DNA of 64,000 nucleotides from Vanrija pseudolonga (taxonomy: Eukaryota > Basidiomycota > Tremellomycetes > Trichosporonales > Trichosporonaceae), in contig NC_085852.1 of NCBI RefSeq assembly GCF_020906515.1, forward strand, positions 2,046,001-2,110,000, written 5' to 3'. Below, one piece after another: positions 1 to 64,000 of this stretch; positions within the stretch are counted from its first letter, which is position 1; every line of letters starts with the position of its first letter. Made by a program: the position numbers and the translations under genes. The notes under the pieces were generated by a model. It was given only the letters and a program-made list of their open reading frames with translations. It had not been told where the DNA came from and did not search any database.

Positions 1-857
1 CTCTGCTGAGGTGTTCCGACCAGCTGCTGCATCGGGCTTACTAGGTGTAAGTACAAGAGCCGGTTAGCACTAAACATGCCAAACATCACCTGGCGCCCGG
101 TCTATATTCGCCGTCAACGTCACAATGGCTGGCTGGCTCGTGTTTGGTTCACGAGTTCGCGGCGTCGCGTGCTGCGTTTGTTAACCCCCACGCCGTTGGG
201 ATTCTTCACATGCACAGAAAAGAAGGCAAAGGTACCCGTCAGGAGCAGCAGGGCGGCAGCGGTTCAACGGCGCATGCTCGTCGAGGCTTCGGTCACCTCA
301 GCAGTCCGCATCCGTGCCTCGCAGACTGTCATGGTCGGTCATGCCGACGGCCTGGTCGTTGCCAAGCTATGCTGTCTCTTGCTTGGCAGCGCGGGTGTGT
401 CTTCGGTGTTGAGGCTGTGCGTGAGAGGGAGCTAGGGAGCAGGGAGCAGCTCGTTCCATGTGGACTACAGCCCACTTGACTTGTCTGCGCCGGGCTCAGA
501 CGTCAACAGCTGGACCGCCGTACTGACGCGCCGTACCGGCTGATGCCACATTCCAGCCGCGGTTGTCCAGCAGCCATCAGGCAATGGCCACCACGTTGAA
601 AGGATCAAGCTCGCCATAGGATACTCGAAGCAATCAATGGACAAAGCTTCCCTTCCTCCCCCTGTCCGGCTGGTAAAGGCAGCGGCTTGCCGTGCCCGTG
701 GCCGCCACCCAAACCCAGATCCACAACAACAGCAACAACAGCGCCACCACACGGCCAACGGCCTCTCATGCCCACGCCCCCGCCCCCAGATCTCTCCTCA
801 TGACCCAAACATGCATGTTATATATTAGTTCGTGCAATGGTGCAATCAATGATAATT
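1..857. other. intergenic, no supported gene
   Basis: Only short overlapping open frames of biased composition occur here, with no domain, signal peptide or splice pattern that I can support. A CAACAACAG-rich tract lies near 720-750. The right end is the 3' flank of the minus-strand protease that stops at 858. Confidence 0.5.
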
Positions 858-3269
858 CTACAAAAGTGATGGGCGGCTGGCGTTGGGCGTGCCGAGCCCC
901 ATCGTGAGCCGCTTCATCTTGGGGAGGGTAAGCTGCGGTGCGCCGGTATCCTCGTCCATAGCCAGGTTGACGTGTGACGACGGCGCGAGTGATGCGGGCC
1001 GGGGCGGGGCGAGGAGCGCCGGCTCGGGCGGCGTCAACGACTCGAGCGGGTCCTCAATCGGCAGATCTAACTCTTGCGCGATCGCCACAGGGACGTGTTG
1101 TCCATGCGAGCCCTCGCTTGTTAAATCGTCCGAGGCGACTGATCTAACCTTGGTCATGACGGAGAACTTGGCGTCGTCGTCAGAGGCCAGCGAGACCTTC
1201 TTCTCCTCCGAGTGGCCGACACGCGTCTCCTCACCGCTGAGGTTGGACGATGTCGTGTCGCTGAACCGGCTACCCGAAGGGCCGGCCGGTTGCGGAGACG
1301 ACTGGGACTCAATGTCAATGACGACCGGACGCTGAGCGGCCATGCTCTTGCGCCGCTCCCGGCGTGGTCTGTACCATCTTCTATAGCCGATGAAGCACAG
1401 TAACCATGCGAGCAGGCCAGCGCCGGCGAGCGCGCCGAACGTTGCGCCGAGGGCAGTCTGAACGGTCGACTTGTTCGACTTCTTCATGCCGAGACCAGGG
1501 CCAAAGCTCGGGTTCTGGACCGTTGAGTTTTGGCGCATAGCCGCCGTGCCGTTGATGTGGACATCTAAGCCCGTGAGGTTGGCTTGTAAGGGCTGAACGA
1601 GGTTGGCAAACCCCACGGCCGGCGGGTCATAGCGGAACACAGTGTAAACGTTCTTCAAGAACGTGGCCCCGACGATCCAGTGGAACCTCGAGCTCGAGCT
1701 CACATTGAAGGCCATGATAGACCCAGTGCAGAGGTCACCTGTACGCGTGCGCACCATGTCGACCGGGTTGACAGCGTACGAGACGCCGCCAAACTGGAGC
1801 GACAGAGAGATGTTGGTCACTTGCGAGCACGGGAAGGTGTAGTAGCCCAACATTCCCGGATCCGTCACCGGCTTGGCACCGGGGATGTTGGCGTACAGCT
1901 GGGCAACCGAGGCCGAGGGTCCCTGGATGACTGACGAGCCCGTGTCGATGATGGCGGTGTTGGAACCCTCTGGGTTAAGCGTGTAGTCGTTGAGCGTGAT
2001 CTGGTCCATTGGGATGCGCCAAAAGTCGAGGGCGATGAGCGGGGTGTAGGTGATCTCGCCGGCGATGAGTTTCTCATTGACGCCGCCAAGAGTCATCAGA
2101 CCACCGGCCTGAGCCGTGCTGATAGCCTGAGAGGGAGGCGTGGTCGCCGTGTCGACAATGTCGAGCGAGCTGACGCGTCCAATGTAAAAGCCCATGCGCT
2201 TGTCCTTCCATCGTGGCGCGAGTACCTGCCAGAACGGGTACGTGTTTGACTTGGACAGCTGAGCCCAGCCCATGCCCATAATGCCAGTGATGTTCGTCAA
2301 CGAGTATGAGGTATCGTGCACGGACGCGCGGACTGGTAGATGTGGTTAGTCGCGCGTACGTGCGGTGGCTCTTGTTGGTGCCTCGAACGGTCGCCAAGCC
2401 AAGTCCTACTCACGGAACACTAGGTCCGATACCGAGTATCCAGCCATCTGCACCGTATCCGCACCCCAGTGGCCATAGCTAAATCCCGTGCCAAAGGTAA
2501 TATTGTTCGGTCCAAGATCTGGCAGGTCGGTAAACGTTGAACTGGCCTTTGAATTGAACAGCTTGTCCTTTTTGCACTCGGCACCGGTACACGAGCTGTC
2601 AAAGACATAGAAATCGGCACTGCCAGTGTCGACGTGTATTTCAAAGAACTGGGGCGGGGTGCTGGACGTTAGCCATGCCCCAAGTCACGCAGAGACCTAC
2701 CCAACAGCCACTTCCGCAGTGTAGAACACGTCGCGTCCCCAAACAGTCAACCTGGAATGTTAGCGCCACTGAGGCGCCGTTGGCGTCCTGGGCCGGGCTC
2801 ACAAATCATTTGCCTCGTCTAAGTCGGCCTCCACAGCGGCGGTCGAGGTCGATGCATTTGAATTTGATGCAGAACTGCCGCCGGCGGCGCCGCCACCGTT
2901 CTGCCTTGGCCGCAATGCCCGTCGCTCGGCAAGGGCTGCGCGCATGTCGCGATCAACGCGCTTCTGGGCGTCGTGGTCCAAGTCTGCGCGGTACTTGCTG
3001 CGCAGCCGCAAGTCGTCGTCGCGCAGCCAGGCGCGGCGAACCTCGGGGTCGTGAGAGTGCGCTCGGCGTGCGTCGTATCGCAATGCGAGTGTTGTTGGAC
3101 CAGGGCCAGCCACGGCGTTGTTGGACCGAGATTCGAGGGGTATTCTCCCCGACGCGCCATTTTCGGATCGTCGCTCCACATTGCCTCGGGCTGACGAGCT
3201 TGCGCCTGCCGTCGTAGAGAAGGCAGCCGCAAACGCCAGCACCGTTGTAAGCACAGCGGTGTGGACCAT
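858..3269 (-). CDS. pepsin-like aspartic protease, membrane-anchored
   Basis: Secreted-pathway endopeptidase of family A1. The start at 3269 opens a hydrophobic signal peptide (VLTTVLAFAAAFSTTAGA) followed by a basic propeptide. Four exons are inferred: 3269 to about 2800, a short exon near 2700-2770 carrying WGRDVFYTAEVAVG, an exon near 2413-2655 with the first catalytic motif VDTGSADFYVF, and a long last exon (about 2340-858) with the second motif AIIDTGSSVIQGP. After the protease domain comes one membrane span (FGALAGAGLLAWLLCFIGY), a basic stop-transfer stretch (RRWYRPRRERRK) and a Ser/Glu-rich cytoplasmic tail. Exon boundaries 1-3 match the paralog at 8461-10385, which shows the models are right, but the paralog has one extra intron. 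Both catalytic aspartates are present, so it should be active. Type I membrane topology is inferred from the sequence. Confidence 0.9.
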
Positions 3270-4935
3270 GCTGTTGTTGGGGGGTTGGTCACTCCGCAGC
3301 TGTCGGGCTGGGCGGCCTGAGTGTCACGCGTCTGGCCGGGGCACCAGTGTCTCGGCGGCGCGATTAGGCGTGTCGGTATCGTCTGCAAGGAGGTAGGAGG
3401 TGTGTGTATTGTCGTGCGGTGCAATACACCGATGGGGAAGGGGGGAGGGGGGGAGTATGCAAGTGTCAAGTGTGGAGATGGAAGGAGAACAATGCCATGT
3501 GTGGTGCGAGGTAGCCGTGGTGGTCGAGTGGAGTGGATGAGTGACGAGCAGCGCTGCATGCACCACGCAGCAGCAGCCAGCAGACACTACAAAGGGGGGA
3601 TTGTGTAAAGGGCGGGAAGTCCTGCAGGAAGGACAGGGACGGTTGTAAGGTTTGAGCACAACGTGAGGCTTTTGCGAGAGCGCAGGCAGCAGGCAGGCGA
3701 GCTGCGGTTGTGCCGGTTGTGGATTATTGTCCCGAGAGGGGGTGGGAGTACGACTGGCCAGACAGAAAGACCGACCGAGCAGTGCAGTGGAGGACGACGA
3801 CAATGCAACCTCGACTGTCTGTCTGCCTGTGCTGCTGTCAACAAGGCACAACCACAAGTCGAGGGCGCTACCACTGTGACGGGTGGAGCAGCAGCACCGG
3901 CAGAGCTAGTAGCAGCAGTGAGCAGGAAGCAAAGAGGTCGCCGAGAACGCAGCAGTGTGCGACTGGCAGGAGGAAGGAGGGGACATCGACTCAGGGCAAC
4001 TCGGGCGCAGTCTGCAGTCACTCAGGGAAGTGTGATGCAGTGCACAAAGTGGACGAGGGGCACAAGAGCAGAGGATTGCCTCAGGGCACAACACCCCATC
4101 ACTCAGGGTCACAAATCACGACAAAGGCCCGCAAGGTCATGGCAAGTTAAGGGACTTGGGTGTTGCGCCTTTTGTGCAAGAGTCAGTGGCAACGACCGCT
4201 CTGACTCTCGCTTCTCTCAATCGAATCTCACTCATCCATTAGCCGTTTAACGTTTCATGCAGTGGTTGACAACGACCAGGCCAAAGCAGGTAGTACCAGC
4301 CAACAACAAGTGCACATCCCGCTCTCCCGAGCAACTTAATCCAAGTGTGCTTGAGGCTACGAGTCAGCCAGCTGCTGCGCCGCAAAGTCGAGACTTTGCA
4401 GCCACAGCCTGTGCTTGCTTGCCCGCAGTCGGCTCGGCTTCTTGGCCGTCTGTCTTGGCTTCTGCAGCAAATCTCGCAGCTCGCAGCCGCCAGCCGGCTG
4501 CAACCTGCATCCGCCGCGGCGCCCACCGTCCATCATCCGCTCCCGAGCTCGTCCAAACGACGCGCGCACCACGCGTGACCTTTTGTTGTTGGACGTGGGT
4601 TGGATCAGGGAGGGGGGAGGTTAGTGTCAAGATGATACACGTCCACCAGCTGCGCACTGGCATCCACTTGGCCAAATGCGAATGCGACTGTCTTCCTTTG
4701 GGATGGGCAAGAAGAAATCAAAATCAACCCCTGAGGCAGGAAGGCCGTATTAGCGGAAGTAAATCCACGTGCTCCCGTGCAATACAAACTATGCATGATG
4801 TCATCAACAGCAACGAGTGCTGGCTCTAGGCCTTGCTGCTTCACCCTAGCTACGTTCTCACCGACCGGCATCGTCGCTCGATCTCGCCATATCCTCTCGC
4901 TAATACAGTCGAGTAGTCGCTCACTCTCGACCAGA
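3270..4935. other. intergenic, upstream of the aspartic protease
   Basis: This stretch holds the promoter of the minus-strand protease starting at 3269 and the 3' flank of the gene ending at 4936. On the protease sense strand, about 3400-3660 is pyrimidine-rich, as is common just upstream of fungal starts. A CACGTG lies at about 4766. No open frame here has recognisable protein features. Confidence 0.5.
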
Positions 4936-6110
4936 CTACGGCGCCAACGGTGCCAGATACATCCGTGGGGTAGGGGGCGTACACGTCGGGCTGTTGAGCG
5001 GGGACACAAAGAGGCGGGACACGGTCGTCGCGTGCCCGACCCTGTGCCACTTTCGCGCCGCTGCCGCCATGTCGCCCTCGCCCTCGTCGTCGGCGTCGTC
5101 GTCCTCGTCCTCGTCCAGATCGTCAATGACGCCGAGGCTGAGCTCGAGGCCGACCTCCTCGTCCTCGTCGGGGTCGCCGAGGCTGCCGCTGACGACGGTG
5201 CTGTACTCGCAGTACTCGCAGTTACAGGTCGCGTGGGGGTATTCTTCGGGTAGCGCGCCGCCTCGTTCACCCGCGCGAGCAGCTGGCGCAGCCGGTAGTC
5301 GTAGTATGCTCTCCCTCCCTGGCTGCACCGCGAGCCCTGCCCGCGCGGGTTGTGCGGGCGCCAGGACGCGAACGCGCCGGCGGGTGGGCCGCCCGCGCGC
5401 CCGCTCTGGCAGTGGGGGCAGTCGCAGGCGTCGTGCGACGGCGGCGCAGTGTACGCGCCCTCAATGTACTCTATCCTGTCGAGCAGCGTGTCGTACGTGT
5501 CGGCAATGTCGGCCAGGCTCACCTTCATGCTCATGCGTGTCGGCGATGTCGGGGGCAGTGCGAGCGACTTGTCGAACGGCGAGGGGGGCGAGTATCGGGG
5601 CGAGGAGCGGAACGAGCGGGTCGACGTCGTCGAGTCGGACGAGCCACGCCGGCTCGCGGTGCGCGCGGCGACTTCTTCCTTCTGCGAGGGGGGCACAAAG
5701 CGCTCGGGGTGCGCGCGTGCGCTGCGCGAGAACATGCAGTGCGGGCAGTGGCATGGCGCGTGGGGCGGCACGCCGCGGACTGCCATGCGCTCGCGGCCCG
5801 GCACGACGCCAGCGACGAGCTTCCAGTTCCACGGGCACTGGGGGCAGTTGCACGGCTTGTGCGGTGGCGTTTCCTCCGTCTCGAGCCGCCAGAGCCGCGT
5901 GTCGATCATGTCGCACAGGCACAGGAGTTTGTTGACCGTCACAATCGAGGTGGTGGTTTGCGCTGGGGGGATCGAGCGGCCGGGGGTGGCCAGGCGAGAG
6001 GCCGAGCGGCACAGCGACAGGCTGCCGCTGCTGCTGCTCCCGCTGCTGCCGTACGAGCTCGAGAGCAGGCTGCTGCTCGCGGAGAGAGTGTACTCGTCCG
6101 AGTAGGACAT
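4936..6110 (-). CDS. unknown protein with four CxCxxC repeats, apparent frameshift
   Basis: I do not recognise the family. The start at 6110 gives a Ser-rich N-terminus, then a repeated module: a short amphipathic helix followed by a Pro-His stretch and a six-residue cysteine motif. Copies are CNCPQC (residues 87-92), CHCPHC (120-125), CDCPHC (229-234) and CNCEYC. The fourth copy and the acidic tail after it (EDEDDDADDEGEGD) lie in the -1 frame relative to the first three; the switch falls at about 5250. The helix before the fourth motif (RLRQLLARVNEAARYP) is still in the first frame, so the change falls within about ten bases. No intron of normal size fits. A one-base deletion in the genome or in the assembly is the simplest reading. 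With it bridged, the protein is about 390 residues. If read straight through, the first frame continues to 4605 in low-complexity sequence. The cysteine motifs suggest metal binding or disulfides; function is unknown. Confidence 0.65.
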
Positions 6111-6910
6111 GCTTGCTGGACTATGTGTGTATGGGTAAGATGTGCGCTGGTGAGAAGCCCACCCGAGTCATTTATCAAGCAAACAGGTGCCACTTGCCCC
6201 ATTACAAACTGGTGACTACGTGAGCCCGACGACGACGCAAGTCGGCAACAAAAAAGATAAGACTCGCCCAGGCCCCCAGCCCAGCCGGGAATCATGGGAA
6301 TCACCATGGCCGCTGGGCCACTGCTGGGTGCATGGCCCTGCAGCAAGCATGCCTGTGCCAGGACGCGTCTGGTTGTGCGCCGGGTCCAGAAGCTGGCGTT
6401 GACGCGTCATGTGCGAGCGTCGAGCGTCGAGCGGGCGTCGAGCGTCAGTGCGGCCGGTCTGGGCCTGGCATCAAAAGTGACAAAGCCAGCAGCCGCAACA
6501 GTCAATGGCCGCCGCCGGCAACGCTGCGAGGCAGTCTCAGGCCATCGCGACCGAGCTCGCCTAACGACCTCGCTCACCTCCCACGCGTCGGCACGACCGT
6601 CTCGACCGGCACACGGTGCTAATGAGCCGGCGGCGCCGACCAGGTTCCGAGCCTGCGTCCGGATATCTCGGCCCAAGAGTCCCGACTTGTGCGTGTGTGT
6701 GTGTAACACGTCGCCGCCGCCGCGTAGATGCACACCGCCAGCCAGCGAGCCAGCGAGCCAGCGAGCACCCTCGATCAGCAAGGCAGGCATCGTCACCCAG
6801 GCGATTCCCACGCAAATTAAGCCAGCGGCGTGATCAGTGATCAGCGAGCAGGTGGCGACGCCAGATCTGATCTGTGCTGATCCTCTCCTCGTACCCTCCA
6901 CCTCGCTACT
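6111..6910. other. intergenic, 5' flank of the CxCxxC gene
   Basis: Contains the upstream region of the minus-strand gene starting at 6110 and, if real, of the plus-strand ORF at 6911. A GCGAGCCA-type short direct repeat occurs near 6735-6770. No coding region is supported. Confidence 0.45.
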
Positions 6911-7342
6911 ATGCTCCTCCAGGCGCCGCCCCAGCGCCGGAGCCTAGGTGTGAAACGCTGCCGAACGTGCCAGGAGCGTAGCGCGCGCCGGCTCTCTAGT
7001 GGGGACGCTAGCCGAGCAACGAGCGCGTCGCGGTTGTCTCGTCGCGTGAGCCGCGACTCGTCGCGTACGCCGCCGCCGTCGCTTCGCACCTCGGTCTCAA
7101 GCTCGGACACAGACACGGACACGGACACGGACGACACGGCCGTGAGTCGCGACGACAGCCGCCTCACGCTCGGCCGCCGGAGCGAAGAGCAGCAGCAGCA
7201 CATACCCGGCTCTGAGGACCAGTCGACCTCGGCCTGGCGCAAGGTCGCCACCGTGCTCGTGCACGATCTGCCCGCCTTTGTGTGTGCACTTGTCGTCGTC
7301 ATGACCTGCGGCGGGGTCAACCCGTCCGCGTTGACGCTGTAG
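6911..7342 (+). CDS. possible small protein with C-terminal hydrophobic segment
   Basis: An open frame of 143 residues. The first two thirds are Arg/Ser-rich and disordered, with a run of SDTDTDTDTDD near residues 68-80. The last 35 residues form a hydrophobic stretch (LPAFVCALVVVMTCGGV) just before the stop, which would fit a tail anchor. No family is recognised. A longer open frame lies on the opposite strand with no protein-like features. A perfect inverted repeat follows about 40 bases after the stop. Composition alone makes this a weak call. Confidence 0.35.
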   Translation: MLLQAPPQRRSLGVKRCRTCQERSARRLSSGDASRATSASRLSRRVSRDSSRTPPPSLRTSVSSSDTDTDTDTDDTAVSRDDSRLTLGRRSEEQQQHIPGSEDQSTSAWRKVATVLVHDLPAFVCALVVVMTCGGVNPSALTL

Positions 7343-8460
7343 TGGATGCGAGGCGAGGTGCGCGAGGTGTATAGTAAGCCATGTGGCGACGACGAGTCAA
7401 GCTCGCACGAGCTAGCTTCGTCGTCGCCCCTCGCCCGTGCGAGCTTGACTCGTCGTCGCCCCTCGCCCTGATGACGTTGTTGTAACGCCTTGTTAATGAA
7501 CCTGGCTGGGGCTGAGTAATGTAGTAGTAGTAGTAATCTGTACGTCAATAGATGTGATGCACCGCCATCGTCAGCGCCGTCCTTGCCTCGGTCACAGTGG
7601 TGGGGTGTAAGTACAGCCTGGCACAGACGCGTTGTACACAGTCTACGGCAGCACTGACATGCACACAATCTGCCGCTCCCTCTCGTCGCTCCAAGTGTGC
7701 CTTTATACCCGCTACCACTTGCTTGGTGCAAGGGTAATTGATCGATCGGCTTAAGCGACCCCTGACAAGAGGACAAACACGACGCTTCAGCTTGGCTAAG
7801 TGCATGTTTCGGCCTGTACACGGTTGCTGCCGCCTCGCCGCGGCTCGGAATGCAGCTGTGGCTCGTCGTTGCCTCCGCCGCAGCACATGGGATGCGTTGT
7901 GGGTCATGGTCGAAAGAGGCAACCCACACCAAGCTTGGTGGGTGACAATGACTTCATATAGAACAGGACAGAGCCAGCCTACCTGCTGCGGGCCTTGGGT
8001 AAGCCGCCTGCGGATTGATTTCACCTTTGTGGGCTTGTTTGCCTGAAAGTCTTGGCACTGGTGGCACTGAACAGCATCGGCGGCGGCGCAGGGGCCGCGC
8101 CGCGCGCGCACCAGCAGCCAGCCAGTGCACCAGTGCAACCCAACATCCGTCACTGGGCACCACCCTACAGTACGTCGTCGGTCACTCTCCCCCCCTCTCC
8201 TTCCTTGCCTTGCCCTTCCCGCATCGCCCGCCCAGCCAGTTGGGCCCTAACACCCACCCCACCTACTAACTACTACCCACTCAACGCACCTACCTAGACG
8301 CACGCACGCACGCATCCCCCCCTCCTCCTCCCCCCCGCCAGCGTCGCGCTCCTCTAGAGCCTAAGCATAGCATCATAGATCCTCACACTCTTTACTTTGT
8401 CCATCGTCACACTCCCTCCCCTTCTTCCCCCCATCACACTCATCAAAATCATCATCACCA
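7343..8460. other. intergenic, promoter of the second aspartic protease
   Basis: Holds the hairpin at 7385-7460, a TAG/TAGTAG microsatellite near 7520, and a strongly pyrimidine-rich tract at about 8180-8460 directly before the protease start, which is the likely core promoter and 5' UTR. A 202-residue minus-strand frame at 7545-8153 has no protein-like features. Confidence 0.5.
7385..7460. repeat. 25-bp perfect inverted repeat (hairpin)
   Basis: The arms 7385-7409 and 7436-7460 are perfect reverse complements over 25 bases, with a 26-base spacer. The right arm overlaps the second of two direct copies of a GTCGTCGCCCCTCGCCC unit; the first is in the spacer. This is far beyond chance for the local composition. 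No terminal duplication or transposase was seen next to it. Confidence 0.9.
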
Positions 8461-10385
8461 TGAAGCTTGCGACCGCCTTCGCCCTCCTGGGCCTGGCAGC
8501 GACCACATCAGCCTGGTCGTTCAACGAGCCCCGCGACAACGGCGCCTCGGCCGGCCCTGGCCACCTCGACCTGTACCGCAGCCTCGGACGCGAGGCCGAG
8601 CTCTCGAAGCGCGCCGCGGCCGGCGACGACGACGTCCAGCTCCTCGCCCTCCGTGCCTCGGTCCTCCACACGCGTAGGAAATATCTCCCCCACTTTGACG
8701 AGGAGGAGCAGGCCAAGATCGAGAGCGACATTGCCGACTTTGAGTCCAACGCCGGCGGCGACTTCTTCAAGCGCCAGTCGTCGTCGCTCGACTCGGGCAG
8801 CTCATTGTGAGTCCGGCGGGGCGCGGCGGGGGCGGAGGTGGCGGCGGAATGCAGACGGCCGGGGAGGACCAGGGCCGAGTGTGGCTCGGGAGCATGCTCG
8901 CTAGCGAGCTCCACCTCCCCCCTACCGCCGCCAACGTCAACGCCGCGCATGTCAACGCCGCGCATGCCGCGCAGTAGGCCAAGACAACGTGCTAACCCTT
9001 GGCAGGTTGACCGGCTGGGGCCGCGACATCTCGTACTCTGCCATCGTGGCCATTGGGTAAGCTGGGCGTAAGGCGGACCTGCCGCTGACGTATAGCACCC
9101 CGCCCCAGTACTTTGACGTGCACATGGACACTGGTTCGTCCGACCTGTATGTGTTCGACCAGCGCTGTGCCGCCCCCGGATGTGTCAACTCGCCTACCAA
9201 GTTCTACTCGCAGCAGTCGTCGACCTACCGCGACCCCGGACTGCAGCCCAAGAACATTACCTTTGGTATCGGCTACTCGGCCGGCCCCTTCGGCCAGGAC
9301 CGTGTCGCCATGGCCGGCTTCTATGTTGGTGACCAAATCTTCAGTGAGTGGACGCACACACAGACCATCACTCACGCCAGTGCGCGCGACGGACCACGAC
9401 GACGGATACCTCGGCACCAACACTACTGGTCTGATGGGTCTCGCGTGGAGCACGCTTTCGATCAGCAAGATCACGCCGTGGTGGCAGACACTCGCCTCGG
9501 GATGGAAGGACAAGGAGTTTGGCTTCTACCTCGCCCGTGTCAACCCTGCGTCTCTTTCCGCCGCCACAACAGACAGGTACAACCAGCCTGCGTGGATCGG
9601 TGGCCGTGTGACCTTTGGGTGAGTGGTGCAAAAAGATGCGGGGGCTGTGGCTCTTGTTGACACAACGCAGCGGCCTCGACCAGACGCTCTACCAGGGCCA
9701 GGTCAACTACGTCCCCCTCCTCGGCACGGACTACTGGCGTGTCCCCCTTGACGCGTTCACCGTCAACGGACGCCAGTTTACCGCCAGAACGACCGACAGC
9801 CAGAACTCGGCCATCATCGACACTGGCTCGACGCTCGTCATTGGCCCCCAGGCGGCCGTTGACAAGATGTACGGCGCCATCCAAGGCGCGTCCAAGATGA
9901 CGGGCCAGTACCAGGGCTACTGGCAGTACCCCTGCAACGCGCTCACGTCGATCTCGTTCACGTTCGGCGGCGTCGAGTACCCCATCTACCTCGGCGACAT
10001 GACCCGTGGCCAGCTCTCGTCGAGACAGGGCTACTGCATCGGCGCGATCATTGGCCAGCAGACGCGTACCGGCTCGCCCGTTCAGTGGATTGTCGGCGAC
10101 GTCTTCATGAAGAACGTGTACACTGCCTTCCGCGCTTCGCCTCCTTCGGTCGGCTTTGCCCAGCTCGCCAACAACCTTCTCCCCTCGAGCGGCAACAAGG
10201 GTCAGACTGCCCAGGGCCCTGCCTCCAACTCGCTCGGCACCAACGGTGTGCCCATTGGCGGCAGCGGCAGCAGCTCGGGTGGTGGCAGCGGTGGCAGCGG
10301 CTCGGGCCGCAACGCCGCTGGCCACCTCGAGGTTCCCGTCACCCTCGCGCTTGGTGCGGGCGGTGTTATCGCGGCTCTTCTCTAA
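8461..10385 (+). CDS. pepsin-like aspartic protease, GPI-like tail
   Basis: Family A1 protease, paralog of the one at 858-3269. ATG at 8461 begins a clear signal peptide (KLATAFALLGLAATTSAW). Exons: 8461 to about 8807; about 9005-9054 (WGRDISYSAIVAIG); about 9097-9343 with HMDTGSSDLYVF; about 9390-9618; and about 9671-10385 with AIIDTGSTLVIGP. Both catalytic aspartates are intact. The C-terminus is a Gly/Ser-rich linker followed by a hydrophobic end (VPVTLALGAGGVIAALL) with no cytoplasmic tail, which fits a GPI-anchor signal and a cell-wall or plasma-membrane protease of the yapsin kind. The first three splice positions are shared with the paralog, showing a common origin. The C-terminal anchoring differs between the two. 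Confidence 0.92.
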
Positions 10386-10575
10386 GACTTGCATTCATTT
10401 CATCTCTTCTTGCGCGACGCCAAGACACACACGCTGGCGACGGTACACATTTCATACCCACAGATGCATTCTGTTGTAGCTTGTAGCCGGGCGGGGCGGT
10501 ACTGAGCTACAGCGGCACGACCATAATACCCAGGGCACCAAAAACGATCTATGCATGATGTCTATAATGCGATGC

Positions 10576-12127
10576 CTATGCCACCTTCTTCTTCTTCTTG
10601 CCCTCGGCCCACTTGAACGCGGCCTCGACGCCAATACCGGCAAACACGACGGCGACGCCGCCCCACTGGCCGGGGGTGAGCTCGTGCCCGAAGACAATGA
10701 CAGAGAGGAGCATGGTGAAGAGCTTGCGCGTGACGGTGACCATGACGAGGGTCAATGAGCCAAAGTGCGCGATGGTCTCGAAGATGAAGATCTGCCCGAG
10801 GCCTCCGAGGGCAGCGTATGCAAGCAACGGGTTGAGCGCGGACGGGTGGGACGCGATGAAGCGCGCCGACTGGAGGAGGATGGGCGGCGCGAAGCTCGGC
10901 GCGGCGTGCGCCTCGCGCGTGGCGAAGGTCAGCAGGGCGAGCGGGTGGGACGGCAGCGGGAGGACCATGGCCGGCGTGAGGATGGCCAGCGTGATGCTCG
11001 CCATGATGAACATCATCTGCTGGCCCGAGTAGCCCGGGTACAGGGTGAAGATCTGGTCTTGGGTCGAGTTGGTCAGGCCGTCGATGATGAGGCTGTGGCG
11101 AGGCGTCGAGCGCAGCGAGACGCCGAGCGGGCGGCGGGTAGACGAACAGGCGATAATCGGAGGTGGCAGCAGAGACGAAGCACACGGCGTCAGCACGACC
11201 CCAACCAAGCCCCCGAGCCAACCCACTTGATCAACAGCAGCGTCAGCCCCCACGCAGAGTTACTCCCGCCGCCCTTCTTGCCGCCGCTCTTCCCGAAGAG
11301 CATGAACAGCGCGATGCCGGCCGACACGAGGCCGACGACGAGGTATTTCGCGGGGGCGAATTTGCGGCGGTAGAGGAGGACGTTGAGGAGGAGGACGGGG
11401 ATGAGCTTGCACGACTGTGTGTGCGCACGCGAGCGTCAGCGAGTGTGCGTGCGTAGTGCGTGGCCGCGAGAGGGAGAGCCGCGACCACAGCTCGCGGACC
11501 GCCTGCGGCGCCCCGGCGCTCGCTCCGCTCGCTCCCGCACTCACCTTGCCCAGCACCATGGTCGGGTACGAGATATGCCTGAGCGCCAGGAAGCCGATCG
11601 GGCCGGCGGTCGTCTGGAAGAGGGCGACCTGGAGGAGGAGGGCGGGGAGGGTACGAAGGAGGGGAGTGGGAGCGGCGGCGGCGTCGTGTCCATTCGCCTT
11701 GCCGTTCGCCTTTGGTGCGACCTTGCCGTTCGCCGTAGGCGCCTCCGCAGCGCCGAACAGCCTGTCGAGCCCGAGCACGGCCAACACGCCGCGCGTCTTC
11801 AGGCTCCCGTCGCGCGCCGCGTGGAGGAGGAGGTACGCTGCGCTGGCGCTGGCGCTAGCGAGCGCCTGGGACCAGTTGAAGAAGAGCGGCGAGGGGAACT
11901 TTGCTGGCTGTGCGTGCGGTTCGTGCGTTGCTGGTGGGAAGGGGGCTGAGACTGCGCGTGGGGTCAGCGAGCGAGGCGGAGATGGAAGGAGGAGGGGAGG
12001 GGCACTCACGCCGCTCCTGCGCGATCGCCCAGAGGAGGAAGGCGCCGTACACGCCCAAAACGCACACTGCGAGTCTGGCCCGCGTCAGTTGTGCTTGCAG
12101 GAAAGGTGCGTACCGTATTAAGCCCAT
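10576..12127 (-). CDS. HUT1: UDP-galactose transporter homolog (HUT1)
   Basis: Nucleotide-sugar transporter of the SLC35B1/HUT1 family in the ER membrane. A tiny first exon codes MGLIR (start 12127). After a 40-base intron the first membrane helix follows ([21 protein letters not shown]), then further exons with [13 protein letters not shown], the family signature [16 protein letters not shown] split across an intron near 11410-11550, and the last exon ending in [19 protein letters not shown]. The C-terminus is Lys-rich and ends KKVA, a dilysine KKxx ER-retrieval signal, which supports ER residence. An Ala/Asn/Gly/Lys insert (residues around 95-115) lies between two helices. The gene converges on the protease ending at 10385 with 190 bases between. 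Function in supplying UDP-galactose or another UDP-sugar to the ER lumen is known for the family and not shown here. Confidence 0.9.
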
Positions 12128-12372
12128 GGTGTGTTGTGTGTGTAGGTCGGCGGGTTGACAAGGCGAAGATCGCGACTTTTTGTTGTGGTTGCCAGGAGGA
12201 CGTGGAGGACGACTGCCAGCCAAGCCGATCGTGCCTGGCGGCCGAGAGCGGCGTCCCGGTTTGAAACCGCCGGGACAGGGCAGGGAAGGAAGGAGTGGCG
12301 TGGCGCGTGGCGCGTGGCCACTTTGCATGGCGGATACTTGTACAACATGCTTATTACACAAACTACTACAGC

Positions 12373-15017
12373 CTACAGCCCCAGCATGCCCCCTCCGAGG
12401 CCGTTCTGGCCCAGGTCCATGGTCGAGGTCGCGAGCAGCGTCGCCCTGGGTTGTTAGCTGGATCGAGATAAGCACAACTAACCAGTACTGGTCGTCGATG
12501 TCGACGTTGTCGCGCAGCGGGAACACGGACATGCGGAGGAACTCGTGCTGATGGGTTAGTTGACTCGGGGGAAGCAAACCCACAATATCAGTGATCACAT
12601 GCTCCGGGAGCACCTGGTCGCTCGGGTTCGGGAGTGAGATCGCCGCCTCCTGCATCATGACCACTGGCGACGCTGCCGTCGGCTCAACCGTGATCTTCTG
12701 CAGCACGCGGTGGAAGAAGCGCGCGACGAACGCCGTCGGCGCGTCGTCCTCCCCCGCTGCGACTTTGGAGCAGCACGTGTGGATGCGCTTGATGGCGTCG
12801 ATGATCTGCTGCTTTTGCGACACATCGACGCGCCAGAAGAGCTGCCGTCAGCGGCGAAACCTTGCGGCGGCGTACCTTGTACAACACGGTCCCGAAGAGA
12901 GACAGCACCGCGCTCAGCGTATCTTGCAGATAGGTCAAGTACGTGTCCTCTGCCAGCCGCTCTGTCTGCCGCACAAACATCGACGCGATGCCGAGGCACT
13001 CGTGTAGCGTCAATGCCATTTCGTCTGGCGTCGCATAGTTGAGGAACTCGTGCTTGACCTTGAGCAGGTTCCAGATGTCAAACCATCGGAGGGAGCGCGC
13101 TTCTTCGGGGGTGCACCACTCCACTGGGTGTGTGAGCAGGTAGCATGACAGATCGGCCACCTCACTCACAGTCGTCGTGTGGGAACCAGTGGTCCATGTG
13201 TCGCTGGTATTGGCTGTAAACGTCGTTCAGCACCGAGCGGCACCACTCGACAGGCAGGCTGTTGCGCATCTGCTTGTAGCGAATCCACAGGATGTGGGAG
13301 GGATGTGTTCTGTTCGTCAGCTGAGCGGCGAGGGAGCTATACTCACGAAACCGACGACGCAACGTGCATGTCTGGGCCGCAATTGTAAGGACCCTCACGA
13401 GCCCACGCCTCGACCTGGTGGGTGAGCTAGGAATGGGGACACTTCTGGCACCCACCTCTCCCAGTTCCTCAAGGCGAATGGTGGCTGGAAGCTCAAACAT
13501 ATCAGAGTACCTGCCCATTGTCAGCTCAAGCGAAACGAATTGATAGCTGAACCGACCCCAAGTCAAAGCAACTCGTACCTGCTCGTCAGCGACACCCTCT
13601 GCCACACACTTACAGAACCAAGTCCTCTCAGCGTTACGGATAATCCGCGCCAGCCGTTCGTCCTCAGGTAGGGGCTCCGTCCGGGGGATGTGCATGCCCA
13701 TCTGGTAGCCCAGCCTGATCGCGATCCCGATCTTGACCCAGGCGCTGCGGTCGCTAGGCGCTTTCCAGTACATGAGGATCAAGAGCGCCTGGATGATGCC
13801 AATGTTGACATCGCCCGTCGCCGTGGCGCGGTTGAGGATCATCTGCGCGTGCGTGAGCAGCGGCTGGTGCAGCTCCTTGCGGATGAAGCGCGAGCCAACG
13901 GCAATGACGGCCGTGAAGAGAATGGTCGAGCCGCGGATGTAGTCGAGTGTGTGGACTGGTGTCAGCGGGAGGGAGGTTGGAGCCTTACGATTTGGGTCGA
14001 GAATCGCGATCATGGGGTTGAGGTGGCGATGGAAGCTAGATGGGTTAGGTTGGGGGGTGTACTTGAAACCCACAATTGCAGAATCTCGTCGGCTTCTATC
14101 AGACTGAGATAATGCAGCGCAACTGTTGTCAGCTCGGAACAAGGCGCCCCCAGCTTACCAGGGTCAGACTGCTTCGACTCGGTCGTCTCGAAGAACACGT
14201 GGTCGAGCTGGTGGAGCCTCAAGCTCCCCACCGTGGGGTTTACTGGCCCGCCAGGCCCCTCCTCCGGCAAATTGGGGTCGAGGCGCTCGCTCACGTCCAC
14301 CATCTGGGCACGGCGAGCATGCGACGGCACGCCGTTTCGTCCCGAGAGGGCAGAAGAAGACAGAGAGTGTGGACTCATGTTGTACCCCATGTTGGAGGAA
14401 CCGTTGGCGTCCCGGTGGTCCGACATGCCGAGGGACGGCGGCGCGAAGCTGCTGTTCCCGTTCGTGAGCGAGCTCGAGTACCCGTTCGACACGAGCTTGG
14501 GCGTTGTCAGACCATTTCCAAGCTCGAGACGCGTCGACGAGGTGGGAGCTTGCGTGTTCACCGCCTGCCGTATGGGGGAGGAGTGGGACATTGTGAATGA
14601 GCGCTCGGTGACCAGCGGTGGGCGGGTGAAGGCGTCCCCATGCGCTGGCCGCTTTGCAGGCTTGTCATCTTCCGACCTGGAAAGTCAGATGTGGTCACGG
14701 GGCAATGGGTTGCCCGCAGTGCTGAGCAAAGCCCGGAATTGACTTACTCGTCCGTCTCAGAGCCCAGGTCCGCACCATCAGCAGCAGCTGCGGCGGCCTC
14801 GGCAGCAGCCTTCTGTCCTCGTCGTCGGCGCTTTTGGTAGATACACTTGAGCTTGAGGCGCTCTGGGTAGGTGAGTTTCAAGCTGGGAGGCGCACCTACG
14901 GCATCTCTGGCACGGTGATGCTTCTGTGCCGTCTTTGGGCGCCAAGCACCGCGTCTGGACTGTCAGCTAACACGGCGGTCCTTGTAGCTCACCTTGAGGT
15001 GTCGGCAGATTAGGCAT
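12373..15017 (-). CDS. Zn2Cys6 fungal transcription factor
   Basis: Nuclear regulator with a binuclear zinc cluster followed by the fungal middle homology region. The cluster is split over three exons at 15017-14830 and, after splicing, reads CLICRHLKTRC, then 11 residues to CQRCQRLKLKC: exact C-x2-C-x6-C-x11-C-x2-C-x6-C. A basic stretch QKRRRRGQ follows. A Ser/Asn-rich linker leads to the regulatory domain (14591-13162) with ILFTAVIAVGSRFIRKEL, ALLILMYWKAPSDRSAW and AIRLGYQMGMHIPRTEP. Later exons at about 13169-12460 include LTLHECLGIASMFVRQ and HEFLRMSVFPLRDN. The last exon ends DLGQNGLGGGMLGL and stops at 12373. The first coding exon upstream of 15017 is not settled: the acceptor there is clear (phase 2), but no ATG joins it cleanly, though an open stretch beginning MHPSITLSVPQ at 15349 is a candidate. 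The target genes are unknown. Confidence 0.88.
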
Positions 15018-15781
15018 CTGTGGCGGTGACATTGAGGAAGGAAGGCAACGAAGGATGAAGGTGGGAAGAAGGTGACGATGAGGAGGAAGACGATGCGGGG
15101 GAAACACAACCACCAGGCAGATCAATCCCCCCGGCGATCAGCAACGACCGTGCGGGGAAGGCATTGAACGCGCGGTAACAACAACAAGGAGACACCACCG
15201 TCAGCGCCGACCGACCGGCCTCCGCTCCGCGACACACTCACGCCAATCGCTGTTTTGGCCGTTCCGGACTCATTGTTAGATAGCGTACACGGTGATGAGA
15301 TGGACGATGGAGATGTCTGGGGAACGGACAAGGTGATAGAGGGGTGCATGTATGCGTGCCGGTGGGACCCCCTTCGTGCCGGCCGGTTCACCCTCCTTGG
15401 CCCCGCACAGAAATCTCAACGCCGTATCGTAACACCGTGTCTCAACGCCGTATGCACTGTAGCGGGTCCCAGAGCCGGCGCCGTGCGGCGGTCTTACAGC
15501 GGAGCCGGTCACGGGATGAAGCCGAGAGCCGGGAGTTGCCAGATGCCACAACCACGTGGCTTGTGTATTTCCGCCACGTGACTTGACCCTGACCATCAGT
15601 CTCGCTCGCGCATGCGCGTTCAGCAGCCAGGCCAGCAGTGACGTTCTCGTCGTCTGTCGTCAGTCAGCGAACACGGAAGACCAATCGACCACAAACGACC
15701 ATCAGCAGTCGGGTCGCAACGTCTAAACTCTTGCAACTCTCACTCTCTCCTACTCTCAACCACTACCCCCCCGCGCCCATC
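15018..15781. promoter_or_regulatory. divergent promoter region with paired CACGTG sites
   Basis: This region lies between the minus-strand Zn2Cys6 factor and plus-strand RPN2 and probably also contains the regulator's unresolved first exon. Two palindromic CACGTG boxes sit at 15553-15558 and 15575-15580, 22 bases apart (two helical turns), about 200 bases before the RPN2 start. Such boxes are bound by bHLH factors in fungi. A pyrimidine-rich tract precedes the RPN2 ATG. I did not find a clear copy of the yeast proteasome element GGTGGCAAA. Confidence 0.5.
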
Positions 15782-18700
15782 ATGCCGGTGGCAACAGTCA
15801 CCACCAGCGCCGCGGGCTCCCTCGCCCTGCTCAAGGACGACGACCGCGACGTCCGCGTCTACGCTCTCGAGTACCTCCTCTCCATCGTGCCCCAGTTCTG
15901 GGCAGAGATCTCCGAGGAGCTCCCTTACATGTGAGCTATTGGTCCCCGGGAGCTCAGCTGACGTCGCAGTGAATCCCTTGCCGACCCCCAGGTGTCGGAG
16001 CTGCCTGCTGAGGCACGCCCGCTCGCTGCGCTGCTCTGCTCCAAGGTCTTCTTCTACCTCGGCGAGCGTGACGAGGCTGTCGAGTTCGCCCTGCGCGCAT
16101 CGGCTGCCTTTGAGAAGGAGCCATACGGCGAGTTCAAGGAGACCATCATTGCTGGCTGCGTCGACCGCGCCATTGCCGACACCAACGCCGGCAACAAGGT
16201 CGACTCGCGCCTCGAGGAGATTGTCGACGGTGTGATTAGACAAGGATCGAGTGATGGTGCCAAGCTGGTTAGTTGGCCACTGATGCCCTGGATTCAGCTG
16301 ACATGCCCAGGCTATCGGCCTTGCCCTCTCCCTCCGCCGCCTCAACCTCATCGAGGCCATCTACCTCCAGTCGACCGCGCCTTCCGAGGCCTCCTCCTCC
16401 AAGGCTGTGGAGCGCAAGTCGGCCGACGGCATCCTCCACGACGAGGGACTTCTGCGCTACATCCTCGCCGAGACCATTGGTGGTGCGGGTGGCAGCGACG
16501 CGTGGCCAGACTCGTTCCGACGAGACGTGAGTCGTGTGGTCAACGACCCAAAGGTAGTGCTGACGCATCCTAGCTCCTGGCGCTCCTCCTCAAGCTCTTC
16601 CAGCGCACCACGCCCTCCGACTACAACTCGATTACCCAAATTTGGGTTCAGCTGGGCGACGCCGCCGCCGCTGGTGCCGGCATTGTCGACCTCATGAACA
16701 AGGGTGGAGACCGCGGACGCCTCGAGGCGTACCAGATCGCCTTCGACGTCACCGACATGGCTCCCCAGAGCTTCCTGGAGACCTTGAGGACCAAGGTTGC
16801 CGAGAGCGGGTGGGGACCTGACGGCACGTCGGGAACCGAAGAGGAGCGTACCAACCTCGAGGAGATCCTGAACGGCTCCCGCATCGCCGAGCTGTCGATC
16901 AACTTCCTCAAGAAGCACAACCAGACCGACATGTCCATCCTCAAGGTCACAAAGGACTCGCTCGAGGACCGCTACTCGATCTACCACTCTGCCATCACCT
17001 TCACCAACGCCTACGCCCACTGCGGTACCACCTCGGACCGCTTCCTCCGCGAGAACCTCGACTGGCTTGGCAGAGCCTCCAACTGGGCCAAGTTCTCGGC
17101 GACTGCTGCCCTCGGCCTCATCCACCGTGGCTCGTACATCAACGGCGTTCGCGTTGTCAGGCCATACCTCCCCGGCGGAGCTGCTCCATCCAAGTTTAGC
17201 GAGGGTGGTGCTCTGTTTGCGCTGGGTCTCATCTACACTGGCAGGAAGGAGGGAGCTGAGGCCGAGCTGAGGAAGGGACTGTCCGACGTCAACGACCCCA
17301 TCGTCCAGCACGGTGCGGCCCTTGGTCTCGGTGTCTCTGCTCTTGCTACTGGCGATGAGGGTGAGTTGCAATATCCACGTCCCTCTGCTAACTCCCACAG
17401 ACATCTACGATGAGCTCAAGGCCATCCTCTTCCAGGACAACGCTACGTCGTCAGAGGCTGCTGGTTACGCAATGGGCCTGGTCATGCTCGGCCAGCCCAG
17501 CGAGCGTGTTCTTGACGAGCTTATTGCCTACGCTGGCGAGACGCAGCACGAGAAGATTGTCCGCGGTGTTGCCATCGGTACCGCCCTCATTATGTACGGC
17601 AAGCGCACTGCTGCCGACTCTGTCATCGACAAGTTCACCAAGAGCAACGACGCCATCCTGCGCTACGGTGGCATGTTCGTCTACGCCCTCGCCTACGTCG
17701 GTACTGGTGACAACAAGGTCATCAAGCAGCTCCTTCACTTCGCCGTGTCCGATGTCAACGACGACGTCCGCCGTGCCGCCGTTATTGCCCTTGGCTTTGT
17801 TCTCTTCCGCAACCACACCCAGGTGCCTCGCATCGTCCAGCTCCTCGCCGAGAGCTACAACCCCCACGTCCGCCACGGTGCTACCCTCGCCCTCGGTATC
17901 TCGTGTGCGGGCACTGGTCTCGAGGCCGCCATCGACATGCTCGAGCCGATGACTCGCGACCCCGTCGACTTTGTTCGCCAGGGCGCCTACATTGCCCTAG
18001 CCATGATCCTCATCCAGCAGACCGAGGCCCAGACCCCCAAGGTCAAGGAGATCCGCGAGCTCTTCGCCAAGGTCGTCACCGACAAGCACGAGGACCCCAT
18101 GGCCCGCTTCGGTGCCTCGCTTGCCCAGGGTATCATCGACGCTGGTGGCCGCAACATGACCATCTCGCTCGCCACTCGCGCCGGTACCCCTGACATGAAG
18201 GCCATTGTCGGTATGGTTCTGTTCGTCCAGTTCTGGTACTGGTTCCCTCTGGCCCACTTCCTCGGCCTCACCTTCCAGCCCACAACGATTATTGCTGTCG
18301 ACGACAAGCTCCGTATCCCCAAGGTTGACTTTGTCTCGTGGGCCAAGCCCTCCAAGTTCGACTACCCCTCGACTGCCAAGCCTGTCGTGGAGAAGAAGAA
18401 GGAGAAGGTCAACGCCGCTGTTCTGTCCACGACTGCCAAGCAGCAGGCTCGTCTCAAGAGCAAGAAGGCCGAGCAGGGCGAGGCTATGGACACGGACGAC
18501 AAGCCCGAGGCCTCGTCGTCCAAGACCGAGGCCAAGGACAAGGAGTCCAAGCCAACTGAGGCTCCCCAGGCCATTGTCAGCAACATGTCCCGCATCACCC
18601 CCCAGCAGCTCCCCTACGTCACCGGTCCCTTCGACCCCTCGTCTGTGGCTTCGGCGTCCAAGTCGGCGGATGCCGCTGTCTCGACGGAGGCCCTCGCTCC

Positions 18701-19016
18701 TCCCAAGAAGGGACGATACCTCCCCATCCGTGGTGTTGGCGACGCCGACGCCTTCCAGGCCGACAAGGCTGCTGCCGGTCGCGCGCGTGTCGGATGGAGC
18801 GGCAAGATCCTCCTGGTTTCCGACACCAAGCCCGACGCCGAGGGCGAGTACATTGAGCTCGACGCGACCTTGTGGCCTCGTGGCGTCCAGGAGGAGCCCG
18901 CTGCCCCTGCTGCCCCAGAACCGGTTGCGGCCCCTTCAGCAGCTGCTGCCGCCGCTGCTGGATTGAACTGGGACGGCGCGATCCCCGCGGCATTCGAGTA
19001 CGAGTTTGAGGACTAG
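15782..19016 (+). CDS. RPN2: 26S proteasome regulatory subunit RPN2
   Basis: Non-ATPase scaffold of the 19S base (PSMD1/RPN2). ATG at 15782 gives GSLALLKDDDRDVRVYALEYL, followed by exons to about 17360 and a last long exon to the stop at 19016, roughly 1,000 residues in all. The N-terminal helical region (AEARPLAALLCSKVFFYLGE, ILHDEGLLRYILAETIGG) leads into proteasome/cyclosome repeats, visible as Gly-Ala-rich units such as ASNWAKFSATAALGLIHRG, VQHGAALGLGV, EAAGYAMGLVMLG, RYGGMFVYALAYVGTGD, RRAAVIALGFVLF, RHGATLALGISCAGTG and RFGASLAQGIIDAGGRN. A hydrophobic stretch (IVGMVLFVQFWYWFPLAHF) follows, then a charged Lys/Glu-rich insert and a C-terminal domain with KGRYLPIRGV. Introns are short. 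The gene looks whole. Confidence 0.96.
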
Positions 19017-19272
19017 AGACTTTAGAGTTCTAGTTGGTGAGGCGATCCCGTCACAGCCATGTAGAGTGACAAGCAGCGTACGGCAGGGAGAGAGACTGTC
19101 GTCAATGTAGAGCAGCAAAGAGCATGTTATGCAGCATATTGGGAACGAGCAGGAAAAGCAACGGCTGAAGCAAGAGCCATTAACATGCATTTGGGCAGTC
19201 TTCTATTGGCGCTTCTACAGTGAGTGGTGTGGGATTGGAACGAAGCTGGGTGTGGGTGTATGTGTTGATCGA

Positions 19273-22200
19273 TTATCGAGTGAACTGCATGAGGTAACCC
19301 TGATCATCGTCAGCAAAAGCCTACGGTCGATCATGTTCGCGACCTACCCTTGCATCGCGGACGGAGAAGAGCCACAGGTTCCCCGTCTTGCGGTACTCTC
19401 GCACCGCTTCGCGAATCGACTCGGCATACTTGCGGTCCGATGTCGGCAGCGCAGACAGCTTGGCGCGCCATGCCTCATCCTCCATGACCCACGCCGTGTC
19501 GTGGGCGAGCTGACATACGAGGTCGGTGGGGTGCAGGTCGACGCCCAGGATGGGGAGCGTCGACTTGACGGAAGCGGCAAACTCGAGTGCTGCTGGGTCA
19601 GCCTTCTGCATCTCTCTGCACCCACCCTTGTCATAGTAGACGTTCTTTGACGCATGTCGGTGCGTCCGCTTCGCCTTGCCCTTTGTCTGACGCGTAACCA
19701 CCGGGTCGGGTGGCAGGACAAGCTTGATGTCAACGTCTGAAGGCTTGGCGGACCCGTCAATGGGTAGGTCCTTCTCCTTCGAGACGGCAACCGAACCCTC
19801 TTGAACAGCGTACGAGGCATCGACCTTGCGCTGCTCCGAGATCGCATTACGGAGCCATGCAGTGAGCTCGTTGCGAGGAACTTCCTCTTCTGAGCGGCGC
19901 AAGACGTTGCGAACCTTCATGGTAGGGCGTGCACGGGCAATCACCAAGAACCTGGTGGTTAGCAACACACCCTTCCACCGCAACTCACAAGATATTCTGG
20001 TCCAAGCATTCCTGTGTCACGTCTTCTAGGGGCCGTCCGTCGTCGTACTGCAAGTCTGCGCGCACACCAGCACGCCAGAGCTCACCCACAATACCGAGAC
20101 GCACTTCCAAGTCTGCCTGGCCAGTGGCCGTAACGTAGACGTCGCAACGCTGCCAGTCAGCATTCGCTTTCAAGAGTAAACGTACAGTTGGGGAGAACAG
20201 CCCAAACGATCGCTCATCTTCGTTGGCCTTGACCATCAAGCGCTCAGCTAGTGCACTCTCCTGCTTGCGGACAATCTTGGCCAGTGGGCTGTGTCCGGGT
20301 CAGCCTCGTCGCCACATGGACACTGAACCAACTCACTCGACTGCGACCGACATGCCTGCGCCGTAAACCTTGTTCGTGTGCATGGCCGGCTCCTTGAAGT
20401 GCTCCAGCAGAGAGTCGTACCGTCCACCATAGGCGACGACCTCGCCATGCTTTCCTCGACGAACCACCTCGAACATGAAGCCGCCGCGGAAGTACTCGGC
20501 ATTCCGCGACAGAGTAGGTCGAAACAAGATCTTCCTGTTGACGCCACATGCGCGAGCGAGCTTGATGACCTCGGCAATCTCGTCCAACGCGGCTGACAGT
20601 TTTCTTCTCGATGCGGAGAAGGTAGCCTCAATCTTCTTTCTCACCGCCAAGAATTCTCCAGGAGCGCTGATCTGCTCCAGGTCGTTGGCAATGTTCCTAG
20701 GAAGCCCTGGTATTGTTCCAAAGGGCGAGGCTCGGGCACTTCCAAACGACACGCCTGTGGTGGGTGTTTTGAACGCCTTGAGCACACGGGATCGAACGGA
20801 CACTGGAGCAGACGCCAATATTGTCGCCAGGACTGCCGGTGTCAGCTCGACTCCTATCGTTCAACTTGAGCGTACCACTCTCGTGGCTGACATGAATCTC
20901 ATAGTCATGCAAACTGGCTACCTTGCCGCCCTGGCACTCGGCGATAACCTTGTCGACGACGTCGAGCAGCTCAGCCTCCGCACACTGCGAGCGCAGTGGT
21001 GAGATGATGTCGAAACACAGCTCGGTAGAGCTGCTCGGCTGGCCGCCCGCCGCTGTCTCCCTGTAGCGTTGGCCGATGTGGTATCGCTTGATGCGTTCGA
21101 TTGATCGCCGCGAGGCGTTGCGAGCCATGGCCAGGAGGTTTGACGATGGCAGCTGGACAAATTTGCCGTTGGGGTCCAAGAACCTTGCCGGGTTGAGCTC
21201 TGGGAACGAGCTGAGCAGCGTCGTCTCGGGGATGAGGAGTGGGAGGGCGTCATGCACAGCTCCATGGCGCTGGAACAGGTCCGCGATTCGGCGGACAGTG
21301 CCAGTGATCCACACATGGAGACCATCATTGTCTTCCGTGTCGTACGTGTAGTCGTCGAGGCGGGTGTCGATTCTGAACGAGTTTGCGTGTGACTCAAACA
21401 ATGCGTCGACGAGTTGCGAGTACTTCTCCGATCTGGGATTGGTGACTTCGCCAATGACTTCTCTGTACACCGCATCCTCCTTATCAGAGGAGGGAACGAG
21501 GGGCCCATCAAGCAGCTGGGTGGCCCTGGGTCGATGCGTCGGGTCATGCCGCAGCAAGAGAGAGATAATCTCACGCTGCTTGGGCATAAGGGTGGGTGGC
21601 CATGCTGCGGGGAACGCCCAGCTCGACTTGCGCAGCTCTGTAATGGTCTGCACACGCTCCATACCCGTGCTGAACGGGAAGCACATCTCGAAGAAGATGA
21701 TACCGAGCGAGTACATGTCAGCCTGGGAGGTCAGCTTCGAGAAGGCACGCGTTGCTCACCTTCTCATCATATGACTTGGTCGAAACCACTTCCCGGGTCG
21801 ACAACACCTCTGGGGCAATGTACAGGCTGGTACCGATGTTGGACGTGCGGTCCGACACCTCAGTTGATGCCTGAACCGACCCTGTTGGGTTCTCAGACGA
21901 CGTATCTGTGGTCTTTTGCCGTCAGCAGCGACCCGACATGACAACCCACCGCCAGGCCAAAGTCTGCAATCTTGACGTTTCCCGTCGTATCCAAAAGAAT
22001 GTTCGACGGCTTCAGGTCTGCCTGTCAGCATTACACCCAAACGCATACGACTCACCTCGATGTACAATGCCCAAGCTAGACATGTGGGCCAAGGCCTGGA
22101 GGATCTGCTTGAGCAGACGCCACGTCTCCTCTTCAGACAGACCTTCCGTGATCGCTTCACGGAGTGTCTGCTTCTCCACAAACTCCATCTGGATGTACAG

Positions 22201-25140
22201 GATCTCCTGTACGCTCCCATCGTCCGTCGTCGTGGTTGCAAAGGACGCGGAAGGCTTGGAGCCGCTGACGACAGGAATAGGTTTGGGAACCGCCTTGGTT
22301 GGTGGGCGGCCGCGCTTGAGAGACTGTGAGGGGTCGCCAACGGTCCTTGCACTGCCTGCACTGTCCTCGCTATCACCGCTGCTCTCGCTGGTCGTGTCGC
22401 TCTCGTCGCTGTCCGAATCATCCGTGTCGTCCCTCATTCGGGTGAACTGTCCGAATTGTCCGTTCCCATTGCTCTCATCCGTCACTTCATCGTCCTCGTC
22501 CTCGCTGTCCTCCTCGTCGTTCGCGGAGAAGCGGATGCGGGGGAATGATTGGCTCCGCGAGCGATTGAGTCGGGACTCGTCCCAGTTGATTGCCAAGGGA
22601 TCGCCAGGCTCACTCGCCGACGACACATTGGATGAGGTGACGGCCGACGGCGTGCCAATCGAGTCGACTCCTCCCGGGGACGGAGCAACCGCGGCCTGAC
22701 CAACCGTTTCTCGCCAACAGCCGTAGTATCGAACAATGTGCTGGTGGCTGACTCGGGAGAGACTTTGCACCTCGCGAAGCACGCGGCCAAAGTCTTCTTC
22801 TGGACGGAGCTTGACCTTTTCTGCAGTGTCAGGAAGGCCGGAAGTACCGCACTCACTGATAGCATATGGGCGTCCGTCCAACTTGTTCCTAGCCTTCACG
22901 ACTTCGCCAAAGCCTCCCTTGCCGAGCCATTCAACTTCCTCAAAGTCTGTTCGGTATCGTGACGCTTCTGGCCGCACAGGGAAGGCTGGGATGTAAGAAG
23001 AGAATCCTTGTCCAAACACCGGGGACGTGCCAAGAGACTGATGGATACTCGAACTGGCCGAGGCAGTTGCGGAGCCGGGGAGGGACATGTGGCCTGGTGG
23101 TTAGCGCTTGCATGATGACGGTCTCACTTGGAAGGGCGCGAAGCGGTCGACGCGTTGACTCTTCTTCTGACCGAATCTTCACCAACGCCTCCTCGGCTGA
23201 CAGACGCTTCTTGGGTGAAGGGTTGAGAAGCCCGCTCAGGAGCGTAGTGATCAGCGGTGAGACGCCTCCAGGTGCTGGGGGCTGGTTAGCATGCCCCCAT
23301 CTAACGTGCTTACCATGCTCCAACAAAGTGCGGAGGTCGGGGTACGTCCACAGACAGTCCTTTCCGAACAGAAACTGCAACAGCAATAGACCCGCTTGCC
23401 AGATATCACGCTTCGGCGACGCGGACGTCGGCGAGTCAATCTCGTCCGGGGATAGCCACGAGTCTGGGTATGCGTCCGGCAAGGTTTTGAGGAAGGGGTT
23501 CGAGCGGTGATACTCTGCAATGCGGCGCGCGTAACCAGTGCCAAACATCTTGAGGCACACCTCGCCTGGGTTCTGAGAACTGATGAGGACGAGGTCGGTG
23601 TCGAGTTCTGGGTTGTCAGCTAAGTGAAGCTCCAGATAGCTCACGTTTCTGCGAGTGGTGGTTGCGGTGGAGATCTGCAAGACCAGACAATATCTGCGTA
23701 ATGTACTCCTGATGGGTTAGCGGGTAAACACGTGCACAAACCCACCTTTGCCGTCTCCTCCCCAAAGCCGTTCTTCGGGAGCCAGTTCCTCAGCTTGCCT
23801 CCCTCTGCGACGCGCTCCACGACCACAATGAGCCGCTCCCATCCCTTGGGACTCTTGGTGCGCTGCACGGCGTATATTCTCGCGACGTGCTCCGACACGA
23901 CGCCCTTGACGCGCGTGATTTCCGTCACGACCGAGTCGATGCGCTTCTGGCCATGCGTGCCGAGGTAGTAGTTCTTGCTAAAGTCGATGACCTGGACGGT
24001 GACTGACGGTGGGGAGGCGGTCACGAAGCCGGCCGTGCTGATCGGCTCGGCGGTGTAGCTCGTCCACATGGCCTCGCGGCGTCCGCCGAAACACGTCCAG
24101 GCGGCCCACTCGCCCTCGTGCCCCTCCACACTGATCGGCGAGTCAAGAATCAGCTCGCGCGTCTCGAGCTCGCCGTCGGCGAGGGTCGCGAGGTTCTCGT
24201 TGCGCTGTTTCTGCTGCGCTTCAAGCATCGCCTGTCGCGCCTTCTCTTCACGCCTCGACGCGTCGAGGATGATCTTCTCGTTCAACAGCCGGTCTTGCTC
24301 GGCTGCAAGGGCGCGCCGTTGCTGCCTGTCTGCTTCGACCTGTGCCGCTTCGGCCTGAGTTGTTAGCGGGTGGCGTGGATGAGGAGGAAGAATGATAAGA
24401 TAGGATCGCGGTTCTCAATCAGAACAACACGGGGAGCCGAGACCAACTTACCGCCTTCTGGGCCTCTTCTCGTATCGCCATCTCCTCCATCAATGTCGGC
24501 TCTGGCTCGCCTGGTTTGGGCAACAGGATATGGTTGACCGATATGAACTCGCGCACCACGTCTATGAGCTAGAGGTCAGCGAGGCTCATTCAGATCGACG
24601 AACATCAAAGATCATGGGCGCGCCGGCGCTCGCCTTCGCCTTCTCCTGTAGTAGTTTCGCAAGTGTCTTGACATGTACCGCGGTGAGCTTGACCGGCTCG
24701 ATGAGGGAGAGGGGCGGCGGCTGGTCTGGGTAGTTCTGGAGGGATCAGCCCGTTGCCAGAGGTGGGTGCGGTGTCGCTCTCGCACGCTTGCTGTGCCGCT
24801 GCAAGCCATGCCCTCCAACTCACCTTCGTCATCCGCCCCTTGAGCTTGACGCTCACGCGCGGATCATCCATAGCGCGCAGCTGCACCTCCCACCACCCGG
24901 CCTCGCCAGCAGTTCCCCATGCTGTCTTCTTGATTGGAATGTCGTGCCAGTCATCCTGAAGTGGTGTGAGTGACCAGTTCATCAGTGCAGAGAGGGCCGT
25001 GGGTGCACATGCCAGCGCTGGACGGACGTGCGGGACTTGGTCTCTCGCGTTCGTTCGCGGGCACACGACCCACTCACCATATAGATTGCGCGAAGTGCTT
25101 CGAGCTCCTCATCTTGGACGGCCTTATTAGGCTCTGTCAT
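19273..25140 (-). CDS. GCN2: eIF2-alpha kinase GCN2
   Basis: Cytosolic kinase that senses uncharged tRNA and phosphorylates eIF2-alpha. Start at 25140 (MTEPNKAVQDEELEALRAIY) opens an RWD domain of the GCN1-binding type. Next come a charged helical linker (24370-24150), a pseudokinase (24080-23100, IDSVVTEITRVKGVVSEHVARIY), and the active kinase: Gly-rich loop LGKGGFGEVV, catalytic lysine in YAIKKVKLR across an intron, a long acidic insert, catalytic loop HRDLKPSNILLD across an intron, and ADFGLA. A HisRS-like domain follows (about 21360-20300, with SSFPELNPARFLDPNG and LCFDIISPLRSQ), then the C-terminal ribosome- and dimer-binding domain. The last intron seems to use a GC donor: joining FSVRD to GYLMQFTR gives the family's usual end with a stop at 19273. 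All domains are present and the usual order is kept. A CACGTG lies at 25344-25349 upstream. Confidence 0.95.
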
Positions 25141-25618
25141 CGAACATTGCCGCTGTGTGGTGGTGGGGGAAAGAAGATTTAAAGAGTCGTGTCGGGCAGG
25201 GCTGTGCGCTGCTCCGGGGTATGGGGGAAAGCAAGAGCAAAGGCTCGGGGCCGGCTGTTGTTATCTGTCGCCGCGGCGGCGGCGGTTGCGAGCGGCGACG
25301 GTCGCATCTCGCATCTCCTTCCTTCATTGTGACGTTGAGTTTGAGCACGTGACTGACTTGACTGGCCAGGAACGACGTCACAATCCACCGCGTAGCTCTG
25401 CAGCTGCCTCCACTTCGACTCGACGGCCGGAACTGCACTACTACTCGTCGACCTCGGCGCGTCGACTCGACGAGCACAACTCGAAACAGCAACATAAATA
25501 TACACCATCGTCTCATCTTCTCAGACACCGCGACCAATCCGAGCCTATCATCCGACTCGGCGCTCCGAGTCACTGCTGCTCGCTCCTCACTCCGACCCCT
25601 CACCCCTCACTTCGCGCC
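25141..25618. promoter_or_regulatory. divergent promoter, GCN2 and HAD hydrolase
   Basis: 478 bases shared by two divergent genes. One CACGTG palindrome lies at 25344-25349 and a CRE-like GACGTCA half-palindrome at about 25373-25379. A TATAAATA-like stretch (ACATAAATATACA) occurs near 25490, and a pyrimidine-rich tract precedes 25619. Confidence 0.45.
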
Positions 25619-26542
25619 ATGCCTCGCCCACCCGTCCGACTCGTCCTCTTCGACGTCTTTGGTGCGAAGCCGCCGCCGCTACCCCCGCTAATAGACCCCA
25701 GACACGCTCGTGACCCCGCGCTTGCCAGTGCACGACCAGTATGCCGCCGAGGCCGTGCGTCTCGGGCTGCGCGTGACGCCAGCGGGCGTCAAGGCAGGTT
25801 TCCGGCCTGGTTAGTCGCGCTCCCTTGTGATGAGCTAACCCCCAGCGTTCAAGGAGATGAACGCCCAGTATCCGCTGTACGGCAAGCACTCGGTGCCCCC
25901 TCTCACGCCGGAGAAGTGGTGGTCGACCCTGATACACAAGTGCATGGTGCATGCCGGCGCCGGTGCGTCCGAGGTCGACCAGAAGGGCAGCGAGCTGGCC
26001 GCTGCGCTGCTGAAGCGCTTCGAGAGCGAGGTCGGCTACCGCGCATTCGAAGACACCATGCCCACACGTAAGAGGTCACGGGGAAGAGGGAGCTGACGCG
26101 GCAAGTCCGCGGCCTGCGCGAACTGGGGATCAAGACGTCGGTCGTTTCCAATGCCGACCCGCGGATCAACCTCACGCTCACGGCCCTCGGTATCGAGGAC
26201 TTGCTTTCGTTCCCGCCCACGCTGAGCTGGGACGTCGAGGCCAGCAAGCCTGACCGCGAGATCTTTGCGCGCGCGTGCGATGCCTGCGGGGAAGCCATGG
26301 GCGAGGGTGTGATCATGGTAGGGGACGAGCTTGAGGCGTGAGTTTGTTGGCGTCATGGCAGGGCTGACAGAAGCGACTTTGGCGGTGCAACTGGCGCAGG
26401 GATCGAGGGAAGGTTGATTCGCAGGTCCGGAGAATGGTCAGAGGGCGCAATTCGCGAGGCTGAGGAAGACCTCGGGAGCGTCAATGTCGTACACAGCCTC
26501 GAAGAGGTCCTCGCCGAGGCTAGAGCTCGTCAGGGAGCATAG
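25619..26542 (+). CDS. HAD-superfamily hydrolase, HDHD3-like
   Basis: Haloacid-dehalogenase-fold phosphatase-like protein, probably cytosolic. Exon 1 is very short and ends inside the nucleophile motif: splicing LFDVF to the exon at about 25693 gives LFDVFDTLVTPR, so the two catalytic aspartates of DxxxT straddle intron 1. The cap region has LGLRVTPAGVKAAFKEMN and LTPEKWWSTLIHKC. Motif II appears as KTSVVSNADPRI, motif III as the lysine in VEASKPDREIF, and motif IV as IMVGDELEA. Further exons end with EGAIREAEEDLGSVNVVHSLEEVLAEA and a stop at 26540-26542. The layout matches the HDHD3 group, whose substrate is not settled. The 3' end converges on MCM4 with about 100 bases between. Confidence 0.85.
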
Positions 26543-26640
26543 AACAAGAAGCACATCGTTAACATCTACACTATGTATTGTATCAATCGGGCAAGTCGAC
26601 CCGTCAAGGAGTCCTAATAATCTACACTGTTGATCGCGGC

Positions 26641-29600
26641 CTAGTCTGCCAGCCTCCTGATCGTACGCCTGTCCTTGTCGCCGACGACCTTGACGATACC
26701 CTCGTTCGAGAGCTCCTTGACGACCTCGGAGAACTCGTGGTGGTCGATCGGAACGGTTGACTGCGTCTCGAGGCTCCTGATGGCTGCGTTCCACCTGAGA
26801 CCGGTGCGGCCAGCGGCGTCGACAAGCGTCAAGATCTCACGCTTGAGGTCGGCACGGACACGGCGGGCCGTCTGGCCAGCGCCGGTCGTGATGAGGTCCA
26901 GGTCAATCTGGCCAGTGAGGGGGTCGGTAGCACTCTCACGGAGGGCAGCGCGGATAAGTCGAGTGGCCTCGACAACGTCCTCGAGGTCGACCGTGTCAGA
27001 GAAGCGCATACGGGCGTGCGCCTCTGACAAACGAATCATGCTCTCCAGCTGACGCGTGGTGGCCGTAATACGCTTCTCGGCAGAGCGCGAGTCCTCACCA
27101 ACCTTGCGCATCTCGACATAGGCTGAGACAAGGGCGTTGGACGCGAGCTCGGTGAGCACCGGGTTGACCTTGGCACGGGCATACGTGATGTAGGCAGTGA
27201 GTTCATCAAGGGGCTGGGATGGTTAGGGCGACGCTGCGGACAGTGGACCTACCAAGATGTCTTCGCCAGCAGTTTTTGGCTTGTCTTCGAGGTACAGACC
27301 AACAAGGTGGGCAGCCAACCTGCGATCGTTCATCTCGTCAACCTTGTCGAGAACGAGGTAGAGGAGGTCGAAACGGGAGATGAGAGTGGGCGGCAGGTCA
27401 ATGTTGGCCGGAATAGGCAGCTTGGGGTTGTAGCGCGAACCGATCGGGTTGGCAGCAGCAAGGATGGAAGTACGCGCGTTGAGCGTCGTGATGATACCAG
27501 CCTTGGCAATCGACACTGTCTGCTGCTCCATGACTTCGTGGAGAACAGAACGGGTGGCGTCCGACATCTTGTCAAACTCGTCGATGCAGCAGACACCGCC
27601 GTCGGACAGGACCAATGCACCACTAGATCGTTAGCTAAAACCCTCTCTGCCGTAGCTCACCTCTCAAGGACGAGCTGCTTCGAGTCCGGGTCACGGGTGA
27701 TGTACGCAGTGAGACCAACAGCCGACGAGCCCTTGCCCGAGGTGTACACGCCGCGGGGAGCAATCTTGTGGACATACTGGAGCGAGTTAGACAGCCCGTC
27801 GAAACGCCAACTCACCTGGAGGATCTGCGACTTGGAAGTACCGGGGTCACCGACCATGAGTACGTTGATGTCACCACGGTAACGAGGGCCGCCGCCACCG
27901 CCACCACGCGAGATGCTCTTGTTGGTACCGCCGAACAGTTGCAACAGAATACCCTTCTTGACGTCGTCCATTTCGTAGATGGACGGGGCCATCGAGCGGG
28001 CGAGCATCTCGTAGATGTCGGGGTGCTTGGAAAGGCCGAGCAGCTTCTGCTCCATCTCCTCGGCAGCAGACAGACTCAGGTCGGCGTCGTCCTCGTCCAT
28101 GCCGTCCTTGGCACGCATGCTACCCTGGAGCACCTCACCCTCGTCGTCCTCGCCGCCGACACCAACACCAGGAGGCCTGCTCGCGGGGTCACGAGTGCTG
28201 GGGTCAAAGCCCATACGGCCGACGTTTGTGCGCTTGACGTGAACGACATCGACGTAGGTCTTGAACAGAGCCTTGATGCTTCGCTGGCGGGGATTGACAC
28301 GGACGGGGATCGAGCGGAAGATACCAGTCACCACGACACGGTCACCTGGCTTGACGAGGTCGACCAGCTCGTCGTACAGGCAGAGCGAAACGGTGTGCGG
28401 GGTCTGTCCGTCGGGGACAACGTCAGGGGTCTCCTGGAGGCGAACAACCTGCTTGTCGATGAACTCGGAGCGGTTGTGGATAAGCATCATCGAGCCGCTC
28501 GTCGAGCACTGGTCACGAGGACATTTCTCAGGCTCCCTGATCTGGCCGCGGTCGATCTCCACCTGCATTGTGTGCTGGCAGACAATGCAGCGGAAGAAGG
28601 CCGTCTTCATGTCGGGGATGACTGGCGTCGCGCGGATAACCATACCCTTGACCGAGATGAGCTTGTCCGTGTCTCCAGGGTTGAGATCGCGCATGTTGAC
28701 CGTCTTCTCGCCGCTGTACGGCCTGATCTTGAAAACACGAGTCTCGACCTTGCGCAGCTCGTTTTCGACAGCAGCCAACTGCAATTCGCTGATGACACCC
28801 TCGGCCGCCTGGGCCTCGGCGACAGAGAACTCTTCCTCGAGAAGCTCGTACATGACATCACGGAGCACCTGGTCCACGATGGGGACAACCTCCTGGGGGA
28901 AGTTGAGGAGCTGGTAGTAGAGCTTCTTGGTGGGTGGGTAGGCGAGGAGGTTGAGCGCGTCAAGGTTGAGTACAGACTCGCCAGTCTCGCGAAGCTGGAG
29001 CAGGTAGCCCTCGTACAGGGGCTTGTCGGCGTCGGCGGCGCTCAGGTTGTCGTACAGGGGCATCGGGGGCGGCTGGATGCCACCCGCCGCTTTGATAGCC
29101 TCAGCCTGGGCAGCGTTGTACGCGGCGCGGTACTTGGGCTTGAAGCCGCGGAGGAAGTCGCGGAACGAGTTGAGGGCCTCCTGGAGCTTCAAGGTTGTGC
29201 CCCAGATGAGCTTGACCATACCCGTGTCGTTCTCGTCCTGGTCAAAGCCCTCCTCTCCAGGGTCAGCCTGCGACATGGTGAGGCTGCTGTGGGGCTGGGC
29301 ATCGCTTCCCGGCGCATCCGAGGTCGGGAACGCAACAGGGGAGGATGCAGCGAGGGGGTTGGCGCGCTGGGCGGTGCGGCGCGCAAACGAGGGCGAAGAG
29401 AGGGGGAAGGACGAGTGGATGTCGCCGCGATGGGGGCGGCGCGGTGTCGAGCCACCCGACGTGGGGAGGAAGAGGGGAGTGTCGGAGCGAACACCGCGCA
29501 GGCCCGACGACGAAGGCGCGGCGCGGGGGCGGGCAGACGAAGATGGCTGGCGAGGCGACGAAGTGGGAAAGTTGAGAGGCGAAGAGGATGCGAGGGCTGG

Positions 29601-29776
29601 ACGTCAGTTGTGATTCGCCTTAGACGCAGCTCACGGTTAGGTGCTGCCTGGTTGCGAAGCGCGGCCGGGCGAGGCGTGCCGCCTACCGAGGACGAGGGGA
29701 AGGCGAGCGGCGACGACGAGCGCATCGCATTGTTGGTGCTACGCGGTGTGCGGCGTGAGCCGTTTGGTGTCGACAT
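26641..29776 (-). CDS. MCM4: DNA replication licensing factor MCM4
   Basis: Subunit of the MCM2-7 replicative helicase in the nucleus. Start 29776 gives a Ser/Thr/Pro-rich N-terminus ([23 protein letters not shown]) with many SP/TP sites, typical of MCM4 and a target of CDK and DDK. The N-terminal domain has [20 protein letters not shown], which marks MCM4 within the family, and a zinc finger of form CIVCQ...CPRDQC at about 28590-28510. The AAA+ part has Walker [11 protein letters not shown] (27860-27830), Walker [13 protein letters not shown] (27600-27570), and the arginine-finger region [13 protein letters not shown]. The C-terminus is a winged-helix domain ending RRTIRRLAD. Introns are few and short (one near 29590-29640 and others at about 27780-27815, 27630 and 27220). 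Nothing appears broken. Confidence 0.96.
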
Positions 29777-30127
29777 TGTGGGTGATGTTGACAGAGGTGA
29801 GAAGAGAGGAGGATGAGGAGAGGTAAAGTGGAAAGAAAGGGGAAAGGTGAGGGAGGTGCGAGGGCAAGGAAGGCGGCGCGAGATGAGGACCAAAGGGGCG
29901 CGACGCGTCGGCCCTGAAATCAAACTGGACGCGTTTTGGTGCAAGTGATAAGGGTCTGGCCTTGGACACGTCATTGTTTGGCGCACGGACCACCTAACAC
30001 ATCTCTTCCATGCATGTTGCTGCCTTGCTCGACGCGTGCTCGACCTCTTCCAAGAGGCACAAGCCGCCTCGGCATGCAGTATCACAGCAGATCCCATAAA
30101 GTCGATACAAACTAAACCCTACAACAG
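29777..30127. other. intergenic, MCM4 promoter
   Basis: This lies between the start of MCM4 and the 3' end of the next minus-strand gene. It contains an ACGCGTC/ACGCGTT group (29898-29940), resembling the MluI cell-cycle box ACGCGT that drives S-phase genes in yeasts; ACGCGT occurs at about 29899, about 29929 and about 30031. No gene is seen. Confidence 0.4.
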
Positions 30128-31347
30128 CTAAGGCGTGAGGTGGAACACCTCGCCGCCCTTGCCCGGGATGCCAACCTCGACGCGGGCGTCGCGCTTCTCC
30201 AGATCCATGACGATGCTGAACAGCGTCTCGCCGCCCGACTCGCGGTGGCGGCAGATGGACACGGGCCACTTGTCCTCGTCCTGGAGGAACGTGGCGACCT
30301 CGTCGGCGGTGACGAGACCGTCCTTGCCGGCCTTGCCCTCGCGCGCGAGCTGCTCGATGCGCTTGAGGCGGTCGTACGTGTCCTCCCACGCCTGGCCGAG
30401 CTGCACGCCCGGGTGCTCCTCGACGTAGTGGTTCGAGTGGACGAGCGCGTCGCCGCCACGCAGGGCAGTGTGCTTGACGGGCACGATGTCGACGGCGCTC
30501 GCCTCGAGCCCGATCGCGACGAGCTCGTCCGAGAGGAGGATGTGGCCCGCCGACGCGACTCCCACTTTTGTCAGCCGCTCCGCGACGCGCTGGGCCACGC
30601 CCGGGCCCTTGGCGCGCTCCTCGTGCGACCAGTCAAGCACGGCACGCAGCGCCAAGTGGACAGGCAGCTTGGTGTAGCTCACGCCGAGGGCGGCAATGGC
30701 GTTCAGGCACACGCCGACGCCGGACGACGAGAGGCCAATCTTGCCGATGATGCCCGCCTCGGTGATGATAGACAACGAGTTGTTGTCGCTGTGGCCATTG
30801 GCGTGGCCGTTGCCGTTGGCGTGGCCGTTGGACGCGCCGTTGGTCGCAGCGCCGCTGCGCCGGATGGTGAGGTTGATGAGGTTCGGGCCCTGCTCCCACC
30901 GCCAGTCCCAGTTCTGCGCCAGGATGGCAGTGTGCGCCTCGGCGTTGTGGTACGCGAACGCTGTGCACCCGTCTGTAGGCTGCGACTGGTGCCCGAACGC
31001 AATCTCGGTGCGGATGTTGAGCGCAAAGATGGTCTCGAAGCTGAGGCCAGCGCCGTCGGCGACACCTAAAGTCAGCGATACCCTGTAGACCCAACCCACC
31101 CTTCAGCTCCTCAATGTACTGGGGAAAGTTCTCCTCCAGCCACGGGCGCCACAGCTTGCCCTCCTCCTCGACGCTCGCCCAGTCCATCTTGGCCTTGTCC
31201 TGGAAGAAGCCGCGGTAGAAGGCCACCGAGCCGTGCACCTGCTCCTTGGCCTGGGAGCCGTGGGTGTGCCCGATCTGTCGTGTGAGCACTTGCGCCTGGC
31301 GCCCGACCCACCTCATACGGCGTTCCAGTAGCAGTGACCTGAAGCAT
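30128..31347 (-). CDS. peptidase C45 / acyl-CoA:6-APA-acyltransferase-like protein
   Basis: Ntn-hydrolase fold enzyme of the family of isopenicillin N acyltransferase (peptidase C45). The ATG at 31347 is the start because splicing out 31275-31311 yields TGTPYEIGHTHGSQAKEQVHGS, a normal family N-terminus. The autoproteolysis and nucleophile site is DGCTAF (residues about 98-103), followed by AQNWDWRW. Further support comes from ITEAGIIGKIGLSSSGVGVCLNA, VHSNHYVE and the C-terminal VSICRHRESGGETLFSIVMDLEKR. A low-complexity insert made of repeated (N)GHANG units lies around residues 140-160 and is probably a loop. No signal peptide is seen; a peroxisomal signal is not evident at the end (HLTP). 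Many fungi carry such genes without penicillin synthesis, so the substrate is unknown. Three exons, apparently whole. Confidence 0.9.
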
Positions 31348-32264
31348 GGTGATTGTGTGCGAGCAGTCGAGAGTGGGAGAATGAGAAGTCGTGGGGTGGG
31401 GGCGTGGGGGGGGCGGTTGGTCACCCATCAGGTGGTTAAGTATGACGTGCGGTTAAACCGGCATCACGTACGGACTTGGCCGATGAGTACCGGCGGGTGG
31501 CCCTGGTAAAAGAGATGGCAGACCTTTTCTGTCAGCAACGCGCAGCGTGCGTAGAAGGCGTGCGCCGAGAGAGCCAATGACCCCCTGCCCTTGACTTGCA
31601 GCTGCGCATCGTATCTCCGTCAGCTCGCCGCAAGTGACTCGGCGCCGATGGACTCTCCCCCGCGGCCGTGCACGCCGTGTGGCGACTGGCGAGGCGAGCT
31701 ACGCGAAGTGGCGGCTCTTACCGCCGCGTCCAGATTACTCTTGTTTTACCCGCCCTTATCGTCCGTTTTACCCACGATCATCTCTGTGGCTACCTCTGGG
31801 CATCGATAAGCAATGTCAGGATTGTGGCAGATCTGCGTGGGGAGGACTGGCAATGTGGCACACGCAAGGGCCCGCCGAGAAGACTGGACGCTGGATCTCG
31901 GAAGCCCAAGGTGACGCGACGACCAAACTCAACACACATGCCATGAGAAGGATGAAGGCCACTGTGTGCGTCCGCTGGGACGCGCACCACGACGCGTGCG
32001 ACACAGGCCGCACCTCCGAGAAGCACGACACACGCATCCGCGCACACACGTCTCGTGTACGATTCCGCACACAACACACGCGAAGTGTACCGCCTCTCGA
32101 CTCCAAGAAGCCTGCCGACCCAAAGGACCCAAGCACCCCCAACGCCAGCTCGCCCAACGTCGTTTTTCTGCTGTCTCTGCTTCAGCAACTCTTCTTCTTC
32201 TATCCATACTATCATCAACTTTGCCATCCACTAGCTACCCAATCTTTACGACAACGCTCATACA
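31348..32264. other. intergenic, divergent promoter
   Basis: Upstream region shared by the C45-like gene (minus) and the zinc-finger/APH-like gene (plus). The part from about 32160 to 32264 is pyrimidine-rich with ACTCATC-like motifs before the plus-strand start. A 303-residue plus-strand frame overlapping it (from 31634) shows no protein-like pattern. Confidence 0.5.
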
Positions 32265-34443
32265 ATGTTCGACACTGTCGACAATCCAGGCTACTGCCAC
32301 TACACGAACTGCAAACAACTGGCCGTGGTGGACGGGGCCGGGATTGGACCGTGCATGGTGTGCGGGTATCAGGGCTGCGCCTCTCACATGGGTGTCGAGC
32401 ACCATACCTGTCTCTCCCTTCTCAAGGTAAAGCAGTGCGAGGACGAGCGCTAACCCCACAGAGCCGTCTGCCCGACCCCGACGACAAGGACAAGTCGGAT
32501 TGGCTGATAATGACGCGTTTCCAGACAGCGGCGAGGGTAAGTTGACTGAAGAGAATTTCCTTTTCATTCTCACACCACAGTTTCTGGGAGCCGTTGGTGG
32601 AGCTGCCGGGCCTATCAAGGCGGCCACTATGGCTCTCCGGCCCGGCATCCGCAGCCGTGTCGAACTGCCTCCGGCGCCCGTCATTGACAGCGACTACAAC
32701 CAGCACGGTATAAAGCACGGCTCCATGAACGTCCACATCCCCATTATCTTCGAGGATGGCGTGCGCTGGATGGCGCGTATCAAGATGGAGGACTACTGGC
32801 CCAAGAGTCTCCGCCGTGCTGTCGCAGAGAAGGAGGTGGCAACACTGCAGGCACTGCATAGTGTAGCTCCCGAGTTCGTGCCAGATGCTTGGATGCCTCC
32901 CAACATCAATCCGAGTGAGTGGAACACAAGGACCCCGATAGTGTCGAAATCGATGCTGCGATGACCCGAGGTCATCGAACTTGAGACGTCTCCGTGGCTG
33001 ACCCATTCACATCAACCCACCCGGTGTTCATCCTTTCCCAGTATGTGGAAGGCGTCGATGTGCGCACGGCCGACAGGAACAAGACTTTCGAGAACCGGAG
33101 CAAGCTGTACAACGACGTCATCCTTCCAGACATGGCGGCCTTCTACTACAAGGTCGTTTCCCTCCCGTTCACGGGTATTGGCAGCGTGGTTCGCCAGCCT
33201 GCTGTTACGAATGGCGGAGAGGGGGGTGAGGGGGTCGACTCGGCTGCTCCCCTCTTCACCGTGGGCCCACTTCGGGGCCAAGTGCGGCCCATGTACTGGA
33301 GCACTTCACTTGGCCCGTTCACCACGAATCAAGATGCTTGGGTGGCTAGGATTGACCTCGTCCTCGACCTCCTCGACCAAGGCGCCATCTACCCCTCAAA
33401 CGGCCACACGATGCAGTCGATGTTCTCTTTCGCTTCCGACCCCATCGTCACGTATCTGCTTCACCTTGAAGCCCGCAAGCTTGTCCTTGGATGCGAGGAG
33501 ATGGCCAAAGTGGAACCAACGTACATCTGCCACGACGATGACAATGGCGACCACTACATCATGGCTGATGACGGCCACATCAAAGGCATCATCGACTGGG
33601 AGCTGTAAGTGGCCCCAAGTCACCACCGGAGTTTCATACAATCTGACGCCCTCCAGTGCCTATACGGCCCCGCTAGCCGAAATGCTGGCAACCAAGTACG
33701 CAGGAAGAGACGAACTCGAGCTTTCCGCCACTGAGATGCGTCTCCTCGAACTTTTCACAGCTGCTGGGCGCACCGACCTGGCCGATGCCCTCAAGGGGTG
33801 CCGGAAGTACCACAAGCTCAAGGCTGTGGTCGGCCGCGGCAGCAAGTTCCTAGACATCGACCACATCTGGAGTCTCCGCCAAGCCTTCCTGGGTGATGAG
33901 GCCGGTGACATGCCCGAGTCGCTCGATGTTTGGGTGGCGGCGAAGAAGGAGGAGCTCAAGGACGATCCCCTTCTGCAGAAGATCCAGTCGCGCATCTCCG
34001 AGAGCGATGCCGAGGCGATCCTCAAGGCCCGTAATGACGCGAAGAAGGAGATGGAGGCGCGTCAAAAGAGGAAGGATGCGGCCGAGAAGGCGGCCAAGGA
34101 GAAGGCCGAGAAGGAGAAGGAGGGGAACAGTGCCAAGGATGAGGCGAAGAAGGGGGCAGAGGACGACAAGGGCGAGGAGAAGGGCGGTGAAGGCATCAAG
34201 GTCGGCAATGAGGAGAGCAATGCAAAGGACAAGAGCGACGAAGGCGACAAGAGCGACGAAAACGGCAACAAGGTCGAGAAGACGGAGAAGGAGGAGCAGG
34301 AGGGCGTGGACGGCAAGGAGAAGCGCAGCGAGGTCGAGCACGAGGACGTCGGCACTGCTGGCTCCGACGACCAGCCAGCCGTCAGTGGCACCGAGTTCGA
34401 GGCTGCGGCTGAGGCTGCGGTCGGCAGCCCCCACGCACCATAG
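32265..34443 (+). CDS. zinc-finger / APH-like kinase fusion with charged coiled-coil tail
   Basis: Three regions are visible. First is a small Cys/His cluster (YCHYTNC ... CMVCGYQGC ... HMGVEHHTC, residues 11-50) that looks like a zinc-binding finger of AN1-like spacing. Second is an APH/protein-kinase-fold phosphotransferase (from about 32590) with RWMARIKMEDYWP, FILSQYVEGVDV, the catalytic-loop counterpart CHDDDNGDHYIM and the metal-binding GIIDWEL; the usual loop Asn position seems to be His. Third is a highly charged Lys/Glu-rich tail (34030-34380) with heptad-like runs, probably coiled coil or disordered. Exons include 32265-32426, 32462-about 32535, about 32581-32911, about 32990-33605 and about 33657-34443; the exon join near 32911-32990 is the least certain. 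Substrate unknown. Fungal APH-like families are large and mostly uncharacterised. Confidence 0.75.
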
Positions 34444-36175
34444 GCCTCCTAGGGTAGAAGAAACAAGGCATGTAGTGAGAGAGTCGAGGCTAGGTCTCCA
34501 TGATGAATTGCGTGAGCATACCTAGCACCATAGCTCGTCAGCCAAGGCATGTGTCCCATCTTCTGTATCAGCACCACGTCAATCGCGTGTTGTCATCTCC
34601 GAAGGTGGCGTCGTTCGAGGCTGCGGCTTCAAACAGGCCGAACGCCTCAGCCATCAAGGCATATGTCCTGCCGTGAATCTAGAAGCAGTTCGAGAGCTTG
34701 CTGACTATCGTCTCTGGCGGTTGCCTTTGCGCCCAGGTCGTCCGCACAAGCTTGGAAGCGACTGTGAACGGGCAACGGACAACAACCCGAGCTCAGTGGC
34801 CGCACGGAGGTGTCAGGTGGAGGTCAAGTATCGACCAGACGGCCTTGGTGAGCGCCAGGGACACCGCCCTTATTGCCAGGGATCGGCGTCTGCACCGTCG
34901 GCCTTCTCCGGCCCGACCACAAGTGACACGATGCAACACGACACGGCGTTTTGCCCCAAGCAGCGAGCCATGCACGCATCGTCTACGCATTCGAAACACA
35001 CACATCTGCACACGGCTAGCATGGCATGTGGTGCCATGCGCCATGCCAGTTGAGGCCTGGGGCCGGGGTTGACGGCGTTGCATTTTTGGTGGGTGTTGTT
35101 TGAGCCATGACCCACCCACGGGCCGTTGAATATCGAACGCAACGGATAAGGGGACAATGACGCGGTGCCGATTCGAAAAGCAACGAGACAAGTCGCTCTC
35201 AAGCGGTGGCAAGGCGGCATAGTGGGCGCTTGGTCGCGTGCATATGCGTGTTTAAGCAAGACTGACAGCCAGAGCGCATGAGACAGACATCCCGATGGGC
35301 GCGCCTCTCGGAAGCGCAACGGCGGTGGCCCGGGCCATGGTGGTGGTGGTGGCCACGGCGCCAAAGGCGGTCACGGCTTTGCGAACAGATAGCAAGTAGC
35401 ATCAGCACTGTCGCGTTGGTGTGTACCGGCATGCGGGGTAGGTGTGTTACCGGGTGCGCGTCTTTGCGGGGGTGCAAGTCTGTGGAGGTTGAGTGGGCCA
35501 GCGGTTGATTGGTCGGGAAGGACCGGATGGCTCGGAACGATGGATTCGATAACACGCTCAAGCGGGGCCATGCAGCCTGGTGTCGCGTTCGAAAACAGCG
35601 CTGTTTGGTATCATCTTGCGCAGGTTTTGGTTTGGCCACTGCTCGGTAGAGCAGAGCAGCAGCGAGCAAGCTGCAAGCAGAAAGCAGCGGAGACGGCCGA
35701 GATAGTGTGGGCTCAAACACGACTAGAACAATGCTACTACTGCTGGCGTGGGTCGGGGGTTTTGAGTGTTTGCATCAAAGGACGGGGCTGAAGCAGACAA
35801 CAGACTGCAGACAACAACGTCACGGCGACGTCAGTCAGTAACAAACTTTACAAGCTGTATACGCTGTCCTTTGCCGGCGGTTAGTCGAGTCGAAGAGCTT
35901 GGGGCCCAAGACGAGCCCACAAGCGCGGTGATGCAAGATTGGGTATTACTTTTTTGTATTCGAATTTGGCCAAGTCTGCGGCGGGCGGCGCGGTGCGCGT
36001 TCCGAGACTCGACACGCGCGTGAGGGCATACCCGGTGAGGACTCCAGCAGCCCTTACTACATTACCCCTAATCCTTCACCCAACAGTCGTCTCTCTTCCC
36101 CCCGTCATCCGCCCTTCCCTCTGCTCTCCCGCCCGCCAAACCGCTTAGCGTCATTACCTCAAGTCGTCGTCTCCC
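34444..36175. other. long intergenic region
   Basis: About 1.7 kb with only short overlapping frames of no protein-like character. A GGTGGTGGTGG microsatellite lies near 35340. The right end, from about 36030, is strongly pyrimidine-rich and is the probable promoter/5' UTR of the aminotransferase. I see no tRNA or repeat element. Confidence 0.5.
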
Positions 36176-36397
36176 TTGGCTTTTGCCCCTCTACTCACCC
36201 AACCCCGCCTTACCGGTCCGGAGCAACCTTCCCTCTCCTACCCACCCAGCCAGCGTAGTCGTCGTCTCGCCTGCTGGTCCGCCGCCCCACTCGCCGCCGT
36301 GCCCCCGCCCCCCCAAACCAATCCGTCGCTCCGCCCGCCTCTCCGAGCCAGCCAGCGCAACCAGCCTAGCCGAAACCCACGACGATATAATTCCAAG

Positions 36398-38595
36398 ATG
36401 CCGTTCCAGACTCACCACCGCCCCAACCACTACGAGAACGTTCCCAACGCTCACGGGCACTTTACTGCTGTCAACCCGCTGAACCTCCACCCCCGCAACT
36501 ACCTCACCGACGAAGAAATCATGGGTAAGCAGAGTTCATGGCCGTGCGGGGTTGGTTGCACGCGTAGCAGCGGCGGTTCCCGACCCGCTGCTCCAAGCGC
36601 GCACCCGACCACCCACTGCGCTCGACCCGACGCTCACCCCCACCTCCAGCTGCCTTCACAAATTTCTGGTCTGCCGTCCCCCAGGGGTGAGTTCGCCTCT
36701 ATCTCCCAGAATGACATGCTGACTGGGCAGACCTGCCGACCCCATCCTTGGTGAGTAGATGCGTTTGAGCGTCCCCCCCGCCATATGAGCTGTACCGTGG
36801 CGTTGTGCCGCCGCAGTGGCCAGGCGCGGGCGTTAGCCGCCGGCCCAGCCCGAGTTGAGCGCACGAGCCTTTGCGCTCTAGCCTGCGCACGCCCAGTCAC
36901 TTCATTTGCCACCCAAACATGAGCTGACTCGACAGGTGTGACCGACGCGTTCAAGCGCGACGCCTCCAAGCACAAGATCAACGTCGGTGTTGGTGAGTGT
37001 TGATGGACAGACAGTGGGCGCGCCTCGGCAGCGGACGCGCTCGGGACGCCGACCGACGGCGGCGAGTCCCGTGATGTCTGTTGCCGGCGGCTGTCGAGCT
37101 GTGGCACCCTTAGAACTCGCACTGACCACACACACAGGTGCCTACGTGAGTTGCGGCATGCGGCGACCGGCGGCGCTCGAAGACGACTCGATGACTGACC
37201 ATACAGCGTGACGAGGATGGCAAGCCTTGGGTCCTCGACTCGGTCCGCAAGGCCGAGGACATTCTCCACGAGCAGCGCTCGGACAAGGAGTACCTCCCCA
37301 TCACTGTGAGTTTTGGTGCGGCGGCGGCGGACGCCGTCGGCATTCACACACACCACACGCTAACATACACACAGGGCCTTGCCAACTTCCTCACTCTCGC
37401 TGCCAAGCTCGCCTACGGCGCCGACTCGAAGCCCCTCGCTGAGAACCGCGTGAGTCTTAGCGGTGCAGGTGGTCTCCGTGTGTGTCTGACTTACACCCCT
37501 CCAGATTGCCGTTGTCCAGTCCATTTCGGGCACTGGCGCCCTCCGTATCGGCATGGAGTTCCTCGCTTCGTTCTACAAGGGCCCCCACACCATCTACCTC
37601 CCCGACCCCACCTGGGGCGCTCACCCCGCCATCGCCGAGAAGGCCAACCTTGCCGTCAAGCGCTACCGCTACTTTGACCGCAAGAACATTGGCCTCGACT
37701 TCATTGGCATGAAGGAGGACCTCCAGAATGCCGAGGAGGGCTCGGTCGTGAGTGTGCCGGCGTGTTTTTTTTTGATGGTGTCTGTTTCTCACACACGTAG
37801 ATCCTTCTCCACGCCTGCGCCCAGAACCCTACCGGTGTCGACCCCACCAAGGAGCAGTGGAAGGAGCTCTCGGACCTGATCAAGGCCAAGAAGCACCTCG
37901 CCTTCTTCGACATGGTAAGCGCGCACGCCCTCGGCATTCGCTAACCTCCCCAGGCGTACCAGGGCTTCGCTTCGGGTGACGTCGACCGCGACGCCTTTGC
38001 CCTCCGCTACTTTGTCGAGCAGGGCCACCAGATCATGCTCTGCCAGTCGTTTGCCAAGAACCTTGGTCTCTACGGCGAGCGTGCCGGCACCTTCTCGATG
38101 GTCACGTCGTCGCCCGAGGAGAAGGAGCGCGTCCTTTCGCAGCTCAAGCGTGTCATCCGCCCTCTCTACTCGTCGCCCCCTCTCCACCCCGCCCAGCTCG
38201 TCGCCACCATCCTTGGCAGCCCCGAGCTTTACCAGGAGTGGCTCGGTGAGGTCAAGAAGATGGCCGACCGTATCATCGCCATGCGCTCGACCCTCTACGA
38301 CAAGCTCGTCGCTCTCCAGACCCCTGGCAACTGGGACCACATCAAGACCCAGATTGGCATGTTCTCGTTCACTGGTCGTGAGTACTGCCGAGTTGTAGGG
38401 GCCTTGGGCGAGACCGCTAACCCCTGTCTAGTCACCCCCGAGCAGGTCGACGCATTGGCCAAGTCGGCCCACATCTACATGACCAAGGACGGTCGTATTT
38501 CCATGGCTGGATTGAATGAGCACAACATTGACTACTTTGCCACGTCGGTGTCCAAGGCCGTCAAGGGCGACCTTGTCCCCTCGGCCCACATGTAA
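36398..38595 (+). CDS. aspartate aminotransferase, mitochondrial type
   Basis: PLP-dependent transaminase (aspartate + 2-oxoglutarate). Eleven exons with consistent phases: 36398-36524, 36650-36686, 36731-36750 (20 nt), 36936-36992, 37138-37145 (8 nt), 37207-37305, 37375-37449, 37505-37747, 37801-37914, 37954-38377, 38432-38595; 455 residues. Splicing restores the signature [43 protein letters not shown]. Further family landmarks are [38 protein letters not shown] and [14 protein letters not shown]; the catalytic lysine is in [14 protein letters not shown]. The C-terminus has GMFSFTG and [17 protein letters not shown]. Upstream of the chosen ATG the frame stays open to another ATG at 36176, adding 74 Arg/Ser/Pro-rich residues that end PRRYNSK and could be a mitochondrial presequence. 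Which start is used decides the compartment. Confidence 0.95.
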
Positions 38596-39064
38596 TTTTG
38601 GCGAGTATTCTTTGTTGTGCCACGATCTTCAGCAGTCAAAACATTGTAGAGTTACATGCTGGGTTATGCATGGTGTAGGACACTGGCGGGGGAGTGTAGG
38701 TGCGCATCAGCCAGGCTCGGCAGGCCGGCCGATAACGAATCGTGATGCTACCACGCCCATGGGGCCACACACGCCCCGACCTCGCAACCTCGGGCCGGCA
38801 GCACACCCGGGAAGGGCGAGAGGCGCAAGAAGAGCGGTACAACGTAGTACGCACAGCGCAGCACGCTGCCCGCGCCGCTCGGCTCACCACGATCCGACGC
38901 TGGCCGCATCGTCGCCGACGGTCGACGACGAGTGCTGCGCTAGCCGACGTGACCTCGGGCCGGCCACGCCGAGATTATCAATTCGGGCCGACCTCGCCGC
39001 GCGCAACGCGCACTGATAATGCCCCGCCCCCCCGCGTCGTCGACCACTCCACACCACCAACACA
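38596..39064. other. intergenic, promoter of the GH95 gene
   Basis: 469 bases between two plus-strand genes. It contains two GCCGGCCGA/GGCCGGCC-like palindromes (near 38725 and 38955) and repeated GGCCGGC/CGGGCCGG elements, the last close to the downstream start. No coding signal. Confidence 0.45.
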
Positions 39065-41416
39065 ATGCCGGCCCCCACCCCGCTCCCAGCCCTAACGTAT
39101 GACCGGCCCGCATCGCTGTGGGTCGAGGCGCTGCCCCTCGGCAACGGGAGCCTCGGGGCAATGGTGTACGGCGACCCGTGGGACGAGCGGATCGCGCTCA
39201 ACGAGTCGACGCTGTGGTCTGGCTCGCCTCTCAACGAATCTAACGCGGCCGCGGCGATACCCGCCAGTGTCGCCCAGCCGGCGCTGCTTGACGCGCGCGT
39301 GGCAGTGCTCGACCGCCGGTACGATGACGCGACGAAGGCGGTCGAGAAGGTACAGGGGCCGTACTCGCAGGCCTTCCTCCCGCTCGGCACACTGCGCCTG
39401 CGTACCCGTGTCGCGGGGGAGAAGGACAAGGGCACCGCGACGGGGTACACGCGCGCGCTGGACCTTGACACGGCGACGCACGTATCGCGGTACGAGCTCG
39501 ACGGGCGCCGGGTTCGCTGGACGTCGTTCGCCAGCCACCCGGATAACGCCCTCGTCGTGCGGCTCGAGTCCGAGGTGCCGCTCGACATTGACGCCAGCTT
39601 CGACAGCGAGCTCAAGGGTGTCGAGCTGGACGGAGCGTCGCCCCCCGGCCGGCTGGTAATCGGCCTCCGCGCGCCGAGCGACTGCCCGCCCCCACACGAG
39701 CCGACCGAGAGCGTCAAGTGGTCCGAGGCGCCCGGGGAGGCGATGCGCGCCGCCGCCGTGTTGGGGTGGACGCACGACGGCGAGGTTGGTGCAGCTGGCG
39801 GGCTCTCGGCGCGCGGGGTGACGCGCCTCACGCTCGTGCTCGCTGCGCAGACGACGTTCGTCGACGCGCTCACCCCGCCTGGGGTGGACGCTGCCCCCGC
39901 CGCGGCAACGGCACTCGCCCGCGTCGACGCCGCGCTCGCCGACGTCGAGGCGACCGCCGCACGCCACTTGGCAGACTACACTGCGCTCTACGCCCGCTCG
40001 GCGCTGTCGCTCCCCGGCGCGCCGCTCCACGCCACGCTGTACAACTACGGCCGGTACCTGCTCATTGCTGGCTCGCGCACCGGCGCAGCGATGAACCTCC
40101 AGGGCCTGTGGAACAAGACGGCGCGCCCGGTCTGGTCGAGCAACTACACGATCAACATCAACACGCAGATGAACTACTGGGCGGCGGAGGCCGTCGGGCT
40201 GGGCGAGCTCGCCGAGCCGCTCTTCGGGCTGATCGACGCGCTGGCAACAAAGGGCAAGACGACGGCGCAGCGCCTGTACGGCACGCGCGGCTGGGTCGCC
40301 CACCACAATACCGACGTGTGGGCGTACTCGTCCCCCGTGGGCATGGGGCACAGCTCGTGCCAGTGGGCGTGGTGGCCGTTTGCCGGGCCGTGGCTGTGCC
40401 TCGCGCTCGTCGAGCGCGTGCGTTTCGGCAACAGGGAGTTTGCGGCGCGCGCGTGGGGGCCAGTACGCGACGCGATGGCGTTTGTCCTCGACTGGGTGTT
40501 TGAGCACGACGGCGTGCTGATCACTGCGCCGAGCACGAGCCCAGAGAACACGTTCACCGTCGGCGACGACGCGACGCGGCACGCGGTGACGCGCAGCGCG
40601 ACGATGGACATCAGCCTCGCCACCGAGCTTGGGCGCGCGCTGCTCGAGATTGCCGAGGCGGCCGGGACGGCCTCGGACCCGATCGTGGCGGAGACGCGCG
40701 CGTTCGTGGCGCGTCTCCCGCGCATCTCGCCTGGCTCTGACGGGCTGCTGCCAGAGTGGGCCGAGAACCACGCGCAGGCGGAAGCGCCGCACAGGCACAT
40801 GAGCCACCTGGTCGGCGTGTATCCCGGCAACACAATCCGCGACGCCGACCAGCTCGCGGCCGCCGGGCGCGGGCTCGACGAGCGCGAGGACGACCTGGCC
40901 ACGGGGTGGGCGCTAGCGTGGAAGGTTTCCCTGCGCGCGCGCCTGCGCGATGTGCAAAAGATCGACCACACGCTGAGCTTGATCACGCGCGACGCCGCGA
41001 TGCCAGAGCACGACGACGAGGTGTACGAGGGCAGCGCGTTCACGACGCGCGGCGGGCTGTACCCCAACCTCTTCTCGACGCACCCGCCGTTCCAGATCGA
41101 CGGGAACTTGGGGTATGTGGCCGGCGTGGCCGAGTGTCTCCTCCAGAGCCAGTGGGGTGTCATTTCGCTCTTGCCGGCGCTGCCGACCGCGTGGAACGGG
41201 GGAAGGGTGAGCGGGTTGATCGCCCGCCCGGGGGTGCGCGTCGGCCTCGAGTGGGAGGGCAGGCGGCTGGTCGAGGCGAGGCTTGAGGCCGTTGGTGAGG
41301 CGGGGAGGGGACGCCATGTGCTGGAGCTTGGCGGCGTGCGCAGGGAGGTCGAGCTCGGCAAGGGCGTGCTCGTGCTCCGCGCTAAGGACTTTGAGGAGGC
41401 CTGTAGTGGCTGGTAG
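39065..41416 (+). CDS. glycoside hydrolase family 95, alpha-L-fucosidase-like
   Basis: A 783-residue single-exon gene, the full family length. The N-terminal beta-sandwich has WVEALPLGNGSLGAMVYG and ERIALNESTLWSGSP, typical of GH95; the (alpha/alpha)6 barrel follows with LYNYGRYLLIAGSRTG, NLQGLWNKTARPVWSSNYT, ININTQMNYWAAE, GWVAHHNTDVW, WAWWPFAGPW, PSTSPENTF and TMDISLATELGRA, ending with LPALPTAWNGGRVSGL. Catalytic-region residues of GH95 (Asn in NINTQMNYW and the Glu/Asp of SPEN and HHNTD) are visible. It removes alpha-1,2-L-fucose, or L-galactose in some members. No signal peptide is apparent, so it may act inside the cell on imported oligosaccharides. The lack of introns, when all larger neighbours have them, could reflect bacterial origin or intron loss; codon use is as GC-rich as its neighbours. 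Confidence 0.93.
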   Translation: MPAPTPLPALTYDRPASLWVEALPLGNGSLGAMVYGDPWDERIALNESTLWSGSPLNESNAAAAIPASVAQPALLDARVAVLDRRYDDATKAVEKVQGPYSQAFLPLGTLRLRTRVAGEKDKGTATGYTRALDLDTATHVSRYELDGRRVRWTSFASHPDNALVVRLESEVPLDIDASFDSELKGVELDGASPPGRLVIGLRAPSDCPPPHEPTESVKWSEAPGEAMRAAAVLGWTHDGEVGAAGGLSARGVTRLTLVLAAQTTFVDALTPPGVDAAPAAATALARVDAALADVEATAARHLADYTALYARSALSLPGAPLHATLYNYGRYLLIAGSRTGAAMNLQGLWNKTARPVWSSNYTININTQMNYWAAEAVGLGELAEPLFGLIDALATKGKTTAQRLYGTRGWVAHHNTDVWAYSSPVGMGHSSCQWAWWPFAGPWLCLALVERVRFGNREFAARAWGPVRDAMAFVLDWVFEHDGVLITAPSTSPENTFTVGDDATRHAVTRSATMDISLATELGRALLEIAEAAGTASDPIVAETRAFVARLPRISPGSDGLLPEWAENHAQAEAPHRHMSHLVGVYPGNTIRDADQLAAAGRGLDEREDDLATGWALAWKVSLRARLRDVQKIDHTLSLITRDAAMPEHDDEVYEGSAFTTRGGLYPNLFSTHPPFQIDGNLGYVAGVAECLLQSQWGVISLLPALPTAWNGGRVSGLIARPGVRVGLEWEGRRLVEARLEAVGEAGRGRHVLELGGVRREVELGKGVLVLRAKDFEEACSGW

Positions 41417-42218
41417 GGCTTGGTTATGCAACGGGGTTGTTGAGCGGCACGTCGGCCCAAGGGCATCGTGCCGAGCCGCTCTTGGCCAGCAGGGCCACGC
41501 ACGCGCGACGGCGATAGCTATCAGCTTATCAGTCAACACCATGCGCAGAGCAGCGCCGTCGCATCGCCGCCCGCGCCCCACCCACATCCGCAGCCATGCC
41601 AAAGCCAACGACGCAAGCACACACGCACCACGGCCGTCATCTCGTCCACCACTGTTGCGGGTAGTGGCCACCTCTGCATTGCCACACAGATAATGGAGTT
41701 CCACGTATCAGCATCTCCCCTCCCGAGTGTCATCAAAGCATAGATACCTGACAGACTGCCCGGGCCGATACTGTACATGCGCCGAGCTGCAAGCCAGCGA
41801 GCGGTGTGGGCCAAGCAGCAGGCAAGCCGCAGCCCGGCGCCACAGCCGATACTTGCTCGCTCACCTCGCCAACTACCCCCACTCGGCCGACTGCCCCCCT
41901 CCCCACCTCGCCGAGGCCAACGACTCCATACCCAATATCAAGCTTGTCGGACGGACTAATCCCTCGACTAACGCTGCCAGAGCGCTCTTATCATGATGAC
42001 ACGGTCAAGTATGACATGACACGGTGCGGCCATCGCCGGTGCGTGCTGCTGCGGCGGCGGGTATACCAAATGATGCGGGGCAGGTGACTCGCTGCCTTGG
42101 CTTGATGGAGCCGCGCGCGGCATGCGGTTCGGGTTCGGCGCCGGCTCGTCGGCTTCATATGTAACAACTGGCAGTGGGTAGGGGGGGCTCTGTTCCACCC
42201 CCCCCGACGATACGCAAC
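41417..42218. other. intergenic
   Basis: 802 bases between two plus-strand genes. Only short frames. Immediately before the downstream start is a C-rich tract (42190-42212). Nothing else is recognised. Confidence 0.5.
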
Positions 42219-43880
42219 ATGGCAGCAACACACACGCCCGAAGGCCTCACGCCCGCGCTGCTCGACCAGGTCGAGGCCGCCATTCTCGCCCTCACCCCCT
42301 CCCTCACGCTGATCCAGGCCGACATCCACTCGCACCCCGAGCTCGCGTGGCAGGAGCACCGGACGCACGACACGACCGCGGGGTACATGGAGAAGGCTGG
42401 GTGGGATGTGACGCGCCACGCGTATGGGCTGCAGACTGCGTGGCGGGCCGAGAAGGTCGTGAGGGACGGGAAGGGGCGCGTTGTGGGGTTCAACTCTGAG
42501 CGTGAGTCGCCGAGCGGAGCGAGGCGGGGTGAGCGGGAGAAGTAAGGCGGTGTGATGGAGCGACGAGGAGGAGGAGGAGAGTAGGCCGCTCATACGCCCA
42601 GTCGACGCCCTCCCTCACGGCCACGCATGCGGGCACAACCTCATCGCCATCGCGGGCATGGCGGCGGCCATCGGCACCGCGCAGGTGATGGAGGCGAACG
42701 GCGTGTCGGGGCGCGTGGTGCTGCTCGGCACGCCGGCCGAGGAGGCGTACGGCGGCAAGGACTTTATGCTCAAGCGGGGCGCGTATGATGAGATGGACGT
42801 GTGTTTGATGTGAGTGGCACACCGCGCCGAGCCGAGCCGCCTTGAATGACCAGGCCGAGCGAGGCCCGCTCACACAAGCCCCCAGGACCCACCCCGGCAT
42901 CACAGGCAACGGCTCGTGGCTCCCCTCGATGTGCTGCAACGCGGCCTTCACAATCGAGTACAAGGGGGCCTCGGCACACGCGGGCGCCATGCCCTCTGCC
43001 GGCGTCAACGCGCTCGACGCCGCAGTGTCGGGGTACACGAATGTCGCGCTGCTGCGGCAGCAGATCCCGGACACGCACCGGATCTACAACGTGTTGAAGG
43101 GGAGCGAGGGCTGGACTGCGAACAGTGAGTGGCGGGAGGGGAGGGGATGGGGCTGCTCGCTGGTATCGGGGCGACACACCTCGCTGACGCTCGGTGTGCC
43201 GCAGTCATCACGTCCAACGCCAAGGTCATGTGCGGCATCCGCGCCCCCACCGCGCGCGAGGTGTACAAGATGATCGACCGCGCGCTCAACTGCTACAAGG
43301 CCGCCGCGCTCGCCACGGGCTGCAGCTACACGATCACCAAGGACGCGCTGTACCTCGACACGCAGCACAGCACCGAGCTGGACAGCTACCTTGAGACCGT
43401 GACCCAGCGCTGGGCGGGCGAGGGGTACAGCTACCGCAAGTTTGTGACGTACGGGACTACCGACTTTGGGAACGTGACGTACAAGTGTCCGGCGCTGCAC
43501 CCCATGTTCCAGCTGCCTGACTTGCCCGAGGGTGACTTTTGTCGTGAGTCTGAGCCATGCGGCTGTGCATGTGAGATGGGACTGACACTCCAGACTCCGA
43601 CACGTACGCCAACCACACCAACTCGGACTCGGCAGTCAAGGCCGCCCTGCGCTCGGCGACGTGTCTCGCGGCGGTGGCGCTGCGTGCCGCCGTGGACGAC
43701 GACTGGATGGCAACAGTCAAGGACAAGTGGGAGGCGCAGATGGCTGCGTGCGAGGGCCACGAGACGGTCAAGGAGCTCGAGGCGCTGCTCGCGCCGTACC
43801 CTCTCTCGGACGTGTGCGCGCACGCCGTGTGCGAGGACGGGTGGAAGGACGTTGCGGCCAAGGCGCGGGCCGCGGCGTGA
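42219..43880 (+). CDS. M20D family amidohydrolase / dipeptidase (PM20D2-like)
   Basis: Metal-dependent peptidase or amidohydrolase. Exon 1 (42219-about 42500) has DIHSHPELAWQEHRTHDTTA and ends in GFNSE; joined to the next exon it gives LDALPHGHACGHN with the zinc-binding DALP-x-HACGH motif. Then come LLGTPAEEAYGGKDFML with the catalytic Glu pair, VCLM spliced to THPGITGNGSW, the dimerisation-domain stretch YKGASAHAGAMPSAGVNALDA, and LYLDTQHSTELDSY, with a last exon SDTYANHTNSDSAVKAALRSA and a stop at 43880. Layout and motifs fit the PM20D2 group, which cleaves unusual dipeptides in mammals; the fungal substrate is unknown. The motif between DALP and HACGH is one or two residues shorter than usual, right at an exon join. 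Confidence 0.9.
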
Positions 43881-43970
43881 GCAGGCAGCGCAGGCGGCAG
43901 ATGTAAGCAAGTACGAAGGAAGCATGACGCAGAAGCATACCCAACGCAGACGCAGAAGCACTAGCATACA

Positions 43971-45078
43971 CTACTCGTACATCTCGTACAGCGGCTGCAC
44001 CTCCGTGCCGACAGGCGGCGAGCCCCACACGAGCGACGAGCCGCGGTGTCCGTGCCCGTGTCCTCGCGCGACGCTGTGAAAGGCGACCGGCTTGGGGTGG
44101 ATGCCGTGGCCGTGGTGGGTGACGGCGACGCTGCTCGCAGCCGCCACAAGCGCCGAACTGGACGGAACGCGGCGGTACGACGCTTCCACCGGCGAGCCAG
44201 CGACGCTGTCGTCGTCACGCCACTTGACGGCGCTCACAGCGGCCGCGCCGCGCCCGTACCGCCACTCGGTGACCTGCGCCATGAAGAGCCCGTCGAGCTC
44301 GTCGTGCGTCACGAGCGCGATCTCGTCGTCGACGCGGCGGTTGCCGCTGCTGTACGCCGCGATGTCGACCTCGTCCACCGCGTCCCCGCTCAGCTTGTGC
44401 GCGTAGCTGTACGCCGCGGCCTGCACGTCCGTAGGCGGCGGGAGGAGGTCGTCCTTGTCGATCCCGGCGTGCAGCCAGATAGCGAGGCGGCGCGCCTCGA
44501 GGGCATTGAATTTGGCATGGTATGCCGGCCAGAACTGCGCGCGAGCGAGCGAGTGTCAGCAAGCGAGCCCACTCGGCCCCCAGCCCAGCCCAGTCCACTT
44601 ACCACGACATTCACAGCCCGCTCGATCCGCTGAAACTCGGCCAAGCTAATCGCGCGCACCGCCGAATCGGCACGCTCAACCCGCTCCCAGTCCTCGCCGT
44701 CCTCATCACCCTCACCGACGACAGCGCGCGGGCTCGTCCGCGCCCAGATAACATGCTCCCACTCGAGCCGGTCGTGGTTCCACCGCGGTGTGACGACGCT
44801 CACTGCCGGCGCGTCGCCCAGCACCGTGCCCGCGAACCAGCCGCGCCCGTGGGCGTGCTGGAAGGCGAGGTAGGCAAACTCGTGGCGGTAGGGGCCGGAG
44901 AGGCCGTACGACTAGCGAGCGCGCGTCAGCGCGCGAGCGGGCGGGGAGGAGGGTTCCAGGAGTCGCGAGCACGTGTGCGACCCCCGTGGCGGGCACGAGA
45001 CGGCTTGTACAGCCCCGACACCCCACTTACCCAGCGGTTCTGGATGGGGCTCTGCACGCCGTGCACCTCTGCAGCCAT
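43971..45078 (-). CDS. PAY-array gene 1 (unknown family)
   Basis: First of nine tandem paralogs with three exons and both introns in phase 0. Exons: 45078-45031 (16 codons, MAAEVHGVQSPIQNRW), 44911-44603 (103 codons), 44534-43971. Predicted length is 306 residues, the longest member. Exon 2 carries EFAYLAFQHAHGRGWFAG and WEHVIWAR; exon 3 opens with FWPAYHAKFNALEARRLAIW. The extra length is at the C-terminus, with THDELDGLFMAQVTEW and a His-rich stretch (HHGHGIHPKPVAFHS ... RGHGHGHRGS) absent from other copies. No signal peptide or membrane span. I do not recognise the family. The 3' end is 90 bases from the convergent dipeptidase gene. Confidence 0.75.
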
Positions 45079-45454
45079 GGTGGGTGGTGGTGGGAGGGAG
45101 AAACGAGATGAGATACGGCTGTTCAAGTCAGCGGCAGCAGCAGCGGCACCAGCAGCACCAGCAGCGAGCAGCGGCTCAGGCCGCCGGGCGCGAGCGAGAG
45201 CACGAGGGATGAGGATTACGGCTGACGGCTGGGTAACGCCGGTGCCCCATCCATGCCCTCTGTCGGCGCCGAGAAACCCCCAAGCGCCGGGGGGGGGGGG
45301 TTGTGCTGGGTGCTGCCTGCTCGGTGGGGTAGGGGTGCGCAATGCCCACCGACAGGGGTGTGGCGAGCGAGCGGGGTGGGTCAGTGTGCCACCCGGGCCG
45401 TCTGGAGGCAATACTTCTATCTCTCGCTGCATCTCTCGCTCCCTCGCACTCGCA
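45079..45454. other. spacer between array genes 1 and 2
   Basis: 376 bases, GC-rich, containing a CAG/CAC-rich tract (45125-45170) and a G10 run at 45290-45300. It serves as promoter of array gene 1 and 3' flank of gene 2. No gene seen. Confidence 0.5.
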
Positions 45455-46154
45455 CTACGCGACCATTCTCCACCCTCTGCGAGCTTCCGCACGCGTCGGG
45501 GTAGCAGCCGACACGACGACGATAGGCGGCGGCGGCGGCGGGGCGTCCTCTGTCCGCGCCTCGAACCCCGCCCACTCGGCGGGGTGGACCCCCTGCCCAT
45601 GCTCCACCGCGCGCCACACGACCTCGTCGGGCGTGTGACGGACCACGCGGTGCGCGTACGCTAGCGCGCTGGCGGGGTCGGAGCCGCGCTGGAGTTTGAA
45701 GCGGTATGCGGGCCAGAACTGGTGCGCGGTCAGCTCGCCCTCGCCCCAGCAACGGCGACGCGCCACTCACGACATACTCCTCCCGCTGGGAGAGACGCGT
45801 CCACTCCGCCTGCGTGACCGCCACCACGTCGCCGTCTGCGCGTTCCAGCGCTTCCAGGGACGCGCTGAACGGTGCGCCGTCGGGCACGACGAACGCCCAC
45901 ACGCTGTGGATCCATTCCCGGCGGGTGCTGTCCCACCGCGGTGCGGCGTCGCGCAGGAGCGACGGGTGCTGCACGAAGCCTGCGAACCAGGACGAGCCGT
46001 GGACGTGCCGGTAGGCTATGAGGTGGAAGGTTGACGGGGCGGCGGTGCCGTAGGTCTGCGCGTGTGAGCGGCCGCGAGCGGTGGTGGCGGGAGGGGAGCG
46101 GCTCACCAGCCCGCTGCGGAGTGGCGCGGCGACGCCGTTGACTGTCTTGGACAT
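45455..46154 (-). CDS. PAY-array gene 2 (unknown family)
   Basis: Exons 46154-46107 (16 codons, MSKTVNGVAAPLRSGL), 46055-45771 (95 codons) and 45718-45455; 198 residues. Exon 2 has FHLIAYRHVHGSSWFAGFV and ends SQREEYV; exon 3 opens with FWPAYRFKLQRG and continues ALAYAHRVVRHTPDEVVW, then a short Pro-rich stretch (EDAPPPPPPIVVV). The tail lacks the HDECDA motif of later copies. A longer open frame spans it on the same strand, but the conserved splice pattern argues for this model. Confidence 0.75.
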
Positions 46155-46403
46155 GGTGGAGGCTGGAGGGATGTTAGGAGCACCTGGCTGGACGTTGTGA
46201 CGTTGCTCATCATGCATGTGACCGTGCATAAGGGCACCCGTGGTGGCGAGCAGCGAGCATCGTGGCCCAAGCGATGCGGCAAGGCGCAGACAGTGGGCGA
46301 TCGTGACGCCAGTCGTCACATCGTCACAGGTGTGCATCGCATCGTCGCAGCTCGCATCAGAACCACAGAACCCATACATAGCTTGTTGCTGCTTCTCTTC
46401 TCA

Positions 46404-47192
46404 CTACCTCACACTCGCGCCCCCGCCACTAGGCTGCCGCCGAAGCTTGGGATCGATGCCGAGCTGGACACAGCCCTGCACCCATCTCCGTCTCCACGCC
46501 ACGAGCTCGCTCTCGACGGCGGCGTCACACTCGTCATGGGGCTCGCTCTCGTCGCCCACGAAAGCAGCCTTGCCAGAACGTAGTGCCTCGGCCTGGTCCG
46601 GCGTGAGACTGCCAATCTGCCGCTCGGCATACGCCATCGCCACCTCGTGCAGGGTGTCCTCGAGCACTGGGGATAGCGGCAGATGCGTAATGTCCCAGCT
46701 TTGTCGGAGGCGCGGGCGGAGGTGCGCTTGTTTCCACCTGTATGCCGGCCAGAACTGTCGCCTGAGTCAGCGCCTTTCCCAGTTGGGGATACCACACGCA
46801 CCAGCTTCGCCTCGTCGACCCTCAGCCGCTCAAACTCGGCCTCGCCGATACCGCGCACCTCGGCATCACGCCGCCACTTGCCAGTACTACTGCGCCGGCG
46901 CCACCCCTCGGCGCCGACCGCGTCGAGCCCCCACACCCATTCACCGTCCTTCTTGTCCCTGTAGGATTGTTCCGCGCGCACAAGGGCCGGGAACCACAGG
47001 CTCGGGGCGCACCCGCGCTGGAAGGCGAGGTACTTTGCTGGCCGTTTGGACGCGTCGTCTGGCGCGGGTGCGTAGCGCTGGGTGTGGGTGGGTGGGTGGT
47101 CAGTGACTGGGGTTGGTTGAAGGGGGTGAGGCCGCTGTACCTACCCATCCATGGGCGTGGGGGGACGGCTCGCCGTCGGTGAATGTCGACAT
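46404..47192 (-). CDS. PAY-array gene 3 (unknown family)
   Basis: Exons 47192-47145 (16 codons, MSTFTDGEPSPHAHGW), 47077-46802 (92 codons) and 46754-46404; 224 residues. The exon 2 core is the most diverged (AKYLAFQRGCAPSLWFPALV, with WFPAL for the usual WFAGx), then EWVWGLDAV and RGIGEAEFERLRVDEAKL. Exon 3 opens with FWPAYRWKQAH and has a C-terminal HDECDAAVESELVAW followed by a basic end. Its start faces array gene 4 across a 602-base divergent spacer. Confidence 0.75.
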
Positions 47193-47794
47193 TGTGGGTG
47201 GTGGGGGCGAGTGGGCGAGAAACGGGCCGTGAGCGTGAGGGTGAGTGAGCAAAGTGCAAAGTTGATGCGAGGTGGGTGGGACGGAGGGGGGTTGGACGAC
47301 CAGGCGAGGGAGAGGCGGAGCGAGCGGGCGGGCGGGCGGGCGGGCGGGGCGGCGGCACGAGCTCGCAGCACGTCGTCGTCTCGCTCGGACACTTGATGTT
47401 GTGGTCGGACCTCTGGCCGTGACGAGTACAGCTACAGCCCGTGTCAATGAAAGGATGCAGAAGCAGCAGCAGTGATCAGAGCACCGGTCGCGCGCGCATC
47501 TCTGCGGCGGGTGGACAGTCGGGCAGGTGGCAAGAGGCCGACGACGATGGTGTGCACGGGGGCCAGCGTGCATGATGGCAGTGGCGCTGGCGGGCGACAG
47601 CAGCTACAACGTGCTTCGTATCGGGCGGACAATGCAACGACGAGCGCAGCAACAACAGCTACAGGATAAGAGAGATAGATACTCACACCTCGTGCTGCCA
47701 TTGTCACCATCTAGACTGCTGCTGCACTGCCCACTCAGAGCTCGCCACTCACACCACCTTGTGCCTCGAACCTCGCCCGCCTGCCCCGCACGCA
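47193..47794. promoter_or_regulatory. divergent promoter at the array's turning point
   Basis: 602 bases between divergent array genes 3 and 4; the only head-to-head pair in the array. It contains a GCGGGCGGGCGGGCGGGC microsatellite at about 47318-47350 and an AGCAGCAGCAG run near 47460. CACTCACACC-like motifs lie just before the plus-strand start. Confidence 0.5.
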
Positions 47795-48460
47795 ATGTCA
47801 ACAAAGTTTGAAGGCAAGCCCATCACCGGCCCCTACGCCAGAGGATGGGTACGTCGTCGGCACCTCTTGTCACATGCTATCAGCTCACCTCCACGCCCAG
47901 CGCGCAGGCGCAGCACGCTACCCGATCCGCACGTTCCACTACATTGCCTACCGCCGCCCCGAGTCGGCCGAGACATGGTTTGGCGGTGCAGTCTTCCTCC
48001 CCCTCTCGGGGTGGGACGCGCACTCGCGCACCTTTGTACGGGGGATCACCACGGTCAAGGGGGAGCGCATCACGCGGCCGGATGCCGAGGTGGCCGCGAT
48101 CGGGTGGAACCAGTACCATGATCTCAAGCTGGGCGAGGAGCGGGTTGTGGGTGACGGGGAGGACGGGGGGAGTGAGGAGCTGACGGTCAGTTCTGGCCCG
48201 CATACGACCGCAAGCTCGCCGCGCTGCAGCACCGCCGGTCCAACATCTGGACATCGGCCTCGGACGTCCCCGAGCCCACTGCCCCTGTGCCCGTGACCGA
48301 CGAGCTCAAGTCCACCGCCCTGTGGATCGCACATGCGCGCGTCAAGGTCGTCGACGATGCCAGCCCGACTGAGACGACGCCGGCGGAGGAGGACGACTTT
48401 GACAAGCATGACGAGTGCGACCACTTGTTTTGGAGCGAGGTGCAGGGCATCCCGAGCTAG
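47795..48460 (+). CDS. PAY-array gene 4 (unknown family)
   Basis: Exons 47795-47848 (18 codons, MSTKFEGKPITGPYARGW), 47901-48146 (82 codons) and 48191-48460; 189 residues. Exon 2 has TFHYIAYRRPESAETWFGG, RTFVRGITTV and DAEVAAIGWNQYHDLKLGEERV. Exon 3 opens with FWPAYDRKLAALQHRRSNIW, continues WIAHARVKVV and ends with KHDECDHLFWSEVQGIPS. The exon 2 donor is read as GTGGGT, giving a 44-base intron. Confidence 0.8.
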
Positions 48461-48541
48461 TGTGGGTAGTAGTGTGGACTGTGCATGTTGCTGGGGTGGC
48501 CAGGGTGGTACATATCACGATGAACGACCGTCACGATGTTA

Positions 48542-48575
<34 letters not shown>

Positions 48576-48878
48576 GTGGTGTCGCCACTTGTGGCGCTTG
48601 CAACCCGGCGGCGACATGCCCTTTCCCATCTCACTCAGTCACTCACACCCCCACGACTCGACCATCCACCACCTTCTCGCCCTGCGACCCATGCATCGAC
48701 GACCACGACGATTTCGAGGCGAGGCGTTGCGGGCTGAATCACCCCGTGACAGGTAACAACGCCACCTCCTTCGCACCTCGTCACGCACAGACACGAGCAA
48801 AGGGCGCGGCAAGCGACGCCGGCGCAAACAACAAAAAACCTCACAGCAGGAGCGATCATCGCCCTCCTTCAACTCATC
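48461..48878. repeat. spacer with CTG trinucleotide run
   Basis: 418 bases between array genes 4 and 5. It holds an uninterrupted (CTG)n run of about ten units at about 48543-48574, followed by GGTGGTG, a likely length-variable site. The part from 48620 to 48878 is the promoter of array gene 5. Confidence 0.7.
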
Positions 48879-49640
48879 ATGTCTCTCAACGTCCAAGGAA
48901 TCGAAAAGCCACACGCAAAGGGGTTCACGGGGTACACTGGCACTGTACGTCCAAGTACTACGGCCCGCTAATGGCACTCCGCTCGCTGACACACGCCCAG
49001 AACCTGCGCGACCTCAACCCCCTCGGCCGCATATTCACCTTTGTCGCTTTTCGCCATGTATCCTGCGCGTGGTTCGCAGGCCAGGTCGCGAGCCCCATGC
49101 CACAGTGGGACGAGTCGGGCGAGTACTTCTGGGTCGTGCGCTCGCGGCGCGCTGGCGACCTCTTGGTGCCCGATAGCAAGGTCAAGGCGATCGAGCGGGA
49201 CGAGTACCTTCGGCTAGTGGAGGCCGAGGAGTGTGTGGTGGGTGTGGTGGTGCCGTCGTGCTCTGTCACAATGGATGCTAACGAAAGCCCAGTACTGGCC
49301 CGCACACGCGTGGAAGACACAAGCGCTGCAGGCAAGGCGACAGCACCTGTGGAGACTATCCGGCCATGCTTGGCCGGACCCCCCGCCACCGCTTCCCCTA
49401 GCAACCCAGGCGGTCGCGCACGACTTTGCGCTCGGCGTCTCGGAGCTCGCAAGGACAGAACACTGGCAGGGGCTTCCCGCCCACGTCGCCGATCTGCGCG
49501 CGCACACCGAGGGCGACGGCGAGTTTGTGGCCGAGGTCCGCGCCGCCTTTCCAGTCAAGTACTGGGCGAGCAAGCCCGCGCCAGTGTATACCCGGAGCAC
49601 TGCCAGCGCCGGCACCAGCCGCCGTGTGGGCGTAGCGTGA
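48879..49640 (+). CDS. PAY-array gene 5 (unknown family)
   Basis: Exons 48879-48944 (22 codons if the donor GTACGT is used; N-terminus MSLNVQGIEKPHAKGFTGYT), 49001-49237 (79 codons) and 49293-49640; 216 residues. Exon 2 has FTFVAFRHVSCAWFAGQV and EYFWVVRSRRAG and ends VEAEECV. Exon 3 opens YWPAHAWKTQALQARRQHLW, the only copy with His in place of the last Tyr of PAY, and ends with GDGEFVAEVRAAF, a diverged form of the ECDAxFxxEV motif. A CTAAC branch site precedes the second acceptor. Confidence 0.75.
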
Positions 49641-50233
49641 GATGAGTGGGGGGCGCGTGGGCGTGGGAACGAGGCAGGCGCGTTGGTTGTATGCAGCTGG
49701 TCGTGGTTCTGACGCTCTGTCGACACTGACGTCGAGTCCGATCTGCAACGGCGGCGGCACAAATACTCCGGCAGAGAAACGCCACGACGCTCCGTGCCAA
49801 GCCGGACGGACGCGACCGGGGCGACTCGGGCCGACACGCTCTGTGGCGCAGCGGCGGGGTACGATGAGGGCCAAGGCCAACTGAGCTGCTACAGGGCTGC
49901 GAGGACATGCATGGTCGCATGCATCTGGTCGTGTGCCGTGCCGGCCGGCCGGCTACGAGCGCCCGCCGCGGCGTCGGCCTGGAATCAGTGGCGCACCGCT
50001 CGGCGCCTCGGCAACTTGCTTGGCCTCAGCTCCAGCTTGGCCTCAAATAACAGCAGCACACTCACACTTCTGCCCACGGACCGACAGCATATTGCTTCTC
50101 GCCTCACCTCGTGCACACTGAGCAACCCACGAGGAGCGCGCCGACCAATAATACCGTGTGACTTCGCCCCGGCGGCAGACTACTTGAGCGGAGCAGGCCA
50201 GCGCTGCGCCACAGCAGCACACCAGCAAACACC
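49641..50233. other. spacer between array genes 5 and 6
   Basis: 593 bases with no supported gene; the longest tandem-orientation gap in the array, large enough to have held another copy. I see no remnant PAY motif in either orientation, though a diverged fragment cannot be excluded by eye. Confidence 0.5.
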
Positions 50234-50957
50234 ATGTCGACATATCTCAACCGGCCGACACACCAGCCATACGCTGCGGGTCTGGTGAGTGGGGCATGGG
50301 CATGGGCATGGGCTAGCAACCCAGGCAGCATGTACGGAAGCTGACGAAAGCCCAGCGCCCGGACCCGGACAGGTTCAACCGCAACGCGCTGCAGTACGTC
50401 GCGTACCGCCTGCCTGGCGAGTCTACGTGGTTCGCTGCGCGCGTAGAGCCCACATTCAGCGGATACGACCGTGGCGCGCGCGACTATGTGTGGAGCGGTG
50501 TCAGTCCGCGCGGCGAGGTACGCAACGTGCGCGATAGTGAGGCGGCGGGCATCTCGGGGGCCGAGTATGAGCGGCTGGTCGGCGTTGAGATTGGCGTTGT
50601 GAGTGCCGCCAGAGGGATTACGGCTGATGACAGTTCTGGCCGGCATACAAGCGCAAGCTCGCGTCCCTCCAGTCCCGCCGGCGCGACATCTGGGGCCAAC
50701 GCGCGGAATGGACCGACCCGCCGCCACGCGAGGAGATGACGGCCGCCGCGCTGGCGTTCGCCCACTCGCGTGTAAGGGTAGGCGAGGGGCTGCCGCCCCG
50801 GTACCCGCCGGACCGGGTGAGCAAGCACGACGAGTGCGACGCGCTCTTCTGGCGCGAGGTGTGGGCCTTGACGGGGCGATATCGCCATGGGAGCTGGGCT
50901 TCGGGGGCTGGCATGGAGGACATTGTGGGCACGACGGCGGGGAAGAGCACGTTGTGA
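50234..50957 (+). CDS. PAY-array gene 6 (unknown family)
   Basis: Exons 50234-50284 (17 codons, MSTYLNRPTHQPYAAGL), 50356-50598 (81 codons) and 50634-50957; 205 residues. Exon 2 has LQYVAYRLPGESTWFAARV and DYVWSGVSPRGE. Exon 3 opens FWPAYKRKLASLQSRRRDIW, then WTDPPPREEMTAAALAFAHS, RVRVGEGLPPR and the motif KHDECDALFWREVW. The second intron is very short at 35 bases (50599-50633). Confidence 0.8.
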
Positions 50958-51144
50958 TGGTGTATGTAGTGTATGTAGATGTGAGAGGAGGCAGGCTTGT
51001 TCGATACACCCGGCCCGGAAAGCTGGTGGCACCTGCGTCGCATCGACCACCGGCGTCCATATACGGGGTGGTTCGCTTGGAGCCCTGCGGGGAAGAACAA
51101 ATACACTACAGCGAGCGCACGTCTCGCACGACACATTCGCCACC

Positions 51145-51682
51145 ATGTCGCTGCACGTAAACGGGCAGGACGCGCCTTTCCGCAATCATTGGGTGGGTGG
51201 CGACGGCCGCTGTCCGCACCGCTGACACCCCCAGACAGTCGGCGCAGGCTCGGTCCATACCCACCACTTCCAGTACCTCGCCTACCGCCGCCTGGACGGA
51301 GCCACATGGTTCGGCGCCGAGGTGGACGACTTCGAGTCGCACTATGACCGCAAGGGCGTGTGGGTGTGGAGTTTCATGACTGTTCGCGGCCGGCAAGAGG
51401 AGCGGAGGGACACCGAGGTCAAGGCTGTTAGTTATGACGAGTATCGGCGGCTGTGGCGCGACGAGGAGGATGTGGTGGGTGGCGATGGGGGGAGGCGACT
51501 GTTGACGCCAGTACTGGCCGGCATACGACAAGGAACTCGCCAAGCTCAAGGCTGCGCCGGCGCACCGCTTCGACCCCGCGGCCTTGCTCAAGACGCTCGC
51601 GCACCATGCCGCGCATAAACACGTCCGCGCCGTCGAGGGCGACTCGCATGCCTTGCAGAAGCGGAGCGACGCGCTGTGGTAG
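51145..51682 (+). CDS. PAY-array gene 7 (unknown family, shortest)
   Basis: Exons 51145-51192 (16 codons, MSLHVNGQDAPFRNHW), 51235-51474 (80 codons) and 51512-51682 (56 residues); 152 residues in all. Exon 2 has HFQYLAYRRLDGATWFGAEV and VWVWSFMTVRG. Exon 3 opens YWPAYDKELAKLK, but the middle part found in genes 4, 6, 8 and 9 is missing and the end (GDSHALQKRSDALW) is only loosely like the HDECDALFW motif. It may be a shortened but expressed copy. 188 bases separate it from gene 6. Confidence 0.75.
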
Positions 51683-51961
51683 TGACGTCGTGTATGTAGG
51701 GTGTTGTCACCTGTGCCATTTAGCTTGATACAGCTGCTGCTGTTGTTGCCGCCGAATGCCAGGAGCTGAGAAAGCCTTAGTCTTGCTCGCCGGCTTGCTC
51801 GGAGGAGGGCTGGTGGACGTGTGGCGGTCCGCGCGCGGTGGCGGGCGCCACATGCCACGAGATCCTGTCGGCCGTGTCGACCTTGCCGTTTGTTTGTCCT
51901 GACAAACAAAAGTCAGCTCTCTTTCCTCCTCTACGACGACATACTCACGACCCACCTAACC

Positions 51962-52682
51962 ATGACGACCAACCTGGGCCAGTATCCCATCTTCAGTCCT
52001 CACCGAAACGGCTATGTGCGTCGTCGTGTCGCTCCGCCTGCTGCGTCCGCTAACGACGCCAGCGCCTAGGCCACGACAACCTCCCCGTCCGCTCGCTCCA
52101 GTTCCTCGCGTACAAGTGGGGGCCGTACTCTACCTGGCTGGCAGGCATGGCCATCGGTGACGAGTCGTACTTTGACCCCCGGCAGCGCATGTTCATGTGG
52201 CGCATAGCGACCTGCGTGAGCGGTGCACGGATTACGCGGGCCGACGGGGACGTGGTGGCCATTCCAAGGGGGGTGTTTGAGCGTATGGCGCGGGTCGAGA
52301 AGGATGTGGTGGGCTTGCAGTCTTGGCAAACTTGGCCAGGAAGGCAAGGCAAGGCTAACTCACGCTCCAGTACATGCCTGCATACAAGTTCAAGCTCGAG
52401 GCGCTGGCCGAGCGCCGGCGCAGTATATGCGGGTACGCTGCGTGGGCGACCCCGCCGCCAACAGAAGAGATGCGCCAGGTGGCCCACGCGTTCGCCAACA
52501 TGCGCGTGCGGCAGGTCGAAGGTCTGAGCTCGCACGGGCCAGAGCATGTGGGCCGGGCGGCGGCGCTCGCGCCCAGCTCGGGCACGCACGACGACTGCGA
52601 TGCGAGTTTCGTGGCCGAGGCGGAGCGACTGCAGGCCGACCGGGCGATCGCGGAGGAGGCGGAGGAGGAGGAGGAGGAGTGA
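51962..52682 (+). CDS. PAY-array gene 8 (unknown family)
   Basis: Exons 51962-52015 (18 codons, MTTNLGQYPIFSPHRNGY), 52063-52308 (82 codons) and 52371-52682; 203 residues. Exon 2 has LQFLAYKWGPYSTWLAGM, FMWRIATCVSG and DGDVVAIPRGVFERM. Exon 3 opens YMPAYKFKLEALAERRRSI, so Trp of the motif is Met here, then WATPPPTEEMRQVAHAFANM, RVRQVEGLS and HDDCDASFVAEAERL, ending in a run of glutamates. It is closest to gene 9, suggesting a recent duplication. Confidence 0.8.
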
Positions 52683-52868
52683 ATGGGCGAGGAGAAGGGG
52701 ATATGTAGACAGTTTAGAAGCCCCGCCCGCCCGTGCATGTCACGCTCGCTGGTCACCAGGGAGAAGAGAGTGGCACGAGCGTGGCGGCACCCGCCCCAAA
52801 GGTCGAGCTCAGCGTCCCTCCCTCATCAGATTTATCATCTCCTACTCATTCCTCTCCAACTTGCCCGC

Positions 52869-53683
52869 ATGTCGACGCGTCTGGGGTCATCTGCGCTCTT
52901 CGCCCCGCACTCGTGCGATGTGGTACGCCCACGACCCCCAGCCAACACCACGTACATAGCTGACCTCGCGCAGCACCCCGGCGCAGACAGGCTCAAAAAG
53001 CGCACATTCCAGTACCTCGCCTACCGCCATGTGCCGACCACGACGTGGCTCGCGGGCGTCGTCGTCCCCAACGCGTCCTTCTGGTCCACTGAAAGCGGGC
53101 GCTGGATGTGGTGCATTGCCGACGCCGTCGCCGGGTCGCGGGTCATGAAGCCCGATGACGAGGTGGCTGCTATCCCGGGGGATGTGTTTCGGCGCATGCA
53201 AGCGGGGGAGCGGAACGTGGTGGGTGGGGTGGGGCGTGGGGTGTGGCGATCTCCATATCCCAGCTTTCACACCATGCTCGCGAGCTGACGCCCGCTCGCT
53301 CCCAGTACCGCCCAGCATACAAGTTCAAGCTCTCAGAACTCACCAAGCGCAGGCAAGAGATCTGGGCCTGGAAGCTGCGGTGGAACGACCCGCCGCCAAC
53401 AGCCGAGATGCGGCGCGTAGCGCACGAGTTTGCGAATACAAGGGTACGCGTGAGCGAGCGCTTGCCGGCGCACGAGGCCGTGCTTGCAGGGGGCAAGATC
53501 GTCGTCCCCCCCTCCGCGCCGAGCCTGCACGAGCACCGTGAGTGCGATGCGAGCTTCGTTGCGGAGGTACGTCGCAGCTCGTCGGCGTCGGAGAGGCTCA
53601 GTACGCCCCAGCGCGCGTTACGCGCCAACGCGGAATACGCGCGCCGGAGGAGCGAGAGCGCCGAGCCGTACTCTACGCGGTGA
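52869..53683 (+). CDS. PAY-array gene 9 (unknown family)
   Basis: Exons 52869-52922 (18 codons, MSTRLGSSALFAPHSCDV), 52974-53219 (82 codons) and 53306-53683; 225 residues. Exon 2 has TFQYLAYRHVPTTTWLAGVV, GRWMWCIADAVAG and DDEVAAIPGDVFRRM. Exon 3 opens YRPAYKFKLSELTKRRQEIW, then WNDPPPTAEMRRVAHEFAN, RVRVSERLP and HRECDASFVAEVRR, with a basic Arg/Ser-rich tail. Last member of the array; its 3' end converges on the deacetylase gene with about 105 bases between. Confidence 0.8.
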
Positions 53684-53789
53684 GGCTCCGAGCTAGCTGT
53701 ACTCTACAGACGATGGATCTGGCATTCATTGTCACGGGCACTCAACTCGGGCTACAAGTTACATATGAGGCAACACGCCCGCCGCCGCC

Positions 53790-54976
53790 CTACAGCACGC
53801 CCTTGGGCATCAGCGCGCCCGGGGCAGGCTTATGGCGCGCCCTAAAGTCGGCCTCGATCTCCTTGAACGTTACCCATTCGACCCCGTCATGGGTGTTGAT
53901 CCAGCGGATGAAGCGGTCGATCATCTGGAGGACGTCTGGGGGCGGCGTTAGCACGTACTGTAGCTGACCACCTGTGCCCTGCTGAGCCACTCACGCGGGC
54001 GCCCGCTAACGTCTGGGTGGATCGTGATCGGCATGATGAACCCCTCCTCGCGCTCATTCTCATACAGGTACTCGAACCAGTCTTTCCACTTCTGCTCAAT
54101 CACGTGCGCGTCGACGAACCCATGTGAGTTGGCGGCCGTCTTCATAAAGAGCATGGGCGGGAGGTCGTCCAGGTCCCAGTTGACTGGGATTTCGACGAGG
54201 CCAGTGTCCTCCCCGCGCTTGACGGGTTCCATCCAGCTGGCCGCCGGCTGCTCGTAGTCGATCTTCTTCCAGCTGTCGTTGATGCGCACGAAGTATGCCT
54301 GCGAGTCGCGGTGCTGGAGCGAGTGGTCTGCGGCGTGAGCGCCCTTGCTTGACGCCAGACGCGGCACGCACCATACCGGATCCCCTTGTCAAGCAGCAAC
54401 TTGGTCCCCTCCGCACTCGCCTCCCACCACGGCGCAACGCTGCCCTCCGGCGCCTTGCCCGTAAACGCGACCATCTGGTCCCAAGTGCGGTTGAGGATGT
54501 CGCGCTGCTGCTCGATGGTGAGCGACGTGGGGTTTTCGTGCGAGTAGCCGTGCAGGCCGCTGCGGGTGTCAGCGCCCCTCCCCCACCCTCCGTCCGTCGC
54601 CCCCGCTTCCCCCGCTCACATCTCGTGCCCCGCGTCGCGGACCGCCGCAAGCTGCTCGGGGAACGTGTCGAGGCTGTGCCCGGGGATGAACCACGACGTC
54701 TTGATCCCGTGCTTGGTGAACAGCTTGAGCAGGCGTGGCACGCCGACCTCGCCGGCGAACAGGCCCTGGGTGTAAGCGAGCCGTGAGCAGCGGTGGGGGA
54801 CATACCCGCGAGATGTCGGCCGGCGAGTCCTCGCCGCCGTACGAGCCCAGCCTGGGGTCAGCGGGGCCAGCACCTACAGGGCAACTCACCAGCCGGCGAC
54901 TGCGTCGACGTCGACGCCGAATCTGGCGTCAACGGGGGGTTATCTCGGTGACTTACGCTACGAGGATACGGCCCAT
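53790..54976 (-). CDS. polysaccharide deacetylase-family (NodB fold) enzyme
   Basis: Small first exons splice to give [20 protein letters not shown] then [19 protein letters not shown], the usual start of fungal members of the cyclic imidase/peptidoglycan-deacetylase-like branch. Metal-binding motifs are the Asp in FGVDVDAV and H-x3-H in [13 protein letters not shown]. Further on are [37 protein letters not shown] and [10 protein letters not shown] joined to [13 protein letters not shown], with the family-specific HPDxSGRP. Stop at 53790. No signal peptide is seen, so it is probably cytosolic and might open cyclic imides or amides and not act on chitin; that is inference from the subfamily. 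Six or seven exons, apparently whole. Confidence 0.88.
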
Positions 54977-55409
54977 GTGTGTGGTTGTGGTGGGTAAACA
55001 GTGGCAAGTGTGAAGGTGGTACACCCGCTTCCCACCGTCCCCATGCCGCCTCTTATACTAGCCCGTCTCCAAGCATATCTCTGGGGCGCTCGTCGACAGG
55101 AGACGGACGCCCAGAGTCCGCCCAGTCGGCGTCTCGCTATCACCTGACGCTTATCGTGGGCATTGTAGGAACCCGCAGCGGTAACAGGCACGAGGCATGG
55201 TGCCGCATGGCTACACCGACTGTGTCAGATCGGCTTGACCCCGTCTCTATCTGGTCCCCAGCAAGTGCCGGACGGCTGAGCGGTACCCGGTGCTCTGTAG
55301 AGCCAAGGGGAAGACGAAATATTTCATGCTTTGGTGGCAGCGCGCGACGCGATGGTCGCGCGACCACACCGATTAATACAACTATCAACAGCCACTCCCG
55401 CCATCGTCG
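54977..55409. other. intergenic, promoter of the deacetylase
   Basis: 433 bases between two minus-strand genes. A CTTATACTAG TATA-like sequence lies at about 55052, some 75 bases upstream of the deacetylase start, and palindromic CGCGCGACGCGATGGTCGCGCGACC occurs near 55338-55362. No gene. Confidence 0.45.
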
Positions 55410-56797
55410 CTACAGATCCGCCAGCACGCCAATGACGCCCTTGGCGAACCCCTCATACGCCGAGGGCAGGCTCCACGGCGTGATAGGCCCGACGTGCAGC
55501 CCGGCCGGCTCCTCAAACACGCGGACGTCGACGCCGTCCCGCCGCATGGCGGCAATGACGCTCTTGTCCTCGTCGGCGAGCGCCTCGTCCTGGCCGTAGC
55601 TGACAAACACAGGCATGTGCGCAAACGGGCGCCAGTACCCCTCTGGCGCGAACACGGGCGATATGGGCGTAGCGTACCACGCCGCCTCGGTGTAGTACCG
55701 CAAGCACGCGCGGCTCAGGTGGCGGACGTAGTGGCGCACGATGAAGTCGCGCCCGAGGAGCGACCATGACTCGGCCGACAGCGTGAGGTCGCACCATGGT
55801 GAGCAGAGCGCGAGCCCGCCCGGCACCCGGCTGGCCGGGTCGGCGTCCGCTTCCCCCCCCCGGTGCGCCTCGAGCGCCGCCGCAACGGTGAGGTACTGTG
55901 CTAGCCACAAGCACAGGTGTCCGCCCGCCGAGTCGCCCATGAGCACGATATTCCGCGGTTCGAACCCGAGGGAGAGGACATACTCCCATGCGGCGTACGC
56001 GTCGACCAGGGGCGCGGGGAGCGCGGCGTTGCCCAGCACCTTGCGGTACGTTGGGCCTGGGGGCGCCGCGTCAGCCGTGCTCGCGTGCAATACTCACCGA
56101 ACAGACGCGTGCGCGTGTCCCTCGCAATCTTGTACGGGAACGTGTGGGACAGGGGGTGGCCGTCGACGTACCCTCTATCGGCGAAATCAGCCTCCCTCTC
56201 GCTTCCTTCCAGCTAAGACCACACTCACCCTCCATGGAAGTAGATGACGAGCTTCTCGCCCGGAGCGGCGCGCGCCACGCCCTGCCGCGTGCCGGGCGGC
56301 GAGAGCATGTACCCCGGCAGGGGGATACCTTCCACCTCTGGCGCGGGCAGCGGGCGGCGCAGGCGCGCGGCGTCCGACAACGGCGGGATGGTAACCTGGG
56401 CGACCTTGACGAGCTTGTCCAGCCCGCGGAAGGGCAGGAGCTGGAGCGCGCGTGCGCGCTTCCGCGTGTCCTCGATCGGCGGCATCGCGCGGTGCGTGAC
56501 CAGCGTCAGGCCGATCAGGCGGCACAGCACGTAGCCCGGGAAGCTGTTGAACCCCTGTGGCCTGGCGAAGAAGTAGCGCGCGGCGAGGAGCGGCACGGCG
56601 GCAGTGGCGAGGAAGAAGGACGCCAGGAGCCACGCGAGCGCGACCCACCGGTTCTGGAGGCCCTCGCGCGCGCCCGCGTCCGGGATCGCGCGGACGTGGT
56701 CCTCGAGCGAGGTCAGCGCCGCCACTTGGCCCGCCGCCGCGGCCTTGTACGCTGCGCTGCTGGTCGGGTGCCCGTTCGGTACTGGCTTGGTGCTCAT
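55410..56797 (-). CDS. alpha/beta hydrolase fold-3 esterase, membrane-anchored
   Basis: Serine esterase or lipase of the hormone-sensitive-lipase-like group. Start 56797. An N-terminal region with one probable membrane span (VALAWLLASFFLATAAVPLLAA, residues about 52-73) precedes the catalytic domain. The oxyanion motif HGGG is completed by splicing (LVIYFHGG joined to GYVDGHPLSHTFPY). The nucleophile elbow is LMGDSAGGHLCLW; the catalytic Asp is probable in VSYGQDEALADED and the His in AGLHVGPI. Three exons: 56797-about 56230, about 56174-56100 and about 56062-55410. The substrate cannot be told; the anchor suggests ER or lipid-droplet localisation, as in related steryl-acetate and arylacetamide esterases. 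Confidence 0.9.
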
Positions 56798-57666
56798 TGC
56801 GGGCGGAAAAGAGCTAAGAGGCCATGGTTGTGCACCGACGTGGGTGTTATATGTTGTTGATGCTCCAACTTGCTCCACTAGTCGGTGTTGGGGCTGGTTG
56901 CGTCGTCGTCGCCGCCGAGATGTTCGGCCACTGCACCTGGTGGGAGAGAGTAAGCTAGCCGCGGTTATAGTTTCAACCGGGGAGCAAAGTGGCCTTGCGA
57001 CGGCCTGCCTCGGCGAGAACCACTACTACCAAGTTCGCTTTGCTCAGCGACATTGCGAGATGGTTGCGCTGAGACTGCGTGGATCGCAGATGGGTGCGGT
57101 GTGCTGCGACGCTGTGCGCGGCACGGCCGGCATGCCGGGCGGGTAAGGTAGTGTGGATTGCTGGATTGTGGCAACAACACTCGCTTGGCGACACGTGTGT
57201 CGCTGGCCTGCCTGCGGTGGCGGACTGTTTCTTGTTTCTTGTTTCGGCTTGGCAGTAGCTGATCGGCGCCGCTCTCGTCAGCCAGATGGGGATCATGGTG
57301 GCGCCCGGAGGCCCATGGGCCCGAGGGCAGGGAGATGCGCCCGAGGTGATACAGGGAGCAGGAAGCCAGAGCTCGACTTCTCCTGTAGGTAACAGGCAGC
57401 GGCCGTCGGCGAGTACATGTGCGCTCATGGGGACGGTGGAGGTGAAGAAGACGTACATGTCATTAAGCTAAGCATCAAGAGCTTGGGGAGACCACGGGTC
57501 AACCTCACCACGCCATCTTGTCGGCCACCGACGGTCCCCGGTTGGTCGGGGCGTGCGTTCGTGAGCCACCCCTCTCATCTGCCCGCTACCCCACTTCAGT
57601 CGCGCCTACGCCTTTCATAGCTTCAGACTGTTGACCTATAAAACCCAAGGATTCTCAAGCCTCGCC
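56798..57666. other. intergenic
   Basis: 869 bases upstream of the esterase and downstream of the next minus-strand gene. Two copies of TTTCTTGTTTC lie at 57228-57245. Short frames only; nothing supported. Confidence 0.5.
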
Positions 57667-59002
57667 CTACTCCAACACGTTGTAGAGCTCGCGCTCAAAG
57701 TTGTAGTAGACGTTGTTAACATAGTCGGTGGAGGCGAGAGGGTTGCCATTGAGGACTTGGGTGAACACGGCACCCTGTGGATTCAGTCAGCCTCGACCTC
57801 AACCAACACCCAACTCCAGTGACTCACAATGACGCCCGTCACCGGGTCGATCCAGTACATCGTCTTGGCGGCCCCACCCCAGCTCGCGCTGCCCGCCTTG
57901 CGTCCATACGCGCTTTCAACGGTGTTGAGCTGCAGGCTGAGCGAGTACCCGAGCGCCTTGCCCGTGTCGGCGAGCAGCGTCTTGTCGACGGGCAGGAGGG
58001 ACAAGAAGCCCGTGAGGCCCTCGTACACCGTTGTGCCCTCGCGCTCAGGCAGGACGTTGGTGAACAGCCACTTGTAGCTCTCTGGCGAGACAAGCCCGCC
58101 CGGCTTGGCGGACGCGAGCACGCCCTGCAGGAAGCGGACGTAGTCCTTGGCCGTGCCGTACAGGCCGTCTCCGCCGTGGAACTGCTTCATCGTGTGCGGG
58201 ACGACCTCGCGCAGGCTCGGTGCGAGGTGCAGCTTGCCCTCGGCGTTGCGGTCAGTCACGGCCTGCAGGCCGTCGATGTACTCCTGCGTCAGGTGGAACG
58301 TGAGGCTCTTGATGCCCAACGGTTTGAAGATGCGCTGCTGGAAGTACTCTTCAAGCGAGAGCCCGCTGAGCCGCTCGACGAGCACGCCGGCCCAGTCGAT
58401 ACCGACGCCGTACACGAACGACGTGCCCGGCTCGAAGAGGAGCGGGATCTCGAGCGCGCCGAGCCCGCCCCCGGCCGACATGAACAAGGTTTGTGGCTTG
58501 CCGTGGTCCTTCATCCAGCGGACGTAGCGCGGGTCGAAGAGCGTGTATCCCAGTCCCGACGTGTGCGAGAGGAGCCGGCGCAGCGTGATGGGGTTCTTGC
58601 GCGCCGTGAGGACTTCCTTGCCGTCGGCGTCATAGCTCAGGATCGGGCGCGCTGCGAGCTCAGGGAGCGTCTGCTCGATGATCGCCCCGTCGTCGATCTC
58701 GAGCTTGCCCTCGTCGACGAGCTGCAGCGCCGCGACGGCAGTCACGAGCTTGGTCATCGAGTAGAGCTGGTACACTGGTGTGTAAGCTTGGCACGAGCCC
58801 GGGCACACTCACGCGTCGTGTCGTCCACCTGGCCCTTGTCGGGGGATCCCCAGACCCGCTCGCCCGCAGAGTTGAAGTAGAGCAGCTCGTCGGCCGTGGC
58901 GGCGGCGAATGCGAACGCGGGGGTCTCGGGCTGCGCCACGCTCGTGTGGAGGAGCGCGTCGAGCTTGGCCTTTGCGGCGGCAGAGAGCGTGGGCGTGGGC
59001 AT
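57667..59002 (-). CDS. serine beta-lactamase-like hydrolase (class C fold)
   Basis: Member of the beta-lactamase/transpeptidase-like superfamily (family S12-like esterases). Start 59002 (MPTPTLSAAAKAKLDALLHT); three exons. Motif 1 SxxK is YQLYSMTKLVTA just after intron 1. The Tyr motif is FVYGVGIDWAG (Y-x-V in place of Y-x-N), and HGGDGLYGTAKDYVRF lies in the KTG-equivalent region. Also seen are NPITLRRLLSHTSGLGY and GALEIPLLFEPGTS, both common in this family. The last exon encodes GAVFTQVLNGNP and ends with FERELYNVLE, stop at 57667. About 390 residues, the normal size. No signal peptide, so a cytosolic esterase or amidase is likely. In fungi such genes often sit near secondary-metabolite genes, but none is seen here. 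Confidence 0.9.
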
Positions 59003-60468
59003 GGTGGTGTGTATGTAGCAGAGAGTAAAGGAGGTGGGGTACCAAGACAAGACAACAGCAGCGGCCACCACCGGGCCCCCGCTATATACGCCACGGGCAA
59101 GTGCGGCTGCCCCACACGGGCAGATGGTTCCTGCAATCGCTGCGGGCCGGCACGCCGGTTGAAGCGAGGCTGATGGGGAGCCGATTAGGTCAGACTTGGC
59201 ACAGGGGTGCATGTGTGCATGTATGCAGGTAGATATCCCGCCTGTCCTTATCCCGTCGTTAACCCGTCCTGGCTGCTGGCTTGGTGGGGGGGGGGTGTCA
59301 TGTGATGCGGCGAGCAAGAGCGCTTTACCCGGCCCCAGCTGGCTCTCGGCGGCCGTGAAATGGCGTCAAGTGGTGTGTGGCCGCTCGCTACGCACCGCAA
59401 CACCGAGGGCCGTGTCATCCTGCAGCCAGCTCGACGACAACGAGGCCGACGGCGTTGATCAGGACCGCCGCGGTGTTGGTCCACGGCCGTGCGATTGCCA
59501 TTATCGCGGCACTGGGCCGTGTCATGGCCAGCTGTCGCTTCACGAATCCGAGCAACTCACCTCGGCGCCGGCCTCGTCGTCCACCACCTGCAACGCAAAG
59601 GTATGTCACCATCCATGCCCATGCCTCACACGACCGACTGGACGCGCCTCGCCTCGCCTCGCCTCGCCCCGCATGTCCGGGAGCCCGGAAGCATGCATCA
59701 CCGTTCCCGGGGCATCAGCATCCATTCCTCGGATGCCCCGCGCCGACGCGTCTACCGGCGGGCCCGGGGACAAGCGCGAAGGCGAGGCGAGGGTCGTCGA
59801 TTCACGACGAGGACGCGGCATGCGTCCGCAGAGGTGCAGCAACGACACAATGCCACCTACCCACCATGCCCACCTCTTTGCCCTCCCTCGCCTCTACATG
59901 CATGCTGCATTGTCTGGATCTCTGCATCTCTGCTTGTTCTTTCCCACATTGCAAGGACCCCGCGCGTGGCAGCCACGCGACAGCCCGATTGTTCTCACCC
60001 CGCAAAAGCCGGTGGAGGCAGTCCAGCGCACAAAGACGCGACGACGCAGTCGGCCCCCCTCCAATGGCGACGACAACGACGACAACGACGACAACGACGA
60101 CGACGACGACAATGGGCATGCAGCGGCCTGCACAAAAGCCCGACAACGACTGCTGCGTTCTGTGCGCCGTGCGTGTCGCGGTGCACAAAGGCAGAAGCTA
60201 GCTGCCTGCCTGCACAAAAGGGAGGCCCACGCTGCATGCCCCGAGTTGCCAGAGTGACGTGCCCCACTCGCAAAGAATCGAGGCCAGACAACGGGCGACG
60301 GGCGACCAGCCAGACAACGCAAACGATCAGATCGGCTCGAGTCGGTCGGTCGCTCTCTGCCGCCTGCCTGCCTGCCTGTCCCCACAACCCATCTCTCCTA
60401 ACGCCCTTTTCACTCGTTCTTCCTGTTACTCTATCACTCACTCACTCTTCACCATTCACGACACCACC
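59003..60468. other. long intergenic region with simple repeats
   Basis: 1.47 kb divergent region between the beta-lactamase-like gene and the small gene at 60469. It includes CGCCTCGCCTCGCCTCGCC (about 59647-59668) and a GACAAC/GACGAC run (about 60070-60112). Three overlapping long plus-strand frames (59196-60586) have repeat-driven, His/Arg/Pro-rich translations and no domain, so I do not call them. The final 100 bases before 60469 are pyrimidine-rich with CTCACTCACTC. Confidence 0.5.
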
Positions 60469-61172
60469 ATGCCCCACGCCGCACCCTCCCCGACCTTCCC
60501 GCGCGCCGAGTGGCCGGCCGACTCGACGCCCCTCTCGGCCGCTGCGCGCGCGGCCTCGCGCAGAGTCGGCACCGACATTGACGTGACAGAGGCGACGTTT
60601 GCGCTGGCGCTGTATGACAAGGTGTCCGAGTAGTGGGTACCGTGGTCGTGTGGGATGGTCGTGTGCCATCGCCAGTCCACTCTTGCTAGCCGCTGACACA
60701 CCACAGTACAGCCTACCTCCGCGCGATGCACGTCGGGCGCGACGCCCCGCGCTCGCTCGAGGCCTGGCGCCTCGAGACGGACGCGCTCGTTGCGGCAGTG
60801 TACGCGCTCGCGGACCACGCGCTGCCGTTCGCGCCCGAGCTGCCCGACGTGCTGCCCTTCGTCCGCGCGGCCCTCGACGCAGGCTACGTGCGCGGCGTGG
60901 ACGCCGACGAGGCGATGCCGCGGTCTGCGCAGGAGCAGTTCCGCGCCTTCTCGGACGAGTACGGCCTCGAGTTTGTCGAGCGCAAGGCTGCGACCGACGG
61001 AGGCAGCATGTCGGCCGACGAGGGCGAGGCGGCGCTTGCGCGCCGTCGTCGCCGCCCCAAGATGCTCTTCCGCCGCCGTATCACCCTCACTCCGGCGCCG
61101 ATGGGCAAGGTCAAGATCAAGAGCGCGGCCCTCAGCCACCAGTTTGTCCGCCTCGCCGTGTCCACCCCGTAA
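60469..61172 (+). CDS. small unknown protein, two exons
   Basis: Exons 60469-60632 and 60707-61172, joined in the codon of a Tyr (KVSE-YTAYLRAMHVGRDAP); 209 residues. The central part is helical and acidic (SLEAWRLETDALVAAVYALAD, PELPDVLPFVRAALDAGY), then a very basic stretch (ALARRRRRPKMLFRRR) and a short end SHQFVRLAVSTP. No signal peptide or membrane span. Family not recognised. The clean splice, ordinary codon use and an upstream pyrimidine tract support a real gene. Confidence 0.65.
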
Positions 61173-61388
61173 CGCTGCTGCTGTGTGCGCCGCCGTTGTC
61201 AGAAGTTCTCCAAGACCCTCCTTCAATAGAACAGAAAGCGAACGAACGCATGCCACACCCACACACACCCACGCCCGTGCTTCACGCCCTCGGCCACGAC
61301 CCCCATAGACAGACCGCAGACCTCCCACACCTGTATAATCCGTGCCTGCATGTACACATCTACAATGTCCAGTAGTGTCCTGTCCTCA

Positions 61389-64000
61389 CTAAGGGTTTGC
61401 GACCCACAGCTTTCTGCTATCGGCGCGCGGGCGCACCGTGCCCACGCTGACGCCGCTCACGGTCGAGTGGCGGCTGTGGGCGTCGATATCGCCCGTCGAC
61501 AGCGGTCGAGGGCGCGCCTTGGGCGTCTCACGGGGTGTGCTGCCACCACGCGGCGTGGTGGATGTCGAGTCGGCGACGTTCTCTAGCGACGAGTCCTCCC
61601 ACAGTGAGTCGTCGTACCCCCCAACGGCGACTTTGGGAGCGCTGCCGCTCGACCCCGGAGTACTGGGCGGCGAGTGTGCCCGGCGCATAGGGAACGAGCG
61701 GGCAGGCAGTGCCTTGGCGTGGGTACTTGGGCTTCCCCGCGGGCTGGGGGTCAGACGTGCCGTGCTGCTCGGCGGCGTGGAAGTCCGTGTTCGGGCGGGG
61801 TTGGTCGGTGGGCGTACAGGTGCCTTGACCGCCGTGGTAATCGACAGTGTCGGCTTGGTGGGCGGAGTCGACTGGGACCGTGTGTGCTCGGTGGCGGCGA
61901 CACGTGTCACCGGAGCTCCTAGTGCTCTTGTTGGGCGTCTCGTCACCGCTGCAACCGGCTTGGTGGTTCTAGCTGCGACAGCGGGGGTCGGGTCGCCGTC
62001 GTCGAAGAAGTTGAGGCGGACGTTACCCCCGACGCGGCGGATCTGCAGCGAGTCTGTTGCTGACGACTCTGCGGGTGGTGTGGCAGGTACGAGGGCCGGT
62101 GCGAGTGGGATGAGAAGTGACGAGGGGCGGGACGGCGCCGGCGTGGTCGTTGGCGTGGGAGTCGGTGTGGGCTTCGGCGTGGACCGCGGCGTCGCAGTCG
62201 GCGTCGACTTGGGCGTCACTGACGGCGTCGAGGTGGGCGAGAGTGCCTTTGATATCGGTGTGGCTGGCACCTTGCCCACCGATGGCCCCGTGGTCAACTT
62301 GCTGGGGCCCACTGGCGACGACGACGTTGGCTTGCCCACAACCACTGCTGGCGAAGGCGGCTTGGTGGTCCGCGACGAGGACGCTTGCGATGATTCGGCC
62401 TTGCGCACCTCGGCCGGTGGTTTGGTGGGCACGACTGTTGACGGTGGCGTGTCGAGGTCGACCTGGAGCATCGACGCGACCGAGTCACGAACGACTGGTT
62501 CGCGGGGGTACGTGGCATCAATGTCCGGCACCTTCTCCCTAGGCCGGGCGGGGTTGACCGCATGGGCATAGTTGTTGTAGCTCACCACTGGCGGAGCGGG
62601 TGTTGTCACCGGAGTGGGGTTCATCAGGATTGACTTGGGCCGGTCCTGCAGTGCGGCAGTGGCGGCCTCGACCTGCGGCGTGCTCGGCCGGGGCGGCTGG
62701 ATCTCCTCCTCGCTGAAAGTCGAGTACGCGCTGTCCTCCGACACGGCAGTCGGGACACGGTGTAGCTCATGCTCGGGTTCGGGAGGGGGCGGCGGCGACG
62801 GGGCACGAGCAGCTGGCTTGAATGACCAACGCTGCCGGATTCCGAGGACGGAGAAGCTGGCTTTGGGCTTTACTTCTGTCTTCCTTGCATCGGCCACGTC
62901 GCCGCTTGTGGCGCCACCGCCAGCCTTGGTTGCCACCGTTGAGGCTGTGGCGGTCACAACGGCCGCCGTTGCGGCGGCCTTGGAGCTTTCCGCTACTGGG
63001 CCACTCCTCTGCACCTCCTTGGGCACTTCCGTGAACACGGATGTGGCGGGGGAGGTGGAGGATGCGGGCGACACGGGAGACTTGGGCCCGCTGGTGCCTG
63101 CCACACTGGCCGTGGTGATGATCTGCGCTGGTGGGCTTCTAACTTCTGGCTTCGCGCCGGTGCGGGCCGTACTTGGCCCTGCGAGGGTCGACGCAGGGCC
63201 AGGCGACGCGGGCGACAGAGACTTTTCGTCGTCCTCCGGTGGGGAGGGGTTCGCGATGCGTAAAATCGACGCGAAGGGTCTTTTGAAGATCGTGGCGGAT
63301 GACGACGCCGACGACGGCGGGGCGGGCGGTGCTGGTGGTGCTAGCGCTGGTGCCGCGCGGGGAGGTTGTGGCGGGTCGAGCGGTGGCAGGACGGGGTACA
63401 TCTGCTCCATCGGTGGTGGCGGCGGGGGCGGGGGTGCCGGTTGAGCTTGGGGTGGCCTCTGCATGCCCGGCGGGGGCGGCGCGAGCTGGTCAAATGACTG
63501 CCGGCGCGATCGTGGTGGGCTTGGATCACGGTCGATCGCCAGCCCCGTGTCCTCGGGCGGGGCGTCCCACAGCGGCGTGTTCTCAATGAGAGTATTGAGT
63601 GTCGTCGCCGCCGAAGATCGGTTCGAGGCATGGTGTGACCCGTTGTATTTCGTCGGTTTGAGGGGGACTTCGGAGGGAGGCACACTGGAGTCAGTCCTGG
63701 TCCCAGTAGCATGCACCCACGCTACGTAGCTGTCCCGATGCTTCTTGCGCCCCATAAAGCAGAGGAGCACGCCGAGGGCGATGATGAGGGCTACTGCGCC
63801 GAGCACGATACCAACCTGGGGTCGTCGTCAGTTGGCCCTGTGTCAGTCACTACCCCAACTCACGACCATGCCAACGACCGAGGACGACGAAGAGCCGCCA
63901 GTGCTGCCGCCCGTGACAGCGGGCAAGTCATTGGTGGTGCTGAAGACTGTGACCGTCGAGGCGTATCCCGACGCCGCCGTCGTCGTCGGTTTTCTGCTCG
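61389..64000 (-). CDS. single-pass membrane protein with proline-rich tail (5' end beyond window)
   Basis: The 5' part is cut off by the window edge. The visible first part (64000-63864) is an extracellular Ser/Thr/Gly-rich stretch ending GGSTGGSSSSSVVGMV. After one intron comes a membrane helix (VGIVLGAVALIIALGVLLCF) with a basic stop-transfer stretch (MGRKKHR). The remaining roughly 800 residues form a low-complexity cytoplasmic tail: a run of prolines (APPPPPPPPM) and PxxP-rich stretches that could bind SH3 domains, a Thr/Pro repeat (STPKPTPTPTPTTTPAP), many SP/TP sites, and the end ADSRKLWVANP. This build resembles fungal wall-stress sensors or polarity proteins of the Mid2/Axl2 kind in outline only. 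No enzyme domain is visible. Confidence 0.8.

Follow-up and report, generated by a model that had tools for sequence, protein, structure and literature searches.

A nine-gene tandem array of old three-exon paralogs with a predicted Tudor-like barrel in Vanrija pseudolonga

Rebuilding the genes of the window, that is, the whole 64,000-nt stretch analysed here (contig C4, 2046001-2110000, in a genome of 24.9 Mb and 9 contigs), reveals nine adjacent genes of one design that occupy exactly positions 43971-53683 (Table 1). The genus Vanrija belongs to the basidiomycete order Trichosporonales. The array consists of two blocks standing back to back, the first (g1-g3) on the minus strand and the second (g4-g9) on the plus strand, an arrangement that the original prediction does not mention. 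Each gene has a first exon of 48-66 nt (16-22 codons), a second exon of 237-309 nt and a third exon that starts at FWPAY or YWPAY or at one of the variants YWPAH (g5), YMPAY (g8) and YRPAY (g9). The shared three-exon layout, the length of exon 1, the phase 0 of both introns in all nine genes and the start of exon 3 are all as the original prediction had described them. Its account of the HDECD-like motif, placed there at the very end of six copies, needs revision: the motif occurs in seven of the nine array copies (g1, g3, g4, g5, g6, g8, and g9) and lies near the C-terminus rather than in the last residues. None of the three dispersed copies found elsewhere on C4 carries it.

All 18 introns are GT..AG introns in phase 0, 35-119 nt long, with the second donor of g1-g3 picked from several GT sites using position and phase. 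Retention of an intron breaks the frame in 16 of the 18 cases, and a CTNAN branch-point match is present in 17, a count for a short word that comes with no chance control. The exons further display a G+C content of 77-88% at third codon positions vs 42-56% at second positions, and leave-one-out profiles, each built from eight genes and run against the ninth, recover the missing member at E-values of 1e-24 to 4e-50 (scaled to a database of 10,000 sequences). Database proteins of V. pseudolonga were retrieved for g1, g4, and the copy at 2111 kb of C4, and all three are identical in every letter to our spliced models. Five from V. albida span all 10 junction positions checked at the protein level with no gap. 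In both species the agreement is one with database models that are not known to rest on RNA. The nine-gene, three-exon observation is real and accurate.

Table 1. Genes of the array, genes beside it and additional family copies. Positions are those of the window unless a contig is given.
Feature	Position	Strand	Length (aa)	Exons	Locus tag	V. albida ortholog	Remark
g1	43971..45078	-	306	45031-45078, 44603-44911, 43971-44534	LOC62_04G006055	Q8F55_005978	HDELD motif
g2	45455..46154	-	198	46107-46154, 45771-46055, 45455-45718			HDECD motif absent
g3	46404..47192	-	224	47145-47192, 46802-47077, 46404-46754		Q8F55_005980
g4	47795..48460	+	189	47795-47848, 47901-48146, 48191-48460	LOC62_04G006058	Q8F55_005981
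g5	48879..49640	+	216	48879-48944, 49001-49237, 49293-49640
g6	50234..50957	+	205	50234-50284, 50356-50598, 50634-50957
g7	51145..51682	+	152	51145-51192, 51235-51474, 51512-51682		Q8F55_005984	HDECD motif absent
g8	51962..52682	+	203	51962-52015, 52063-52308, 52371-52682			Nearest copy is g9
g9	52869..53683	+	225	52869-52922, 52974-53219, 53306-53683		Q8F55_005985
GH95 glycoside hydrolase	39020-41413						Left of array
M20-type hydrolase-like gene							Left of array; by eye, piece tried has no Pfam match
Polysaccharide-deacetylase-like gene	54616-54873 (Pfam match)						Right of array; E 1.8e-4, just under curated cut-off
Alpha/beta hydrolase and beta-lactamase-fold protein							Right of array
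Extra copy	C4:2110857-2111549	-			LOC62_04G006068		About 11 kb past g9
Tandem pair of extra copies	C4, about 3080.5-3082.1 kb	+					From genome and profile searches

Family members also occur outside the array, bringing the total in the V. pseudolonga genome to 12 or more. This count is a lower bound from searching the genome with eight different copies, and the profile search for further members covered the window and 28.9 kb from two other C4 stretches. All three extra copies lie on C4. Weak genome matches were also seen at four places on C1 and C2 (E >0.01), of which two were inspected and judged unrelated by eye. The genes flanking the array suggest no functional link to it, and the 64,000-nt window contains no tRNA and no RNA family at gathering score. 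Upstream of the array genes no shared promoter word emerged, as the best 6-, 7-, and 8-mers were equalled by 63, 66, and 58 of 300 controls, so that co-regulation receives no support from this comparison.

The nine paralogs share a mean identity of 30.5% over 6,407 aligned residue pairs. Where four-fold degenerate residues are identical, 339 of 820 comparisons show the same third base (0.413), vs 0.36 from codon usage alone, and silent sites are therefore near saturation while the residues are conserved. Counterparts in V. albida were recovered for g1, g3, g4, g7, and g9 at 85-90% identity; the copy at C4:2111 kb has a counterpart at 74%, whose tag (005951) stands apart from the array tags. 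In a tree, all six V. albida proteins pair with their own counterparts (support 90/88 to 100/100), and g8 joins g9 (100/98) as g1 joins g2 (93/90); the deeper forks are weak, strong support being confined to six of the 15 inner branches, and the program warns of long branches. As judged from these sequences, the one-to-one pairing and the near-saturated silent sites together indicate that the array duplications concerned predate the split of V. pseudolonga and V. albida. A recent amplification of the array is not supported, given the paralog divergence and the one-to-one ortholog tree. The original prediction had taken the local expansion as a sign of selection for dosage, a view that is wrong or too strong in light of the low identity among paralogs, the state of their silent sites and the one-to-one pairing with V. 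albida. The copies appear instead to have been kept apart since before the species split, which fits diversification and not dosage.

The V. albida tag numbering leaves places for g2, g5, and g6, with none for g8 between Q8F55_005984 and 005985. Since g8 and g9 separated before the species did, the missing number suggests that g8 was lost in V. albida or overlooked by its annotation. The comparison of copy number with related species, proposed alongside the original prediction, thus yields five array orthologs in V. albida and, from tag numbers only, a possible difference at g8.

The statement that the genes could be matched to no known family was upheld at the sequence level (Pfam, NCBIfam, and PDB) but not at the level of the fold, where a Tudor-like barrel is predicted. 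No Pfam or NCBIfam model was matched by more than one family member, and no Tudor model of Pfam appeared at E up to 10 among the 19 and 14 rows obtained, with HMMER filters removing most matches above E 0.1. PDB sequence profile searches returned either no match or one chain at E 1.3. This chain and other scattered weak matches, among them MRP-S34 (Pfam, E 0.0025), Integrase_DNA (Pfam, E 0.0078), and two NCBIfam models (E 0.061 and 0.11), each involved a single member and were dismissed as chance. Run over the whole genome, the PF00567 profile gave a single match on C7 and none in the array; the PF06003 profile matched in none of the control genomes and carries no weight here. Neither Pfam nor the PDB profiles, then, place any member in the Tudor sequence family.

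Three protein searches across 5.8 billion sequences, with 8,000 candidates scored in each, gave named matches from V. pseudolonga and V. albida only. Their search words apparently came from residues 1-500 of the alignment, and g2, g5, g6, and g8 were returned from no species, which marks these searches as incomplete. As far as the 8,000 candidates reach, the family so far appears confined to Vanrija. Scans for a prokaryotic origin (P0009 against genome contigs, 20 pattern matches) and for a viral one (P0012 against viral contigs, three pattern matches) left no match confirmed, the scans being of a kind that reaches close relatives only. A survey of literature on Vanrija genomes, lineage-specific genes of Trichosporonales, and fungal Tudor-like expansions found no paper on the family, and the examined parts of PMC12820176 do not mention it.

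Structures were predicted for two paralogs, P0009 and P0012 (Q8F55_005985, the g9 ortholog). Tudor domains are described in PMC13068663 as five-stranded barrels preferring methylated lysine or arginine. Both models form a small antiparallel barrel with five strands and some 60 residues, which at the fold level corresponds to such a domain. Past the barrel both contain only helices (at least four residues), strands of at least three residues being absent; the P0012 model comprises the barrel and three helices, and the last 15 residues of the P0009 model are of low confidence. Among the matches listed, the structural matches of the two models are almost exclusively Tudor-type domains, with no other fold in the 50 rows of the second list, and many of the best are methyl readers by their entry titles. 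The Tudor domain of the Polycomb-like proteins PHF1/PHF19 aligns over nearly its whole length (55 of 56 residues of 6wau_C, rmsd 1.9). The family core is thus predicted to be a Tudor-like barrel.

Other relatives of this fold were compared with the models. In extended Tudor (eTud) proteins a nuclease-like beta domain is attached to the barrel as a second domain. Drosophila Papi (5ygc) and Krimper eTud2 (7cfd) were matched at 7-18% identity over the aligned part, and whereas a beta domain sits beside their barrel, the remainder of the Vanrija proteins is helical. PWWP domains, in which a barrel with a PWWP-type motif precedes a helical bundle, resemble both models in outline; no PWWP entry occurs among the structural matches listed, and Pfam gave no PWWP match. 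The PF00567 Tudor domain of the same genome (C7:1190483-1190860, E 6.3e-26) shares, by eye, the W-(Y/F)-x-A-x-V pattern of strand 2 with the array. Its hhalign probability with the family is nevertheless 0.1%, i.e. there is no profile similarity, which counts against a Tudor relation by descent.

To read the binding site, the register between the copies and PHF1 was set by eye from strand order and the A-x-W and W-Y-x-A-x-V patterns of known Tudor domains; a slip of about one residue is possible. According to PMC7492083, PHF1 holds methyl-lysine by Trp41, Tyr47, Phe65, and Phe71, and alanine at Trp41, Tyr47, or Phe65 leaves no detectable binding. In the by-eye register, with P0009 numbering for the family, W41 of PHF1 falls on R34 (R in eight, Q in three, and K in one of 12 copies), Y47 on F42 (F in ten, L in two), F65 on residue 63 (F in three of 12), and F71 on approximately residues 69-71 (aromatic in none of the 12). 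Positions that are aromatic in the PHF1 cage are, by this register, mostly non-aromatic in the Vanrija copies, none of which has more than two aromatics among the four sites. Other aromatics of the family are strongly conserved (in P0009 numbering, position 33, W41, and position 59 in 12/12, W61 in 11/12) and may belong to the core or to a different site. The usual methyl-lysine/methyl-arginine cage seems not to be kept, and the ligand is therefore probably no canonical methylated tail.

The reading that we favour, at somewhat less than an even chance, is that the array comprises nine old and functionally separate paralogs encoding small soluble intracellular adaptors, each with a Tudor-like barrel and a helical tail. 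In a simple hydropathy scan neither a signal peptide nor a membrane span was apparent, as originally predicted. Exon 2, with a part from exon 1, would form the small Tudor-like (SH3-like) barrel, while the end of exon 2 and exon 3 would provide a long helix followed by a second one, and copies with the HDECD-like motif would probably add a third helix starting at that motif. We infer that the barrel would bind one partner, whether a peptide, a protein surface or a nucleic acid, and that the helices would connect it either with another copy or with a second partner. Each protein would then be an adaptor for a ligand of its own, probably something other than a canonical methylated tail, and this ligand would have changed from copy to copy.

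The titles of many top structural matches invite another reading, in which the proteins are true methyl-lysine/methyl-arginine readers of histone or arginine-methyl marks, with a cage assembled from other aromatics (Y33, W59, and W61 in P0009). The aromatic residues at positions 33 and 59 in every copy and the near-constant tryptophan at 61 would suit such a cage; the landing of the PHF1 cage positions on mostly non-aromatic residues in the by-eye register argues against it, and we regard it as improbable. It is also conceivable, if fairly unlikely, that the family reached a generic SH3-like barrel independently and serves nucleic-acid binding or structural assemblies, "Tudor-like" then meaning merely a small barrel. 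The near-exclusive match of both paralog models to Tudor-type domains speaks against such a generic barrel.

The idea of a fast-evolving recognition, antagonism or stress set amplified for dosage or diversity, the direction in which the original prediction pointed, draws on the tandem layout, the possible g8 difference between the species and the lower between-species identity of the C4:2111 kb copy than of the array genes. Set against these are the one-to-one array orthologs at 85-90% identity, a paralog divergence too great for dosage and the lack of a secretion signal or membrane span in the simple scan, which leave this idea quite doubtful. An extension of the favoured adaptor reading, which we consider unlikely on present evidence, is that at least 12 standalone Tudor-like adaptors with remodelled sites and a helical tail form a private Vanrija set, mostly an array kept since before the species split, and act as genus-specific readers of ligands other than the classical methyl marks.

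Gene families without known relatives usually stay labelled "unknown," and Tudor-like barrels are small modules that other proteins use for partner binding. The agreement of two paralog models on the same fold turns a nameless family into a concrete test case for a binding barrel without the classical cage, multiplied into an old and stable set of separate proteins that has so far been seen in one yeast genus only. Were the barrels truly to bind marks or small-RNA-pathway proteins, the expansion of such modules would be unusual for a yeast.

Further relatives are found among Logan-only proteins. P0005, P0006, P0007, and P0013 are 88-98% identical, over the aligned part, to g4, g1, g1, and g3, respectively, and P0014 is 77.5% identical to g9 over its aligned part. 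The relative of g1 lies on a contig of 13,904 bases, while those of g3, g4, and g9 each lie on a contig of 18,419 bases, which is probably one and the same.

Position 61, in the residue numbering of the family protein P0009, is occupied by tryptophan in 11 of the 12 paralogs and by arginine in V. pseudolonga g4 (47795-48460), the fourth gene of the array, while the relatives of g4, namely its V. albida ortholog (P0004) and a Logan relative (P0005), both carry tryptophan at this residue. In the first gene of the dispersed tandem pair on C4, a single open frame spans exons 1 and 2, and thus intron 1, judging from the reading frame, may be lost or optional in this copy. A tRNA-like gene with an unclear anticodon was also called by ARAGORN about 220 bases upstream of the pair (L056:8169-8261, in a surrounding stretch of C4).

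Dispersed family pair outside the window, and genes in the window (window positions unless prefixed C4)
Feature	Position	Strand	Remarks
GH95-type glycoside hydrolase	39020-41413		one open frame, 798 aa
Aspartyl protease gene piece	861-2345	minus	PF00026
Aspartyl protease gene piece	9612-10382	plus	PF00026
Dispersed tandem pair of the array family	C4:3079152-3082361		stretch L006

The sole match to the Pfam Tudor domain (PF00567) found in the V. pseudolonga genome lies at C7:1190483-1190860; judged by eye, it carries residues resembling those of Tudor-SN.
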